From Pseudomonadota bacterium (lineage in GTDB: Bacteria; Pseudomonadota; Gammaproteobacteria; Burkholderiales; Burkholderiaceae_C): DNA of 47,855 bases. A program made the position numbers and the translations under genes. Of the stretch, positions 1 through 47,855 are shown in pieces (the first letter of the stretch is position 1; each line of letters begins with the position of its first letter). Where the stretch lies: positions 1 through 47,855 of the forward strand of contig JAJZUZ010000007.1 in the NCBI GenBank assembly GCA_021845965.1, written 5' to 3'. Under the pieces are notes generated by a model. That model made no database searches. It saw only the letters and a list, made by a program, of their open reading frames with translations, and was not told the DNA's origin.

Positions 1-86
1 ACTCCACGCTGGGCTACAGTTCGCCAGTTCGGTTCCTTGAGGACTGGATCAGCAAGCATGCTGCTCAGCAAGCAAAGGCGGCATGA
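1..86 (+). CDS. IS3-type transposase, C-terminal end (partial)
   Basis: An open frame runs in from the left edge (codons from base 3) and stops at TGA 84-86. Its last 27 residues include LGYSSPVRFLEDWISKH, which matches the usual C-terminal tail of the DDE integrase-type transposase (OrfB) of IS3-family elements, as I recall them. Only the tail is inside the window, so the catalytic residues cannot be checked. Whether the element is intact is unknown. I could not place its terminal inverted repeat with confidence in the following 300 bases. Confidence 0.6.
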   Translation, partial: STLGYSSPVRFLEDWISKHAAQQAKAA

Positions 87-406
87 GGACGATCCGCTGG
101 AAGGCGAAATTCGATGGGCACCTCAGTCATCCAGCGCGGAAAAGACGGATCAGAGCCTTCCGTCTACTTGCTTCGTCATCTGCTCCTTACGAGGAAGCCA
201 CAGATTGAAGTAAGTTTGTCGCGTCAGGCGTATAACCTGGAGCAAGACGATTGCTTGTCATTCTCCGTCCCCACACTTCCCCCACATCGCCAGTCTGGAG
301 ACACACCTTTTAAAAAACCTGGTGTGTATTTATCGACAAAAGAGTATGAATGTAGAGGGTTGAACCGAATTTTCCAACCATTCCCGAGGGGAATGAGCTG
401 CGAAAC
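87..406. other. Gene-free stretch between transposase tail and tRNA-Leu
   Basis: No convincing gene is seen. The first part is probably the end of the insertion sequence. A 7-bp inverted repeat (ACACACC 301-307 / GGTGTGT 321-327, 13-nt AT-rich loop) and a second hairpin at 379-395 are the only clear structures. The open frame that spans this stretch runs into the tRNA gene and has no family resemblance. Confidence 0.5.
379..395 (-). terminator. Hairpin just downstream of tRNA-Leu
   Basis: CATTCCC and GGGAATG form a 7-bp stem with a 3-nt loop, 11 nt beyond the CCA end of tRNA-Leu on the minus strand. No run of T follows, so this is only a candidate processing or termination signal. Confidence 0.35.
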
Positions 407-490
407 TGGTGCGCGGGGGGGGACTCGAACCCCCACGGTGTAACCGCCAAGACCTAAACCTGGTGCGTCTACCAATTTCGCCACCCGCGC
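407..490 (-). tRNA. tRNA-Leu, anticodon UAG
   Basis: Read on the minus strand, the sequence folds as a leucine tRNA. It has a 7-bp acceptor (GCGCGGG/CCCGCGC), the D-arm GCGAAATTGGTAGACGC, the anticodon loop TTTAGGT (anticodon TAG at 454-456) on a five-pair stem with one G-T, a class II variable arm, and the T arm GGGGG-TTCGAGT-CCCCC. CCA is encoded (407-409). It lies downstream of the efflux operon in the same direction, separated by a terminator hairpin. Confidence 0.95.
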
Positions 491-496
491 GGGAAC

Positions 497-529
497 AAAA
501 ATGGGGAGGCCAGAGACTGACCTCCCCAT
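497..529 (-). terminator. Rho-independent terminator of the efflux operon
   Basis: On the minus strand, ATGGGGAGG and CCTCCCCAT form a perfect 9-bp stem (501-509 with 521-529) with an 11-nt loop, followed at once by TTTTTG. It lies about 85 nt past the stop of the RND transporter and just before tRNA-Leu, so it closes the efflux transcript and insulates the tRNA gene. Confidence 0.8.
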
Positions 530-614
530 GAAATCGGTCAACCCGGCATTTTAACCTGCCAGACTCCCGTTGAGCGTCCGGCGTGCAGCGTCGAGCGGAT
601 TTCCCGCCCGGCGC

Positions 615-3600
615 TCAACGCTTGACGCGGAACCACGCGGCGTACATGGCCGGCAGCGCCAGCAGCGTCAGCGCAGTGGCGACGATGAGCCCGCCCATGA
701 TGGCCACGGCCATGGGCCCCCAGAAGACCGAGCGCGACAGCGGGATCATCGCGAGCACCGCGGCGGCGGCCGTCAGCACGATGGGGCGCAGGCGGCGCAC
801 GGCAGACTCCACGATGGCGTCCCAGGCCGGGACCCCATTGGCACGGTCCTGCTCGATCTGGTCGATCAGGATCACCGAATTGCGCTGGATCATGCCCATC
901 AGGGCGATCACTCCCAGCAGCGCCACGAAGCCGAAGGGGCGGTTCAGCGCCAGCAAGGCACCGGCCACCCCGGCCATGCCCAGCGGGCCGGTCAGGAACA
1001 CCAGCATGGCGCGGCTGAAGCTCTGCAACTGCAGCATGAGCAGGGTGAAGGTGATGAAGAGCATGATGGGCATGCCGGCCGCAATCGAGCCCTGGCCCTT
1101 GCTGCTCTCCTCCACCGCGCCGGCCACCTCGATGCGGTAGCCATTGAGGCCACCGGCACGCCATTTCGCCTCCAGCGTGCGCAGCGCGGGCAGCAGCTCG
1201 GCCGTCACGGTAGCGCCCTGCAGGCCCTCGACCACATCGCTCTGCACCGTGATGCCGTATTCGCGGTTCTCACGCCACATGACGCCCGGCTCCCAGGTGA
1301 AAACGGGCTTGGCTATCTGGGTCAGCGGAATCGAGCGCCCGCTGGTGGTCGGCAGATAGGCGTTGGCCAGGTCGGTGATGGCGTTGCGCTCGTCCGCCGG
1401 CTGACGCAGGACGATATCGATCAGCTTGTCGCCCTCCCGGTACTGGCCCACGGTCTGGCCGGCCAGCAGGGTACGCGAAGCCTGGGCAATCGACTGGCTG
1501 CTGACGCCCAGCGCACGCGCCTTGGCCTGATCCACCTCCAGGCGCAGTACCTTGACCGACTCGTTCCAGTTGTCGTTCACGCCGCGCGTGTTCGGACTGG
1601 CGCGCATGGCGGCCTTGACCTCGTCCGCCCGCGCGCGCAGCACGGCCGGGTCACCCCCCACCACCCGGAACTGCACCGGATAAGGTACCGGCGGCCCGTT
1701 CGGCAGCAGCTTGACGCGGCCGCGCACCTCCGGAAATTCCTCGGCCAGCAAGGCTGGCAGCTTCACGCGCAGCGTCTCGCGGGTCTTGAGGTCGGCCGGC
1801 ACGACGATCAGCTGCGACACATTGGTCTGCGGGAAGACCTGGTCCAGCGGCAGGTAGAAACGCGGCACACCCGAGCCGACCCAGGTGCTGACGGATTTCA
1901 CCCCGGCCTCGGCCATGAAGCGCTGCTCCACCCGGCGCGTCACCGACTCGTTGGCGGCGAAGGAGGTGCCCTCGGGGAACCAGAGGTCCACGAGGATCTC
2001 GGGGCGGCTGGAGTCCGGGAAGAACTGTTGCTGCACCTTGCTCATGCCGACGATGCCCAGGGCAAAGGTCAGCACGGTGGCGCCGATCGTGAGCCAGCGG
2101 TGCGCCACGCACCAGTTCACCAGGACCCGGAAGCGCGCATAGAACGGTGTATCGAACAGCTCATGCGGCTGATCGCCAGCGGCATGGGGCTTGCCTTTGA
2201 GCAGCAAGGTACCCAGGTAGGGCACGAAGTAGACCGAAACGATCCAGCTCAACACCAGTGCCAGCGCCGTGACGCCAAAAATGGCAAAGGTGTACTCACC
2301 CACCGCGGATTTGGCCATGCCGATCGGCAGAAAGCCTGCGGCCGTGATCAGCGTGCCGGTCAGCATAGGCATGGCGGTGATCTCGTAGGCAAAGGTGGCG
2401 GCGCGGACCTTGTCGTAGCCCTCCTCCATTTTGCGCACCATCATCTCCACGGCGATGATGGCGTCATCTACCAGCAGGCCCAGCGCGATGATCAGCGAAC
2501 CAAGCGAGATCTTGTGCAGGCCGATACCCCAGTACTCCATGCCCAGGAAGGTCAGGGCCAGCACCAGCGGAATGGTGATAGCCACCACCAGGCCGGGGCG
2601 CATGTCCACATAGTAGCGCTGCCACAGGGGCAGATGCAGGGCATTCTGGCGTTTATGCAGCCCGAGGCTGATGAAACTCACCAGCAGCACGATGACCACG
2701 GCCTCGACCAGCACGCCAACGAATTCGTTCACCGAAGTCGCCACCGCCTTCGGCTGGTCCTGCAGCTGCACCAGCTCGATGCCGGCCGGCAGCGTCTTCT
2801 CGATGCGGACCGTCGCCTGCTGCAAAGCCTTGCCCAGGCGGATGATGTCGCCACCCTTGGCCATGGAGATACCCAGCGCAATGACCTGCTTGCCCTGGTA
2901 GCGCACCTTGATGCTGGCCGGCTCGACGTAGCCACGCCTGATTTCGGCGATGTCGCCCAGGCGCAGCTGGGCACCGGTACTGCCACGGATCGGCATGGCG
3001 CGCAATTGCTCGACGGCCTCGAACTGGCCGGCCACACGGACCTGCACCACGTCCAGCGGCGTCTGTACGGCACCTGCGCTCTCCACTGCATTCTGCTGCC
3101 CGAGCTGGGCCAGCACCTGGTTCATGTCCAGCCCCAGCTGGGAGAGGCGCTTTTGCGAGACTTCGATGTAGAGCTTCTCGTCCTGCACGCCAAAGAGTTC
3201 GACCTTGGCCACGTCGGGCACGCGTAGCAGCTGCTGGCGCACGTCGTCGGCAAAGACTTTCACCTCGGCATCACTGAAGCCCTCCGACTCCAGGGCGTAG
3301 ATCACGCCGTAGACGTCGCCGAACTCGTCGTTGAAAAACGGCCCCTGGACGCCGCCCGGCAGCGTGCCCCGCATGTCGCCGATCTTCTTGCGCACCGTGT
3401 ACCAGGTGTTGGGCACGTCGGCGCCGCGTGTCGAATCCTTCAACTGGAAGATGATCTGCGACTCGCCCGGCTTGGAGTAGCTGCGGATCTTGTCCGCACC
3501 CGGCACTTCCTGCAGCGTGCGCTCGATCTTGTCGGTCACCTGCTCGGCGACCTGCTGCGCCGTGGCGCCGGGCCAGTAGGTGCGCACCACCATGGCGCGG

Positions 3601-3767
3601 AAGGTGAAGGGCGGGTCCTCATCCTGGCCCAGCTGGAAATAGGCGGCAAAGCCCAGCACCATCAGCACCAGCAGCAGGTAGCGCGTGAGGGCCGGGTGTT
3701 CGATCGCCCAGCGCGAGAGGTTGAACGCCGCTTTCGGCTGTTCTTGTGCCCGTTCTTGCTTGTTCAT
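615..3767 (-). CDS. RND-family efflux pump inner-membrane transporter
   Basis: The 1050-residue protein has full-length AcrB/HAE1 architecture: TM1 near residues 30-46, a large periplasmic pore domain, TM2-6, a second periplasmic domain and TM7-12. The TM4 motif GLLVDDAIIAVEMM holds the Asp pair of the proton relay. In TM10 the usual relay Lys is replaced by Arg (MIQRNSVILID), as in a subgroup of RND pumps. It would take up drugs or other amphiphiles from the periplasm and inner-membrane leaflet in exchange for protons. ATG at 3765-3767 is chosen because GAGGGG lies just upstream and the adaptor gene stops 7 bp away; the longer open frame to 3818 overlaps that gene. Its partner is the adaptor upstream. 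No outer-membrane channel gene is in the window, so a TolC-like protein must come from elsewhere. Substrate is unknown. Confidence 0.93.
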   Translation of the reverse strand: MNKQERAQEQPKAAFNLSRWAIEHPALTRYLLLVLMVLGFAAYFQLGQDEDPPFTFRAMVVRTYWPGATAQQVAEQVTDKIERTLQEVPGADKIRSYSKPGESQIIFQLKDSTRGADVPNTWYTVRKKIGDMRGTLPGGVQGPFFNDEFGDVYGVIYALESEGFSDAEVKVFADDVRQQLLRVPDVAKVELFGVQDEKLYIEVSQKRLSQLGLDMNQVLAQLGQQNAVESAGAVQTPLDVVQVRVAGQFEAVEQLRAMPIRGSTGAQLRLGDIAEIRRGYVEPASIKVRYQGKQVIALGISMAKGGDIIRLGKALQQATVRIEKTLPAGIELVQLQDQPKAVATSVNEFVGVLVEAVVIVLLVSFISLGLHKRQNALHLPLWQRYYVDMRPGLVVAITIPLVLALTFLGMEYWGIGLHKISLGSLIIALGLLVDDAIIAVEMMVRKMEEGYDKVRAATFAYEITAMPMLTGTLITAAGFLPIGMAKSAVGEYTFAIFGVTALALVLSWIVSVYFVPYLGTLLLKGKPHAAGDQPHELFDTPFYARFRVLVNWCVAHRWLTIGATVLTFALGIVGMSKVQQQFFPDSSRPEILVDLWFPEGTSFAANESVTRRVEQRFMAEAGVKSVSTWVGSGVPRFYLPLDQVFPQTNVSQLIVVPADLKTRETLRVKLPALLAEEFPEVRGRVKLLPNGPPVPYPVQFRVVGGDPAVLRARADEVKAAMRASPNTRGVNDNWNESVKVLRLEVDQAKARALGVSSQSIAQASRTLLAGQTVGQYREGDKLIDIVLRQPADERNAITDLANAYLPTTSGRSIPLTQIAKPVFTWEPGVMWRENREYGITVQSDVVEGLQGATVTAELLPALRTLEAKWRAGGLNGYRIEVAGAVEESSKGQGSIAAGMPIMLFITFTLLMLQLQSFSRAMLVFLTGPLGMAGVAGALLALNRPFGFVALLGVIALMGMIQRNSVILIDQIEQDRANGVPAWDAIVESAVRRLRPIVLTAAAAVLAMIPLSRSVFWGPMAVAIMGGLIVATALTLLALPAMYAAWFRVKR

Positions 3768-3774
3768 GCGCCCC

Positions 3775-4953
3775 TCACTTGCCCGGGACGGGGGCGACAG
3801 TACCGAGGGAGGCGCCAACCGCTGTCTGGGGCGGGCTCGCCAAGGCTGACGCAGCCTTCTCGCGGTAAAGCGTGACCTTCTGGCCTGGCGACAAAACGTG
3901 CACGCCGGCGATCACCACCTGCTGGCCCTCCTGCAGGCCCGCAGCGACGACAGCCTCGTTGCCGTCGGCCGTGGCAATCTGCACCGGCTGCGACAGCACC
4001 GTCATGCTCTTGGTATCGAGTACCCACACCGCCGTGGCCTGCCCGTCCTGGCGCAGCGCGCTCGTGGGCAGCTTGATGGCGCTGTTGCGCTCCTCGCTGC
4101 GCACCTTGGGCTGCACCGTGACCGTGGCACCCAGCGGCGGCAACTGGCGCCCTTCCAGCGCCACCTTGACCTGGTAGGTGCGTGTCACGGGGTCGGCGCT
4201 GGCCGACAGCTCACGCACGCGGCCGGCCAGCTGCGTCTGGCCCGGCCAGACGCTGACCTCCACCGCACTGCCCTGGCGCATGAGGGTCAGCTTGTCCTCC
4301 GGCACCGCGAAAACCGCATCGCGCGCGCCATCCTGGGCCACGCGCACCACGGGCTGGCCGGCACTCACCACCTGACCGGTCTCGGCCTCGACGGCCGTCA
4401 CCACGCCCGGCGCGTCGGCCACCAAGCTGGTGTAGGCACCCTGGTTGCGCTGCGCAGTCAGCTGGGCCTGAGCCTGGTCCACCTGGGCCTGGGCCGCCTT
4501 GAGCGCGGCCTCGCGGCGCTCCAGCTCGGCCCCGCTGATGAAGTTCTGCTCGCGCAATTCCTTGAAGCGCTTGAAATCGGCTGCCGCCAGGTCCCGGTTG
4601 GTCACCGCGGCCCCCAACTGGGCCTGGGCGGCGTCGGCCGCCAAGCGGTAGTCCTGCGGGTCCAGTCGGGCCAGCACCTGCCCCGCCCTGACGCGCTGGC
4701 CCAGTTCCACTTCCCGGCTGACCAGCTTGCCCGCGACCCGGAAGCCCAGGCGTGATTCGATGCGCGGTCGCACTTCGCCTGAAAACTCCTGCGTGGCCTG
4801 CAGCCCGCCGAGTCGCACCGTCATGACCTTGACGGCACGTACCGGCTCCTCCACCGGCGCCGGTCGCGAACAGGCGGCGAGCACGAGGGTGGCCGCGAAC
4901 AGGATGCCGGGCCGCCAAAGTTGACGCACGCCGAAGAAAGAGGTGTCTGACAT
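3775..4953 (-). CDS. RND efflux periplasmic adaptor (membrane fusion lipoprotein)
   Basis: The 392-residue protein has a lipoprotein signal ending LVLAAC, with the lipidated Cys at residue 28. It then has the AcrA/MexA order: barrel-sandwich half, coiled-coil alpha-hairpin rich in AQAQVDQAQAQL (about residues 100-165), second barrel-sandwich half, beta-barrel and membrane-proximal domain. It bridges the RND transporter encoded 7 bp downstream to an outer-membrane channel. ATG at 4951-4953 gives a proper lipoprotein signal and has GAGCGAG upstream; the frame continues to 5064 but that part overlaps the promoter. It is the first gene of a two-gene operon with a good sigma-70 promoter and a palindromic operator immediately upstream. 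Confidence 0.92.
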   Translation of the reverse strand: MSDTSFFGVRQLWRPGILFAATLVLAACSRPAPVEEPVRAVKVMTVRLGGLQATQEFSGEVRPRIESRLGFRVAGKLVSREVELGQRVRAGQVLARLDPQDYRLAADAAQAQLGAAVTNRDLAAADFKRFKELREQNFISGAELERREAALKAAQAQVDQAQAQLTAQRNQGAYTSLVADAPGVVTAVEAETGQVVSAGQPVVRVAQDGARDAVFAVPEDKLTLMRQGSAVEVSVWPGQTQLAGRVRELSASADPVTRTYQVKVALEGRQLPPLGATVTVQPKVRSEERNSAIKLPTSALRQDGQATAVWVLDTKSMTVLSQPVQIATADGNEAVVAAGLQEGQQVVIAGVHVLSPGQKVTLYREKAASALASPPQTAVGASLGTVAPVPGK

Positions 4954-4970
4954 GATTTCTCGCTCTTTTA

Positions 4971-4990
4971 ATAACCGACCGGTCAGTAAT
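4971..4990 (-). promoter_or_regulatory. TetR-type palindromic operator
   Basis: The core GACCGGTC (4977-4984) is a perfect 8-bp palindrome; extending to 20 bp keeps 8 of 10 base pairs. The form ACCGACCGGTCAGT resembles operators of TetR-family efflux repressors. It overlaps the -10 box and probable start of the efflux operon, an ideal place for repression. No regulator gene is next to it. Confidence 0.6.
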
Positions 4991-5016
4991 TTAGTGCAAA
5001 GTCCCGGCCTCGTCAA
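4988..5016 (-). promoter_or_regulatory. Sigma-70 promoter of the efflux operon
   Basis: On the minus strand, TTGACG (5011-5016, 5 of 6) is separated by exactly 17 nt from TAAATT (4988-4993, 4 of 6). This is the only good promoter upstream of the adaptor gene. It is overlapped by the palindromic operator. Confidence 0.65.
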
Positions 5017-5043
5017 GCCGCATGGGTGCGACCACCGCTCGGC

Positions 5044-5049
5044 GACAAT
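5044..5049 (+). promoter_or_regulatory. -10-like box GACAAT before hpnC
   Basis: GACAAT ends 7 nt before the GTG start of hpnC, so transcription would begin at or next to the start codon. No good -35 is seen. The same spacing recurs before hpnD, hemH, ribD and ribE. Confidence 0.4.
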
Positions 5050-5056
5050 CGCCCGC

Positions 5057-5926
5057 GTGAACACCCCCGCTTCCGTCCCGCCGCCGGTCCAGCATTACGA
5101 GAACTTTCCGGTTGCCTCCTGGTTATGCCCGCCGCGCCTGCGCCCGCCGATTGCCGCCATCTACCACTACGCACGCACGGCGGACGACCTCGCCGACGAA
5201 GGCGATGCCCCGGCCTCGCAGCGTCTGGATGAGCTCGCGGCCTATCGCGCTGACCTGCAGGCCGTGGCCGATGGCCGGGCGCACAGTGGCCGCTGGCCGC
5301 AGGTCTTCGAGCCGCTGGCCGCCATGCTGCGCGAATTCGCCCTGCCCGTGCCCCTGCTGGACGACCTGCTGGACGCCTTCATGCAGGATGTACGCAAGAC
5401 GCGCGACCATGCGAGCTACGCCGACCAGGCCGAATTGCTCGACTACTGCCGGCGCTCCGCCAATCCGGTGGGCCGCCTCCTGCTGCACCTGTATGGCGTC
5501 CATGATGAGGCCGCCCTGCTTGAAAGCGACGCCATCTGCAGCGCCCTGCAGTTGATCAACTTCTGGCAGGACCTCAGCCGCGACATCCCGCGCGGCCGCC
5601 ACTACCTCACCGACGCCGACTGCGCGGCGCATGGCGTCAGCCGCGCGGAACTTGCCGCGCTCAGGCCAAACGCGCGCATCCTGGCCCTCATCGGGGCACA
5701 GGTGCGCGCGGCCCGCGCACTTATGCTCGAGGGCGCGCCGCTGGTGCATCGCGTCCCGGGCCGCGCCGGCTGGGAATTGCGCCTGGTGGTGCAAGGTGGC
5801 CTGCGCATTCTCGACAAGATCGCGGCCCAGGGTTACGACACCCTGCAGCAACGCCCGACGATCGGCGCTGCCGACGCACCGCGGCTGCTGTGGCGCAGCC
5901 TGCGGATGGGACGTCGCCGCGTCTGA
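5057..5926 (+). CDS. hpnC: Squalene synthase-like HpnC (hydroxysqualene-forming)
   Basis: The 289-residue protein belongs to the trans-isoprenyl diphosphate synthase fold (squalene/phytoene synthases). The two Asp-rich Mg-diphosphate sites are visible: DDLAD at residues 43-47 and NFWQDLSRD at 168-176. In the HpnCDE route it converts presqualene diphosphate to hydroxysqualene. It is followed directly by hpnD and hpnE, which fixes the assignment. The GTG at 5057 is chosen because the family begins a few residues before HYENFPVASWL and a GACAAT box sits just upstream; the frame is open further 5' but that part overlaps the divergent efflux promoter. Confidence 0.9.
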   Translation: MNTPASVPPPVQHYENFPVASWLCPPRLRPPIAAIYHYARTADDLADEGDAPASQRLDELAAYRADLQAVADGRAHSGRWPQVFEPLAAMLREFALPVPLLDDLLDAFMQDVRKTRDHASYADQAELLDYCRRSANPVGRLLLHLYGVHDEAALLESDAICSALQLINFWQDLSRDIPRGRHYLTDADCAAHGVSRAELAALRPNARILALIGAQVRAARALMLEGAPLVHRVPGRAGWELRLVVQGGLRILDKIAAQGYDTLQQRPTIGAADAPRLLWRSLRMGRRRV

Positions 5927-5933
5927 GAGCGGT

Positions 5934-5939
5934 GACAAT
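5934..5939 (+). promoter_or_regulatory. -10-like box GACAAT before hpnD
   Basis: GACAAT lies between the hpnC stop and the hpnD ATG, 7 nt before ATG 5947. If used, it would give an internal, leaderless hpnD transcript within the operon. Confidence 0.35.
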
Positions 5940-5946
5940 GCAGCCC

Positions 5947-6786
5947 ATGACGCCCGAGCAATACGTCCAGCAGAAAGCAGCCGCCTCCGGCAGCAGCTTC
6001 TATTACGCCTTCCTGTTCCTGCCCAAGTCCCGGCGTGCTGCCATCACGGCTTTCTACGCCTTCTGCCGCGAAGTCGACGACGTGGTAGACGAAGTCAGTG
6101 ATCCCGGGGTTGCGCAGAACACGCTGGCCTGGTGGCAGGCCGAAGTGGCACGGGCCTATGCCGGCCAGCCCACCCATCCCGTGATGCAGGCCCTGATGCC
6201 GCACGCACCCGCCTACGGCATCGAGGCGCGCCACCTGCTGGCCGTGATCGAGGGCTGCGAGATGGACCTGCAACAGACACGCTACCTCGACTACCCCGGT
6301 CTGCAGCGCTACTGCCATCTCGTGGCCGGCATCGTGGGCGAAGTCGCAGCGCGCATCTTCGGCCAGACGCAGGAAGAGACCACACGTTACGCCCACACGC
6401 TGGGCCAGGCCTTCCAGCTCACCAACATCATCCGCGACGTCGGCGAAGACGCGCTGCGCGGCCGCATCTACCTGCCGGTCAGCGAACTGCAGCAGTTCGA
6501 CGTCAAGGCGCACGAGATCCTGAACCGCCAGTACTCGGAGCGCTTCACGGCCTTGATGAAATTCCAGGCCGAGCGCGCCCACCGCCTGTACGACGAGGCG
6601 CTGGCGCTGTTGCCCGCCGCGGACCGGCACGCCCAGAAACCCGGCCTGATGATGGCCAGCATCTACCGCACCCTCTTGCGCGAGATCGAGCGCGACAACT
6701 TCCAGGTGCTGCACCAGCGCATCGGTCTCACGCCGCTACGCAAGCTCTGGCTGGCGTGGCGGGTGCAGGCGCTGGGAAAGCTATGA
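5947..6786 (+). CDS. hpnD: Presqualene diphosphate synthase HpnD
   Basis: The 279-residue protein is the paralogue of HpnC in the same fold. It joins two farnesyl diphosphates head to head to give presqualene diphosphate. Asp-rich motifs are DDVVD (residues 44-48) in AFCREVDDVVDE and NIIRDVGED (160-168). The N-terminal MTPEQYVQQKAAASGSSFYY matches the family start, so ATG 5947 is preferred; an in-frame ATG at 5938 is an alternative. It starts 20 bp after hpnC and is followed by hpnE after 79 bp. Confidence 0.92.
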   Translation: MTPEQYVQQKAAASGSSFYYAFLFLPKSRRAAITAFYAFCREVDDVVDEVSDPGVAQNTLAWWQAEVARAYAGQPTHPVMQALMPHAPAYGIEARHLLAVIEGCEMDLQQTRYLDYPGLQRYCHLVAGIVGEVAARIFGQTQEETTRYAHTLGQAFQLTNIIRDVGEDALRGRIYLPVSELQQFDVKAHEILNRQYSERFTALMKFQAERAHRLYDEALALLPAADRHAQKPGLMMASIYRTLLREIERDNFQVLHQRIGLTPLRKLWLAWRVQALGKL

Positions 6787-6865
6787 CCGCCACGCTTGTG
6801 ACGTCGTGCCCGGCTGGGCTTCCCGAGGTGGCCCTCGCCGCGTGGAGCGGCCCGGCGGTGCGCGC

Positions 6866-8140
6866 ATGAAAGTCGCTGTCATCGGCGCCGGCTGGGCTGG
6901 TCTGGCTGCGGCGGTCGAAGCGACGCGCGGCGGCCACGAAGTTGCCGTCTTCGAGACCGCACGCACCCCGGGGGGGCGAGCGCGCGCCGTGCCGGCACAA
7001 CTGCCGGACGGCCGCGCCGTCATGCTGGACAACGGCCAGCACATCCTGATCGGGGCCTACACCGAGACCCTGCGCCTCATGCGCACGGTGGGCGTAGCGC
7101 CCGAGACGGCGCTGCTGCGGCTGCCGCTCACGCTGCGTTTCCCCGATGGCGCCGGTCTGGCACTGCCGCGTCTGCCGGTCCCGCTGGACGTGCTGGCCGG
7201 CGTCGCCCGGGCGCGCTGGCCGCTGGGCGAGCGCCTGGGCCTGCTGCGGGCCGCGCTGGGCTGGAAGCTGGCGCATTTCGAATGCGCGCCCTCGCTCTCC
7301 GTGGCACAACTCTGCCAGGCACTCGGCCCCCAGGTCATGCGGGAACTGATCGAGCCGCTGTGCGTCTCGGCCCTGAACACGCCGGCCGAACGGGCCAGTG
7401 CGCAGGTCTTCCTGCGCGTGCTGCGGGATGCACTCTTCAGCGTGGCCGGTGGCTCGCATCTGCTGCTGCCCCGACGGGACCTTTCCGCGCTCTTCCCCGC
7501 CGCCGCGAGTGGCTGGCTGCAGCAGCAAGGTGCCGAGGTACGCAGCGGCCAGCGGATCATGCAGGTGCGCGCCCGGGGGTCGCGATGGGAGGTGGACGGT
7601 CAGCCCTTCGACGCGGTGCTGCTGGCCACGTCGTCCGGCGAAGCCGCGCGTCTGGTCCGCGACCTCGCCGCATGCCAGCCGCAAGCCACGCCGCTGGTGG
7701 ACTGGGTCGTCCAGGCCGAGTCCTTGCACTTCGAGGCCATCACGACGCTTTACGCCTGGGCCCCCGATGCGCGCCTGCCGGCGCCTTTGCTGGCCCTGCG
7801 CCACGATGAACGGCAGCCGGCGCAGTTCGTATTCGACCGCGGACAACTCGACGGCACGGCGGGCCTGCTGGCCTTCGTCGTCAGCGCCAGCCACGGCGAC
7901 CGCAACACCCTGCAGGCCCAGGTGCTGGCGCAGGCCCGTAGCCAGTTGGGACTGACGCTGCAGCCCGTGCAGACGGTGGTGGAAAAACGGGCGACCTTCG
8001 CGTGCACGCCGGGCCTGCGGCGGCCGCCGCCAGTCATCGCCCCCGGCCTGCTCGCCTGTGGTGACTACGTAGACGGCCCCTACCCCGCCACGCTGGAAGG
8101 GGCGGTGCGCTGCGCCGTGGCGGCGGTGCGCACCCTCTGA
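6866..8140 (+). CDS. hpnE: Hydroxysqualene dehydroxylase HpnE (FAD amine-oxidase fold)
   Basis: The 424-residue protein opens with the FAD-binding dinucleotide motif VIGAGWAGLAAA and has the PGGRAR motif of the phytoene-desaturase/amine-oxidase family. A C-terminal FAD contact region lies near GLLACGDYVDGPYPATLEGA. It reductively removes the hydroxyl from hydroxysqualene to give squalene and is the third gene of hpnCDE. ATG 6866 places the Rossmann motif at the N-terminus as expected; the frame runs up to 6806 but those codons do not resemble the family. No hopene cyclase gene is in the window, so the end product (hopanoid or free squalene) cannot be told. Confidence 0.9.
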   Translation: MKVAVIGAGWAGLAAAVEATRGGHEVAVFETARTPGGRARAVPAQLPDGRAVMLDNGQHILIGAYTETLRLMRTVGVAPETALLRLPLTLRFPDGAGLALPRLPVPLDVLAGVARARWPLGERLGLLRAALGWKLAHFECAPSLSVAQLCQALGPQVMRELIEPLCVSALNTPAERASAQVFLRVLRDALFSVAGGSHLLLPRRDLSALFPAAASGWLQQQGAEVRSGQRIMQVRARGSRWEVDGQPFDAVLLATSSGEAARLVRDLAACQPQATPLVDWVVQAESLHFEAITTLYAWAPDARLPAPLLALRHDERQPAQFVFDRGQLDGTAGLLAFVVSASHGDRNTLQAQVLAQARSQLGLTLQPVQTVVEKRATFACTPGLRRPPPVIAPGLLACGDYVDGPYPATLEGAVRCAVAAVRTL

Positions 8141-8229
8141 GACTGCCATCTAACCCACGAATATGGGGCGCGGGCAGCCCGGTGGGGTCGTAAGATGCGG
8201 GTCTTGGCCACGGGGAGAGAGCCGTCGAG

Positions 8230-10650
8230 ATGAAGCGCACGTTCAAGTTTCTGTCCATCCTGCTGATCCTGCTCCTGACCGCCCTGGCCATCGCGCTGGG
8301 CGCCGGTTTCTGGCACGCACGCAGCAAGCTGCCGCAACGCAGTGGCGCGCTGCCGCTGAGCGGGCTGCAGGCACCCGTGCTGGTGCAGTGGGACGAACGC
8401 GGTGTGCCCCACCTGCAGGCGCAGAACCAGACCGACCTGTACCGCGCGCTGGGCTTTCTGCACGCACAGGACCGCCTGTTCCAGATGGAGATGGTGCGCC
8501 GCCTGGCCCGGGGGGAACTGGCGGAGATCCTCGGCCCCAAGCTCGTGGACACCGACCGGCTGTTTCGCACCCTGGAGCTGCGCCAGCAGGCCCGCCTGAT
8601 GGCGCAGCGCATCGATCATGACAGCGCGACCTGGCAGGCCCTGCTGGCCTATCTGGACGGCATCAACGAGTTCCAGCAGACACGCCCGCTGCCACTGGAA
8701 TTCGAACTGCTGCGCATCGAGCCCCATCCCTTCACACCCGAAGACACGCTGGCCGTCGCCGGCTACCTGGCCTACAGCTTCGCTGCGGCGCTACGCACCG
8801 AGCCTGTGCTGACCTATGTGCGCGACCAGCTTGGCCCCGATTACCTGCGCATCTTCGATCTGGAGTGGCAGCCGCTGGGCGTCCTGGGCCCCCAGAACCA
8901 GACGCCCGTGGCGCTGGGCCGCGACGACTGGCGCGCGCTGGCACGCGTCTCCGAACTCAGTCAGCAGGCCCTGGCGCTGGCGGGCGTCCCGGTGCTGGAG
9001 GGCAGCAACGCCTGGGCCATCTCCGGTGCCCGTACCAGCAGCGGCAAGCCGCTGTTGGCGGGCGATCCGCACATCGCCTACGCGCTGCCGGCGGTCTGGT
9101 ACGAGGCGCACCTGTCCGCGCCCGACTTCGACCTCTACGGCCACTTCCAGGCCCTCAATCCCTTTGCGCTGCTCGGCCACAACCGCCAGTTCGGCTGGAG
9201 CCTGACCATGTTCCAGAACGACGACATGGACCTGGTGGCATTGAAGGTCAATCCGCAAAACCCGCAGCAGGTCTGGTACCAGGGCCAGTGGGCCACGCTG
9301 CAGACCCGCCAGGAGACGATTGCCGTCAAGGGCTCCGATCCGGTCACGCTGACGCTGCAGCGCTCTCCCTACGGCCCCATCATCAACCAGGCGTTTCCCG
9401 ACAGCCTGGGCAAGACGCCCGTGGCCATGTGGTGGACCTTCCTGGAGACCGACAACCCCATCCTGGACGCCTTCTACGAACTCAACCGGGCCGACACGCT
9501 GGCCAAGGCGCGCCGGGCGGCCAGCAAGATCCACGCGCCCGGGCTGAACGTCGTCTGGGCCAACGCTGCCGGCGACATCGGCTGGTGGGCGGCCGCCAAG
9601 CTGGTGCAGCGCCCGCTCAACGTGAATCCGAGCTTCATTCTCGACGGTGGCACACAGCAGGCCGACAAGCCGGGCTACTACCGCTTCGAGGACAACCCGC
9701 AGGAGGAAGATCCTGCCCGCGGCTACATCGTGTCGGCCAACCATCAGCCGGTCCCGCGCAGCGGCGTGCCGGTACCGGGTTACTACAACCTGCCGGCGCG
9801 CGCACAACGGCTGGACCAGTTGCTGCGCCAGAATGGGATCCGCTGGAACCTGCAGAACAGCCAGGCGCTTCAGCTGGACGAACAGACCGACTACGGCCCG
9901 CGCGTGCTGCGCCCGCTGCTGCCGCTGTTGCGCGAGCTCACCACCGATTCGATCGAACGTTCCCTGATCGACCAGCTGGCCGAATGGGACGGGCGCTACG
10001 CCGCCACCAGCTTTGCGCCGACGCTCTTCAACCAGTTCGTCTACGAACTGCTCAAGGCCGCGATGGCCGATGAGCTGGGCGAAGCCCAGTTCGCCAATCT
10101 CCTGCGCACGCGCGCGATCGACTACGCCCTGCCCCGACTGACCGCCGACGCAACCTCGCCTTGGTGGGACGACCGCCGTACGCCCGACCGGGAAAGCCGC
10201 AATGACATCGTGCGCCGCGCCTGGCGCGCCACACTGGATCATCTGCAAAAGGTCGACGGCCAGTCCCTGCCCGCCTGGACCTGGGGGCGCAATCATCTGC
10301 TGACCCACGCCCACCCGCTGGGCCGCATCAAGCCGCTGGACTGGCTGCTCAACGTCGGCCCGCTGGAGGCACCGGGAGGGCGTGAGATCCCCAACAACAT
10401 GGCGCATGCCATCGGCCCCGCCCCCTGGACCGTGGTGTACGGACCGTCCACGCGCCGCATCATCGATTTCGCCGACGCCGGCAAGGCCCTGGGCATCAAT
10501 CCCGTCGGCCAGAGCGGTGTCTGGCTGGATGAGCACTACAAGGACCAGGCGCCTGACTTCATCGCCGGCCGCTACCAGCCCATGCACCTCAATCCGGCCG
10601 ATGTGAAGGCCTCGACCCGCAGCACGCTGGTGCTGCAGCCGCCGTTCTAA
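8230..10650 (+). CDS. Penicillin/acyl-homoserine-lactone acylase family Ntn hydrolase
   Basis: The 806-residue protein has an N-terminal hydrophobic segment (residues about 7-27) that acts as a signal or anchor, so it is periplasmic. The penicillin-amidase fold follows. The predicted autocleavage point is before Ser259 in LEG-SNAWAISG, the usual nucleophile context, with the downstream motif GKPLLAGDPH. This would give an alpha chain of about 230 residues and a beta chain of about 548. Family members hydrolyse amide bonds of beta-lactams, N-acyl-homoserine lactones or other acyl amides; the substrate cannot be read from sequence. GAGAGAG lies upstream of the ATG. A possible -10 (TAAGAT) is at 8191-8196. 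Its stop codon overlaps the stop of the convergent HAD gene by 4 bp. Confidence 0.9.
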   Translation: MKRTFKFLSILLILLLTALAIALGAGFWHARSKLPQRSGALPLSGLQAPVLVQWDERGVPHLQAQNQTDLYRALGFLHAQDRLFQMEMVRRLARGELAEILGPKLVDTDRLFRTLELRQQARLMAQRIDHDSATWQALLAYLDGINEFQQTRPLPLEFELLRIEPHPFTPEDTLAVAGYLAYSFAAALRTEPVLTYVRDQLGPDYLRIFDLEWQPLGVLGPQNQTPVALGRDDWRALARVSELSQQALALAGVPVLEGSNAWAISGARTSSGKPLLAGDPHIAYALPAVWYEAHLSAPDFDLYGHFQALNPFALLGHNRQFGWSLTMFQNDDMDLVALKVNPQNPQQVWYQGQWATLQTRQETIAVKGSDPVTLTLQRSPYGPIINQAFPDSLGKTPVAMWWTFLETDNPILDAFYELNRADTLAKARRAASKIHAPGLNVVWANAAGDIGWWAAAKLVQRPLNVNPSFILDGGTQQADKPGYYRFEDNPQEEDPARGYIVSANHQPVPRSGVPVPGYYNLPARAQRLDQLLRQNGIRWNLQNSQALQLDEQTDYGPRVLRPLLPLLRELTTDSIERSLIDQLAEWDGRYAATSFAPTLFNQFVYELLKAAMADELGEAQFANLLRTRAIDYALPRLTADATSPWWDDRRTPDRESRNDIVRRAWRATLDHLQKVDGQSLPAWTWGRNHLLTHAHPLGRIKPLDWLLNVGPLEAPGGREIPNNMAHAIGPAPWTVVYGPSTRRIIDFADAGKALGINPVGQSGVWLDEHYKDQAPDFIAGRYQPMHLNPADVKASTRSTLVLQPPF

Positions 10651-11351
10651 GCGGCCCCCTTCAGCAGTTCGCACAGGGCGGCCATGTCAGACACGGTGGC
10701 ATGCGGCCGATGCGTATCGTGCAGCCAGTCATGGCCCGCGCGGTTCACCCACACGGCCTGCAGACCGGCGTCCAGCGCCCCGACGACGTCCAGTGCGGCA
10801 TCGTCCCCCACATGCAGCACCTCGTGCGGCTGCACACCGGCGGCAAAGGCGGCCGCGTGAAAGATGCGGGCATCGGGCTTGCCGGCACCAAAGGCCTGCG
10901 CGCTCAGTCCGGCATGGAAATAATCCCCCAGGCCGATGCGCTGCACGTCGGCGTTGCCATTGGACACTGCCACGACCGGAAAGCGGCTGGCCAGCCAGGC
11001 CAGTGCCGGGCGCGCGTCCTCGTACAGTTCGACCCGCATGCGCTCGGCGATGAAGACTTCATAGGCCGGTGCCACCAGGGCCGTATCCTCCGCGTGCCGC
11101 TGCAGCGCCCGGCGCACCAGCTCCTGCCGCAGGGTGCGCAGGTCATGACCGATCTCCGGACGGTCGGCCTGCACCTCGCGCCGCAAGGCCAGGCGCTGCT
11201 CGGCATCGGCCAGGAAGGCCGCCGTCTGCGGCGCGTGGGGCCGCAGCCAGTCCTGCAGGGCCTGCTCGGCGCGTGCAATCACCGGCCAGATCGGCCACAG
11301 GGTGTCGTCAAGATCCAGGGATATGGCCCTGACCTTCTTCGGATCCAGCAT
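10647..11351 (-). CDS. HAD-superfamily hydrolase (phosphatase)
   Basis: The 234-residue protein shows HAD motif I DLDDTLWP with the two catalytic Asp, motif II SNGN, the Lys of motif III in GAGKPDARIF and motif IV GDDAALD. The cap domain lies between motifs I and II, as in class C1 haloacid-dehalogenase/YigB-like phosphatases. It would dephosphorylate a small phosphorylated metabolite, possibly a sugar phosphate or FMN-type substrate, but this is inference from family. ATG 11349-11351 (MLDPKKVRAIS) is used because the upstream extension runs into hemH. It is divergent from hemH with only 19 bp between start codons and convergent with the acylase gene. Confidence 0.85.
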   Translation of the reverse strand: MLDPKKVRAISLDLDDTLWPIWPVIARAEQALQDWLRPHAPQTAAFLADAEQRLALRREVQADRPEIGHDLRTLRQELVRRALQRHAEDTALVAPAYEVFIAERMRVELYEDARPALAWLASRFPVVAVSNGNADVQRIGLGDYFHAGLSAQAFGAGKPDARIFHAAAFAAGVQPHEVLHVGDDAALDVVGALDAGLQAVWVNRAGHDWLHDTHRPHATVSDMAALCELLKGAA

Positions 11352-11359
11352 AGGTGGGC

Positions 11360-11366
11360 GAGAATA
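11360..11366. promoter_or_regulatory. Shared -10-like box between HAD gene and hemH
   Basis: Within the 19-bp gap, the block GAGAATA reads GAGAAT towards hemH (5 nt before its ATG) and TATTCT towards the HAD gene (9 nt before its ATG). Both would give leaderless or nearly leaderless mRNAs. No -35 boxes are clear. Confidence 0.4.
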
Positions 11367-11370
11367 CCGC

Positions 11371-12462
11371 ATGGCTTTCCGTACCGAACCCACCTACCCC
11401 CATGGCCGGGCACCTGGCACGGCCATCCTGCTGTGCAACCTGGGCACGCCCGATGCGCCCACGCCGGCCGCGCTACGCCGCTACCTGGCGGAATTCCTGG
11501 GTGACCACCGCGTGGTTGAAATCCCCAAACCGATCTGGTGGCTGATCCTGCACGGCATCATCCTGCGCGTGCGCCCCGCCAAGTCGGCCGCCAAGTACGC
11601 AACCATCTGGACGCCCGAGGGCTCGCCGCTCAAGGTCTGGACCGAGAAGCAGGCGCAGCAGCTGCAGGGCTGGCTGCACCAGCAGGGCCACCAGGTGACG
11701 GTCCGCTACGCCATGCGCTACGGCAACCCCTCGATTGCGGCCCAGCTCGATGCCCTCAAGGCCGAGGGCGCGACGCGCGTGCTGGTGCTGCCGGCCTACC
11801 CGCAATATTCCGGCACCACCACGGCCAGCGTCTTCGATGCTGTCTACACCTGGGCGGCGCAGGTGCGCAGCCTCCCCGAACTGCGCTTTGTCAATCGCTA
11901 TCACGACGACGCCGGCTACATCGCCGCCCTGGCGCAGCGCATCCGCGCCCACTGGCAGCAACACGGCCGTCCGGAGCAACTCGTATTGAGCTTTCACGGC
12001 GTGCCCGAGCGCACCCTGCACCTGGGTGACCCCTACCACTGCGAGTGCCACAAGACCGCGCGCCTGCTGGCGCAGGAACTGGAGCTAACCAAGGAGCAGT
12101 ACCGGGTGACCTTCCAGTCGCGCTTTGGCAAGGCCAAGTGGCTGGAACCCTACACCGAGCCGACGCTGGTGGCGCTGGCCCAGGCCGGGGTGAAGCGCGT
12201 GGATGTGGCCTGCCCGGGCTTCACCAGCGATTGCCTGGAAACGCTGGAGGAAATTGCCCAGGAAGGACGTGAGGCCTTCCTGCATGCCGGGGGCCAGGAA
12301 TTCCACTACATCCCCTGCCTGAACGACACGCCCGCCTGGATCGAGGCGCTGGGCCAGCTGGCACAACGCCACCTGGCTGGCTGGCCGACGCAGGAGCCGG
12401 CGGATGCCCAGGCGCTGGCGGCCTCGCGCGCCGCGGCGCAGTCCCTGGGCGCGCCGCGCTAG
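11371..12462 (+). CDS. hemH: Ferrochelatase
   Basis: The 363-residue protein inserts Fe(II) into protoporphyrin IX, the last step of protoheme synthesis, at the inner face of the cytoplasmic membrane. Seen are the N-terminal AILLCNLGTPDAP, the metal-binding His in LSFHGVPERT, and the C-terminal signature region CPGFTSDCLETLEEI with the conserved Glu. Length is typical for proteobacterial HemH. ATG 11371 is preferred over upstream in-frame codons because those overlap the divergent HAD gene and lie beyond the -10-like box. There is no C-terminal transmembrane extension. Confidence 0.95.
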   Translation: MAFRTEPTYPHGRAPGTAILLCNLGTPDAPTPAALRRYLAEFLGDHRVVEIPKPIWWLILHGIILRVRPAKSAAKYATIWTPEGSPLKVWTEKQAQQLQGWLHQQGHQVTVRYAMRYGNPSIAAQLDALKAEGATRVLVLPAYPQYSGTTTASVFDAVYTWAAQVRSLPELRFVNRYHDDAGYIAALAQRIRAHWQQHGRPEQLVLSFHGVPERTLHLGDPYHCECHKTARLLAQELELTKEQYRVTFQSRFGKAKWLEPYTEPTLVALAQAGVKRVDVACPGFTSDCLETLEEIAQEGREAFLHAGGQEFHYIPCLNDTPAWIEALGQLAQRHLAGWPTQEPADAQALAASRAAAQSLGAPR

Positions 12463-12479
12463 CAGCCCCAGCCCCCGCC

Positions 12480-13136
12480 TCAGGTCTTCTTCGGATGCCG
12501 CAGCGACTCGTAGGCCGGCCGGGTCAGGCATCGGTGCAGCCAGGCGCTGCTCAGCGGAAACTCGGCCATGAGCTCCCGCGCGGCGCGCACCCAGAGCAGG
12601 ACGCTGGCCACACAGAGATCGGCCAGCGTGAAGCGATCGGCGGCGAGATTTGACTCGCCGCGCGCCTGCTGCTGCGCCAGATGCTGCTCCAGCACGCGCA
12701 ATGGCACCTTCAGGCGCTGCGCGGCCGCATCGGCCAGCTCGGGCTTGCGTTGTTCGGCGGGCATGACCAGACGATGCATGAGCACGGTCAACGCGTCCTT
12801 CTCCACCTCGGTGACCGTCCAGAAGCTCCAGCGCAGGGCTTCGGCGTCCTCGCGCGGTGTCGCCGGCACGAGGTTCGCGCCATCAGGCCTGCCATGGTGC
12901 CGCGCGATGTAGAGCGCACAGGCCATGCTCTCCCAGACGGTCACCGCCCCGTCCGCCCGGTGGTCCACCACCACCGGAATGTGGCCGTTGGGATTGAGCG
13001 CCAGGAATTCCGAGGTGCGCGTCGAGCCGGCCCGGTAGTCGGTCTGCACGTGCTCAAAATCCAGGCCGAGTTCGGTCGCAACCCACAAGGGCCGCAGCGC
13101 GCGGGAAGCCTGGATGCCATAGATGGTCAGGGCCAT
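12480..13136 (-). CDS. Glutathione S-transferase family protein
   Basis: The 218-residue protein has an N-terminal thioredoxin-like GST domain (MALTIYGIQASRALRPLW, with NPNGHIPVVVD containing the cis-Pro, then ESMACALYIA with the gamma-glutamyl-binding Glu-Ser) and an all-helical C-terminal domain with DRFTLADLCVAS. It would conjugate or reduce electrophilic substrates with glutathione in the cytoplasm; the exact class and substrate are unknown. AAGGAG lies 9 nt before the ATG. It converges on hemH with a 17-bp gap. Confidence 0.88.
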   Translation of the reverse strand: MALTIYGIQASRALRPLWVATELGLDFEHVQTDYRAGSTRTSEFLALNPNGHIPVVVDHRADGAVTVWESMACALYIARHHGRPDGANLVPATPREDAEALRWSFWTVTEVEKDALTVLMHRLVMPAEQRKPELADAAAQRLKVPLRVLEQHLAQQQARGESNLAADRFTLADLCVASVLLWVRAARELMAEFPLSSAWLHRCLTRPAYESLRHPKKT

Positions 13137-13226
13137 GGGAAAAGTTCTCCTTGTCGACCCCGCATTCTGCCAAGTGCCGGACCGCCGGGTGTCGCGGGTT
13201 TGCCAGTGCTAAAGTGCCGGACAGCT

Positions 13227-13634
13227 ATGGAATCCATGCGCATTGACAAGTGGCTGTGGGCCGCCCGCTTCTACAAGACACGTGCCCTGGCGGTCGAGGA
13301 AATCGGCAAGGGGCGCGTGCTGGTGAACGACCAGACGGTGAAACCGGCGCGCGAAGTGCGTGCGGGCGACCTGGTCACCCTGCGCCAGGGGGCTGTCATC
13401 CGCACCGTGCTGCTCAAGGGTCTTAGCAACCAGCGAGGCCCGGCGCCGGTCGCCCAGCAGCTGTATGAGGAAACCGAGGCCAGCCGGCTGGCCCGGGAGA
13501 CGAGCGCGGAGCAGCGGCGGCTCGCGGCAGAACCCGCTCTGAGCATCGAGCAGGGGCGGCCAACCAAGCGGGACCGGCGGCAACTCGACCAGGCGCGCTG
13601 GGGGGATCGGTGGAGTGCGTCGGCGGATTCGTAG
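13227..13634 (+). CDS. hslR: S4-domain RNA-binding protein, heat-shock protein 15 type
   Basis: The 135-residue protein begins with an S4 RNA-binding domain (MRIDKWLWAARFYKTRALA, with GRVLVNDQTVKPAREV and the DLVTLRQG turn). A basic tail ends with PTKRDRRQLDQARWGDRW, typical of the Hsp15 family. Hsp15 binds free 50S subunits carrying nascent chains and helps rescue stalled ribosomes. ATG 13227 is used; ATG 13236 is equally possible. A TAAAGT box at 13210-13215 may be the -10. The gene ends at a strong bidirectional terminator just before the tRNA-Ser island. Confidence 0.88.
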   Translation: MESMRIDKWLWAARFYKTRALAVEEIGKGRVLVNDQTVKPAREVRAGDLVTLRQGAVIRTVLLKGLSNQRGPAPVAQQLYEETEASRLARETSAEQRRLAAEPALSIEQGRPTKRDRRQLDQARWGDRWSASADS

Positions 13635-13764
13635 CTCGCCCGAGTGCTCCTGCAACGATCGAGGCACGGAGGGACTGCTCGAGATTCGTCTGGCGCGAAT
13701 TTCTCGGGGCTGCCCGCGTCCAGAAACAGAGGGTTCTCGTCATCCTCCGGCTGCGCCAAAAACA

Positions 13765-13793
13765 AAGCCCCGCCATAGGCGGGGCTTGTTTTT
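13765..13793 (+). terminator. Strong bidirectional terminator after hslR
   Basis: AAGCCCCGCC (13765-13774) and GGCGGGGCTT (13778-13787) form a perfect 10-bp stem with a 3-nt loop, followed by GTTTTT. The symmetry extends outward (CGCCAAAAAC at 13754 with GTTTTTGGCG ending 13797, one bulged A), so T runs flank it on both strands. It serves hslR and was probably also the original terminator of tRNA-Ser before the island inserted. Confidence 0.85.
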
Positions 13794-13815
13794 GGCGGAG
13801 ACGGAGGAGATCGAA
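13793..13815 (-). repeat. Left att-like copy of the tRNA-Ser 3' end
   Basis: The copy begins TGGCGGAGACGGAGG, identical for 15 bases to the CCA end and acceptor/T-stem of tRNA-Ser, then has three mismatches and five more matches (TCGAA). It lies exactly 1300 bp from the tRNA copy and directly abuts the terminator on its left. It is best read as the displaced original tRNA end. Confidence 0.7.
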
Positions 13816-13857
13816 TAGCTAGTATCCATGCGGGTTTCCAAGGGTTCGAGAGCAAAA

Positions 13858-13877
13858 TGCCTACAAATTTGCCTACA
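13858..13877 (+). repeat. Arm-type 20-bp repeat, left copy
   Basis: TGCCTACAAATTTGCCTACA, itself two TGCCTACA units separated by AATT, is repeated identically at 14938-14957. It lies 43 bp inside the left att copy. Paired direct octamers near an att core are typical of tyrosine-integrase arm sites. Confidence 0.75.
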
Positions 13878-13914
13878 CACATTTTCACTTTATGAAAATA
13901 TTTTGAGAGAAGCA

Positions 13915-14814
13915 ATGGCAATGATCTCTAAAGTCAGCGAGTCCAACACATTCGTGCCGGAGTACATGCCTGTCCTTGTCAGGATCAATAGAACACCCGG
14001 GCTTCCCGATAAGGAGCGAGTTCAATGGATTGGCACGGTCTTCGTCGTCGGCATCCAAATGCTGTTCACAGCAAAGCATGTAGCACAGCAGCTACTCAAG
14101 GATGACCCAGCCTTAGCACAAGGGAAACCATCTCAATATCAATACGCCATCATTCAGGTACGCAAGACTTCAAACGAGCTATTCATCTGGAACATTCATA
14201 CGATCGGGATGATTGATAACTGCGACATCGCAGTTATTACATTAAGTCCGGCTCATAGCTCCGCCCAGAACTACTTGCATTGGTCGGGACTACCTTTGAC
14301 TCTCATCCCACCAAGAGTTGGGGACAGAGTAGCCGCTAGCGGCATCCATCAGATACATGTGAAGCAAGTGCAGTTGAACGGCGAGTCGATCCATATTGAT
14401 ATAGATGTCGAACGCTCGTTTTCCGAAGGTGTGGTCAAGGATGTGCACTTTGAGCAGCGCGACCGCGGACTTTACTCATGGCCCTGCTTTCAAGTAGACG
14501 CTCAATTCGACCCTGGTATGAGCGGTGGGTACATTGTCAACGAGCGAAACGAAGTCTGCGGCGTGGTGTGCGGTAGCCTTGGTGCAACCTCCCCCGATGA
14601 AGAACACATTTCATACGGGTCACTACTCTGGCCAACAGTAAGCCTGCCAATTCCCCCTCAATGGATTCCGAATGCCCCGCCCGAGCAAGAGTGCCTACTG
14701 TGGGACTACTACCACCGAGTAGAGCCCCGGCCCATAGGCATAGATAGGGTGAACCTCAGAAATGAACTTGCGACCGGAGGATCACTCATCAGTTCCTACA
14801 CGGATCCATCGTAG
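13915..14814 (+). CDS. Trypsin-fold serine protease, island cargo
   Basis: The 299-residue protein has no signal peptide or membrane segment, so it is probably cytoplasmic. A chymotrypsin-like triad is visible and well spaced: His55 in LFTAKHVAQ, Asp104 in DNCDIAVITL and Ser203 in the oxyanion motif DPGMSGGYIV. The region after GGYIVNERNEVCGVVCG completes the second barrel; the last 60 residues match nothing I recognise. ATG 13915 is chosen because GAGAG precedes it and the triad spacing begins there; ATG 13921 is possible, and the frame runs back to 13828 through the arm repeat. Base composition and codon use differ sharply from the flanking genes, showing transfer. It is the only gene of the tRNA-Ser island. 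Similar orphan proteases occur in phage-defence and regulatory islands, but its role here is unknown. Confidence 0.75.
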   Translation: MAMISKVSESNTFVPEYMPVLVRINRTPGLPDKERVQWIGTVFVVGIQMLFTAKHVAQQLLKDDPALAQGKPSQYQYAIIQVRKTSNELFIWNIHTIGMIDNCDIAVITLSPAHSSAQNYLHWSGLPLTLIPPRVGDRVAASGIHQIHVKQVQLNGESIHIDIDVERSFSEGVVKDVHFEQRDRGLYSWPCFQVDAQFDPGMSGGYIVNERNEVCGVVCGSLGATSPDEEHISYGSLLWPTVSLPIPPQWIPNAPPEQECLLWDYYHRVEPRPIGIDRVNLRNELATGGSLISSYTDPS

Positions 14815-14817
14815 GCA
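14811..14817 (-). repeat. Inverted TGCCTAC unit at the protease stop codon
   Basis: GTAGGCA is the reverse complement of the island repeat unit and overlaps the TAG stop of the protease gene. It may be a further arm site or chance. Confidence 0.35.
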
Positions 14818-14836
14818 GCTTTCTAGTGAATCTCTG

Positions 14837-14861
14837 TTCGAATCCTTGACCAGGATTCGAA
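14837..14861. repeat. Perfect 10-bp inverted repeat resembling a T-arm
   Basis: TTCGAATCCT (14837-14846) and AGGATTCGAA (14852-14861) flank the 5-nt loop TGACC. Each arm contains GATTCGAA, the motif of the tRNA-Ser T-arm. It lies 22 bp after the protease stop. With no T run it is not a standard terminator; it could be a recombinase core-like site. Confidence 0.5.
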
Positions 14862-14872
14862 TCATCAACATC

Positions 14873-14912
14873 AAAACCCGAAGAGATAAGACCAGTTCTG
14901 AATCGGTTTTTT
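14873..14912 (+). terminator. Candidate terminator after the protease gene
   Basis: AAAACCCGA pairs with TCGGTTTT with one bulged base across a 21-nt loop, and the second arm merges into six T. This is the nearest plausible terminator for the protease transcript. Confidence 0.4.
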
Positions 14913-14917
14913 CACTC

Positions 14918-14926
14918 TTGTAGGCA
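14918..14926 (-). repeat. Inverted arm-type unit
   Basis: TTGTAGGCA is the reverse complement of TGCCTACAA and sits 11 bp before the right 20-bp repeat, adding an opposite-facing site to the right arm. Confidence 0.55.
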
Positions 14927-14937
14927 TCCATCTTTTT

Positions 14938-14957
14938 TGCCTACAAATTTGCCTACA
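14938..14957 (+). repeat. Arm-type 20-bp repeat, right copy
   Basis: Identical to 13858-13877 over 20 bases, with different flanks. It lies 135 bp inside the tRNA-Ser copy of the att repeat. Confidence 0.75.
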
Positions 14958-15049
14958 GCACACTCTGCTCCCTACGCAAAACTTCAAAAATTAGGCATTT
15001 TTGGAGGTACAAAAACGAGCGTGAAATCTGCATGTAAGTGGTTGATTCG

Positions 15050-15088
15050 AAAAAGAAAAAGCCCGCAATCGCTGCCGACTGCGGGCTT
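15050..15088 (-). terminator. Terminator of tRNA-Ser, supplied by the island
   Basis: On the minus strand AAGCCCGCA and TGCGGGCTT (15080-15088 with 15059-15067) form a 9-bp stem with a 12-nt loop, followed by TTTCTTTTTC. It begins 4 nt past the CCA of tRNA-Ser. As the left end has another terminator next to the displaced tRNA end, the element seems to bring its own. Confidence 0.8.
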
Positions 15089-15092
15089 CATC

Positions 15093-15115
15093 TGGCGGAG
15101 ACGGAGGGATTCGAA
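15093..15115 (-). repeat. Right att-like copy (3' end of tRNA-Ser)
   Basis: These bases are the functional CCA, acceptor 3' strand and part of the T-stem of tRNA-Ser, and match 13793-13815 in 20 of 23 positions. Integration into tRNA 3' ends usually preserves the tRNA in this way. Confidence 0.7.
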
Positions 15116-15186
15116 CCCTCGATGCACGTTTTAGCGCGCATACTCCCTTAGCAGGGGAGCACCTTCGGCCTCTCGGTCACGTCTCC
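15093..15186 (-). tRNA. tRNA-Ser, anticodon GCU
   Basis: The minus strand folds as a class II tRNA with acceptor GGAGACG/CGTCTCC, anticodon loop CTGCTAA (anticodon GCT at 15150-15152) on stem CTCCC/GGGAG, a long variable arm and T arm GAGGG-TTCGAAT-CCCTC. The CCA is encoded (15093-15095). It follows lysC in the same direction and is the integration target of the adjacent mini-island. Confidence 0.95.
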
Positions 15187-15200
15187 AAATCGAAGGCTGG

Positions 15201-15230
15201 ATTATCGCACGACTTGCGCGATATTTCTCA
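15201..15230 (-). promoter_or_regulatory. Promoter of tRNA-Ser
   Basis: On the minus strand TGAGAA (15225-15230, overlapping the lysC stop) and GATAAT (15201-15206) are 18 nt apart. The -10 ends 14 nt before the mature tRNA 5' end. Confidence 0.45.
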
Positions 15231-16496
15231 CGCCGCCGGCTGGTCCAGGTCGAAAGCCTTGTGCAGGGCGCGCACTGCCAGCTCCATGTACTTCTCGTCG
15301 ATCACGACGGAGGTCTTGATCTCGCTGGTGGAGATCATCTGGATGTTGATACCCTCTTCGCTCAGCGAGCGGAACATCTTGCTGGCGATGCCCACATGGC
15401 TGCGCATGCCGATGCCGACGATGGAGACCTTGCAGATCTTGGTGTCGCCCAGCACTTCCTTGGCGCCCAGCGCCGGCACGACCTTGTCCTTGAGCAGGTC
15501 CATGGCGCGCGCATAGTCATTGCGGTTGACGGTGAAGCTGAAGTCCGTCTTGCCATCCCTGGAGATGTTCTGGATGATCATGTCGACTTCAATGTTGGCC
15601 TCGGCCACGGCGCCCAGGATCTGGTACGCGATGCCCGGCTTGTCGGGCACGCCAACGACGGAGATCTTGGCCTCGTCGCGGTTGAATGCAATGCCGGAAA
15701 CAATGGCTTGTTCCATTTTCTCGTCTTCCTCAAAGGTGATCAGGGTGCCGGACTTGGCTTCCTCGTTGATGTCGATGTCCCAGGGCGTGAAGCTGGAGAG
15801 CACGCGCAGCGGCACCTTGTACTTGCCGGCGAATTCCACGGACCGGATCTGCAGCACCTTGGAACCCATGGAGGCCATCTCCAGCATCTCCTCGAAGCTC
15901 ACCGTGTGCAGGCGGCGCGCCTCGGGCACGATGCGCGGGTCGGTGGTGTAGACCCCGTCGACGTCGGTGTAGATCAGGCACTCGTCGGCCTTCATGGCCG
16001 CCGCCACGGCCACGGCCGAGGTGTCGGAGCCGCCGCGGCCCAGCGTGGTGATGTGGCCGCCCTCGTCCACGCCCTGAAAGCCGGTGATGATGACAACCTT
16101 GCCGCTGGCCAGATCGGCGCGGACGCGCTGGTCGTCGATGGACTCGATGCGGGCCTTGGTGTAGGCGCTGTTGGTCTTGATCGGCACCTGCCAGCCGGCG
16201 TAGCTGACCGATGCCATGCCTTCGGCCTGCAGCGCGATGGCCAGCAGGGCACTGGAGGCCTGCTCACCGGTGGCGGCCAGCATGTCGAGCTCGCGGTTGG
16301 TGGCGTCGTTGCTCTTCGGAGGAGCAAGCTCCTTGGCCAGGCCCAGCAGGCGGTTGGTTTCGCCGCTCATGGCCGAGGGCACCACCACCATCTGGTGGCC
16401 GGCGCGGGCCCACTTGGCGACGCGCTTGGCGACGTTGCGGATGCGCTCGGTCGAGCCCATGGACGTGCCGCCGTACTTGTGAACGATCAGTGCCAT
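15228..16496 (-). CDS. lysC: Aspartate kinase
   Basis: The 422-residue protein phosphorylates aspartate, the first step to lysine, methionine and threonine. The amino-acid-kinase domain begins with KYGGTSMG (residues 7-14), with the substrate region SGETNRLL and GRGGSDTSAVAVAAA. Two C-terminal ACT domains (about residues 270-410) would bind the feedback effectors, as in the monofunctional alpha2beta2-type enzymes; an internal start for a beta subunit was not identified. A TACAAT box at 16606-16611, inside the end of tilS, may start its own transcript with a leader of about 100 nt. It ends 42 bp before tRNA-Ser. Confidence 0.95.
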   Translation of the reverse strand: MALIVHKYGGTSMGSTERIRNVAKRVAKWARAGHQMVVVPSAMSGETNRLLGLAKELAPPKSNDATNRELDMLAATGEQASSALLAIALQAEGMASVSYAGWQVPIKTNSAYTKARIESIDDQRVRADLASGKVVIITGFQGVDEGGHITTLGRGGSDTSAVAVAAAMKADECLIYTDVDGVYTTDPRIVPEARRLHTVSFEEMLEMASMGSKVLQIRSVEFAGKYKVPLRVLSSFTPWDIDINEEAKSGTLITFEEDEKMEQAIVSGIAFNRDEAKISVVGVPDKPGIAYQILGAVAEANIEVDMIIQNISRDGKTDFSFTVNRNDYARAMDLLKDKVVPALGAKEVLGDTKICKVSIVGIGMRSHVGIASKMFRSLSEEGINIQMISTSEIKTSVVIDEKYMELAVRALHKAFDLDQPAA

Positions 16497-16599
16497 TGAA
16501 AAACGTTGGATAGTTGGCCTTCGCGCGCGGGGGCGACGCCGGCCGGTGTCTACGGGGTGTTGGCGCCCTGCCGGCAGCAGCCTCGCTACTGGGCAAAAC

Positions 16600-17544
16600 C
16601 TAGGGATTGTACCAAGTCAGTACCTGCCCCTGACGCTCAACGAAGCCGGCACCCACCTTGAGCCGGATGCCATGGCCGCGTGTGCTGCACGCTGCGATCT
16701 GGTCCAGCAACTCGTCCAGCTGGGCCGCACTGGGCGCGGTGGCATGGCTCAGGCGCAACCAGTGGCGCAGCACATTGGCCTGACGGTCCCGGCTGAGCGC
16801 GCGCAAGCCGGCGATGGCGGGCGGATGGCCGACGCGCAGCAGGTCTTCGCCGGCCAATTCATCCAGCAGGCGCTGCGCCTGTGCCGCATGCAACGCGCTG
16901 CGGGCGAAGGTGTCGCGAAACTGCGGAAAGACAGCCTCCAGCGCCGGCAGCAGACGGGCCCGGATGCGGTTGCGGGTGTACTGCTCATCCGCGTTGGTCG
17001 GGTCCTCGATCCAGGCGACACCGCGCGCGCGCAGCCAGGCACGCAGTTCGGCGCCGCTGACGTCCAGCAGGGGCCGGTAGTAGTGGATGCCGTCGCGCTC
17101 CCACTGCGCCGGCATGGCGCTCAGGCCCGGGAGGCCGGCGCCACGACTGAGCGCGAGCAACAGGGTCTCGACTTGGTCGTCGGCGTGCTGGGCCAGCACA
17201 AGATGCCGGAGGGGCGGCCGCGCCGCTTCAGCACAGTCACGCAGCGCCGTGTAGCGCGCGCTGCGCGCAGCCTCCTCCGGACTCTGCCCGGGCGCAGGAC
17301 GGGCATCAACGCGCATGACATGCAGCGGCAGCTGCAGTTGCGCGCAGACATCGCGGCAATGCTGTTCGAAGCCGTCGGCCGCGGCCTGCAGACCGTGGTG
17401 GATGTGGATGGCGCTGACCTGGCCGGGCCATTTCTCGGCACACGCCAGCAGCAGCGCGGTGGAATCGGCACCGCCGCTGTAGGCCACGGCCAGCGGCAGG
17501 CCAGGGTGAAAGTCCTGCAGCGCCTGCGCGATGGAGCGCGTCAT
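16600..17544 (-). CDS. tilS: tRNA(Ile)-lysidine synthase
   Basis: The 314-residue protein has the ATP-pyrophosphatase P-loop SGGADST (residues 23-29), the downstream IHIHHGLQ and LAQHADDQVET motifs and RNRIRARLLP, all typical of TilS. It replaces C34 of tRNA-Ile2 with lysidine so that the CAU anticodon reads AUA. It is shorter than the E. coli enzyme of about 430 residues, so the far C-terminal domain is reduced. ATG 17544 is used; a GTG two codons upstream (17550) is an alternative. It lies 30 bp downstream of accA and 103 bp upstream of lysC. Confidence 0.93.
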   Translation of the reverse strand: MTRSIAQALQDFHPGLPLAVAYSGGADSTALLLACAEKWPGQVSAIHIHHGLQAAADGFEQHCRDVCAQLQLPLHVMRVDARPAPGQSPEEAARSARYTALRDCAEAARPPLRHLVLAQHADDQVETLLLALSRGAGLPGLSAMPAQWERDGIHYYRPLLDVSGAELRAWLRARGVAWIEDPTNADEQYTRNRIRARLLPALEAVFPQFRDTFARSALHAAQAQRLLDELAGEDLLRVGHPPAIAGLRALSRDRQANVLRHWLRLSHATAPSAAQLDELLDQIAACSTRGHGIRLKVGAGFVERQGQVLTWYNP

Positions 17545-17574
17545 AGGCACTGCCGACCGACGGGGAGCCGCGGC

Positions 17575-18549
17575 CTACTTGCCGGCCTTGGTGTCGGTGT
17601 AGCGGCCATAGCTCTGCAGGCGCTCGTAGCGGCGCTCCAGCAGTTCCTTGACCTTGAGATCGGCCACCTGGCGGTAGGCCTCGCCCAGCGCGCGCTTGAG
17701 GTAGGCCGCCATCTGCTTGGGATCGCGATGCGCACCGCCCACGGGCTCGTTGACGATCTTGTCCACCAGGCCCAGGGCCTTGAGGCGGTGCGCCGTGATG
17801 CCCAGGGCCTCGGCCGCGTCCTCGGCCCGCTCGGCGGTCTTCCAGAGGATGGAGGCGCAGCCCTCCGGGCTGATCACCGAGTACACCGAATACTGCAGCA
17901 TCAGCACCTGGTCGGCCACGGAAATCGCCAGCGCGCCACCGGAGCCGCCCTCGCCGATGATGGTGGTGATGATCGGCACTTCCAGCTGCGCCATCTCGAA
18001 GATGTTGCGGCCGATGGCCTCGGACTGGCCGCGCTCCTCGGCATCGATGCCCGGGTACGCGCCGGGGGTATCAACGAAGGTGAACACCGGCAGGCCAAAC
18101 TTCTCCGCCGTCTTCATGAGGCGCAGCGCCTTGCGGTAGCCCTCGGGCTTGCTCATGCCGAAGTTGCGCAGGCCGCGTTCCTTGGTGTCGCGGCCCTTTT
18201 GCTGGCCGATCACCATGCACGCGGTGCCGTTGAAACGGGCCAGGCCGCCGACGATGCTCAGGTCGTCAGCGAAATGACGGTCACCGTGCATCTCGACGAA
18301 GTCGGTGAACAGCTCGCTGACGTAATCCAGCGTGTAGGGACGCTCGGCGTGGCGCGCGATCTTGGTAATCTGCCAGGGCGACAGATTGCTGTAGACATCC
18401 TTGGTCAGCTGCAGGCTCTTCTTGCTGAGCTGGTCGATCTCTTCACTGATGTCGACGGCGGACTCTGTCTGCACATAGCGCAGCTCGTCAATCTTGGCCT
18501 CGAGTTCGGCAATCGGCTGCTCGAAATCGAGGAACGTCTTCTTGGCCAT
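17575..18549 (-). CDS. accA: Acetyl-CoA carboxylase carboxyltransferase subunit alpha
   Basis: The 324-residue protein is the alpha half of the carboxyltransferase that makes malonyl-CoA for fatty-acid synthesis, working with AccD. Seen are the N-terminal coiled segment [15 protein letters not shown], the crotonase-fold core with [13 protein letters not shown], and the oxyanion-hole region [10 protein letters not shown]. Length is usual for the family. AGGAGG precedes the ATG. It lies in the cysS-alkA-accA-tilS-lysC run, 60 bp after the glycosylase gene. Confidence 0.96.
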
Positions 18550-18609
18550 CCAGGACCTCCTTGTGTTCTGTACCTACCCAACAGGTGCAGCGCTGGCGCG
18601 CCTGCAGTC

Positions 18610-19254
18610 TCAGTATTCGACCGGCACCGGGTCGAGCGAGCGCCAAATATACCAAGTCGCCACGCTGCAAAAAGGTGCCCAGGCGGCGGCCACCTCGCGC
18701 GCGTCGCTGCGGCTGACGGCCTCGCCGGAGAAATAGTTACGACTGATACCGTTGATCAAGCCTATATCGTCCAGCGGCAGCACATTGGGCCGCATCAGGT
18801 GGAAGATGAGGAACATCTCGGCCGTCCAGCGGCCGATGCCACGAATGCCGGTCAGCTCGGCAATGATGTCCTCGTCATCCATCTCCTTCCAGGCCGCGAC
18901 ACGGATTTTGCCGCTGTCGAAATGCAGGGACAGATCGACCAGGTACTCCACCTTGCGCGCGCTCAAGCCCGCCGCGCGCATGTCGTCCACCTTGAGCTTG
19001 AGCACATTGGCCGCCGACATGCGCTTGGGCAATTGCGCGAAGCGGTCCCACACAGTCTGCGCCGCCTTGACGGAAATCTGCTGGCCCACGATGCTGCGCG
19101 CCAGCGTGGTGAAGGCATCGCCCCGGGTCTGCAGGCAGGCGTCGCCATGCTGCGGAATGAGGCGCTTCATCACCCGATCCTTCTTCATCAGGTGCTTGCA
19201 GGCCTCTTCCCAGTAGTCAGGCCGCGCCAGCTTGGTGACGGGTGCCGGGCTCAC
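18610..19254 (-). CDS. alkA: DNA-3-methyladenine glycosylase II (HhH-GPD)
   Basis: The 214-residue protein has the HhH-GPD fold: the substrate-pocket helix [14 protein letters not shown], the helix-hairpin-helix [16 protein letters not shown] and the catalytic Asp in LPLDDIGL. It removes alkylated purines from DNA to start base-excision repair. It lacks the N-terminal regulatory-type domain of E. coli AlkA, as do many short homologues. The GTG start overlaps the cysS stop in GTGA (19251-19254), so translation is probably coupled. No Ada-type gene is nearby. Confidence 0.88.
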
Positions 19255-20630
19255 TGCGCCGCTTCCCAGGTGGTGCCCGCGGGCGAGTCCTTGAGCACGA
19301 TGCCCTGCTCCAGCAGTTCCCTGCGGATCCGGTCCGCCTCGGCAAAATTCCTCGCCGCCTTGGCGGCCGCACGCTGCTCGATCAACGCTCGAATGGCTCC
19401 CTCGTCCAGGGTTGAACCGGCCTGAAGGAAGGCCTCGGGCTCGTCCTGCAGCAGGCCCAGACAGCCGCCCAGCGCCTTGAGCAGGCCGGCCAGCTGACGC
19501 GAGCCGGTCTTGTTGACCTCGGTCGCCAGCTCGAACAGCACGGCCACCGCTTCCGGGGTACCGAAATCCTCGTCCATTGCCGCCTTGAAGCGCGCGGCAT
19601 GGGCGTCGAGCCAGTCGATCTGCTCCAGCGGCGCGGGCTGGACGGCCTGCAGCGAGGTGTATAGCCGCTTGAGGGCACTGCGCGCATCGTCCAGGTGCGC
19701 GTCGCTGTAGTTCAGCGGGCTGCGGTAATGGGCGCGGATGATGAAGAAACGCACCGTCTCCGGGTCGTACTTGGCCAGGATCTCGCGTATGGTGAAGAAG
19801 TTGCCCAGTGACTTGGACATCTTCTCGTTGTCCACGCGTACGAAGCCGTTGTGCATCCAGAACCGCGCCAGCGGCTGGCCCGTGGCGCCTTCGCTCTGGG
19901 CGATCTCGTTCTCATGGTGCGGGAACTGCAGGTCCGCGCCGCCGCCATGGATGTCGAAGCTCTCGCCCAGCACCTCGCAGCTCATGGCCGAACACTCGAT
20001 GTGCCAGCCCGGGCGGCCCGGGCCGTACGCGCTGTCCCACCTGGCCTCGGCCGGCTCGCCGGGCTTGGCGGACTTCCAGAGCACGAAGTCCAGCGGGTCG
20101 TCCTTGCCGTCGAGCACCGCCACGCGCTCGCCGGCGCGCAGCTCGTCGAGCGACTTGCCCGACAGCTTGCCGTAGCCCGGGAACTTGCGCACGGCGTAGT
20201 TCACGTCGCCGTTGCCGGCGCGATAGGCCAGGCCCTTCTGCTCCAGGCGGCCGATCAGGGCGAGCATCTGCGGCACGTAGTCGGTGGCGCGCGGCTCGTG
20301 GTCCGGGCGCTGGATGCCCAGGGCGTCCGCGTCCTGGTGCAGGGCCGCGATCATGCGGTCGGTCAGCGCCCGGATGGTCTCGCCATTGTCCAGCGCCCGC
20401 TTGATGATCTTGTCGTCGATGTCGGTTATGTTGCGCACGTAGGTGAGGCGGTAGCCGCTGGCCTTGAGCCAGCGCTGCACCACATCGAAGGCCACCATGG
20501 CACGCGCGTGGCCCAGATGGCACAGGTCATAGACCGTCATGCCGCACACGTACATGCGGACATGGCCGGGTTCGAGCGGGGTAAAGGGCTCCAACGCACG
20601 CGACAGCGTGTTGTAGATGCGCAGACTCAT
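19251..20630 (-). CDS. cysS: Cysteinyl-tRNA synthetase
   Basis: The 459-residue class I enzyme has the HIGH-type motif in [15 protein letters not shown], with a zinc Cys at residue 29, further zinc ligands in [10 protein letters not shown] and [15 protein letters not shown], and KMSKSLG. It charges tRNA-Cys. ATG 20628-20630 ([11 protein letters not shown]) matches the family start; the frame is open to 21161 but that part is the antisense of the TPR gene. It heads the minus-strand run to lysC. The intergenic gap to the divergent TPR gene is 135 bp. Confidence 0.96.
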
Positions 20631-20693
20631 GGGTGGTTCGAAATCCGGCGCCCTGAAAGCGGGGCGACACCGGCTGAAAGCTGGGACGGGGGC

Positions 20694-20699
20694 TACAAT
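20694..20699 (+). promoter_or_regulatory. -10-like TACAAT upstream of the TPR genes
   Basis: TACAAT lies 67 nt before the ATG of the first TPR gene, in the divergent gap with cysS. A clear -35 at the right distance is not visible. Confidence 0.35.
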
Positions 20700-20765
20700 C
20701 GCACGCAGTATAAAGCCCCGGCCGACTTCCACGGACCGGGCATACCCCACCCCCGCCTCTGGTCC

Positions 20766-21284
20766 ATGAAGCTCGCCAGCGCTCCAGTTCTTGCCCTTGC
20801 CCGCCTGTTGGCGCTGACTGCCGTCCTGGCTGCCGGCGTCGCTCGCGCCGACGACTACGGCGACGTGAGCGGATTGTTGCGCGCTGGCCGGCTGCCCGAG
20901 GCCCAGGCCAAGGCAGACCAGTATCTGGCCAGCAAGCCACGCGACCCGCAGATGCGCTACCTCAAAGGCCTGATCCAGCGCGAGGCAGGCCAGACGGCCG
21001 AGGCGCTGGCCACCTTCACCAGGCTCACCGAGGACTATCCCGAGCTGCCCGAGCCCTACAACGGCCTGGCCGTCCTCTACGCCGCGCAGGGTGACTACGA
21101 ACAAGCCCGGGCAGCCCTTGAGATGGCGATCCGCAACAACCCCGGATATGCCACGGCGCACGAGAACCTCGGTGATGTCTATGTCCGGCTGGCCGCGCAG
21201 GCCTACTGCAAGGCGCAGCAGCTCGAGGCCGGCAACACCACCGTGAAATCCAAGCTGACAAGAATCAGCGCGCAGTGCCCGTGA
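20766..21284 (+). CDS. Periplasmic TPR-repeat protein 1
   Basis: The 172-residue protein has a signal peptide ([18 protein letters not shown], cleavage before DDYGDV). About four tetratricopeptide-type helix pairs follow, including [20 protein letters not shown] and [19 protein letters not shown]. TPRs bind partner proteins; the partner is unknown. It is followed after 61 bp by a second TPR gene that is clearly a tandem duplicate (DNA of the [15 protein letters not shown] segment is almost identical). The gene ends with a short unique tail ([12 protein letters not shown]) where the copy has a long linker and an extra domain. Confidence 0.82.
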
Positions 21285-21345
21285 TCACCAGCCCCTGTTG
21301 CGGAATCTGCCCCCTCAGAGTCCAGCCCGCCGTCTCCCGAACTGT

Positions 21346-22422
21346 ATGAAGCACGGTTCCATTCCCGTCATGCCCATCGCCCGCCTTCTCATCCTCACCG
21401 CCTGCATGGCCGTGTCCGCCGCCCATGCCGACGATTACAGCGACGTCAGCCAACTGCTACGCGAGGGCAAGCTGTCGGAGGCTCAGGCCCGGGTGGAGCG
21501 CTATCTCGCCGTCAAGCCGCGGGATGCCCAGATGCGGCTCTTCAAAGGTGTCATCCAGCGCGAATCCGGCCGCCCGTCCGAAGCCCTCGCCACCTTTACC
21601 AGGCTCACCGAGGACTATCCCGAACTGCCCGAGCCCTACAACAACCTGGCAGTGGTCCTGGCCGCGCAGGGCCAGTACGACAAAGCCCGGGTTGCGCTGG
21701 AAAAGGCGCTGCACACCAACCCCAGCTACGCCACAGCGCATGACAACCTGGGTGACATCTATGCCCGCCTGGCCAGCCAGGCGTACAGCAAGGCCCTGCA
21801 GCTCGATGGGGGCAGCCCCTCCGAACCGGTCCGCCTGACCCTCCTGCGCAACCTGTCCAGTACGCCCGCCACTCCGTCGCGCCAAGTCGTGGCGGACGCC
21901 AGACCCGCCGCGGCGGACGCCGCACCCAAGCCCGCACCGGCACCCAAGCCAGTCGCGGCCCCGACCGCTATCGCACCGCCGCCACCAGCCAAGCCTGCCG
22001 CCGTGGCCGCTACACCGGCTACGGCCAAGCCGACGACGGCGGTTCCCGCGCCCACCCCGGCACCGGCCGCCATGCCCGCCAACGGTCAGCGGGAAGTGGA
22101 ACAGGCGGTGCGGGCCTGGGCGCGCGCCTGGTCCGAAAAGAACATGGCGCAATACCTGGCGGCTTACAGCCGGGATTTCCGGACGCCGGGCGGCATGTCG
22201 CGCGCCAGCTGGGAACAGGAGCGCCGGCTGCGCATCACCAGCAAGTCGCGCATCACCGTCAACCTGACCGAACTGCAAATTACTGTCAACGGCAACCATG
22301 CCGTGGCAAAATTCCGGCAGGACTACAAGGCTGACGCGCTCGCGGTGCTGAGCCGCAAGACGCTGGAACTGGGCAAGACGGGGGACCGCTGGCTGATCAT
22401 GAAGGAATCCAGCGGCGGTTGA
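21346..22422 (+). CDS. Periplasmic TPR protein 2 with NTF2-like C-terminal domain
   Basis: The 358-residue protein has a signal peptide ending AVSAAHA and the same TPR block as the preceding gene (residues about 30-160). A Pro/Ala/Lys-rich low-complexity linker follows (about 185-250), then a C-terminal SnoaL/NTF2-like domain from EQAVRAWARAWSEKNMAQYL to GDRWLIMKES. A similar domain ends the neighbouring L,D-transpeptidase, suggesting common recruitment to the cell wall. ATG 21346 is used; ATG 21370 would still give a signal peptide. It arose by duplication of the upstream TPR gene followed by fusion or loss of the tail. Confidence 0.82.
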   Translation: MKHGSIPVMPIARLLILTACMAVSAAHADDYSDVSQLLREGKLSEAQARVERYLAVKPRDAQMRLFKGVIQRESGRPSEALATFTRLTEDYPELPEPYNNLAVVLAAQGQYDKARVALEKALHTNPSYATAHDNLGDIYARLASQAYSKALQLDGGSPSEPVRLTLLRNLSSTPATPSRQVVADARPAAADAAPKPAPAPKPVAAPTAIAPPPPAKPAAVAATPATAKPTTAVPAPTPAPAAMPANGQREVEQAVRAWARAWSEKNMAQYLAAYSRDFRTPGGMSRASWEQERRLRITSKSRITVNLTELQITVNGNHAVAKFRQDYKADALAVLSRKTLELGKTGDRWLIMKESSGG

Positions 22423-22479
22423 TCCTTCCGCCCGGCTTGCCGGCCCTGGGTCGAACCGCCGGACCGGCTCCGAATCAAG

Positions 22480-23793
22480 ATGAAACTAGGCTATCGCCCC
22501 CTGTTGCTAATCGCGGCCGCCAGCGTCCTGCTGGTGGCGCTGGCCAGCGGCCGGGGCGAGGCCGCCCGCGTGCAGACCGTTGCCATGGTGGCCCCCCACG
22601 AGTCGGACGCCCTGCGCGTGCCGTCCCTGCCGGCATCCCTGACGCCGGCCGCGGGCACCCCCTCTGCTACCGGCCCCGTCACTGGCGCCGCGGAAGCCCG
22701 GCTGATCGAGGTCTACCGGCTCACCGGGGCTGGCCGCACCCGCGAGGCGCTGCAGCGCGCCGAACGCCTGGTGCAGGACTACCCCAATTTCCAGCTGGCA
22801 CAGCTGGTGTACGGTGACCTGCTCGCCACCCATGTCAAGCCGGTGCAGGACTTCGGCGACGTACCGCCGGCGCTGGCCGGCAGCAATGCCCGCACCACGC
22901 TGGCCGAGCTGCGCCACGAGTCGGAGATGCGGCTCAAGGCCCTGCGCGAACGGCCGCCGGCCGGCACCATCCCCTCGCAGTTCCTGGCCTTGTCACCGCG
23001 CAACCGGCACGCAATCGCCATCGATGCCTCGCGATCTCGCCTCTACCTGTTCGAGAACACCCCGCAGCAACTCAAGCTGGTGGCGGACTTCTATATCTCG
23101 GTGGGAAAATCCGGCGTCGCCAAGAACGTCGAGGGCGACGCACGCACCCCGCTCGGCGTGTACTTCATCATCAGCAACCTCGACCCGAAGTCCCTGAGCG
23201 ACTTCTATGGTGCCGGGGCGCTGCCGATCAACTATCCCAATGTGCTGGACGCCAAACGCGGCAAGACCGGCCGCGGCATCTGGCTGCACGGCACCCCGCC
23301 CAACCAGTTCTCCCGCGCTCCGCAGGCGTCGGATGGTTGCGTGGTGCTGTCCAATCCGGACCTCGAGTTCATCATCCACACCGTGGAAATACGCACCACC
23401 CCCGTGGTCATTTCACCGCGACTGGAATGGGTGGCCCCCCACAGCGTCCAGGCCGAGCGCAAGCCCTTTGAGCATGCCCTGGACGCCTGGCGCGACGCCA
23501 AGTCGCGCGGTGACGTCGACCAGCTGCTGCGCTTCTACACACCGGATTTCAAGAGTTTCGACAAGACCCTGGCCGAGTGGGTCCCTGCCCTGCGCAGCGA
23601 AGTCGACAAGGTACGCGGCAAGCCGATCCAGCTCAAGGATCTGTCCTATTTGCGCTGGACGGATGCGGCCGACACCATGGTGGTCACCTTCGGCGAGGTG
23701 GCCGACGGTTCGCGCAGCGGGCCGACCAAGCGCCAGTACTGGATACGCGAAGGCGGCGAATGGAAAATTTTCTTTGAGGGGATCATCGGATGA
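22480..23793 (+). CDS. L,D-transpeptidase (YkuD) with NTF2-like C-terminal domain
   Basis: The 437-residue protein has an N-terminal signal ([17 protein letters not shown]), a short TPR-like helical part (about 70-110), and the YkuD catalytic domain with His270 in WLHGTP and Cys287 in [11 protein letters not shown]-terminal NTF2-like domain starts at [20 protein letters not shown]. YkuD enzymes make 3-3 crosslinks in peptidoglycan or attach proteins to it. With the TPR proteins before it and two cyclophilins after it, it looks like part of an envelope-assembly operon. Its TGA overlaps the ppiA start by 4 bp. Confidence 0.88.
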
Positions 23794-24386
23794 AACAGAG
23801 TGATGCCGGCGGCCTGCGCCGCCGCCTGCTGCTGGCCTGCGCCAGCCTCGTTCTCGCCGCCACGGCGCATGCGCAAGGCTCTGCGGCGCCGCGCGTCAAG
23901 CTGGCGACCAGCGCGGGGGACATCGTGCTGCAGCTGGATGCCACCAAGGCGCCCAAGACTGTCGAGAACTTCCTGGCCTACGTGAAGAAGGGCCACTACA
24001 ACGGCACCGTCTTCCACCGCGTCATCCCGGGCTTCATGATCCAGGGCGGCGGCTTCGATGCTGCCATGGTGCAGAAGCCGACTGACAAGCCGATCGAGAA
24101 CGAAGCCACGAACGGGCTGAAGAACGACAGATATACCATCGCCATGGCGCGCACGCCGCAGCCGCATTCGGCCTCGGCACAGTTCTTCATCAACGTGGCC
24201 GACAACGCCTTCCTGAACCATACCGCACCCACACCGCAAGGCTGGGGCTACGCCGTATTTGGCAAGGTCATTGAAGGCATGGCCGTGGTCGACAAGATCA
24301 GCACCGTCCCCACGGGCGTCAAGGGCATGTACCGCGACGTCCCGCTCTCCCCCGTCACCATCAACGCAGCCACCGTGCTGCCCTGA
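23790..24386 (+). CDS. ppiA: Periplasmic cyclophilin-type peptidyl-prolyl isomerase
   Basis: The 198-residue protein has an N-terminal signal ([19 protein letters not shown]) followed by a complete cyclophilin domain: [28 protein letters not shown] with the catalytic Arg in FHR, the [10 protein letters not shown] motif and [14 protein letters not shown]. It catalyses cis-trans isomerisation of Xaa-Pro bonds during folding of exported proteins. ATGA overlap with the L,D-transpeptidase gene indicates coupled translation. It is a close paralogue of the next gene, which lacks the signal. Confidence 0.92.
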
Positions 24387-24394
24387 AAGCAACC

Positions 24395-24901
24395 ATGAGC
24401 AATCCGCAAGTCGAACTCCACATCGCCGGCCTGGGCGTCATCAAGCTCGAACTCGATGCCGCCAAGGCGCCCAAGACGGTCGAGAACTTCCTCGCCTACG
24501 TGGCCAAAGGCCATTACAACGGCACCGTCTTCCACCGCGTCATTCCCGGCTTCATGATCCAGGGCGGCGGCTTTGAAGCCGGCATGAACCAGAAGGCCAC
24601 CGACAAGCCCATCAACAACGAAGCCAACAACGGCCTGAAGAACGACAAGTACACCATCGCCATGGCACGTACCAACGACCCGCACTCGGCGACGGCCCAG
24701 TTCTTCATCAATGTCGCCGACAACGGTTTTCTCAACCACACTGCCCCCTCGGCCCAGGGCTGGGGCTATGCGGTCTTCGGCAAGGTCGTTGCCGGCCATG
24801 ACGTCGTGGACAAGATCGCGGCCGTCAAGACCGGCCAGAAAGGCTTCCATGGCGACGTGCCGAAGGAGGACGTGGTGATCGAGAAGGCCGTCGCCCTCTG
24901 A
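24395..24901 (+). CDS. ppiB: Cytoplasmic cyclophilin-type peptidyl-prolyl isomerase
   Basis: The 168-residue protein is a bare cyclophilin domain without signal peptide: [20 protein letters not shown], the catalytic [31 protein letters not shown] and [14 protein letters not shown]. It acts on cytoplasmic clients. The pair ppiA-ppiB shares long identical stretches, showing that one copy arose from the other. It starts 8 bp after ppiA and stops 11 bp before lpxH. Confidence 0.94.
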
Positions 24902-24912
24902 TCTTCCCGCCC

Positions 24913-25722
24913 ATGACTGCGGCCACCCCCCGGTTCGCCGAGCTCCATGCACCGGCGCACTGGCGGGTGGTCGATTTCATTTCCGACCTGCACCTGCAGG
25001 TCTCGGAGCCGGAAACCCTGCGATCGTGGGAACGCTATATGGCGCAGACCCGCGCCGACGCCGTCTTCATTCTCGGTGACCTGTTCGAGGTCTGGGTCGG
25101 CGATGACGGGCTGGGCGCCGAGGACGAAGAGGCTCGCTTCGAGCAGCATTGCATTGGAGTCCTGCGTGCGAGCGCCGCGCAGCGGGCGCTGCTCTTCCTG
25201 CACGGCAACCGCGACTTTCTGCTGGGTTCATCGGCCGCCCGCGCGGCGGGCCTGACGCTGCTGGCCGACCCGACGGTGCTGGCCTTCGGCGGCCAGCGCT
25301 GGCTGTTGAGCCATGGCGATGCCCTCTGCCTGGAGGACCGCGACTACCTGCAGTTCCGTGCCGACGTGCGCACCGAGGCCTGGCAACGGGCCTTCCTGGC
25401 CAAGCCACTGGCCGAGCGGCGCGTCATTGCGCGCAGCCTGCGCGAGCAGAGCGAAACGCGCAAGCAAAGCGGCGCCCCCTACGCCGACGTCGACACCCCC
25501 ATGGCATGCGCGTGGCTGCAATCCAGCAACACCACCCACCTGATCCACGGCCATACCCACAAACCGGCGGATCACGCGCTGGGGGACGGCCTGCGCCGGC
25601 ACGTACTCAGCGACTGGGACGCGGATGCCGCGCCGCCGCGCGGCGAGGTGTTGCGACTTGAATACGCTGGCGACGCCGGCGTGGTGCGCGTGCGGCGCCT
25701 CGCAGCGGGCAGCATTGCCTGA
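24913..25722 (+). CDS. lpxH: UDP-2,3-diacylglucosamine diphosphatase
   Basis: The 269-residue calcineurin-like phosphoesterase has all the metal motifs: FISDLHL, ILGDLFEVWVGDD, LHGNRDFLLG, SHGD and HGHTHKPA. LpxH cleaves UDP-2,3-diacylglucosamine to lipid X in lipid A synthesis at the inner membrane. The length is slightly above the E. coli enzyme (240). Its position after ppiB and the envelope genes fits. It is followed by the MtfA-type gene after 2 bp. Confidence 0.93.
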   Translation: MTAATPRFAELHAPAHWRVVDFISDLHLQVSEPETLRSWERYMAQTRADAVFILGDLFEVWVGDDGLGAEDEEARFEQHCIGVLRASAAQRALLFLHGNRDFLLGSSAARAAGLTLLADPTVLAFGGQRWLLSHGDALCLEDRDYLQFRADVRTEAWQRAFLAKPLAERRVIARSLREQSETRKQSGAPYADVDTPMACAWLQSSNTTHLIHGHTHKPADHALGDGLRRHVLSDWDADAAPPRGEVLRLEYAGDAGVVRVRRLAAGSIA

Positions 25723-25724
25723 CC

Positions 25725-26564
25725 ATGTGGCGCTGGCTCGATCGCCTGCGCAACCGCGAACGCCGGCCGCGCCAGCTCATCCCCGACCGGCTCTGGCAAG
25801 GCGCGCTCGACCGGTGCCCCTTTCTGTTGCACCTTGGTATGGCCGAGCTGGCCCACCTGCGCGAGCTCGCCAGCCTGTTTCTGGAAGAGAAGGAATTCCA
25901 CGGCGCGCAAGGGCTGGTCATCACCGACGCCATGGCGGTCACGATCGCCGCGCAGGCCTGCCTGCCGGTGCTGCATCTGGGCCCGGGGACGCAGCCACTG
26001 CGCTGGTATGACGATTTCGTCGGCATCGTGGTGCACCCGGACGAGGTGCTCGCGCGACGCGAGGTGGTCGACGAGGTCGGCATCGTGCACGAATACGATG
26101 AGCCGCTGGCGGGCGAAGTCATGCCCGGGGGGCCGGTGATGCTGAGCTGGCGGGACGTCACCGCCAGCTCCAGCGAGACCGGCTACAACGTCGTCATCCA
26201 CGAGTTCGTCCACAAGCTCGACCTACGCGACGGTACTGCCGACGGCTGCCCACCGCTGTGTGCGGGCTTCATGGGGCATACCAGCGCGCGTGCTGCCCGT
26301 GCCCACTGGCTGGCCACCCTCGAGGCTTGTTACCAGGAGTTTCGCGAGACCGTCATCCGGGCGGAACGCTTTGGCGCCGAGCCGACCTGGCTCGACCCTT
26401 ACGGCGCCGAAGCCGTGGACGAGTTCTTTGCCGTCGCCAGCGAAGCCTACTTCGTCAATCGCGCGCGCTTCGCGCGCGAATTCCCGACCCTGCTGCCGCT
26501 GCTGGACGCGTTCTTCCGCCCGGCACGCCAGGCAGCCCCCCTCAGCGCCGGAGCAAGGCTTTGA
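25725..26564 (+). CDS. mtfA: MtfA-type zinc peptidase (M90 family)
   Basis: The 279-residue protein has the zincin motif HEFVHKLD (His159, Glu160, His163), with a downstream acidic ligand region DEFFAVASEAYF, as in MtfA. In E. coli MtfA is a cytosolic aminopeptidase linked to control of glucose uptake through Mlc; this lineage may use it differently. It lies 2 bp after lpxH, so it is likely cotranscribed. Its 3' end overlaps the convergent DUF349 gene by 23 bp. Confidence 0.88.
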   Translation: MWRWLDRLRNRERRPRQLIPDRLWQGALDRCPFLLHLGMAELAHLRELASLFLEEKEFHGAQGLVITDAMAVTIAAQACLPVLHLGPGTQPLRWYDDFVGIVVHPDEVLARREVVDEVGIVHEYDEPLAGEVMPGGPVMLSWRDVTASSSETGYNVVIHEFVHKLDLRDGTADGCPPLCAGFMGHTSARAARAHWLATLEACYQEFRETVIRAERFGAEPTWLDPYGAEAVDEFFAVASEAYFVNRARFAREFPTLLPLLDAFFRPARQAAPLSAGARL

Positions 26565-29106
26565 GCGCCTGCTGCAGGCGCCGTGCCTGCCCGCCTTCGT
26601 AGCCAGCCGCCAGCACGCGCGCCACGTCCTGCCCCCAGGTCTGCACCGGCGCCGGATCATTGCGCCGTGTCAGCAGCTGCAGCTGCAGCGCCCGGCGCGC
26701 CTCCAGGTCCGATGCCGGCGTCGGCACCTCGGCCGCGATCTCCAGTCGCAGGAGCGCCTCGGCGGCGGCGCCGGCCGGCGCCTCCGCCAGGGCCTGCGCC
26801 CACAGATGGCGCACGGCCGGCGTCACGCGACCCAGTTCGGCAGCGGCCGGCAACCGCGCTGCGTCACGCTGCTCCCAGGCCTCCATCAGATGGCTCAGGG
26901 CTTCACCATGGGCCTGCGCCGCCAGCTTCTTCAGTGCCACCTGCGCTTGCTCCACCGCCTCGCGCTGCGCACGGAACGCGGCATCGCCCAGCCGCGGCTC
27001 ACGCTCATGACCCGCGTCGCGCGCGAGCTCGCGCCGGCCACCCTCACGCCCCTCGCGCGGGGAGCGGCGCTCGTCAAAACGGGCGCCGTCGCGACGCTCG
27101 CCCGGGCGTGTCCGCCCGGCCGGCGCCACCGGCTCGGCCCGCTTCATGCCCGGCCGGTCGTCGCCACGCACCGCCACCACCGGCTTGCGCGCAGCCACGG
27201 GCGTCGGCACCTCCACCGGCGCAGCAGGCGCCTCGGACGCCGCCGCGGCGGGGGCAGCGACGCCGCCTCCCCTGCGTGCGGCCTCCAGCGCCTCCAGCGC
27301 CGCACGGATGGCCTGGGCATCGCCACTGGCGTTTGCGGCCTCCAGCGCCTTGGCCGCCTGCAGCACCTGGCGATCATGCTCACCCAGGGCGGCCACGGCC
27401 TGCTCGCGGGCCGCACTCTTGCGCGCAAAAGCCTCATCGATGGGTTTGCGGAAGGCATCCCACAGCTTCTGTTCCTGGCGCCGCTCCAGGGGCACCTCAT
27501 GCGCCTCAGCCTGCCAGCGCTGCTGCAGCGCCTTGACGGCGTCAATGCGCAGCGCCGGGGCGGCCCCCAGTTGCGCCGCCTCTTCAATCATGAGCTGGCG
27601 GCGCTGCAGGCTCTCCTTCTGCGCGGCTTCCAGCGGCGCGCTGGCCGCAGCCACGGCGCTCTTCCACTGCGGCTGCAGTTCGGCAAAGGCCTTTTCGCTC
27701 AGATGCCCGGCTTCGCGCCAGCGCTCGGAGAACTGGTGCAATTCCCGGTTGAAGGCCTTCCAATCGCCACCGACCGGCGTCTGATGGGTCGCGGCCCAGG
27801 TCTTGAGCTCCTCGATCAGTGCCAGCCGCTTGGCCCGGTTCTCGGCCGATTCGGCCTTCACCTTCTCCAGCCAGGCCTCGACCACCTTGTAGGCCTGGTT
27901 GCAGGCATCGTCAAAACGCTTCCACAAGGCATGGTTGGGCACGCCCCCCTGGTCGGTCTGCTTCCATTGCTCACGCAACTCGCGCAGGGACTCCTGCATC
28001 TTGCGTCCACCCAGGGCCTGCCCCTCCGGCCGCTTGAGCAAGGCCTCGGCTTTGCCCACCAGCTCCTCGCGCAATTGGTCGGCACGCCAGCGCTGCCAAC
28101 CTTCCAGCTCACCGGCGGCGCCCAGCGCAGCGTGCGCCTGGCGATCCAGCTGACTATCTATATAACGACCATGCTCCTTGAGCGCCTGGCGCAGCGCGGC
28201 CGCCGCACCCGCGCTGGCCTTGCCATGCCCTTGGGCGACTTCCTGCTCCAGCTGGGCCAGCACCTCCCGCACGGCGGCCGTGGCCCGGGCCTTGAGTTCG
28301 GGATCGACCTTGGGCTTCGCCATTTCTGCGGCCTCCGCCGGCAGGCCGCGCGCCTGGCGCAACTCGTCGGCCCAGACCGGCACCTGCGGCAAAGGCGCTC
28401 CGACGTCGGTGGCGGCCGCCTGCGCCTGCTCCAGGGCAGCCCTGAACGCGTCCCAGACCAGCGTCAGCTGCGCGCGTGAAGCTTCCAGCTGGGGCGCGAA
28501 GCGCAGATCCACGCTCGCCCAGTTGGGATCTTGCGGCAGCGTCGCCGAACCGGTCTGCCAGGCGGCGACGTCGGCGGCGAGGCTGTCGGCGGCGGATTGC
28601 GCGTCGAGCCAGGACTTGGTCGACAGCACCTCGATACGTTGTGCCAGCAGCACCGCCGCCTCACGCTGCACCTGTGCCCGGTGCTGCAAGTCTTCGATGG
28701 CCTTGACCCGGTCCGCCAGGTGCGTCTTGAGCGCGGCCAGGGGCTCACGGCTCAGCGGCGCACCGGCCTTGGCGGCATCCCGCTGCCACGCAAGCGCATC
28801 GGCGACGTTCAACTTGGGGGCCTCCAGCAGGGCGCGGGCCTTTTGCGCCCATTCGGCCGCCATGCCCTCCTGTTCGCGCTGGCGTTTCAAGTCATCCAGC
28901 CTCTCGCGCAGCAGTTTGGCCGCCCCCTTGTCCTTGACACTCAGTTCGCGGTACACCTGCTGCATCTGATCCGCCGCGGGTTCCCGCTGCAGCCAGGCCC
29001 GCACGCGGGCAGCCCGTTCGCCAGCCGTGGATGCGGTGAATGCGCCGCCGGTCAATTCATCGAGGGCTTGGATATCGGTACGTTGGGCAGGAGTGGTCGA
29101 AGACAC
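26542..29106 (-). CDS. DUF349 domain-containing protein
   Basis: The 854-residue protein is almost wholly helical and highly charged, with repeated DUF349-type units such as LREQWKQTDQGGVPNHALWKRFDDACNQAY and WDAFRKPIDEAFARK (residues about 150-560). An Ala/Pro linker and an Arg/Glu/Gly-rich stretch around DERRSPREGREGGRRELARD (about 660-710) then separate it from a C-terminal helical domain. There is no signal peptide or membrane segment. Function is unknown; the domain occurs in long coiled proteins of many proteobacteria. A GTG start at 29106 is used for lack of a better one and has no clear Shine-Dalgarno; a GACAAT box lies 34-39 bp upstream (29140-29145 on the minus strand). Confidence 0.82.
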   Translation of the reverse strand: MSSTTPAQRTDIQALDELTGGAFTASTAGERAARVRAWLQREPAADQMQQVYRELSVKDKGAAKLLRERLDDLKRQREQEGMAAEWAQKARALLEAPKLNVADALAWQRDAAKAGAPLSREPLAALKTHLADRVKAIEDLQHRAQVQREAAVLLAQRIEVLSTKSWLDAQSAADSLAADVAAWQTGSATLPQDPNWASVDLRFAPQLEASRAQLTLVWDAFRAALEQAQAAATDVGAPLPQVPVWADELRQARGLPAEAAEMAKPKVDPELKARATAAVREVLAQLEQEVAQGHGKASAGAAAALRQALKEHGRYIDSQLDRQAHAALGAAGELEGWQRWRADQLREELVGKAEALLKRPEGQALGGRKMQESLRELREQWKQTDQGGVPNHALWKRFDDACNQAYKVVEAWLEKVKAESAENRAKRLALIEELKTWAATHQTPVGGDWKAFNRELHQFSERWREAGHLSEKAFAELQPQWKSAVAAASAPLEAAQKESLQRRQLMIEEAAQLGAAPALRIDAVKALQQRWQAEAHEVPLERRQEQKLWDAFRKPIDEAFARKSAAREQAVAALGEHDRQVLQAAKALEAANASGDAQAIRAALEALEAARRGGGVAAPAAAASEAPAAPVEVPTPVAARKPVVAVRGDDRPGMKRAEPVAPAGRTRPGERRDGARFDERRSPREGREGGRRELARDAGHEREPRLGDAAFRAQREAVEQAQVALKKLAAQAHGEALSHLMEAWEQRDAARLPAAAELGRVTPAVRHLWAQALAEAPAGAAAEALLRLEIAAEVPTPASDLEARRALQLQLLTRRNDPAPVQTWGQDVARVLAAGYEGGQARRLQQALKALLRR

Positions 29107-29313
29107 GGCGCGGACTCAGGGTGACAAATGAAAACGCTGATTGTCGCCGTCATTTGCGCCTCGGATGCGGATTTTTGACCCACGACACCGTACGCCATCT
29201 CAAGAACAGAAAGCCCGGCCGGGTGGCAAAAACCAGCCCGCCGGGCCTGACGGCGGACATCAAGTCCATGCCGTCTGGGTATCGCAAAGGGGAGAGTCGG
29301 GTCCCGCAATGCG

Positions 29314-29337
29314 ATGGAGGCAAGAGATTGCCTCCAT
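29314..29337. other. Strong hairpin in the gap
   Basis: ATGGAGGCAA and TTGCCTCCAT form a perfect 10-bp stem with the loop GAGA, and outer CAAT/ATTG can extend it. No T run follows. Two more hairpins lie at 29342-29360 (TGCCAG/CTGGCA) and 29402-29419 (TGCCTG/CAGGCA). This could be a structured RNA. Confidence 0.45.
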
Positions 29338-29534
29338 TGATTGCCAGTTTGGCGCTGGCATGAAACCCTAAAGGTCCATGCCGGCTACTTCCAGCAAAGC
29401 ATGCCTGTGTCTGCAGGCAGATTCAGTCTAGCCCTCCCCCACGCAGATGCAAGTGACCGTTTTCAATGAGCCGGACGGACCTCATTGACTCTCGGTCGAG
29501 AGGCACTGGCGACACGCGCACTGCGACAAGACGG

Positions 29535-29554
29535 TACTGTTACAAAATACAGTA
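29535..29554. promoter_or_regulatory. LexA (SOS) box
   Basis: TACTGT-TACAAAAT-ACAGTA is a perfect 6+6 palindrome around eight bases and contains CTGT-N8-ACAG, the LexA consensus of beta- and gammaproteobacteria. No gene starts close to it on either side, so the target is unclear. Confidence 0.7.
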
Positions 29555-29632
29555 GAGCTCAGGTGGTGTTTCACCTCATTCTCGTAAGCAATTGATTTAT
29601 ATAAGATTTTTTACTATTTCTCAGTTTCGATT

Positions 29633-29731
29633 ATGACTTTTAATAACTATTTTGTCTTATTAAGTAATTTCAAATTATTGACCGGTTATATAGAGGACCT
29701 TACAATTCGTTTCACCCTGAATCGGGGATAA
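29633..29731 (+). CDS. Possible 32-residue small ORF in the AT-rich block
   Basis: ATG 29633 to TAA 29731 encodes MTFNNYFVLLSNFKLLTGY and 13 more residues. It is the only small frame of note downstream of the LexA box. No ribosome-binding site is seen, and a sigma-70 promoter overlaps its 3' half. It may be chance. Confidence 0.12.
   Translation: MTFNNYFVLLSNFKLLTGYIEDLTIRFTLNRG
29678..29706 (+). promoter_or_regulatory. Sigma-70 promoter upstream of the lytic transglycosylase gene
   Basis: TTGACC (29678-29683, 5 of 6) and TACAAT (29701-29706, 5 of 6) are separated by exactly 17 nt, making this the best sigma-70 promoter in the window. It would give a leader of about 175 nt before the transglycosylase ATG, with several possible hairpins. 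Confidence 0.7.
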
Positions 29732-29888
29732 CCCGAATCCGCTGCCGACCCCGGCACATCGGATCAAGGCTGGCACAGCGACCAGCCAGATCCGGATGGC
29801 GTACCAACCCAGACGCAGCATGCAGGGTCAGGCTCTGTGCCACCAGCACGAAGCCGCGACCCGGTGCCGCGCGAGATGAGGAAGTGCT

Positions 29889-30695
29889 ATGACAGCGTTT
29901 CAAGAAATGGGCCAGGGCCTGCGATCTTTCGCACGCCAGATCTCCCACGTCTTTTTTGCCACCATCCAGAACAGCTTTGCGCTGATCGGCATGGCGGTGT
30001 TATTTACGACCATTACCCTGGTCGCTCGCCCCGAGTTGCGCGAGGCCGGTGAAGCCCAGCTGATGACCTGGCTGCAGGACCGGCAGGAGGAACCCAACGG
30101 CATCGAGCCCGAGCCGGTGGCCGTCGAGCGCGCCACCGCGGCCTATCCGCACGATCTGCCCAAGCAGCAGGCCGCCGTGGCCTACTGGTTGAGCCGGAAG
30201 TACCGCGTGGCCCCGGAGCCGATTTCGGCCCTGGTCGCCGAAGCCTTCGAAATCGGGCGCCGTACACAGATGGACCCACTGTTGCTGCTCTCGGTGATGG
30301 CCATTGAATCGGGTTTCAACCCCTTTGCGCAAAGCCCGGTCGGCGCCCAGGGCCTGATGCAGGTCATGACGCGCGTGCACGGCGACAAATATGAGGCCTT
30401 CGGCGGCAAGCTTGCCGCCTTCGACCCGGTGGCCAATCTGCGTGTGGGTGCGCTGGTACTGCAGGAATACATCCGCCGCGCCGGCTCCATCGAGGGTGGC
30501 CTGCGCTATTACGTGGGTGCTGCCAACCTGCCGGACGATGGTGGCTACGCCGCCAAGGTCCTGGCCGAGCACGCCCGTCTCAGCCAGGTCGCCGGTGGCA
30601 AGGCCGTACCGACCCAGGCCGCGCAACCCATTCCGGTGCTGGCGCCGGCGGGCAAGCCGAGCGTTGACGGCGGGCTGATCTCCCTCAATTCCTGA
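29889..30695 (+). CDS. Membrane-anchored lytic transglycosylase (SLT family 1)
   Basis: The 268-residue protein has an N-terminal membrane anchor (about residues 28-46, NSFALIGMAVLFTTITLVA), a linker, and an SLT/lysozyme-like domain with the catalytic Glu140 in MAIESGFNPFAQ and the motif GAQGLMQVM. The C-terminal YYVGAANLPDDGGYAAKVL corresponds to the usual YNxG..YxxKV end of the domain, here YVG rather than YNxG. It cleaves peptidoglycan to 1,6-anhydro products in the periplasm. GAGGAAG precedes the ATG. It is followed by glyA after a 190-bp gap. Confidence 0.88.
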   Translation: MTAFQEMGQGLRSFARQISHVFFATIQNSFALIGMAVLFTTITLVARPELREAGEAQLMTWLQDRQEEPNGIEPEPVAVERATAAYPHDLPKQQAAVAYWLSRKYRVAPEPISALVAEAFEIGRRTQMDPLLLLSVMAIESGFNPFAQSPVGAQGLMQVMTRVHGDKYEAFGGKLAAFDPVANLRVGALVLQEYIRRAGSIEGGLRYYVGAANLPDDGGYAAKVLAEHARLSQVAGGKAVPTQAAQPIPVLAPAGKPSVDGGLISLNS

Positions 30696-30707
30696 CCCTG
30701 CCTCCGC

Positions 30708-30713
30708 TACACT
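30708..30713 (+). promoter_or_regulatory. -10-like TACACT upstream of glyA
   Basis: TACACT lies 13 bp after the transglycosylase stop and about 172 nt before the glyA ATG. If used, the glyA mRNA has a leader holding two strong hairpins. The -35 is unclear. Confidence 0.35.
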
Positions 30714-30798
30714 AGCGAGGCGCGCGACTGGCGATAGGCGGGCCGGCCCAGAGGCAGGCCCATGCTGACGTGGACAGACCACCGGGAAGCGTGCCGCG

Positions 30799-30863
30799 GG
30801 ATCCGGACTTCGCCGGATCCGGTGTTCCGCCGTTCGCCTGGGCAGCCCCCGCCGTGCCGGGGG
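30799..30863 (+). promoter_or_regulatory. Two GC-rich hairpins in the glyA leader
   Basis: GGATCCGG/CCGGATCC (30799-30820, 6-nt loop) and CCCCCG/CGGGGG (30846-30863, 6-nt loop) lie just before the glyA start. The second is followed by ACCCCTGTTTATT and ends 22 nt before the ATG, so it could control termination or initiation. No known riboswitch class was recognised. Confidence 0.4.
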
Positions 30864-30885
30864 ACCCCTGTTTATTCCGACTGCC

Positions 30886-32130
30886 ATGTACAACCGCAAC
30901 ATCCTCGTCGAACAAACCGATCCCGAACTCTGGGCCGCCATCCAGGCCGAGAACGCCCGCCAGGAACACCATATCGAGCTGATCGCCAGCGAGAACTACG
31001 CCTCGCCGGCCGTCATGGCCGCGCAAGGAACCCAGCTCACCAACAAATATGCCGAGGGCTACCCCGGCAAGCGCTACTACGGTGGTTGCGAGCATGTGGA
31101 CGTGGCGGAACAGCTGGCCATCGACCGCGTCAAGGCCATCTTCGGCGCCGAAGCCGCCAACGTGCAGCCGCACTGCGGTGCCTCGGCCAATGAAGCTGTG
31201 TTCCTGGCCTTCCTCAAGCCCGGCGACACCATCATGGGCATGAGCCTGGCCGAAGGCGGCCACCTCACGCACGGCATGGCGCTCAATATGTCCGGCAAGT
31301 GGTTCAACGTCGTCTCCTACGGCCTCAACGCCAAGGAAGAGATCGACTACGACGCCATGGAAAAGAAAGCGCACGAAAGCAAGCCCAAGCTCATCATCGC
31401 CGGTGCCTCGGCCTACAGCCTGCACATCGACTTTGCCCGCTTCGCCAAGGTGGCCAGGGACGTGGGCGCCATCTTCATGGTGGACATGGCGCACTACGCC
31501 GGCCTGATCGCCGCCGGTGTCTACCCCAACCCGGTGCCGCACGCCGACATCGTGACCTCCACCACGCACAAGACCCTGCGCGGCCCGCGCGGCGGCATCA
31601 TCCTGGCGAAGGCCCAGCACGAAAAGGCCATCAACAGCGCCGTCTTCCCCGGCCTGCAGGGCGGCCCGCTGATGCACGTCATCGCCGCCAAGGCGGTGGC
31701 CTTCAAGGAAGCCATGTTGCCCGAATTCAAGGCCTACCAGCAGCAGGTCGTGAAAAACGCGAAGATCGTGGCCGAGACGCTGACCCAGCGCGGCCTGCGC
31801 ATCGTCAGCGGCGGCACGCAGAGCCACCTCATGCTGGTGGACCTGCGCTCCAAGGGCATCACCGGCAAGGAAGCCGAGGCCGTGCTGGGCGCCGCCCACA
31901 TGACCATCAACAAGAACGCCATCCCCAACGACCCCGAGAAGCCGATGGTCACCAGCGGCATCCGCGTCGGCACGCCGGCCATGACCACGCGCGGCTTCAA
32001 GGACGAGGAGGCCCGCCTGACCGCCAACCTGATCGCCGACGCGCTGGACAAGCCGCGGGACGAGGCCAACATCGCGGCGGTGCGGGCCAAGGTCGAGGCA
32101 CTGACCGCCCGCTTCCCGGTGTACAAGTGA
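30886..32130 (+). CDS. glyA: Serine hydroxymethyltransferase
   Basis: The 414-residue PLP enzyme converts serine and tetrahydrofolate to glycine and 5,10-methylene-THF, the main source of one-carbon units. PLP binds Lys229 in [14 protein letters not shown]. The N-terminal [14 protein letters not shown] and [12 protein letters not shown] are family hallmarks. Length is usual. It precedes nrdR, giving a folate/nucleotide theme. A GC-rich hairpin repeat fills the gap after it. Confidence 0.97.
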
Positions 32131-32133
32131 ACA

Positions 32134-32237
32134 CCCCCCTTAGGCGCTACGCGCCTTCCCCCCTGAACGCCATCCTTCGGTGGCAGGGGGGGCGCCCCCA
32201 GTGGCCCGGCAAAGCCGGTTCCACGGGTGCCCGCGAA
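32134..32237. repeat. GC-rich extragenic hairpin repeat
   Basis: Three hairpins follow one another: GGCGC/GCGCC (32143-32155), CCCCCCTG/CAGGGGGG (32158-32191, with an inner stem) and CCGGC/GCCGG (32206-32218). The wording (GGCGCTACGCGCCTTCCCCCC and GGCAAAGCCGGTTCCACGGG) resembles a dispersed intergenic repeat I recall from Comamonadaceae genomes. It may stabilise glyA mRNA or end its transcript. Only one copy is in this window, so repetition is from memory. Confidence 0.5.
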
Positions 32238-32272
32238 TAGAGTCCTGACTTTCCGCGTCAACGTCCCCAGCC

Positions 32273-32722
32273 ATGAAATGCCCCTTCTGCGGTCACTCGG
32301 AAACCCAGGTGGTCGAGACACGTATTTCGGAGGATGGTGACTTCATCCGCAGGCGCCGCCAGTGCGGTGCCTGCGACAAGCGCTTCACCACCTACGAGCG
32401 CCCGGACGTCAACTTCCCGTCCATCGTCAAGAAGGACGGCCGGCGCATCGAATACGAGCGCCAGAAGTTGGTCGCGTCCATGCAGCTGGCCTTGCGCAAG
32501 CGCCCGGTCAGCACCGAGCAGATCGACAGCGCGATCGAACGCATCGAGGAAAAGCTGCTCAACCTCGGCCTGCGCGAAGTGCCCTCCACCCGCATCGGCG
32601 AACTGGTCATGCGCGAGCTCAAGAAACTCGACAAGGTGGCCTACGTGCGTTTCGCCAGCGTCTATCGCAGCTTCGAAGATATCGACGAGTTCAAGACGCT
32701 GGTGGATGAGGTGCGGCGCTGA
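32273..32722 (+). CDS. nrdR: Transcriptional repressor NrdR
   Basis: The 149-residue protein has a zinc ribbon (Cys3, Cys6, Cys31, Cys34 in CPFC and CGAC) with RRRRQC basic contacts, followed by an ATP-cone domain ([16 protein letters not shown] to about 130). It senses dATP/ATP and represses ribonucleotide reductase genes by binding NrdR boxes. The full length is typical. It stops 1 bp before the convergent pseudopilin gene. Confidence 0.96.
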
Positions 32723-32723
32723 C

Positions 32724-33275
32724 TCAGGAACAGTGATCCACGACCGTCCGCGCCATGCGCGGTCTGCCGTAACTGTTGATGATGATCTGGTAGGCGTCGC
32801 CGGTACGCATTGCAGGGTGACAGACCGTGATGGTTCCGGCCTGAAAGGCGCCTGAAGTCAGACTCGTCCGCCCCAGCCCGTTGTAGGCGATGTAGTTGCT
32901 GACGGGCAAGTTCCCCACAACCTTCAGACCCGGGTCCATCGGTGGCTCGCGGTACAGCACGTCCTCGTCCGGATCGATGGCGCTGTTGCCGTTCACGTCA
33001 TGAAAGACAATCCATCCCTGCTCCCAACCCTGGCCGCGAGCGCACATGTGGCCTGACGCCGACTTGCATAGCACAACCCGCCCGTTGCGGCGTATTGCTT
33101 CGAGCCGCGTCAGGTGCAAGCCCGTCATCAGCGCATCGGTACCTGATTTCAGCCGCACACGTTCCATCAGGCCGGAAAACGCCGGGACCGCCATCGTCAT
33201 CCCGGCAGCCAGCAGAAATATGCCCACCAGGACCTCGGTCAAGGTCATGCCGGACACACTGTGTCGTGTTCTCAT
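32724..33275 (-). CDS. GspH/FimT-type minor pseudopilin (FimU-like)
   Basis: The 183-residue protein has a prepilin leader MRTRHSVSG, cleaved before MTLTEVLVGIFLLAAGMTMA, with Glu at mature position 5, and a GspH-like C-terminal domain ending FQAGTITVCHPAM to the tail. It would be a minor pilin at the pilus tip or in the assembly priming complex. GGGGAGG precedes the ATG. It is the last gene of the minus-strand pilus region, separated by 123 bp from the TonB-like gene, so it may have its own promoter. Confidence 0.85.
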   Translation of the reverse strand: MRTRHSVSGMTLTEVLVGIFLLAAGMTMAVPAFSGLMERVRLKSGTDALMTGLHLTRLEAIRRNGRVVLCKSASGHMCARGQGWEQGWIVFHDVNGNSAIDPDEDVLYREPPMDPGLKVVGNLPVSNYIAYNGLGRTSLTSGAFQAGTITVCHPAMRTGDAYQIIINSYGRPRMARTVVDHCS

Positions 33276-33398
33276 GCCACCTCCCCTATTCCCGATTCGT
33301 GCCGGGAAGTGGCGACCTTAAATCAGAGAACGGCTGTTGCGTATCCCCAATTTTCGGGAGCCCACAGGCGGCCGTACACTGAATGATGCCGGCGAAGA

Positions 33399-34067
33399 TT
33401 ACTGGTTCGGAGGTTTGAGGGACTCGAGATTGACCACGATCTGCCACTGGGAGCGGACCGGAAGGTTGCCGATCATGCCGGGGCTGAAAGCCATGCCTGA
33501 AATCGAATCAATGATGTAACTGCGCGCCTCCGGAGACAGGAAGTTCTCCCCCAGCAGCACCCGATCCACCCCTCCACGCTCGTTGATCAGGACCCGCACC
33601 ACCACCGGCAGCGGGTGGACGTCGGGTATGTAGCTCGACTGGGAAGACGCGCTGTCGCGGATGACCCTGGGGCCGACGGTCAGTTCATCAGGGCGGTAGT
33701 ACCGCGCGCCAGGCAGGTCGCCGGCCGTGTCCACACCGTTGCCCTGGGACGCAGCCGATGTCGCCCGGGGCCTGCCAACACCATCCAACCGCCGAGGTGC
33801 GGAGTCAACGCCGGCTGCTGCCTCCTTCGGCGATACATCGGCCTGGGCCGAAGCTGCCGACGGTGCCGGCGCTTCTTCCCTGACACGCGGGGGCTCCATC
33901 CGGACTTCAACAAACAAGGGAGCCTGCGGGCCTGTCGCCGTGCCCGACCGAGCGCCGGTGCCGTCCACCCGCCCACCTGCGCCCCTGATCAGCACGCCGA
34001 GCAACAGGGCATGCAGAAGCAAAGAGAGGCCGAAAGCGGCCTCCAGGGTGCGGTCCCTCCGAATCAC
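33399..34067 (-). CDS. TonB-like periplasmic protein in the pilus cluster
   Basis: The 222-residue protein has an N-terminal membrane anchor (AAFGLSLLLHALLLGVLI, residues about 10-27), a Pro/Ala/Arg linker and a C-terminal domain VVVRVLINERGGVDRVLLGENF to SQWQIVVNL that has the pattern of TonB C-terminal domains. ExbB/ExbD-type genes are absent, and the gene sits 41 bp after pilY1 in the same direction. A role in pilus or PilY1 assembly is suggested only by position. Start is GTG (34065-34067); no ATG fits near the anchor. Confidence in the fold is moderate. Confidence 0.65.
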   Translation of the reverse strand: MIRRDRTLEAAFGLSLLLHALLLGVLIRGAGGRVDGTGARSGTATGPQAPLFVEVRMEPPRVREEAPAPSAASAQADVSPKEAAAGVDSAPRRLDGVGRPRATSAASQGNGVDTAGDLPGARYYRPDELTVGPRVIRDSASSQSSYIPDVHPLPVVVRVLINERGGVDRVLLGENFLSPEARSYIIDSISGMAFSPGMIGNLPVRSQWQIVVNLESLKPPNQ

Positions 34068-34107
34068 AAGCCGGTGCTGCGCTGCCGGACGCGCCGGCAG
34101 CGGCAGA

Positions 34108-37100
34108 TTACTGCATCGTCAACTCGCGCCAGGACACACGCTTGAGTCCCGCGCCACCCGACTTGCCGATCGTCGGAAGCCCCGTCTTGGTGGAACCCAG
34201 ATCCGTGGACGCCCCCGCAGGCGTGTTCGAAGAGATGCCGGTGGACACGCGGGTCAGCGAAATTACCGTGCCGCTGCCCAGCATGATCAGGACTGGCCGG
34301 GTGGCCGTGCCGTCGCCGAGCGACACGCCGCCAACCCCATACGAACCGGACACCGCGCCGCCCGTCTTGTAGTCCAGGGCATAGAAGAAGCTCTTCGCCC
34401 CCGCGGTGCTGGGATCACCGCAGACGCTGGCCGAATTCATCGACGGCACATTCGTCGTGAAGACCAGCGTGCCCAGTTCGATCGACGGGTCCGTATAGAC
34501 GCGCTCGCCACCGGTCAGGAAGTCCAGGTACCAGCCCTTGTCCGTCGGAATGTTGACCGCGTTCGAGGTGACCGTGCGCACGATCTGATTCGGATCGCAG
34601 ATCGACACCGGTGCACCGCTCGGGCAGGTACCTGCCGTCAGTGTCTGCTGCACGAAGCCGCTGCCGGTCGAACGCGGCGTGGGCAGCGCGGAGCTTCCAA
34701 GAGAATCGACGACCGCATAGAAGGACTCGCTCTGCGTGTCATTGATATCCGTCACGCCCAGGTACTTGCCGGCGCCGAAATAGACCACGGGATAGCCGGA
34801 AACCGTCACCACAGAAGGCTTGGCCGTGATCGGCTGCGCGTTGCCGCTGGGATCCTGGACGCTCACGAGACGTTGCGCGTCATAGCCGGAGGCACCGATG
34901 TCGCCATTGACGTCAAAGCGCCAGAGGTTGCCCTGCAGGTCGCCGCCGTAGACGGCCTGGACCGTGTTGTTCGTGTCTGAGGTCGGCACGTGCGCCGCCA
35001 CACGGGCAATGCTGGCCGGCGCTGCCGTGGTGCCGGTGTTGTTGCTGATCGTGCGGATGAGGGCACCCGTCCACGCATTCACGACGAAGACGTAACCCTT
35101 GCCATCCGAATTGTTGTAGCCCGAGCTCAGGATGACAACCCAGGTACCGTCCTTGAGCTTGGTAATCCGGGGATTGCCGTAGCTGTAGCCCATCTTGGAG
35201 TCGGTGAACGTCCACAGATATTTCGGATTGTTAGGGTCCGTGACATCCAGCGCGTAGTAGCTGTTGCCGCCGCGGTTCAAGCCACCCACCAGGATGGTCC
35301 GCCACGGGATGCAGGTCGTGGCAGGGAACACCGGCGTGCAGGGCACGGAGATATCGCCCACCTCAGGCGTCGCATCGACGAAGTACTGGTGGCTCGAGAA
35401 GTAGTTCTTGTCAGCCAGCGCATAGAGATTCGGTACTACGGGCGACGGTACATAGCCCCAAAGCTCCTGGCCGGTCGTGCCGTCGAAGGCGTGCAGCATG
35501 CCATCGTTCGAGCCCACGTACACCGTGCCCTGCCGGCTGGCCATGGCCGCCTTGAAATCGTTGTAGCCGGCGTCCACGTAGTTGAAAAGCGGCGTCTTGA
35601 CGTAGCGCCCCTCGGAAGAAACGATATCCCCCAGCACATGAGTGCGCTGGCGGTAGTAGGACCCTTCCTTGGTACGGTCGCCACGCAGGAAACTGACCAG
35701 TGTCGCGCCGCTGGCACTGGCCTGGTCGGCGGTGCTCAGGCAGTTCGTACCCGAAACACAGAACTGGGACAGCAGCGGGGTTAGATACGACTGGGAGAAA
35801 TAGGTGTCCAGGCCAACGGTCTGGAGATTGGTCCAGTCGAACGGGACCAGGGCGGTCGACGAATTGGTATAGATGGTACGCCCGCTTTGCGCGGTGACCG
35901 GGCTCGAGGTCGCGCTCGCCTCGTCCTGCAGCAGCTTGCGCGTGCTGACGCCATCGACCCCGCTGGCCGAGCCGTCAAACGAGGAGCCGGAGGTGTAATC
36001 ACCGAGCACCAGGTAGCAGAAGCCTCCCTGCTGGTAGACGTCTCCCGCCACATAGGCCCGTCCGGCCACCCAGGAGGTGGTGGCACAGTCCAGCAGACGC
36101 ATGGCCGACCAGTTCTGCGCGGAAAGCTGACCGGTAGTGACGTCGATGGTCTGGCGCACCATTTCGCCGAACCAGGTCACCGACTGGTAGGAGGAGCTGT
36201 AGACGAAATTATCGGACGTGCTGACGTTCGGGTTGCTACTGGCCGCCGCCGCCGCGACGCCGGGACGCGGCACCGCTGCAATGGTCGTGAGCAGGCTGTT
36301 GAGGCTGGACGACAACGAATTCGCATCCTTGGCGCTGAAGTAGGTGCCACGCCCGTTGACCGCCGCATGCCAGAGGTCGTCGATATTGGCATTCGAATCG
36401 GACGCCGGCGTCGGCCAGTAGCAGGTGCCGCTACTGAGCCACGAACAGATGCCATTACTCGGATCTGCGGTGTTCTTCTTCAGAATGTCATAGAAATCGC
36501 CGCTGGTGTCGTTCCAGTAGTCGCGCCCGTCCGTGGGTGCGTACACCATCTTGCCCTGCGCACCCAGGCCGAGCGTGAACGTGGTCATGTGCTGGAAGGT
36601 GGCCGTGTCACGCCCATAGGACGGCACGTTGTTCGCGCACAGGTCATTCGCCGTCGTGTTGGGCGAAATCGTGGGGCCGGTACAGGTACCTGTCGCGTCC
36701 GGGCTCGTCGCGGTCGGGCTACGCAGGTCGGTACTGTAGTAATAAGCGGCCACGTCGGCCAGCGTGTCGCTGGTTCCGCCCGTTGCGGTGGAGCGGCACT
36801 CGCGCGCGGTCAGCACATTGTAGGTCGGGCCGGAATCCTGGGGCACGGCGGTACAGGCCGAGGTGTTGGACCAGCTGGTCCACGTTGTGTAGCGGCAGGC
36901 GTTGGTGGTGGTCGTGGTGCAGGGCCCGGTCGCATTGGTCCAGCTCGGGCTGCTCGGATTCAGCGTGCTCTGGCACTGTACTGCTGTCCCGACCGTATAA
37001 GGCGAGGAAGTCGACTGGGCCACAGCGGTACAGGAGCTGGTCTGACTCCAGCTGGACCAGGCCGTATATTGGCATTGGACACCGCTCGAGGCGGTGCAGC

Positions 37101-39054
37101 TGCTGGTGTTGGTCCAACTGCTGGCCACCGTCACTGTACCGGAGCAGGCGGTCCAGTTATTGCTCCACCACGGCGTTGAGGCGGTGCAGGCGGTATTCAG
37201 CTGGTAGTACCAGTTGGACCAGGTGGCGCCTTTATCCGTCGAATCGCTGCGCGGGTAATTACAGTTTCTCCGAGAACTGCCATTCGTGTCGGGTGTACAC
37301 GACGAGACGTCGTACCAAGCCCCCCAAGTCTTGCCTCCATCGGACGAATCTTGCCGCTGTATCGACGGGGCCGTCTGCGAAGTCAGCGTGCGCGACTGCA
37401 GATTGCTGGTCCGGGTGCTGTAGGTTGTCGAAACGGTTGCCTTCTGCAAGGTGCTCGTCCGGGTCTGCAACTGGGCCGTACCGCCATCGCCATAAGGCGG
37501 GGGAAGACCAGCATCCTGATTGCCGACAGCCGTGCTGCCATCCAGCTTGTAGCCGGCATTGCCGTTCCAGAAGCCGTCAGTGGAGAGGATGGTGAAATTC
37601 TTCTGGCAGGAGTACTGCAGCGGGTCGGTCACCGTCACACCGTTGAAGGTACTCCCGTTCAGCAAACCGGCATAGATGCGACCGGCGTCAGCGAGCGCTT
37701 CACGCAAGGGCGTACTGTTGTTCGGGTCTGCGCTGGTGAGCTTCTGGTACCAGGCGCCCTTCTGCGCACCGGTGAACTCCCCGAGGTTGACAAAGTCGGT
37801 ACCGGTGTTGTTGTTGATGGACATGTAGCCCAGACGGAAACGCGACTTGCCGGACGCGATGTCCGTGGCGGTGTCGATCGACGACATCGCATTGGATGCC
37901 GCCGTCTTCATCATCTGCATGCGCGTACGGTAGTACGTCCACCAGTTGGCGTAGTTGGTCATCTCCTCCTGATACGTGCAAGTCGTGCCCGCGCAATCGG
38001 TGCGGCCGCTGGCCTTGGTGCTGGAACCCGGATAGGGATAGCTGTTGACGTCAGGCGTGATGGTCGTACGCAGGTTCTCGCCAGGAATTCCGTCCGCGTG
38101 CGAGAAGGCGGTTGCGGTAAAACCAAGCGTGCCGGACCCAACTGTGACCGAAGGCGTTGCTGTGGTATTACCGGGAGCCGTGATGGTCACCACGTTGCTG
38201 CTCGATGATGCGGTGTAGCCGACGATCTGGCAATTCCCCTGCAGCTTGTACGTACAGGCGTTGATCTGATCCCTTATGTTGGACGCCACAGTGCTCAGGG
38301 TCGACGACGCGCCGGACGCTGCACTCATGATCTGCTTGGAGTCCACCGTAATGCCGGAGACACTGCCGCTGGAGCTGCTGCTGATGGTGATCGTCGCCGT
38401 GCGGGGCGATGGCATACGGGCCGTCGTGTAGCCGGCGGCGCTGTCGTAGCCGGCTTTGCAGGTGGTCCCGTTGCACCAGCGCAGATAGGCAGGGAAGGGA
38501 TAGGAGGTCGAGGTCGACGATGCCGTCGTGCACACGCGCAGGCTTGCCGTCGTGCAGTACTCACCTGCAATCGTGGTGTAGAAGTAAGGCGCGGAACTGG
38601 TCGTCGGCGTCAGGTTGCTGGTGCTCGTCGACTGCACGCCGTAGGCATCATTATTCACCTGGTTCCAATTGGGCGACGCCGCGCTGGCCGAACTGTTCCC
38701 CCCGGTGGTGGTATCCACACCCGTCATGTTCTTGTAGGTGGTCGAGTCCGACACGCCGCTGCTGTTCACATGCACCGGCGGCTTGTAGACGATGGCGGGG
38801 TTGTACGCCAGTCCATTGAAACCCACGTTGCGGTCACGGTAGATGATGCTGGTGTTCGCTTGGTCAGGCAGATAATCCCAATTCATACTCCCGGAATCGT
38901 CGAGGATGAACATGATGTTGGGCTTGACGTCCACGGAAGAGGTGGCCGTGTAGGTCTCCAGCGGAACGGTCGAGATATCGGTGGCCCCGGCGGCTACCAC
39001 GGTGCAACCGAATATCCAGGCCATTGCAAATTTGATTTTGCGTTTGATTGACAT
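34108..39054 (-). CDS. pilY1: PilY1-type pilus tip adhesin
   Basis: The 1648-residue protein has a signal peptide (IFGCTVVAAGA) and an N-terminal von Willebrand A-like part with the MIDAS-type motif DDSGSMN (residues 52-58). A Trp/Cys/Thr-rich repeat block (about 575-755) follows. The C-terminal half is a PilC/PilY1 beta-propeller with YVGSNDGMLHAFDG and GLNRGGNSYYALDVTDP. PilY1 sits at the type IV pilus tip and helps pilus extension, adhesion and surface sensing. Aspartate-rich loops (for example DVNGD) could bind calcium. ATG 39052-39054 has AAGGAG upstream; the frame runs to 39117 without support. It is downstream of pilX and upstream of the TonB-like gene. Confidence 0.92.
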   Translation of the reverse strand: MSIKRKIKFAMAWIFGCTVVAAGATDISTVPLETYTATSSVDVKPNIMFILDDSGSMNWDYLPDQANTSIIYRDRNVGFNGLAYNPAIVYKPPVHVNSSGVSDSTTYKNMTGVDTTTGGNSSASAASPNWNQVNNDAYGVQSTSTSNLTPTTSSAPYFYTTIAGEYCTTASLRVCTTASSTSTSYPFPAYLRWCNGTTCKAGYDSAAGYTTARMPSPRTATITISSSSSGSVSGITVDSKQIMSAASGASSTLSTVASNIRDQINACTYKLQGNCQIVGYTASSSSNVVTITAPGNTTATPSVTVGSGTLGFTATAFSHADGIPGENLRTTITPDVNSYPYPGSSTKASGRTDCAGTTCTYQEEMTNYANWWTYYRTRMQMMKTAASNAMSSIDTATDIASGKSRFRLGYMSINNNTGTDFVNLGEFTGAQKGAWYQKLTSADPNNSTPLREALADAGRIYAGLLNGSTFNGVTVTDPLQYSCQKNFTILSTDGFWNGNAGYKLDGSTAVGNQDAGLPPPYGDGGTAQLQTRTSTLQKATVSTTYSTRTSNLQSRTLTSQTAPSIQRQDSSDGGKTWGAWYDVSSCTPDTNGSSRRNCNYPRSDSTDKGATWSNWYYQLNTACTASTPWWSNNWTACSGTVTVASSWTNTSSCTASSGVQCQYTAWSSWSQTSSCTAVAQSTSSPYTVGTAVQCQSTLNPSSPSWTNATGPCTTTTTNACRYTTWTSWSNTSACTAVPQDSGPTYNVLTARECRSTATGGTSDTLADVAAYYYSTDLRSPTATSPDATGTCTGPTISPNTTANDLCANNVPSYGRDTATFQHMTTFTLGLGAQGKMVYAPTDGRDYWNDTSGDFYDILKKNTADPSNGICSWLSSGTCYWPTPASDSNANIDDLWHAAVNGRGTYFSAKDANSLSSSLNSLLTTIAAVPRPGVAAAAASSNPNVSTSDNFVYSSSYQSVTWFGEMVRQTIDVTTGQLSAQNWSAMRLLDCATTSWVAGRAYVAGDVYQQGGFCYLVLGDYTSGSSFDGSASGVDGVSTRKLLQDEASATSSPVTAQSGRTIYTNSSTALVPFDWTNLQTVGLDTYFSQSYLTPLLSQFCVSGTNCLSTADQASASGATLVSFLRGDRTKEGSYYRQRTHVLGDIVSSEGRYVKTPLFNYVDAGYNDFKAAMASRQGTVYVGSNDGMLHAFDGTTGQELWGYVPSPVVPNLYALADKNYFSSHQYFVDATPEVGDISVPCTPVFPATTCIPWRTILVGGLNRGGNSYYALDVTDPNNPKYLWTFTDSKMGYSYGNPRITKLKDGTWVVILSSGYNNSDGKGYVFVVNAWTGALIRTISNNTGTTAAPASIARVAAHVPTSDTNNTVQAVYGGDLQGNLWRFDVNGDIGASGYDAQRLVSVQDPSGNAQPITAKPSVVTVSGYPVVYFGAGKYLGVTDINDTQSESFYAVVDSLGSSALPTPRSTGSGFVQQTLTAGTCPSGAPVSICDPNQIVRTVTSNAVNIPTDKGWYLDFLTGGERVYTDPSIELGTLVFTTNVPSMNSASVCGDPSTAGAKSFFYALDYKTGGAVSGSYGVGGVSLGDGTATRPVLIMLGSGTVISLTRVSTGISSNTPAGASTDLGSTKTGLPTIGKSGGAGLKRVSWRELTMQ

Positions 39055-39126
39055 GACTGTCTCTCCTTTGTCGGCTCCAGCGGGAACCGGACTCTTGCGA
39101 CTATTCTTCGACGGCAATATGGCTTG

Positions 39127-39750
39127 CTACAAGGCCACCACGGACTGGACGTAGCTGACGGAATTTCGGGGACCATCCACGCGGACGGTGATGCGGTAAT
39201 ACACCACGCTGGGCGAGTTCAACTGCTTCACGCCGGCCTCCTCCTCGCTGCCACTGGCCACTGCCACCGAGGGCGAACTGACACAGGCCGCGCCGCCCGT
39301 CACCGGGCCGGCATTGGCACACATGCGGTCGATCACATACGAAACTGTGTTCTTCGCCTCATCCTGCTGCGGCGCCACCACGGCGCGGGCGGCCAGCGTG
39401 TTGACCCAGTAGCTGTCCCAGGACTGCGGCGGATTCGCAGCCAGATTGGGGGCCACCCCCAGGCCGCCCGCCACATAGCCGTTGGTTGGATCGTCGTAAT
39501 CCAGCGACGCGCCGGCCGCATTGTTCTTCAGCCAGGTCGCGGCCAGCTCGATGCCCGTGTCGCCCGAATGCACCGCGGCCTGCTGGAAGGACATATTGCC
39601 CGCGATGACGTTGGTCGTGTCCGTGGAACGAACCAGGGACAGCGCCGCCAGCGTCATGGCGACCAGCACGATGAGCATGATGATCAGCACCACACCCGAC
39701 TGGGCACGGCGCCGGCTGGCGGAGACGATGCGGGTGGCGTAGGGCTTCAT
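39127..39750 (-). CDS. pilX: Minor pilin PilX-type protein
   Basis: The 207-residue protein has a basic leader, then the hydrophobic helix GVVLIIMLIVLVAMTLAALSLVRS of PilX-type proteins, with no Glu5, as is usual for this class (prepilin cleavage after the Gly before VVLII). The rest holds a PilX-like globular domain with several Cys (CANAGP, AACV). It forms part of the minor-pilin priming complex with PilW, PilV and FimT. ATG 39748-39750 overlaps the pilW stop (ATGA); ATG 39756 is an alternative. Confidence 0.85.
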   Translation of the reverse strand: MKPYATRIVSASRRRAQSGVVLIIMLIVLVAMTLAALSLVRSTDTTNVIAGNMSFQQAAVHSGDTGIELAATWLKNNAAGASLDYDDPTNGYVAGGLGVAPNLAANPPQSWDSYWVNTLAARAVVAPQQDEAKNTVSYVIDRMCANAGPVTGGAACVSSPSVAVASGSEEEAGVKQLNSPSVVYYRITVRVDGPRNSVSYVQSVVAL

Positions 39751-40955
39751 GGGCATCCGGTGGGTTTGCCCATCCACGCCACATTGCGCAGCGGGATCAG
39801 GCTCTGGAATGTCTTGTAGCGGTAGTGCTTCCACTCCTCGTCGGCGACCGTGTCCGGGCCCAGCGCACCAGTGCTGGCGACCAGCGGAGCCACGGCATCC
39901 TGGTCCCAGGTCGGACGGTTGGCATTGGCGGCGGAGACTCCGTTCTTGGTCGTCGTCGTGACGATCTCCTTGTCCCGCTCAGGGTTCTGCACCACGAGGG
40001 CCAGGCTGATGGCCCTGATGCGGGCCCAGTTGCACGCGAAATTGGGCTGCGCGGGATCAGGCGTCGCCTGGTCGATCGCGCTGGTACTGCCGTCCCAGGC
40101 GGCGCTGGTGTCGCGCCAGTAGGTCGCTCGCATGCTCACGACATTGCTCGCAATCGGAACCCACACGGTCGTCGAATTCTGGTTGGCCGCCAGGCTGCAG
40201 TCATTCACCGAAAAGTCGCAGACCGTGAGGTTGCCGTTGCGCACGGCATAGGCCAGGATGGACGGACCGTTGCTGGGGTTGCTGCTGCTGATGGCCGCGT
40301 TGGCGCCATTCGGCCCCCGCCCCAGATTGAAGAGCGTCGCGCCGCTCTGCCCGGTCAGGACATCGACGGACAGGGGATTGACCGCGGTGATGCGGTCGAT
40401 CAAACGGGTGCCACCACAGTTGTCGGGACTGGTGCTGTTGGCCAGCACAACCCGGTCACCGACACCGAAGGCCCCCGGCATCTGGAGTGTGTAGGTCTGA
40501 CTGGCGATGGACGAGACCACATTCCCCTGCGGCTGGCCGTTGTCCGTACCGTAAACAACCAGCAGCGTGTCGGTATTGGGGTCTCCGCCGGGCAGCAAGG
40601 GCGACGCAGCACCGCCAGTCACAGTGATCGGGTTGATCCCCACGGGCGCGGTGGTGATGGGCTTCGCGATCGCTGTGCCGCCGGGCAGCGTCCAGCTGAG
40701 CGGGCAGCCGAACAGCGCTACCGAATCGATGCCGTAACCGGCCCGCTTGATCTGGCTCTGCAGTTGCATGAAGCTGATGGCCCCGATGCTCTGCGCGTCG
40801 GCGTTCCCTCCCGCAGTACGTCCGCGTGCCTCGGAACCGAAAAATACCTGCATGACCACCAGGGTCGCGATCATGCCGATGACCATGGCGACCATGATCT
40901 CCACGAGGCCGAAGCCAGCCATGCGGCGGAGCGATCGGAAGCGGGTTGTGCGCAC
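39747..40955 (-). CDS. pilW: Minor pilin PilW-type protein
   Basis: The 402-residue protein has a prepilin leader VRTTRFRSLRRMAG cleaved before FGLVEIMVAMVIGMIATLVVM (Glu5 present) and a large globular region with several Cys (CPLSW, DNCGG, CDF, DCS). It is part of the pilus-tip minor-pilin complex. GTG 40955 is preferred because AGGAG lies 8 nt upstream, next to the pilV stop; the longer GTG at 41006 overlaps pilV. An ATG at 40922 would remove the leader's basic segment. Confidence 0.85.
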   Translation of the reverse strand: MRTTRFRSLRRMAGFGLVEIMVAMVIGMIATLVVMQVFFGSEARGRTAGGNADAQSIGAISFMQLQSQIKRAGYGIDSVALFGCPLSWTLPGGTAIAKPITTAPVGINPITVTGGAASPLLPGGDPNTDTLLVVYGTDNGQPQGNVVSSIASQTYTLQMPGAFGVGDRVVLANSTSPDNCGGTRLIDRITAVNPLSVDVLTGQSGATLFNLGRGPNGANAAISSSNPSNGPSILAYAVRNGNLTVCDFSVNDCSLAANQNSTTVWVPIASNVVSMRATYWRDTSAAWDGSTSAIDQATPDPAQPNFACNWARIRAISLALVVQNPERDKEIVTTTTKNGVSAANANRPTWDQDAVAPLVASTGALGPDTVADEEWKHYRYKTFQSLIPLRNVAWMGKPTGCP

Positions 40956-40965
40956 GGGCTGGCTC

Positions 40966-41403
40966 CTATTGGATCTGGGCGACGGCCCTGTAGTAGTGAT
41001 ACGCACTGCCGGCGGGAGCGTTGGGTGGCAGCCATGAGATGGTCACGGTCACCTTGCCCGCGTTGTCTACGTCCACCGTCGGTTCCAGGAAGGTCGCGCC
41101 AGGCAAGGTGCCCACCACCTTGTTCTTCCAGGTCGTGTACCCCGGGTTGCCGGTGTTGTACTTGGCCTGCAGGGCGGCCGCCGTCCTGTCCCCCAGCCAC
41201 ATGGTGCCAATCAGGTCGTTGGCCAGAAAGCTCGCATCCGACCGGTACTTGGCGTCGGACACTTGCGACACCGCGACACCCTGCAGGCTGACGATGCCCA
41301 GGATGCCAAAGGCAAAGATGACGATGGCAATCATCACCTCGATCAGCATCACGCCGGACTGCAGCCGGGACGCGCGGAGATAATGGGTGGAGCCGGTTTT
41401 CAT
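40966..41403 (-). CDS. pilV: Minor pilin PilV-type protein
   Basis: The 145-residue protein has a prepilin leader ending QSG, then VMLIEVMIAIVIFAFGILGIV with Glu at mature position 5. A PilV-like domain with KVTVTISWLPP near the C-terminus follows. ATG 41401-41403 is used, 2 bp after the fimT stop; ATG 41412, overlapping fimT by 7 bp, is equally possible. It is one of the fimT-pilV-pilW-pilX minor-pilin set. Confidence 0.85.
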   Translation of the reverse strand: MKTGSTHYLRASRLQSGVMLIEVMIAIVIFAFGILGIVSLQGVAVSQVSDAKYRSDASFLANDLIGTMWLGDRTAAALQAKYNTGNPGYTTWKNKVVGTLPGATFLEPTVDVDNAGKVTVTISWLPPNAPAGSAYHYYRAVAQIQ

Positions 41404-41405
41404 GA

Positions 41406-41927
41406 TCAGCATGCCCTGGGATTGCCCGATGCCAGCTTGGGATCGCACATGCGAACCTGCCCACCCGGCGTCACGATGACCCGCAGGCAGCGCATGGTTC
41501 CGCCCGCGGCTTCGCAGGTGTCGCGTGTGTTCGTCACGTCGATCGAGGCGCTCGCACCGGCCGCCAGCGACGTCGCCCGGCCGTAGCCGTTGAAGGTCAG
41601 GTTGGCCGCGGTGGTCGCGACCGTCGAGCTGCCGCCCGTCGCAGCACGCACCTGGATCGACGCCGGGCAGGCGGCGCTGGCGGTGGCACAGCCTACCGTC
41701 CAGGCGCCGAGCGCATCCAGAGCGAAATTGACCGAAGTGTTGCGCCGCACGGCCTCGGCCTTGGCAAAATTCAGGCCCTCCACGACCTCCTCGGCCGTGT
41801 TGCGTATCGAGCGGTTTTGCAGGAAGGCAGAAAAACTGGGCACCCCGGCCACCATCAGCATGGCCAGGATGGCCAACCCGACCATCAGCTCGATGAGGGA
41901 GAAACCAGCGTGGGAGGGTTTTAGCAC
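41406..41927 (-). CDS. fimT: Minor pilin FimT/GspH type
   Basis: The 173-residue protein has a short prepilin leader (VLKPSHAG) before [21 protein letters not shown], with Glu5, and a GspH domain with two Cys near the end ([18 protein letters not shown]). The GTG at 41927 has AAGGGGGG just upstream and overlaps the last codons and stop of pilE; an upstream TTG (41954) is less likely. Members of this family bind DNA at the pilus tip in some species; that is not shown here. Confidence 0.85.
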
Positions 41928-42352
41928 ACGCCCCCCTTGCGGGTCACCCAGCAATTATTTGTGGCGGGCAGCGACCATCCACTGGGGACCGCAGCCGTGG
42001 TCTTGGCGTTGGTCTGGTCGATGGTGTAGCTGAAACCGGCCATGGCGCCCACACCATCGGCCTGCAGGGTATAGCCCACCGCCGTGGCGCCGCCGGGGCA
42101 GCTGAAGGTGAAATATTGGCTGGTATCCGTATCGGCATTGCAGTCCGGCGCGTTCACGTAGGTCTTGTTGTCCTGGTAATACTGCTCCAGCTTCACGCGC
42201 TTTATTGCCAAGCCCTTCGTCGCCTCGGGAATCCGGCCCCGCGTGACGTAGTCCCTATAAGAAGGCAGTGCGACCGCCGCAAGGATGCCAATGATCGCCA
42301 CGGTGATCATCAACTCGATCAGCGTAAAACCGTCTTCCTTCTTGCTTGTCAT
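41921..42352 (-). CDS. pilE: Type IV major-like pilin PilE/PilA
   Basis: The 143-residue protein has the classic leader MTSKKEDG cleaved before [24 protein letters not shown]. The C-terminal half has four Cys (PDCNAD, SCPGG, NNCW, GGVC), giving two disulphides. It may be the major pilin or a PilE-type minor pilin, since it heads a minor-pilin operon. AGAGGC lies before the ATG. It is the first gene of the minus-strand pilus cluster that runs to pilY1. Confidence 0.88.
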
Positions 42353-42387
42353 GTAGAGCCTCTTTAACGGCGCATGGCCGGACAGTG

Positions 42388-42401
42388 GGATGAAGTCATC
42401 C
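42388..42401. promoter_or_regulatory. 14-bp palindrome upstream of pilE
   Basis: GGATGA-AG-TCATCC is a perfect two-arm palindrome 36 bp before the pilE start. It could be a regulator site at the pilus promoter. A clear sigma-70 or sigma-54 promoter was not found nearby. Confidence 0.35.
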
Positions 42402-42611
42402 TAGCCCGGCGGCCGACGACTGCACGGGGGTGCTGGATGAACGGTCAATTCTCGGCGTCGAGCGGCGCCTCCCCGCGTGACTTTTTCACACCATAGGAAA
42501 GGACGACCCGCGCCCCCGCCCCGGGCAGCTACCAGCGGGCCGGCCATTCGGCAAAGGCGGGTCATCGTCCTGGCGCGGAATGGCGCACCGGGAGCGGTGC
42601 TGGACTGCCTT

Positions 42612-42617
42612 GATAAT
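42612..42617 (+). promoter_or_regulatory. -10-like box GATAAT before ribD
   Basis: GATAAT ends 6 nt before the ATG of ribD, suggesting a leaderless riboflavin operon transcript. No -35 at a standard distance was seen, and no FMN riboswitch is recognised upstream. Confidence 0.4.
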
Positions 42618-42623
42618 CCTGCC

Positions 42624-43733
42624 ATGTCTACCCTCCCTCCGCAGGCGATCGAGGCCGCCCTCGCCCTGGCCGCCCAAGGCCTGCGCCTGACCAACCCCAA
42701 CCCCCGGGTCGGCTGTGTGATCACCAGCCCGGACGGCCAGGTGCTCGGCCAGGGCCACACACAGCGCGCCGGCGGGCCGCACGCCGAAATCGTGGCGCTG
42801 GCCGATGCCGCCGCGCGCGGTCATTCGGTCCGGGGTGCCACCGCCTATGTCACGCTGGAGCCCTGCGCCCACCGCGGCCGCACCGGCCCCTGCTGCGACG
42901 CCCTCGTGGCGGCCGGCATCGGCAAGGTGGTGGCCTCGCTGCAGGACCCCAACCCCAAGGTCGCCGGCCAGGGCTTTGCCCGCCTGCGCGCAGCGGGCAT
43001 CGAGGTGGAAGTCGGTCCCGGCGCCGCCGAATCGCGCGAGCTCAATATCGGCTTTTTCAGCCGCATGGTGCGCGGCACGCCCTGGGTGCGCATGAAGATC
43101 GCCGCCTCGCTGGACGGGCAGACCGCGCTGGAAAACGGGACCAGCCAGTGGATCACCGACAAGCCGGCGCGGGCTGACGGCCATGCCTGGCGCGCCCGCG
43201 CCTGCGCCGTGCTGACCGGCATCGGCACCGTGCTGGAAGACAACCCGCGCCTGGACGTGCGCCTGGCCGACACGCCGCGCCAGCCCCATCTGGTGGTGGT
43301 GGACAGCCGGTTGGAGACGCCGCTGGACGCCCAGCTTTTTACCCCCACCCGCACTCTGCTGATCTACGCCGCCGTGGCCGACGAGGCCAGGAAGGCCGCG
43401 CTGGAAGCCCGCGGCGCCACCGTGGTCCACTGCCCCGGCCCCGGCGGCAAGGTCGACCTGGCGGCCATGCTGCGCGACCTGGCCGTGCGCGAGGTGAATG
43501 AAGTCCACGTGGAAGCCGGCCACAAGCTCAACGGCTCGCTGGTGCGCGAGGGCCTGGTGGATGAATTCCTGGTCTACCTGGCCCCCAAACTGCTCGGTTC
43601 GGGCCGCGGCATGGTCAATATCGGCCCGTTTGCCGAACTGGACCAGGCCGTCCCGCTGGCCTACCGGGAGACGGTCCAGGTTGGTCCCGACCTGCGCATC
43701 CTGGCCCGAATTCCCGGGCGCGACGAATTCTGA
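42624..43733 (+). CDS. ribD: Bifunctional riboflavin deaminase/reductase RibD
   Basis: The 369-residue protein carries the pyrimidine deaminase domain (zinc motif PHAEIVALADA and PCAHRGRTGPCCDAL) followed by the reductase domain (MKIAASLDGQTALENGTSQWITD and GSLVREGLVDEFLVYLAPKLLG). It performs steps 2 and 3 of riboflavin synthesis. ATG 42624 (MSTLPPQAIEAAL) is the family start; the frame is open to 42477 through a GC-rich region without family similarity. It heads ribD-ribE-ribBA/BX-ribH-nusB. Confidence 0.95.
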   Translation: MSTLPPQAIEAALALAAQGLRLTNPNPRVGCVITSPDGQVLGQGHTQRAGGPHAEIVALADAAARGHSVRGATAYVTLEPCAHRGRTGPCCDALVAAGIGKVVASLQDPNPKVAGQGFARLRAAGIEVEVGPGAAESRELNIGFFSRMVRGTPWVRMKIAASLDGQTALENGTSQWITDKPARADGHAWRARACAVLTGIGTVLEDNPRLDVRLADTPRQPHLVVVDSRLETPLDAQLFTPTRTLLIYAAVADEARKAALEARGATVVHCPGPGGKVDLAAMLRDLAVREVNEVHVEAGHKLNGSLVREGLVDEFLVYLAPKLLGSGRGMVNIGPFAELDQAVPLAYRETVQVGPDLRILARIPGRDEF

Positions 43734-43745
43734 CCGAATCCCTGC

Positions 43746-43751
43746 GAAAAT
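43746..43751 (+). promoter_or_regulatory. -10-like box GAAAAT before ribE
   Basis: GAAAAT in the 24-bp ribD-ribE gap ends 6 nt before the ribE ATG. It repeats the spacing seen at ribD, hpnC, hpnD and hemH. Confidence 0.3.
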
Positions 43752-43757
43752 AGCAGG

Positions 43758-44399
43758 ATGTTCACCGGCATCATTACCGGCGTGGGGCGCATCGTCGCCA
43801 GCCACGACCTCGGAAGTTCTTTGCAGCACGGCAAGCGCCTCGCCATTGCCTGCCCGGTCGGCTACCTGGACGATGCGGGCCTGGGCGACAGCATCGCCCT
43901 CAACGGCGCCTGCATGACGGTCACCAGCCTGGACCTGCCCCGCCAGCAGTTCACGATCGACATCTCGGCCGAATCCCTGGCGCGCACCACGGGCCTGGCG
44001 CTGGACGCCCAGGTCAACCTGGAAAAGGCCCTGCGCGCGGGCGACCGCCTGGGCGGCCACATCGTCTCGGGCCATGTCGACGGCGTCGGCACCGTCAGCC
44101 ACTTCGCCCAGGTGGGCGAAAGTTGGGAGCTCCGCATCCAGGCCCCGGCCGAACTGGCCCGCTACCTCGCCTACAAGGGCTCCATCACCGTCAACGGTGT
44201 CAGCCTGACGGTCAACCGCGTGGCCGACAACGCCGGCGGCTGCGAAGTCAGCATCAACCTGATCCCGCACACCGTGCAGCACACCACGCTGGGACTGCTT
44301 CAGGCCGGCGCGGGCGTGAACCTCGAAATCGATACCGTGGCGCGCTACGTCGAGCGCATGCTCGCCGCCGGCGCCGCGCCACAGAAAGCCAACCCATGA
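43758..44399 (+). CDS. ribE: Riboflavin synthase alpha chain
   Basis: The 213-residue protein has two similar lumazine-binding domains, [12 protein letters not shown] with [14 protein letters not shown], and [14 protein letters not shown] with [11 protein letters not shown]. It dismutates two dimethyl-ribityllumazine molecules to riboflavin. Length is usual. The name ribC is used in some lineages. Its TGA overlaps the start of the next gene by 4 bp. Confidence 0.95.
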
Positions 44400-45511
44400 G
44401 CAGCAAAGCCCCCGTGGCCATCTCGCCGGTCGAAGACATCGTCGCCGAAATGCGGGCCGGCCGCATGGTCATCCTCGTCGACGAGGAAGACCGCGAGAAC
44501 GAGGGCGACCTCGTGCTGGCGGCCGACCACGTGACACCGGAGGCCATCAACTTCATGGCGCGCTTCGGCCGCGGCCTGATCTGCCTGACGCTGACGCGCG
44601 AGCGCTGCGAGTACCTGCGCCTGCCGCCCATGGCGGCGCGCAACGGCACGGTCTACAGCACCGCCTTCACCGTCTCGATCGAGGCGGCCAGTGGCGTGAC
44701 CACCGGCATCTCCGCGGCGGACCGTGCGCGCACGGTGCAGGCCGCCGTGGCACCGAACGCGAAGCCCGAGGACCTGGTGCAGCCCGGCCACATCTTCCCC
44801 TTGCAGGCCGTGGATGGCGGCGTGCTCATGCGCGCCGGCCACACGGAAGCAGGTTGTGACCTGGCCGCCATGGCCGGCTGCTCGCCCGCGGCCGTGATCT
44901 GCGAGATCATGAAGGACGACGGCACCATGGCCCGGCTGCCGGACCTGCAGCTGTTCGCCGCCGAACACGGGCTGAAGATCGGCACCATCGCCGATCTCAT
45001 CAAGTACCGCAGCCACAACGAATCGCTGATCGAGCAGGTCGGCAGCCGCACGCTGAAGACGGCCTACGGCGAGTTCACGGCGCACGCCTACCGCGACAAG
45101 CCCAGCCAGGGCGTGCATCTGGCCCTGGTGCGAGGCAGCTGGTCCGAGGCCGATCCCGTGCTCGCGCGCGTGCACGAACCCCTGTCCGTGCTCGACGCGC
45201 TGGAGGTGGGCCGCACCATGCACTCCTGGAGCCTGGACGAGTGCCTGCAACGCATCGCCACCGAAGGCCGCGGTGTGGTGGTGCTGCTCAATTGCGGCGA
45301 AACCGGCGGGCAGTTGCTGACCCAGTTCGACGGCACCGCGCGCGCCAGCCACGCGCCCGAGCGCGGCCGCATGGACCTGCGCACCTACGGCGTGGGCGCG
45401 CAGATCCTGCGCGACTGCGGCGTGCACAAGATGAACCTCATGGGCAACCCGCGCCGGCTGCCCAGCATGGCCGGCTACGGCCTCGAAGTCGTCGGCTACC
45501 TCCAGAAATAA
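44396..45511 (+). CDS. ribB: DHBP synthase with degenerate GTP-cyclohydrolase-II-like half (RibBX-like)
   Basis: The 371-residue protein has a complete 3,4-dihydroxy-2-butanone-4-phosphate synthase domain (residues about 1-210; [11 protein letters not shown] at 29-39, [10 protein letters not shown]), which makes the four-carbon precursor from ribulose 5-phosphate. The second half aligns in outline with GTP cyclohydrolase II but lacks its key parts. Where the zinc motif SECLTGD..RCDCG is expected it reads [20 protein letters not shown] (from residue 260), and the RQEGRxIGL region is absent. It therefore probably does not have cyclohydrolase activity, so a separate ribA is expected elsewhere. 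ATG 44396 overlaps the ribE stop. Confidence 0.92.
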
Positions 45512-45522
45512 AGGAATACAAC

Positions 45523-45999
45523 ATGTTTGGCGCCGACAAAGGCAATCTCGAACCCACCGACGCGCGCCTGGACGGCCGCAAGCTGGCTATCGCCATCGTG
45601 CAGGCCCGTTTCAACGAAGGCGTGACCAACGCCCTGGCGCAGGCCTGCCGCGCCGAGCTGGCCGCGCTGGGCGTGCTGCCGAAGAACATCGACCACGTCA
45701 TGGTGCCCGGCGCGCTGGAAGTACCGCTGGCCCTGCAGATGCTGGCCGAGAAGAACAACTATGACGCGCTGATCGCCCTGGGCTGCATCATCCGCGGCGA
45801 GACCTACCACTTCGAGCTGGTGGCCAACGAGTCCGGCGCCGGCGTCACCCGCGTCTCGCTGGACTACCAGATTCCGATTGCCAACGCCATCCTGACCGTG
45901 GAGAACATGGCGCAGGCCGAAGCGCGCCAGACCGACAAGGGCCGCGACGCGGCACGCGTGGCGGTGGAAATGGCCAACCTCATGGAAGCCGTCGGATGA
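45523..45999 (+). CDS. ribH: 6,7-dimethyl-8-ribityllumazine synthase
   Basis: The 158-residue protein condenses the dihydroxybutanone phosphate with the pyrimidine intermediate. Seen are the N-terminal [11 protein letters not shown], the substrate loop [25 protein letters not shown] with the active-site His, and [27 protein letters not shown] precedes the ATG. It overlaps nusB by 4 bp (ATGA), so translation is coupled. Confidence 0.95.
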
Positions 46000-46484
46000 A
46001 CACGCCCCGCCCCGCCACCGCCCCGCGCAAGCCGGCCGCCAAGTCCGGTCGCAGCCGAGCCCGCGAGTTTGCCCTGCAGGCGCTGTACCAGCACCTGGTC
46101 GGCGGCAACGAGACCGCCGCCATCGACACCTTCACGCGAGACCTGGCCGGTTTCTCCAAGGCCGACGCCGCGCACTACGACGCCCTGCTGCACGGCTGTG
46201 TCGCCGAGGCAGCGGAACTCGACAGCCTCATCACCCCGCTGCTGGACCGCAAGCTGGCCGAGCTCTCGCCCATCGAGCACGCCATCATGTGGATCGGCGC
46301 CTACGAGTTCAAGCATTGCCTGGATGTACCCTGGCGCGTAGTGCTCAATGAATGCATCGAGCTGGCCAAGTCCTTCGGCGGCACCGACGGCCACAAGTAC
46401 GTCAATGGCGTGCTCAACGGCCTGGCCCCCGCCCTGCGTGCGGCCGAGGTGGCTGCCGACCGCGCCAGGAACGCGAAGGCCTGA
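45996..46484 (+). CDS. nusB: Transcription antitermination factor NusB
   Basis: The 162-residue all-helical protein has the NusB signature region [16 protein letters not shown] and the C-terminal [27 protein letters not shown]. With NusE it binds boxA RNA to aid rRNA antitermination. The ribH-nusB order is widely conserved. It ends 9 bp before the aminotransferase gene. Confidence 0.94.
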
Positions 46485-46493
46485 TCGGCGGGC

Positions 46494-47678
46494 ATGAGAA
46501 TCGCAGCCCGCGCGCAGCGCATCGAACCCTTCTACGTGATGGAAGTGGCCAAGGCGGCCGCGGCCATCGCCCGTGAGGCAGCGCACAGCGCCGCGCCGAT
46601 GATCTTCCTCAACATCGGTGAACCCGACTTCACCGCCCCGCCGCTGGTGCGCGAGGCAGCCGAGCGCGCCGTGCGCGAAGGCCGCAGCCAGTACACCGAT
46701 GCCACCGGCCTGCCCGCGCTGCGCGAGCGCATCAGCGCCTGGTACGCCCAGCGCTACGGGCTTGACGTCCCGGCGCGGCGCATCGTCGTGACGGCCGGCG
46801 CCTCCGCCGCGCTGCAGCTGGCCTGCCTGGCGCTGATCGAGGCCGGCGACGAAATCCTGATGCCGGACCCGAGCTACCCCTGCAACCGGCACTTCGTCAG
46901 CGCGGCCGAGGGCACGGCGCGCCTGCTCCCGACCGGTCCGGCCGAACGCTTCCAGCTCAGCGCGGAACAAGTGCATGCCGCCTGGGGCCCGCAAACGCGC
47001 GGCGTGCTGCTGGCTTCCCCCTCCAATCCCACCGGCACCTCCATCGATCCGGCCGAACTGCGCCGCATCCATGAGGTGGTGCGCACGCACGACGGCGTCA
47101 CCCTGGTCGACGAGATCTACCTGGGCCTGAGCTACGACGACCGCTATGGCCAGTCGGCGCTGGCCATCGACGACCGCATCATCAGCGTCAACAGCTTCTC
47201 GAAATACTTCAGCATGACGGGCTGGCGCCTGGGCTGGCTGGTCGTGCCGGAGGAACTGGCGCCGGTGGTCGAGCGGCTGGCGCAAAACCTCTACATTTGC
47301 CCCAGCACGATTGCCCAGCACGCCGCCCTGGCCTGCTTCGAGCCCGAGAGCCTGGCCGAGTACGAGCGCCGCCGCGCCGAGTTCAAGGCGCGGCGCGACT
47401 GGTTCATCCCGGCCCTCAACGAACTGGGGCTGAACGTGCCTGTGCTGCCCGACGGCGCCTTCTACGCCTGGGCCAACTGCACACAAGCCTGCCGGAAGCT
47501 GGGCGTCCAGGACAGCTGGGACCTGAGCTTTGCCCTGATGCAGCAGGCCCATGTCGCCGTGACGCCGGGGCGCGATTTCGGCAGCGCCGACACCCACCAG
47601 TACATCCGCTTCTCCACCGCCAGCGGCCTGCCCCAGCTGCAGGCCGCGGCGGAACGGCTGCGCCAGCTGCTGAAATAG
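46494..47678 (+). CDS. Class I PLP-dependent aminotransferase
   Basis: The 394-residue fold-type I enzyme has NIGEPDF, YTDATGLPALRERIS, SNPTGTSI and the PLP Lys237 in SFSKYFSMTGWRLGW; an Arg near the C-terminus (QYIRFSTAS) would bind the substrate carboxylate. It probably transfers amino groups between amino and oxo acids such as aspartate, alanine or aromatic ones; the exact substrate is not decidable. It lies between nusB and ybgC and may be read through from the rib operon. Confidence 0.88.
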   Translation: MRIAARAQRIEPFYVMEVAKAAAAIAREAAHSAAPMIFLNIGEPDFTAPPLVREAAERAVREGRSQYTDATGLPALRERISAWYAQRYGLDVPARRIVVTAGASAALQLACLALIEAGDEILMPDPSYPCNRHFVSAAEGTARLLPTGPAERFQLSAEQVHAAWGPQTRGVLLASPSNPTGTSIDPAELRRIHEVVRTHDGVTLVDEIYLGLSYDDRYGQSALAIDDRIISVNSFSKYFSMTGWRLGWLVVPEELAPVVERLAQNLYICPSTIAQHAALACFEPESLAEYERRRAEFKARRDWFIPALNELGLNVPVLPDGAFYAWANCTQACRKLGVQDSWDLSFALMQQAHVAVTPGRDFGSADTHQYIRFSTASGLPQLQAAAERLRQLLK

Positions 47679-47684
47679 GACCCG

Positions 47685-47855
47685 ATGACCTTCGAACTCC
47701 CCATCCGCGTCTACTGGGAAGACACCGATGCCGGGGGCATCGTCTTCTACGCCAACTACCTCAAGTTCTTCGAGCGGGCGCGCACCGAGTGGCTGCGTGC
47801 GCGCGGCATCGGCCAGCAGGTGCTGAAGGAGCAGACCGGCGGCATGTTCGTGGTC
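47685..47855 (+). CDS. ybgC: Tol-Pal-associated acyl-CoA thioesterase YbgC (5' part)
   Basis: The 57 residues visible before the window ends include [30 protein letters not shown], the hot-dog thioesterase motif with the catalytic Asp of YbgC/4HBT proteins. YbgC is usually encoded just before tolQRAB-pal, and it hydrolyses acyl-CoA. The start ATG follows the aminotransferase stop by 6 bp. The tol genes, if present, would lie beyond the window. Confidence 0.85.

Follow-up and report, generated by a model that had tools for sequence, protein, structure and literature searches.

The window analysed here (the whole 47,855-nucleotide stretch of DNA) contains an intact tRNA-Ser(GCT) gene whose 3′ end adjoins a small AT-rich island with one clear gene, at 13915-14814 (Table 1). 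A direct repeat of 23 nt encloses the island (13793-13815 and 15093-15115, spaced by 1300), with 20 of 23 positions identical and the first 15 exact. The 15-mer occurs twice in the whole window, both times as a repeat end, and the next best match to the 23-mer elsewhere in 12601-15080 reaches 14/23. Island GC content is 48.7% vs 66.0% for the window, all 12 of the lowest-GC 1277-bp windows listed overlap the island, and GC3 is 57% in the island gene vs 91% in lysC. Translated comparison of the island with ten integrases of the clade described below revealed no recognisable integrase (best E 0.05), and a search of the island for a coding remnant of one found none. The original prediction of a repeated tRNA-Ser 3′ end, 1300 bp apart, around AT-rich one-gene DNA lacking an integrase is therefore confirmed. 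The genome of origin has four Phage_integrase matches, none of them on this contig; the assembly is fragmented (281 contigs) and 83% complete, so that an integrase elsewhere in this genome could be missed.

Table 1 Features of the island and its borders in the window.
Feature	Positions	Strand	Basis or remark
Chromosomal terminator; abuts the tRNA-Ser 3′ end in empty relatives, displaced here by the insertion	13765..13787		
attL core, 15 nt, equal to the tRNA-Ser 3′ end; minus-strand reading CCTCCGTCTCCGCCA	13793..13807	minus	sequence comparison
P-arm spacer, similar to the attP spacers of L161, L162, L148, L166 and VarioGold (AACCCGCATGGATaCTAG)	13808..13857	minus	DNA similarity
P arm, two 8-nt arm-type sites (13858-13865, 13870-13877), 58 and 70 nt from the core	13858..13877	minus	
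Sole cargo gene, 299-aa stand-alone Trypsin_2 peptidase	13915..14814	plus	profile match above gathering score
Arm site over the ATG of the presumed lost integrase gene, ATGCCTACA = M-P-T; frame not continued as an integrase	14919..14927	minus	
P′ arm, two arm-type sites, -17 and -29 relative to the integrase ATG	14938..14957	minus	
Terminator within the element, adjoining the tRNA and replacing the chromosomal one; resembles that of L199	15058..15089	minus	
tRNA-Ser(GCT), intact	15093..15186	minus	its 3′ 15 nt (15093-15107) equal the attR core

Searches with a tRNA-lysC query matched 59 of the 60 genomes searched, and 30 loci were kept, one of which is the present genome, leaving 29 loci from relatives. 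The chromosomal terminator directly abuts the tRNA 3′ end in 15 of these 29. Among the other 14, the tRNA end of G001 falls outside the locus and 13 do not fit the terminator pattern used, including three with less than 300 bp on that side (G023, G015 and G019) and one, G032, that by eye has another terminator-like stem. In G014, G018, G006, G016 and G010, hsp15, terminator and tRNA lie directly next to one another within some 0.25 kb, and with the island taken out the two window flanks form one sequence that aligns with G014 across the core. The empty tRNA-Ser site that the original prediction had proposed to look for in relatives thus exists. None of the 29 relatives’ loci, each extending up to 1.5 kb on that side, contains a match to the island, and plasmid and phage records hold none at the DNA level. 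Because empty sites occur in 15 of the 29 loci and the island is matched in none of them, locus comparison identifies the island as a true insertion at tRNA-Ser(GCT). Other elements use the same tRNA site, as in G035, which carries a 10.9-kb integrase element; having another integrase and arms of a different specificity (TGTGGGACA), it was set aside.

Inside the island ends lies a second, stronger repeat that the first reading of the sequence had overlooked, an exact 20-mer (TGCCTACAAATTTGCCTACA) at 13858-13877 and 14938-14957, accompanied by an inverted TGTAGGCA at 14919. The two ends together hold five copies of the arm octamers TGCCTACA/TGTAGGCA, all perfect; 2000 dinucleotide shuffles average 0.04 copies and none of them reaches five, and the rest of the window has one. 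A 19-mer of the arm repeat is absent elsewhere in the genome, even with two mismatches allowed. The strict arm 20-mer (one mismatch) returned, besides this genome, one stretch from 399 genomes of the order, which appears by eye to be coding, and the spaced arm form returned, besides this genome, one stretch from 399 genomes of the family, which we read as non-att. A scan of the genome_contigs collection with the arm 21-mer gave four matches, one of them in the SAR86 element described below; for the others, no tRNA gene was found in the Cupriavidus stretches or in the Burkholderiales and Oscillospiraceae contigs. Neither 20-mer was met among the literature matches listed for the literal arm sequences, whose titles were off-topic. 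The AT-rich arm form proved to be a minority variant, and a heptamer analysis was used instead. L102, an element of 9.7 kb that occupies tRNA-Arg(CCT) and encodes a Xer-like integrase, also has such arms: a pair at one of its ends and a single octamer at the opposite one.

A scan of viral contigs for the core and the arm at variable spacing yielded seven matches, five of which we read as att sites from three phages (L101/L110, L141/L144 and L143), with spans of 72-73 against 72 in the window; L140, inside a glycine-rich ORF, and L142, which by eye also reads as a glycine-rich ORF, were dropped. In L143 and L144 an integrase gene, partial in the latter, is followed by arms, core and again arms, the make-up of an attP region. 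Arm-DNA-bind_3 and Phage_integrase domains were recognised in the L143 integrase, to which the integrase of VarioGold is 55.8% identical. VarioGold is described as a mitomycin-induced Variovorax phage with a 15-bp att in tRNA-Ser(CGA) (PMC9658991).

Relatives of the L143 integrase were found at 89 loci, of which 80 were kept and 44 examined, comprising 23 at 55-100% identity (five at a contig edge, with no upstream DNA) and 21 at 31-39% (two with no upstream DNA, making 7 of 44). Arm heptamers are present in all 18 viral contigs of the former group that have upstream DNA, lying over the integrase start codon (NTGCCTAC, N-terminus MPT or similar) in 17 of 18 and at -237 to -265 in 13 of 18; these contigs are not 18 independent cases, since L148 equals L143 and L157 and L169 look like one phage in two samples. 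The start-codon arm stands alone in three phage contigs (L149, L159 and L167). At 31-39% identity, 18 of 19 rows have no arm heptamer and L202 has one. A search of 399 family genomes at a threshold of E 1e-100 found the clade integrase in seven; in six of the seven loci a tRNA-Ser lies next to it, twice tRNA-Ser(GCT). Arm heptamers overlap the start and recur near -28 in four of these seven integrases (L229, L230, L233 and L235), whereas for the other three (L231, L232 and L234, all from one genus and beginning with MATN) no arm heptamer lies within 320 nt. Present at 55-100% identity and nearly absent at 31-39%, the arm motif is therefore typical of the VarioGold integrase clade, yet not universal.

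The geometry of these attP regions can be compared with the window directly. VarioGold has arms at -260, -248, -40, -28 and +1 and an annotated 15-bp attP 191 nt upstream, so that core and P arms are 58 and 70 nt apart, as they are in L157/L169; the distances are 59 and 71 nt in L148. Counted from 14927 as the A of the integrase ATG (minus strand), the arms of the window fall at +1, -17 and -29 and its core at -179. Its core-to-P-arm distances are thus those of L157/L169 and VarioGold, and its integrase-side arms lie close to those of L161/L162 (-18 and -28). From core to ATG the window measures 179 nt vs 190-192 in members with a scanned core, 11 nt shorter. Similarity extends to the 50-nt P spacer, where the scores for L161, L162 and L148 are reached by 0/1000 shuffles, that for L166 by 1/1000 and that for VarioGold by 3/1000; there is none to the other 8 of the 13 attP members tested (at least 192 of 1000 shuffles reach the score), nor to G500. 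In the integrase-side half, L199 stands out among 14 tested (0/1000, through the terminator), followed by L148 and L158 (8/1000 each).

Two features of the clade are therefore present in the island, namely a core within a tRNA-Ser 3′ end and arm sites that flank it on either side, at the clade positions or near them. The clade integrase gene is absent from it, ATGCCTACA being all that is left of its start, and no clade integrase appears at E 1e-100 in this genome or in the five same-genus genomes among the matches listed. The island, with its single Trypsin_2 gene, has no phage structural, replication or lysis genes, and for this reason we regard it as a remnant and not a prophage. The hallmarks of phage satellites (PICI, P4-like), an own integrase and helper-exploitation genes, were not found in it either.

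Larger elements with similar repeats and an integrase, whose existence the original prediction had suggested checking, do occur at tRNA-Ser in the VarioGold clade, among them one in G500. There, 37.7 kb separate attL from tRNA-Ser(GCT), a clade integrase is encoded, and attL is laid out as in the window, with a terminator, the core and arms at the window’s distance of 65 nt from the start of the core. Genes of the G500 element were listed over 3.8 kb, and the element is likely an intact prophage. The contig end L153 carries tRNA-Ser(GCT), arms and the clade integrase, and the attL end L110 carries genes for terminase, portal, capsid, scaffold and endolysin; because both bear the same sample number, we infer that they are the two ends of one prophage.

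The TAKH, DIA and GMSGG motifs of the island protease, which we take to be the His-Asp-Ser catalytic triad, align with two homologues that are about 37% and 29% identical. At E 0.001 the protease has matches in 14 of 399 order genomes, its own included, the best others being G192 (39%) and G285 (31%). The nearest homologue (39%) sits between a tRNA-Ser(GGA) 3′ end and the contig start, and no att repeat was found around it. A plasmid search gave one match, at 28%; no relatives were found in genome_contigs, viral_contigs or phages, there is no PHROG family for the protein, and no copy was seen in the clade loci, which cover a few kb each. Structure prediction from the single sequence gave a mean pLDDT of 37.7 and no usable model. 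The PADLOC search gave a match to RT-Protease models over their protease portion (E 2e-8) and a weak one to PDC-M35A. Our guess is that the protease is possibly a superinfection or defence gene. Trypsin-like proteases are reported to act in antiphage systems, fused to defence proteins and with a partner nuclease gene (PMC12799240); on that description the likeness is confined to the trypsin-like protease, whereas the island protease is stand-alone and has no second gene beside it.

Seen in the sequence are an insertion, a 15-nt core, five arm-type sites, a preserved integrase start codon with no recognisable integrase ORF, and one open protease gene, and from these we consider it very probable that the segment 13793-15107 is a phage stub, left by a temperate member of the VarioGold clade that integrated by its tyrosine integrase at the tRNA-Ser(GCT) 3′ end and was later deleted. 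A phage of this clade would have inserted itself into the tRNA-Ser(GCT) 3′ end by means of its own tyrosine integrase, and a deletion (or replacement) would then have followed, with one end directly behind the third integrase codon and the other shortly past the cargo gene on the P-arm side; for a phage the size of the G500 element or VarioGold, this would amount to a loss of perhaps 36-40 kb. We read the lost DNA as a phage genome, and not as another element with the same integrase, because the clade was met in viral contigs and in VarioGold. The prophage end next to the P arm is a usual place of accessory ‘moron’ genes, and the annotation of VarioGold lists at this end transmembrane-segment proteins and a member of the O-antigen-ligase family. 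The remaining island cannot move by itself. Since both att halves keep core and arms, a co-resident phage of the VarioGold type could supply integrase and excisionase in trans for the island’s excision and renewed integration. The original prediction, either a non-autonomous (CIME- or satellite-like) element or else a collapsed tyrosine-integrase island, is supported by the empty sites and the larger integrase-bearing counterparts at tRNA-Ser; the arm sites and the phage origin, neither of which had been seen at that stage, lead us to favour a collapsed prophage over a satellite.

Several other explanations have to be weighed against the phage stub. That the repeat arose by chance or marks a remnant second tRNA gene, with the 1.3 kb passed on vertically, has a negligible probability, since relatives have empty sites, no relative’s locus within the up to 1.5 kb on that side matches the island, and the arm geometry is in place; we found nothing in support of it. 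The second tRNA gene in particular is rejected, as the Rfam tRNA model matches solely at 15096-15186 and not at the left repeat, so that neither of the two objections foreseen in the original prediction holds. An assembly artefact is highly improbable: an assembler working with very short k-mers could be led astray by the two 20-nt repeats, and the genome is in 281 contigs and 83% complete, but both flanks are orthologous to relatives in which they are contiguous at the empty site, and the gene between the flanks was not found in the clade loci (few kb each). It is also quite unlikely that the island is a CIME (cis-mobilizable element) or a collapsed ICE or IME and not a phage remnant. Its retention of attL and attR after a presumed loss of mobility modules agrees with the published definition of CIMEs, as given in PMC5704250; however, CIMEs are there derived from ICEs or IMEs, whereas the att layout of the island matches a phage integrase clade met here in viral contigs and in an isolated, mitomycin-induced phage, and its single gene shows no conjugation function.

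A tentative possibility, compatible with the stub reading and sharing its phage-att origin, is that the island has been maintained as an integrase-less one-gene element that phages of the VarioGold type regularly excise and spread in trans, with selection preserving its att sites. The core is intact and each of the five arm octamers is perfect, though three phage contigs keep just the start-codon arm, and the MccH47 island of E. coli demonstrates, in its published account (PMC3191183), that an island without an integrase can be excised by functions encoded at other chromosomal sites. An analogous 1.34-kb element without an intact integrase sits in a tRNA-Ser(GGA) of SAR86, where an exact 39-bp core repeat and an exact 24-bp arm repeat, which includes the island’s 20-mer, enclose one 162-aa ORF with no NCBIfam or PHROGs match and a decayed integrase tail. 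By eye, this tail is unlike the VarioGold clade. Against such spread, the island is present as a single copy in its genome, with no second one in the 29 relatives’ loci, plasmids or phages; this genome and the five same-genus genomes among the matches listed show no clade integrase at E 1e-100; a recent deletion equally predicts perfect arms; and the decayed integrase tail of the SAR86 element speaks for decay. We think it rather unlikely that the island belongs to an unrecognised class of one-gene elements of about 1.3 kb with full core-plus-arm att sites and no integrase, spread in trans by phage integrases. If that were true, the class would be a phage counterpart of MITEs or orphan integron cassettes, and the SAR86 element would be its second, independent member.

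Set beside known systems, the phage stub has its closest parallel in VarioGold (OP296522, PMC9658991), with which it shares a tRNA-Ser 3′ target, a 15-nt core, P arms at 58/70 nt, an arm over the integrase start codon and an integrase-side arm near -28. The cores differ at 2 of 15 nt, and VarioGold comprises 39 kb with an integrase and phage genes, in contrast to 1.3 kb, no integrase and one protease gene in the island. The MccH47 island resembles it in being small, with attL and attR and no recombination genes, but is 13 kb long, has long imperfect repeats and was shown experimentally to excise and integrate through outside functions (PMC3191183). In having no recombination genes and intact-looking att sites, the island is nevertheless like integrase-less islands that are mobilizable in trans. 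Additive flexible islands at tRNA-Lys in Methylophilaceae (PMC10872708) hold inserts of 330 bp-42 kb with 1-63 CDS, preceded by tRNA 3′-end repeats; unlike in our island, arm sites and integrase origin are not among the features described in the sections consulted.

Integrase-less islands with att sites are thus already known, as CIMEs (PMC5704250), as the MccH47 island (PMC3191183) and as additive islands (PMC10872708). What is new here is an unusually small and well-preserved integrase-less island that is assigned to the clade of a named phage. It is an orphan tRNA-linked islet that core and arm-site geometry make assignable to a phage integrase clade although the integrase is absent. Because an arm site commonly overlaps the start codon of the clade’s integrase, the att site outlives the integrase gene. 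The same geometry can find integrase-less islands that integrase-based searches overlook, and it lets their movement in trans be asked about. If such stubs are mobilised, single genes could ride phages without any satellite machinery.

The same tRNA-Ser(GCT) that holds the window's island is occupied in a second genome by a 10.9-kb integrase-bearing element (L063, reverse strand of contig G035:C3), the arms of which are TGTGGGACA. On inspection by eye, this element shows genes for portal, capsid and terminase, and none for a tail were noticed; it appears to be a capsid-forming satellite. In its variable arm, the window tRNA is identical to that of G500, the genome holding a 37.7-kb element, and the variable arms of the same-genus loci compared are unlike it. 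Between the protease stop codon and the ATG of the lost integrase lie 104 bp, a possible deletion junction, which contain an inverted repeat that includes the tRNA T-loop-like GGATTCGAAT. The closest homologue of the cargo protease was found on contig G192:C150, placed between the contig start and the 3' end of a tRNA-Ser(GGA), with GGTGGGA repeats close to this tRNA gene.

We also observed a 1.34-kb element in a tRNA-Ser(GGA) of a SAR86 genome (G806:C3), likewise without an intact integrase. A 9.7-kb element in tRNA-Arg(CCT), with a 43-bp core and a Xer-like integrase, bears TGCCTACA arms at both ends; its arm motif is the same as the window's, yet its integrase is apparently of a different type. 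Moreover, the exact 21-mer arm pair is present in Cupriavidus pauculus, an Oscillospiraceae and a Burkholderiales contig, and no tRNA gene was found near it at these three loci.

Coordinates and features of the compared loci
Feature	Position	Detail
Window tRNA-Ser(GCT)	15093-15186	
G500 counterpart	L238:19409 onward	
Protease-integrase gap	window 14815-14918	
Inverted repeat	about 14837-14863	
Protease homologue	L138:1104-4368	
tRNA-Arg(CCT) element	L102:56-9829	
21-mer arm pair	L046:1040-1082	
21-mer arm pair	L044:1073-1093	
21-mer arm pair	L043:2010-2030	
SAR86 element	L081:1734-3111	
SAR86 core repeat		39 bp
SAR86 arm repeats		24 bp, containing the window's 20-mer
SAR86 ORF		162 aa
SAR86 integrase tail		decayed
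SAR86 tRNA-Phe 3' end-like fragment		read by eye

Most members of the integrase clade to which VarioGold belongs (L148-L169, L199, L228) have an arm-type site (NTGCCTAC) that overlaps the integrase start codon, and binding of the integrase there could therefore shut off its own gene.
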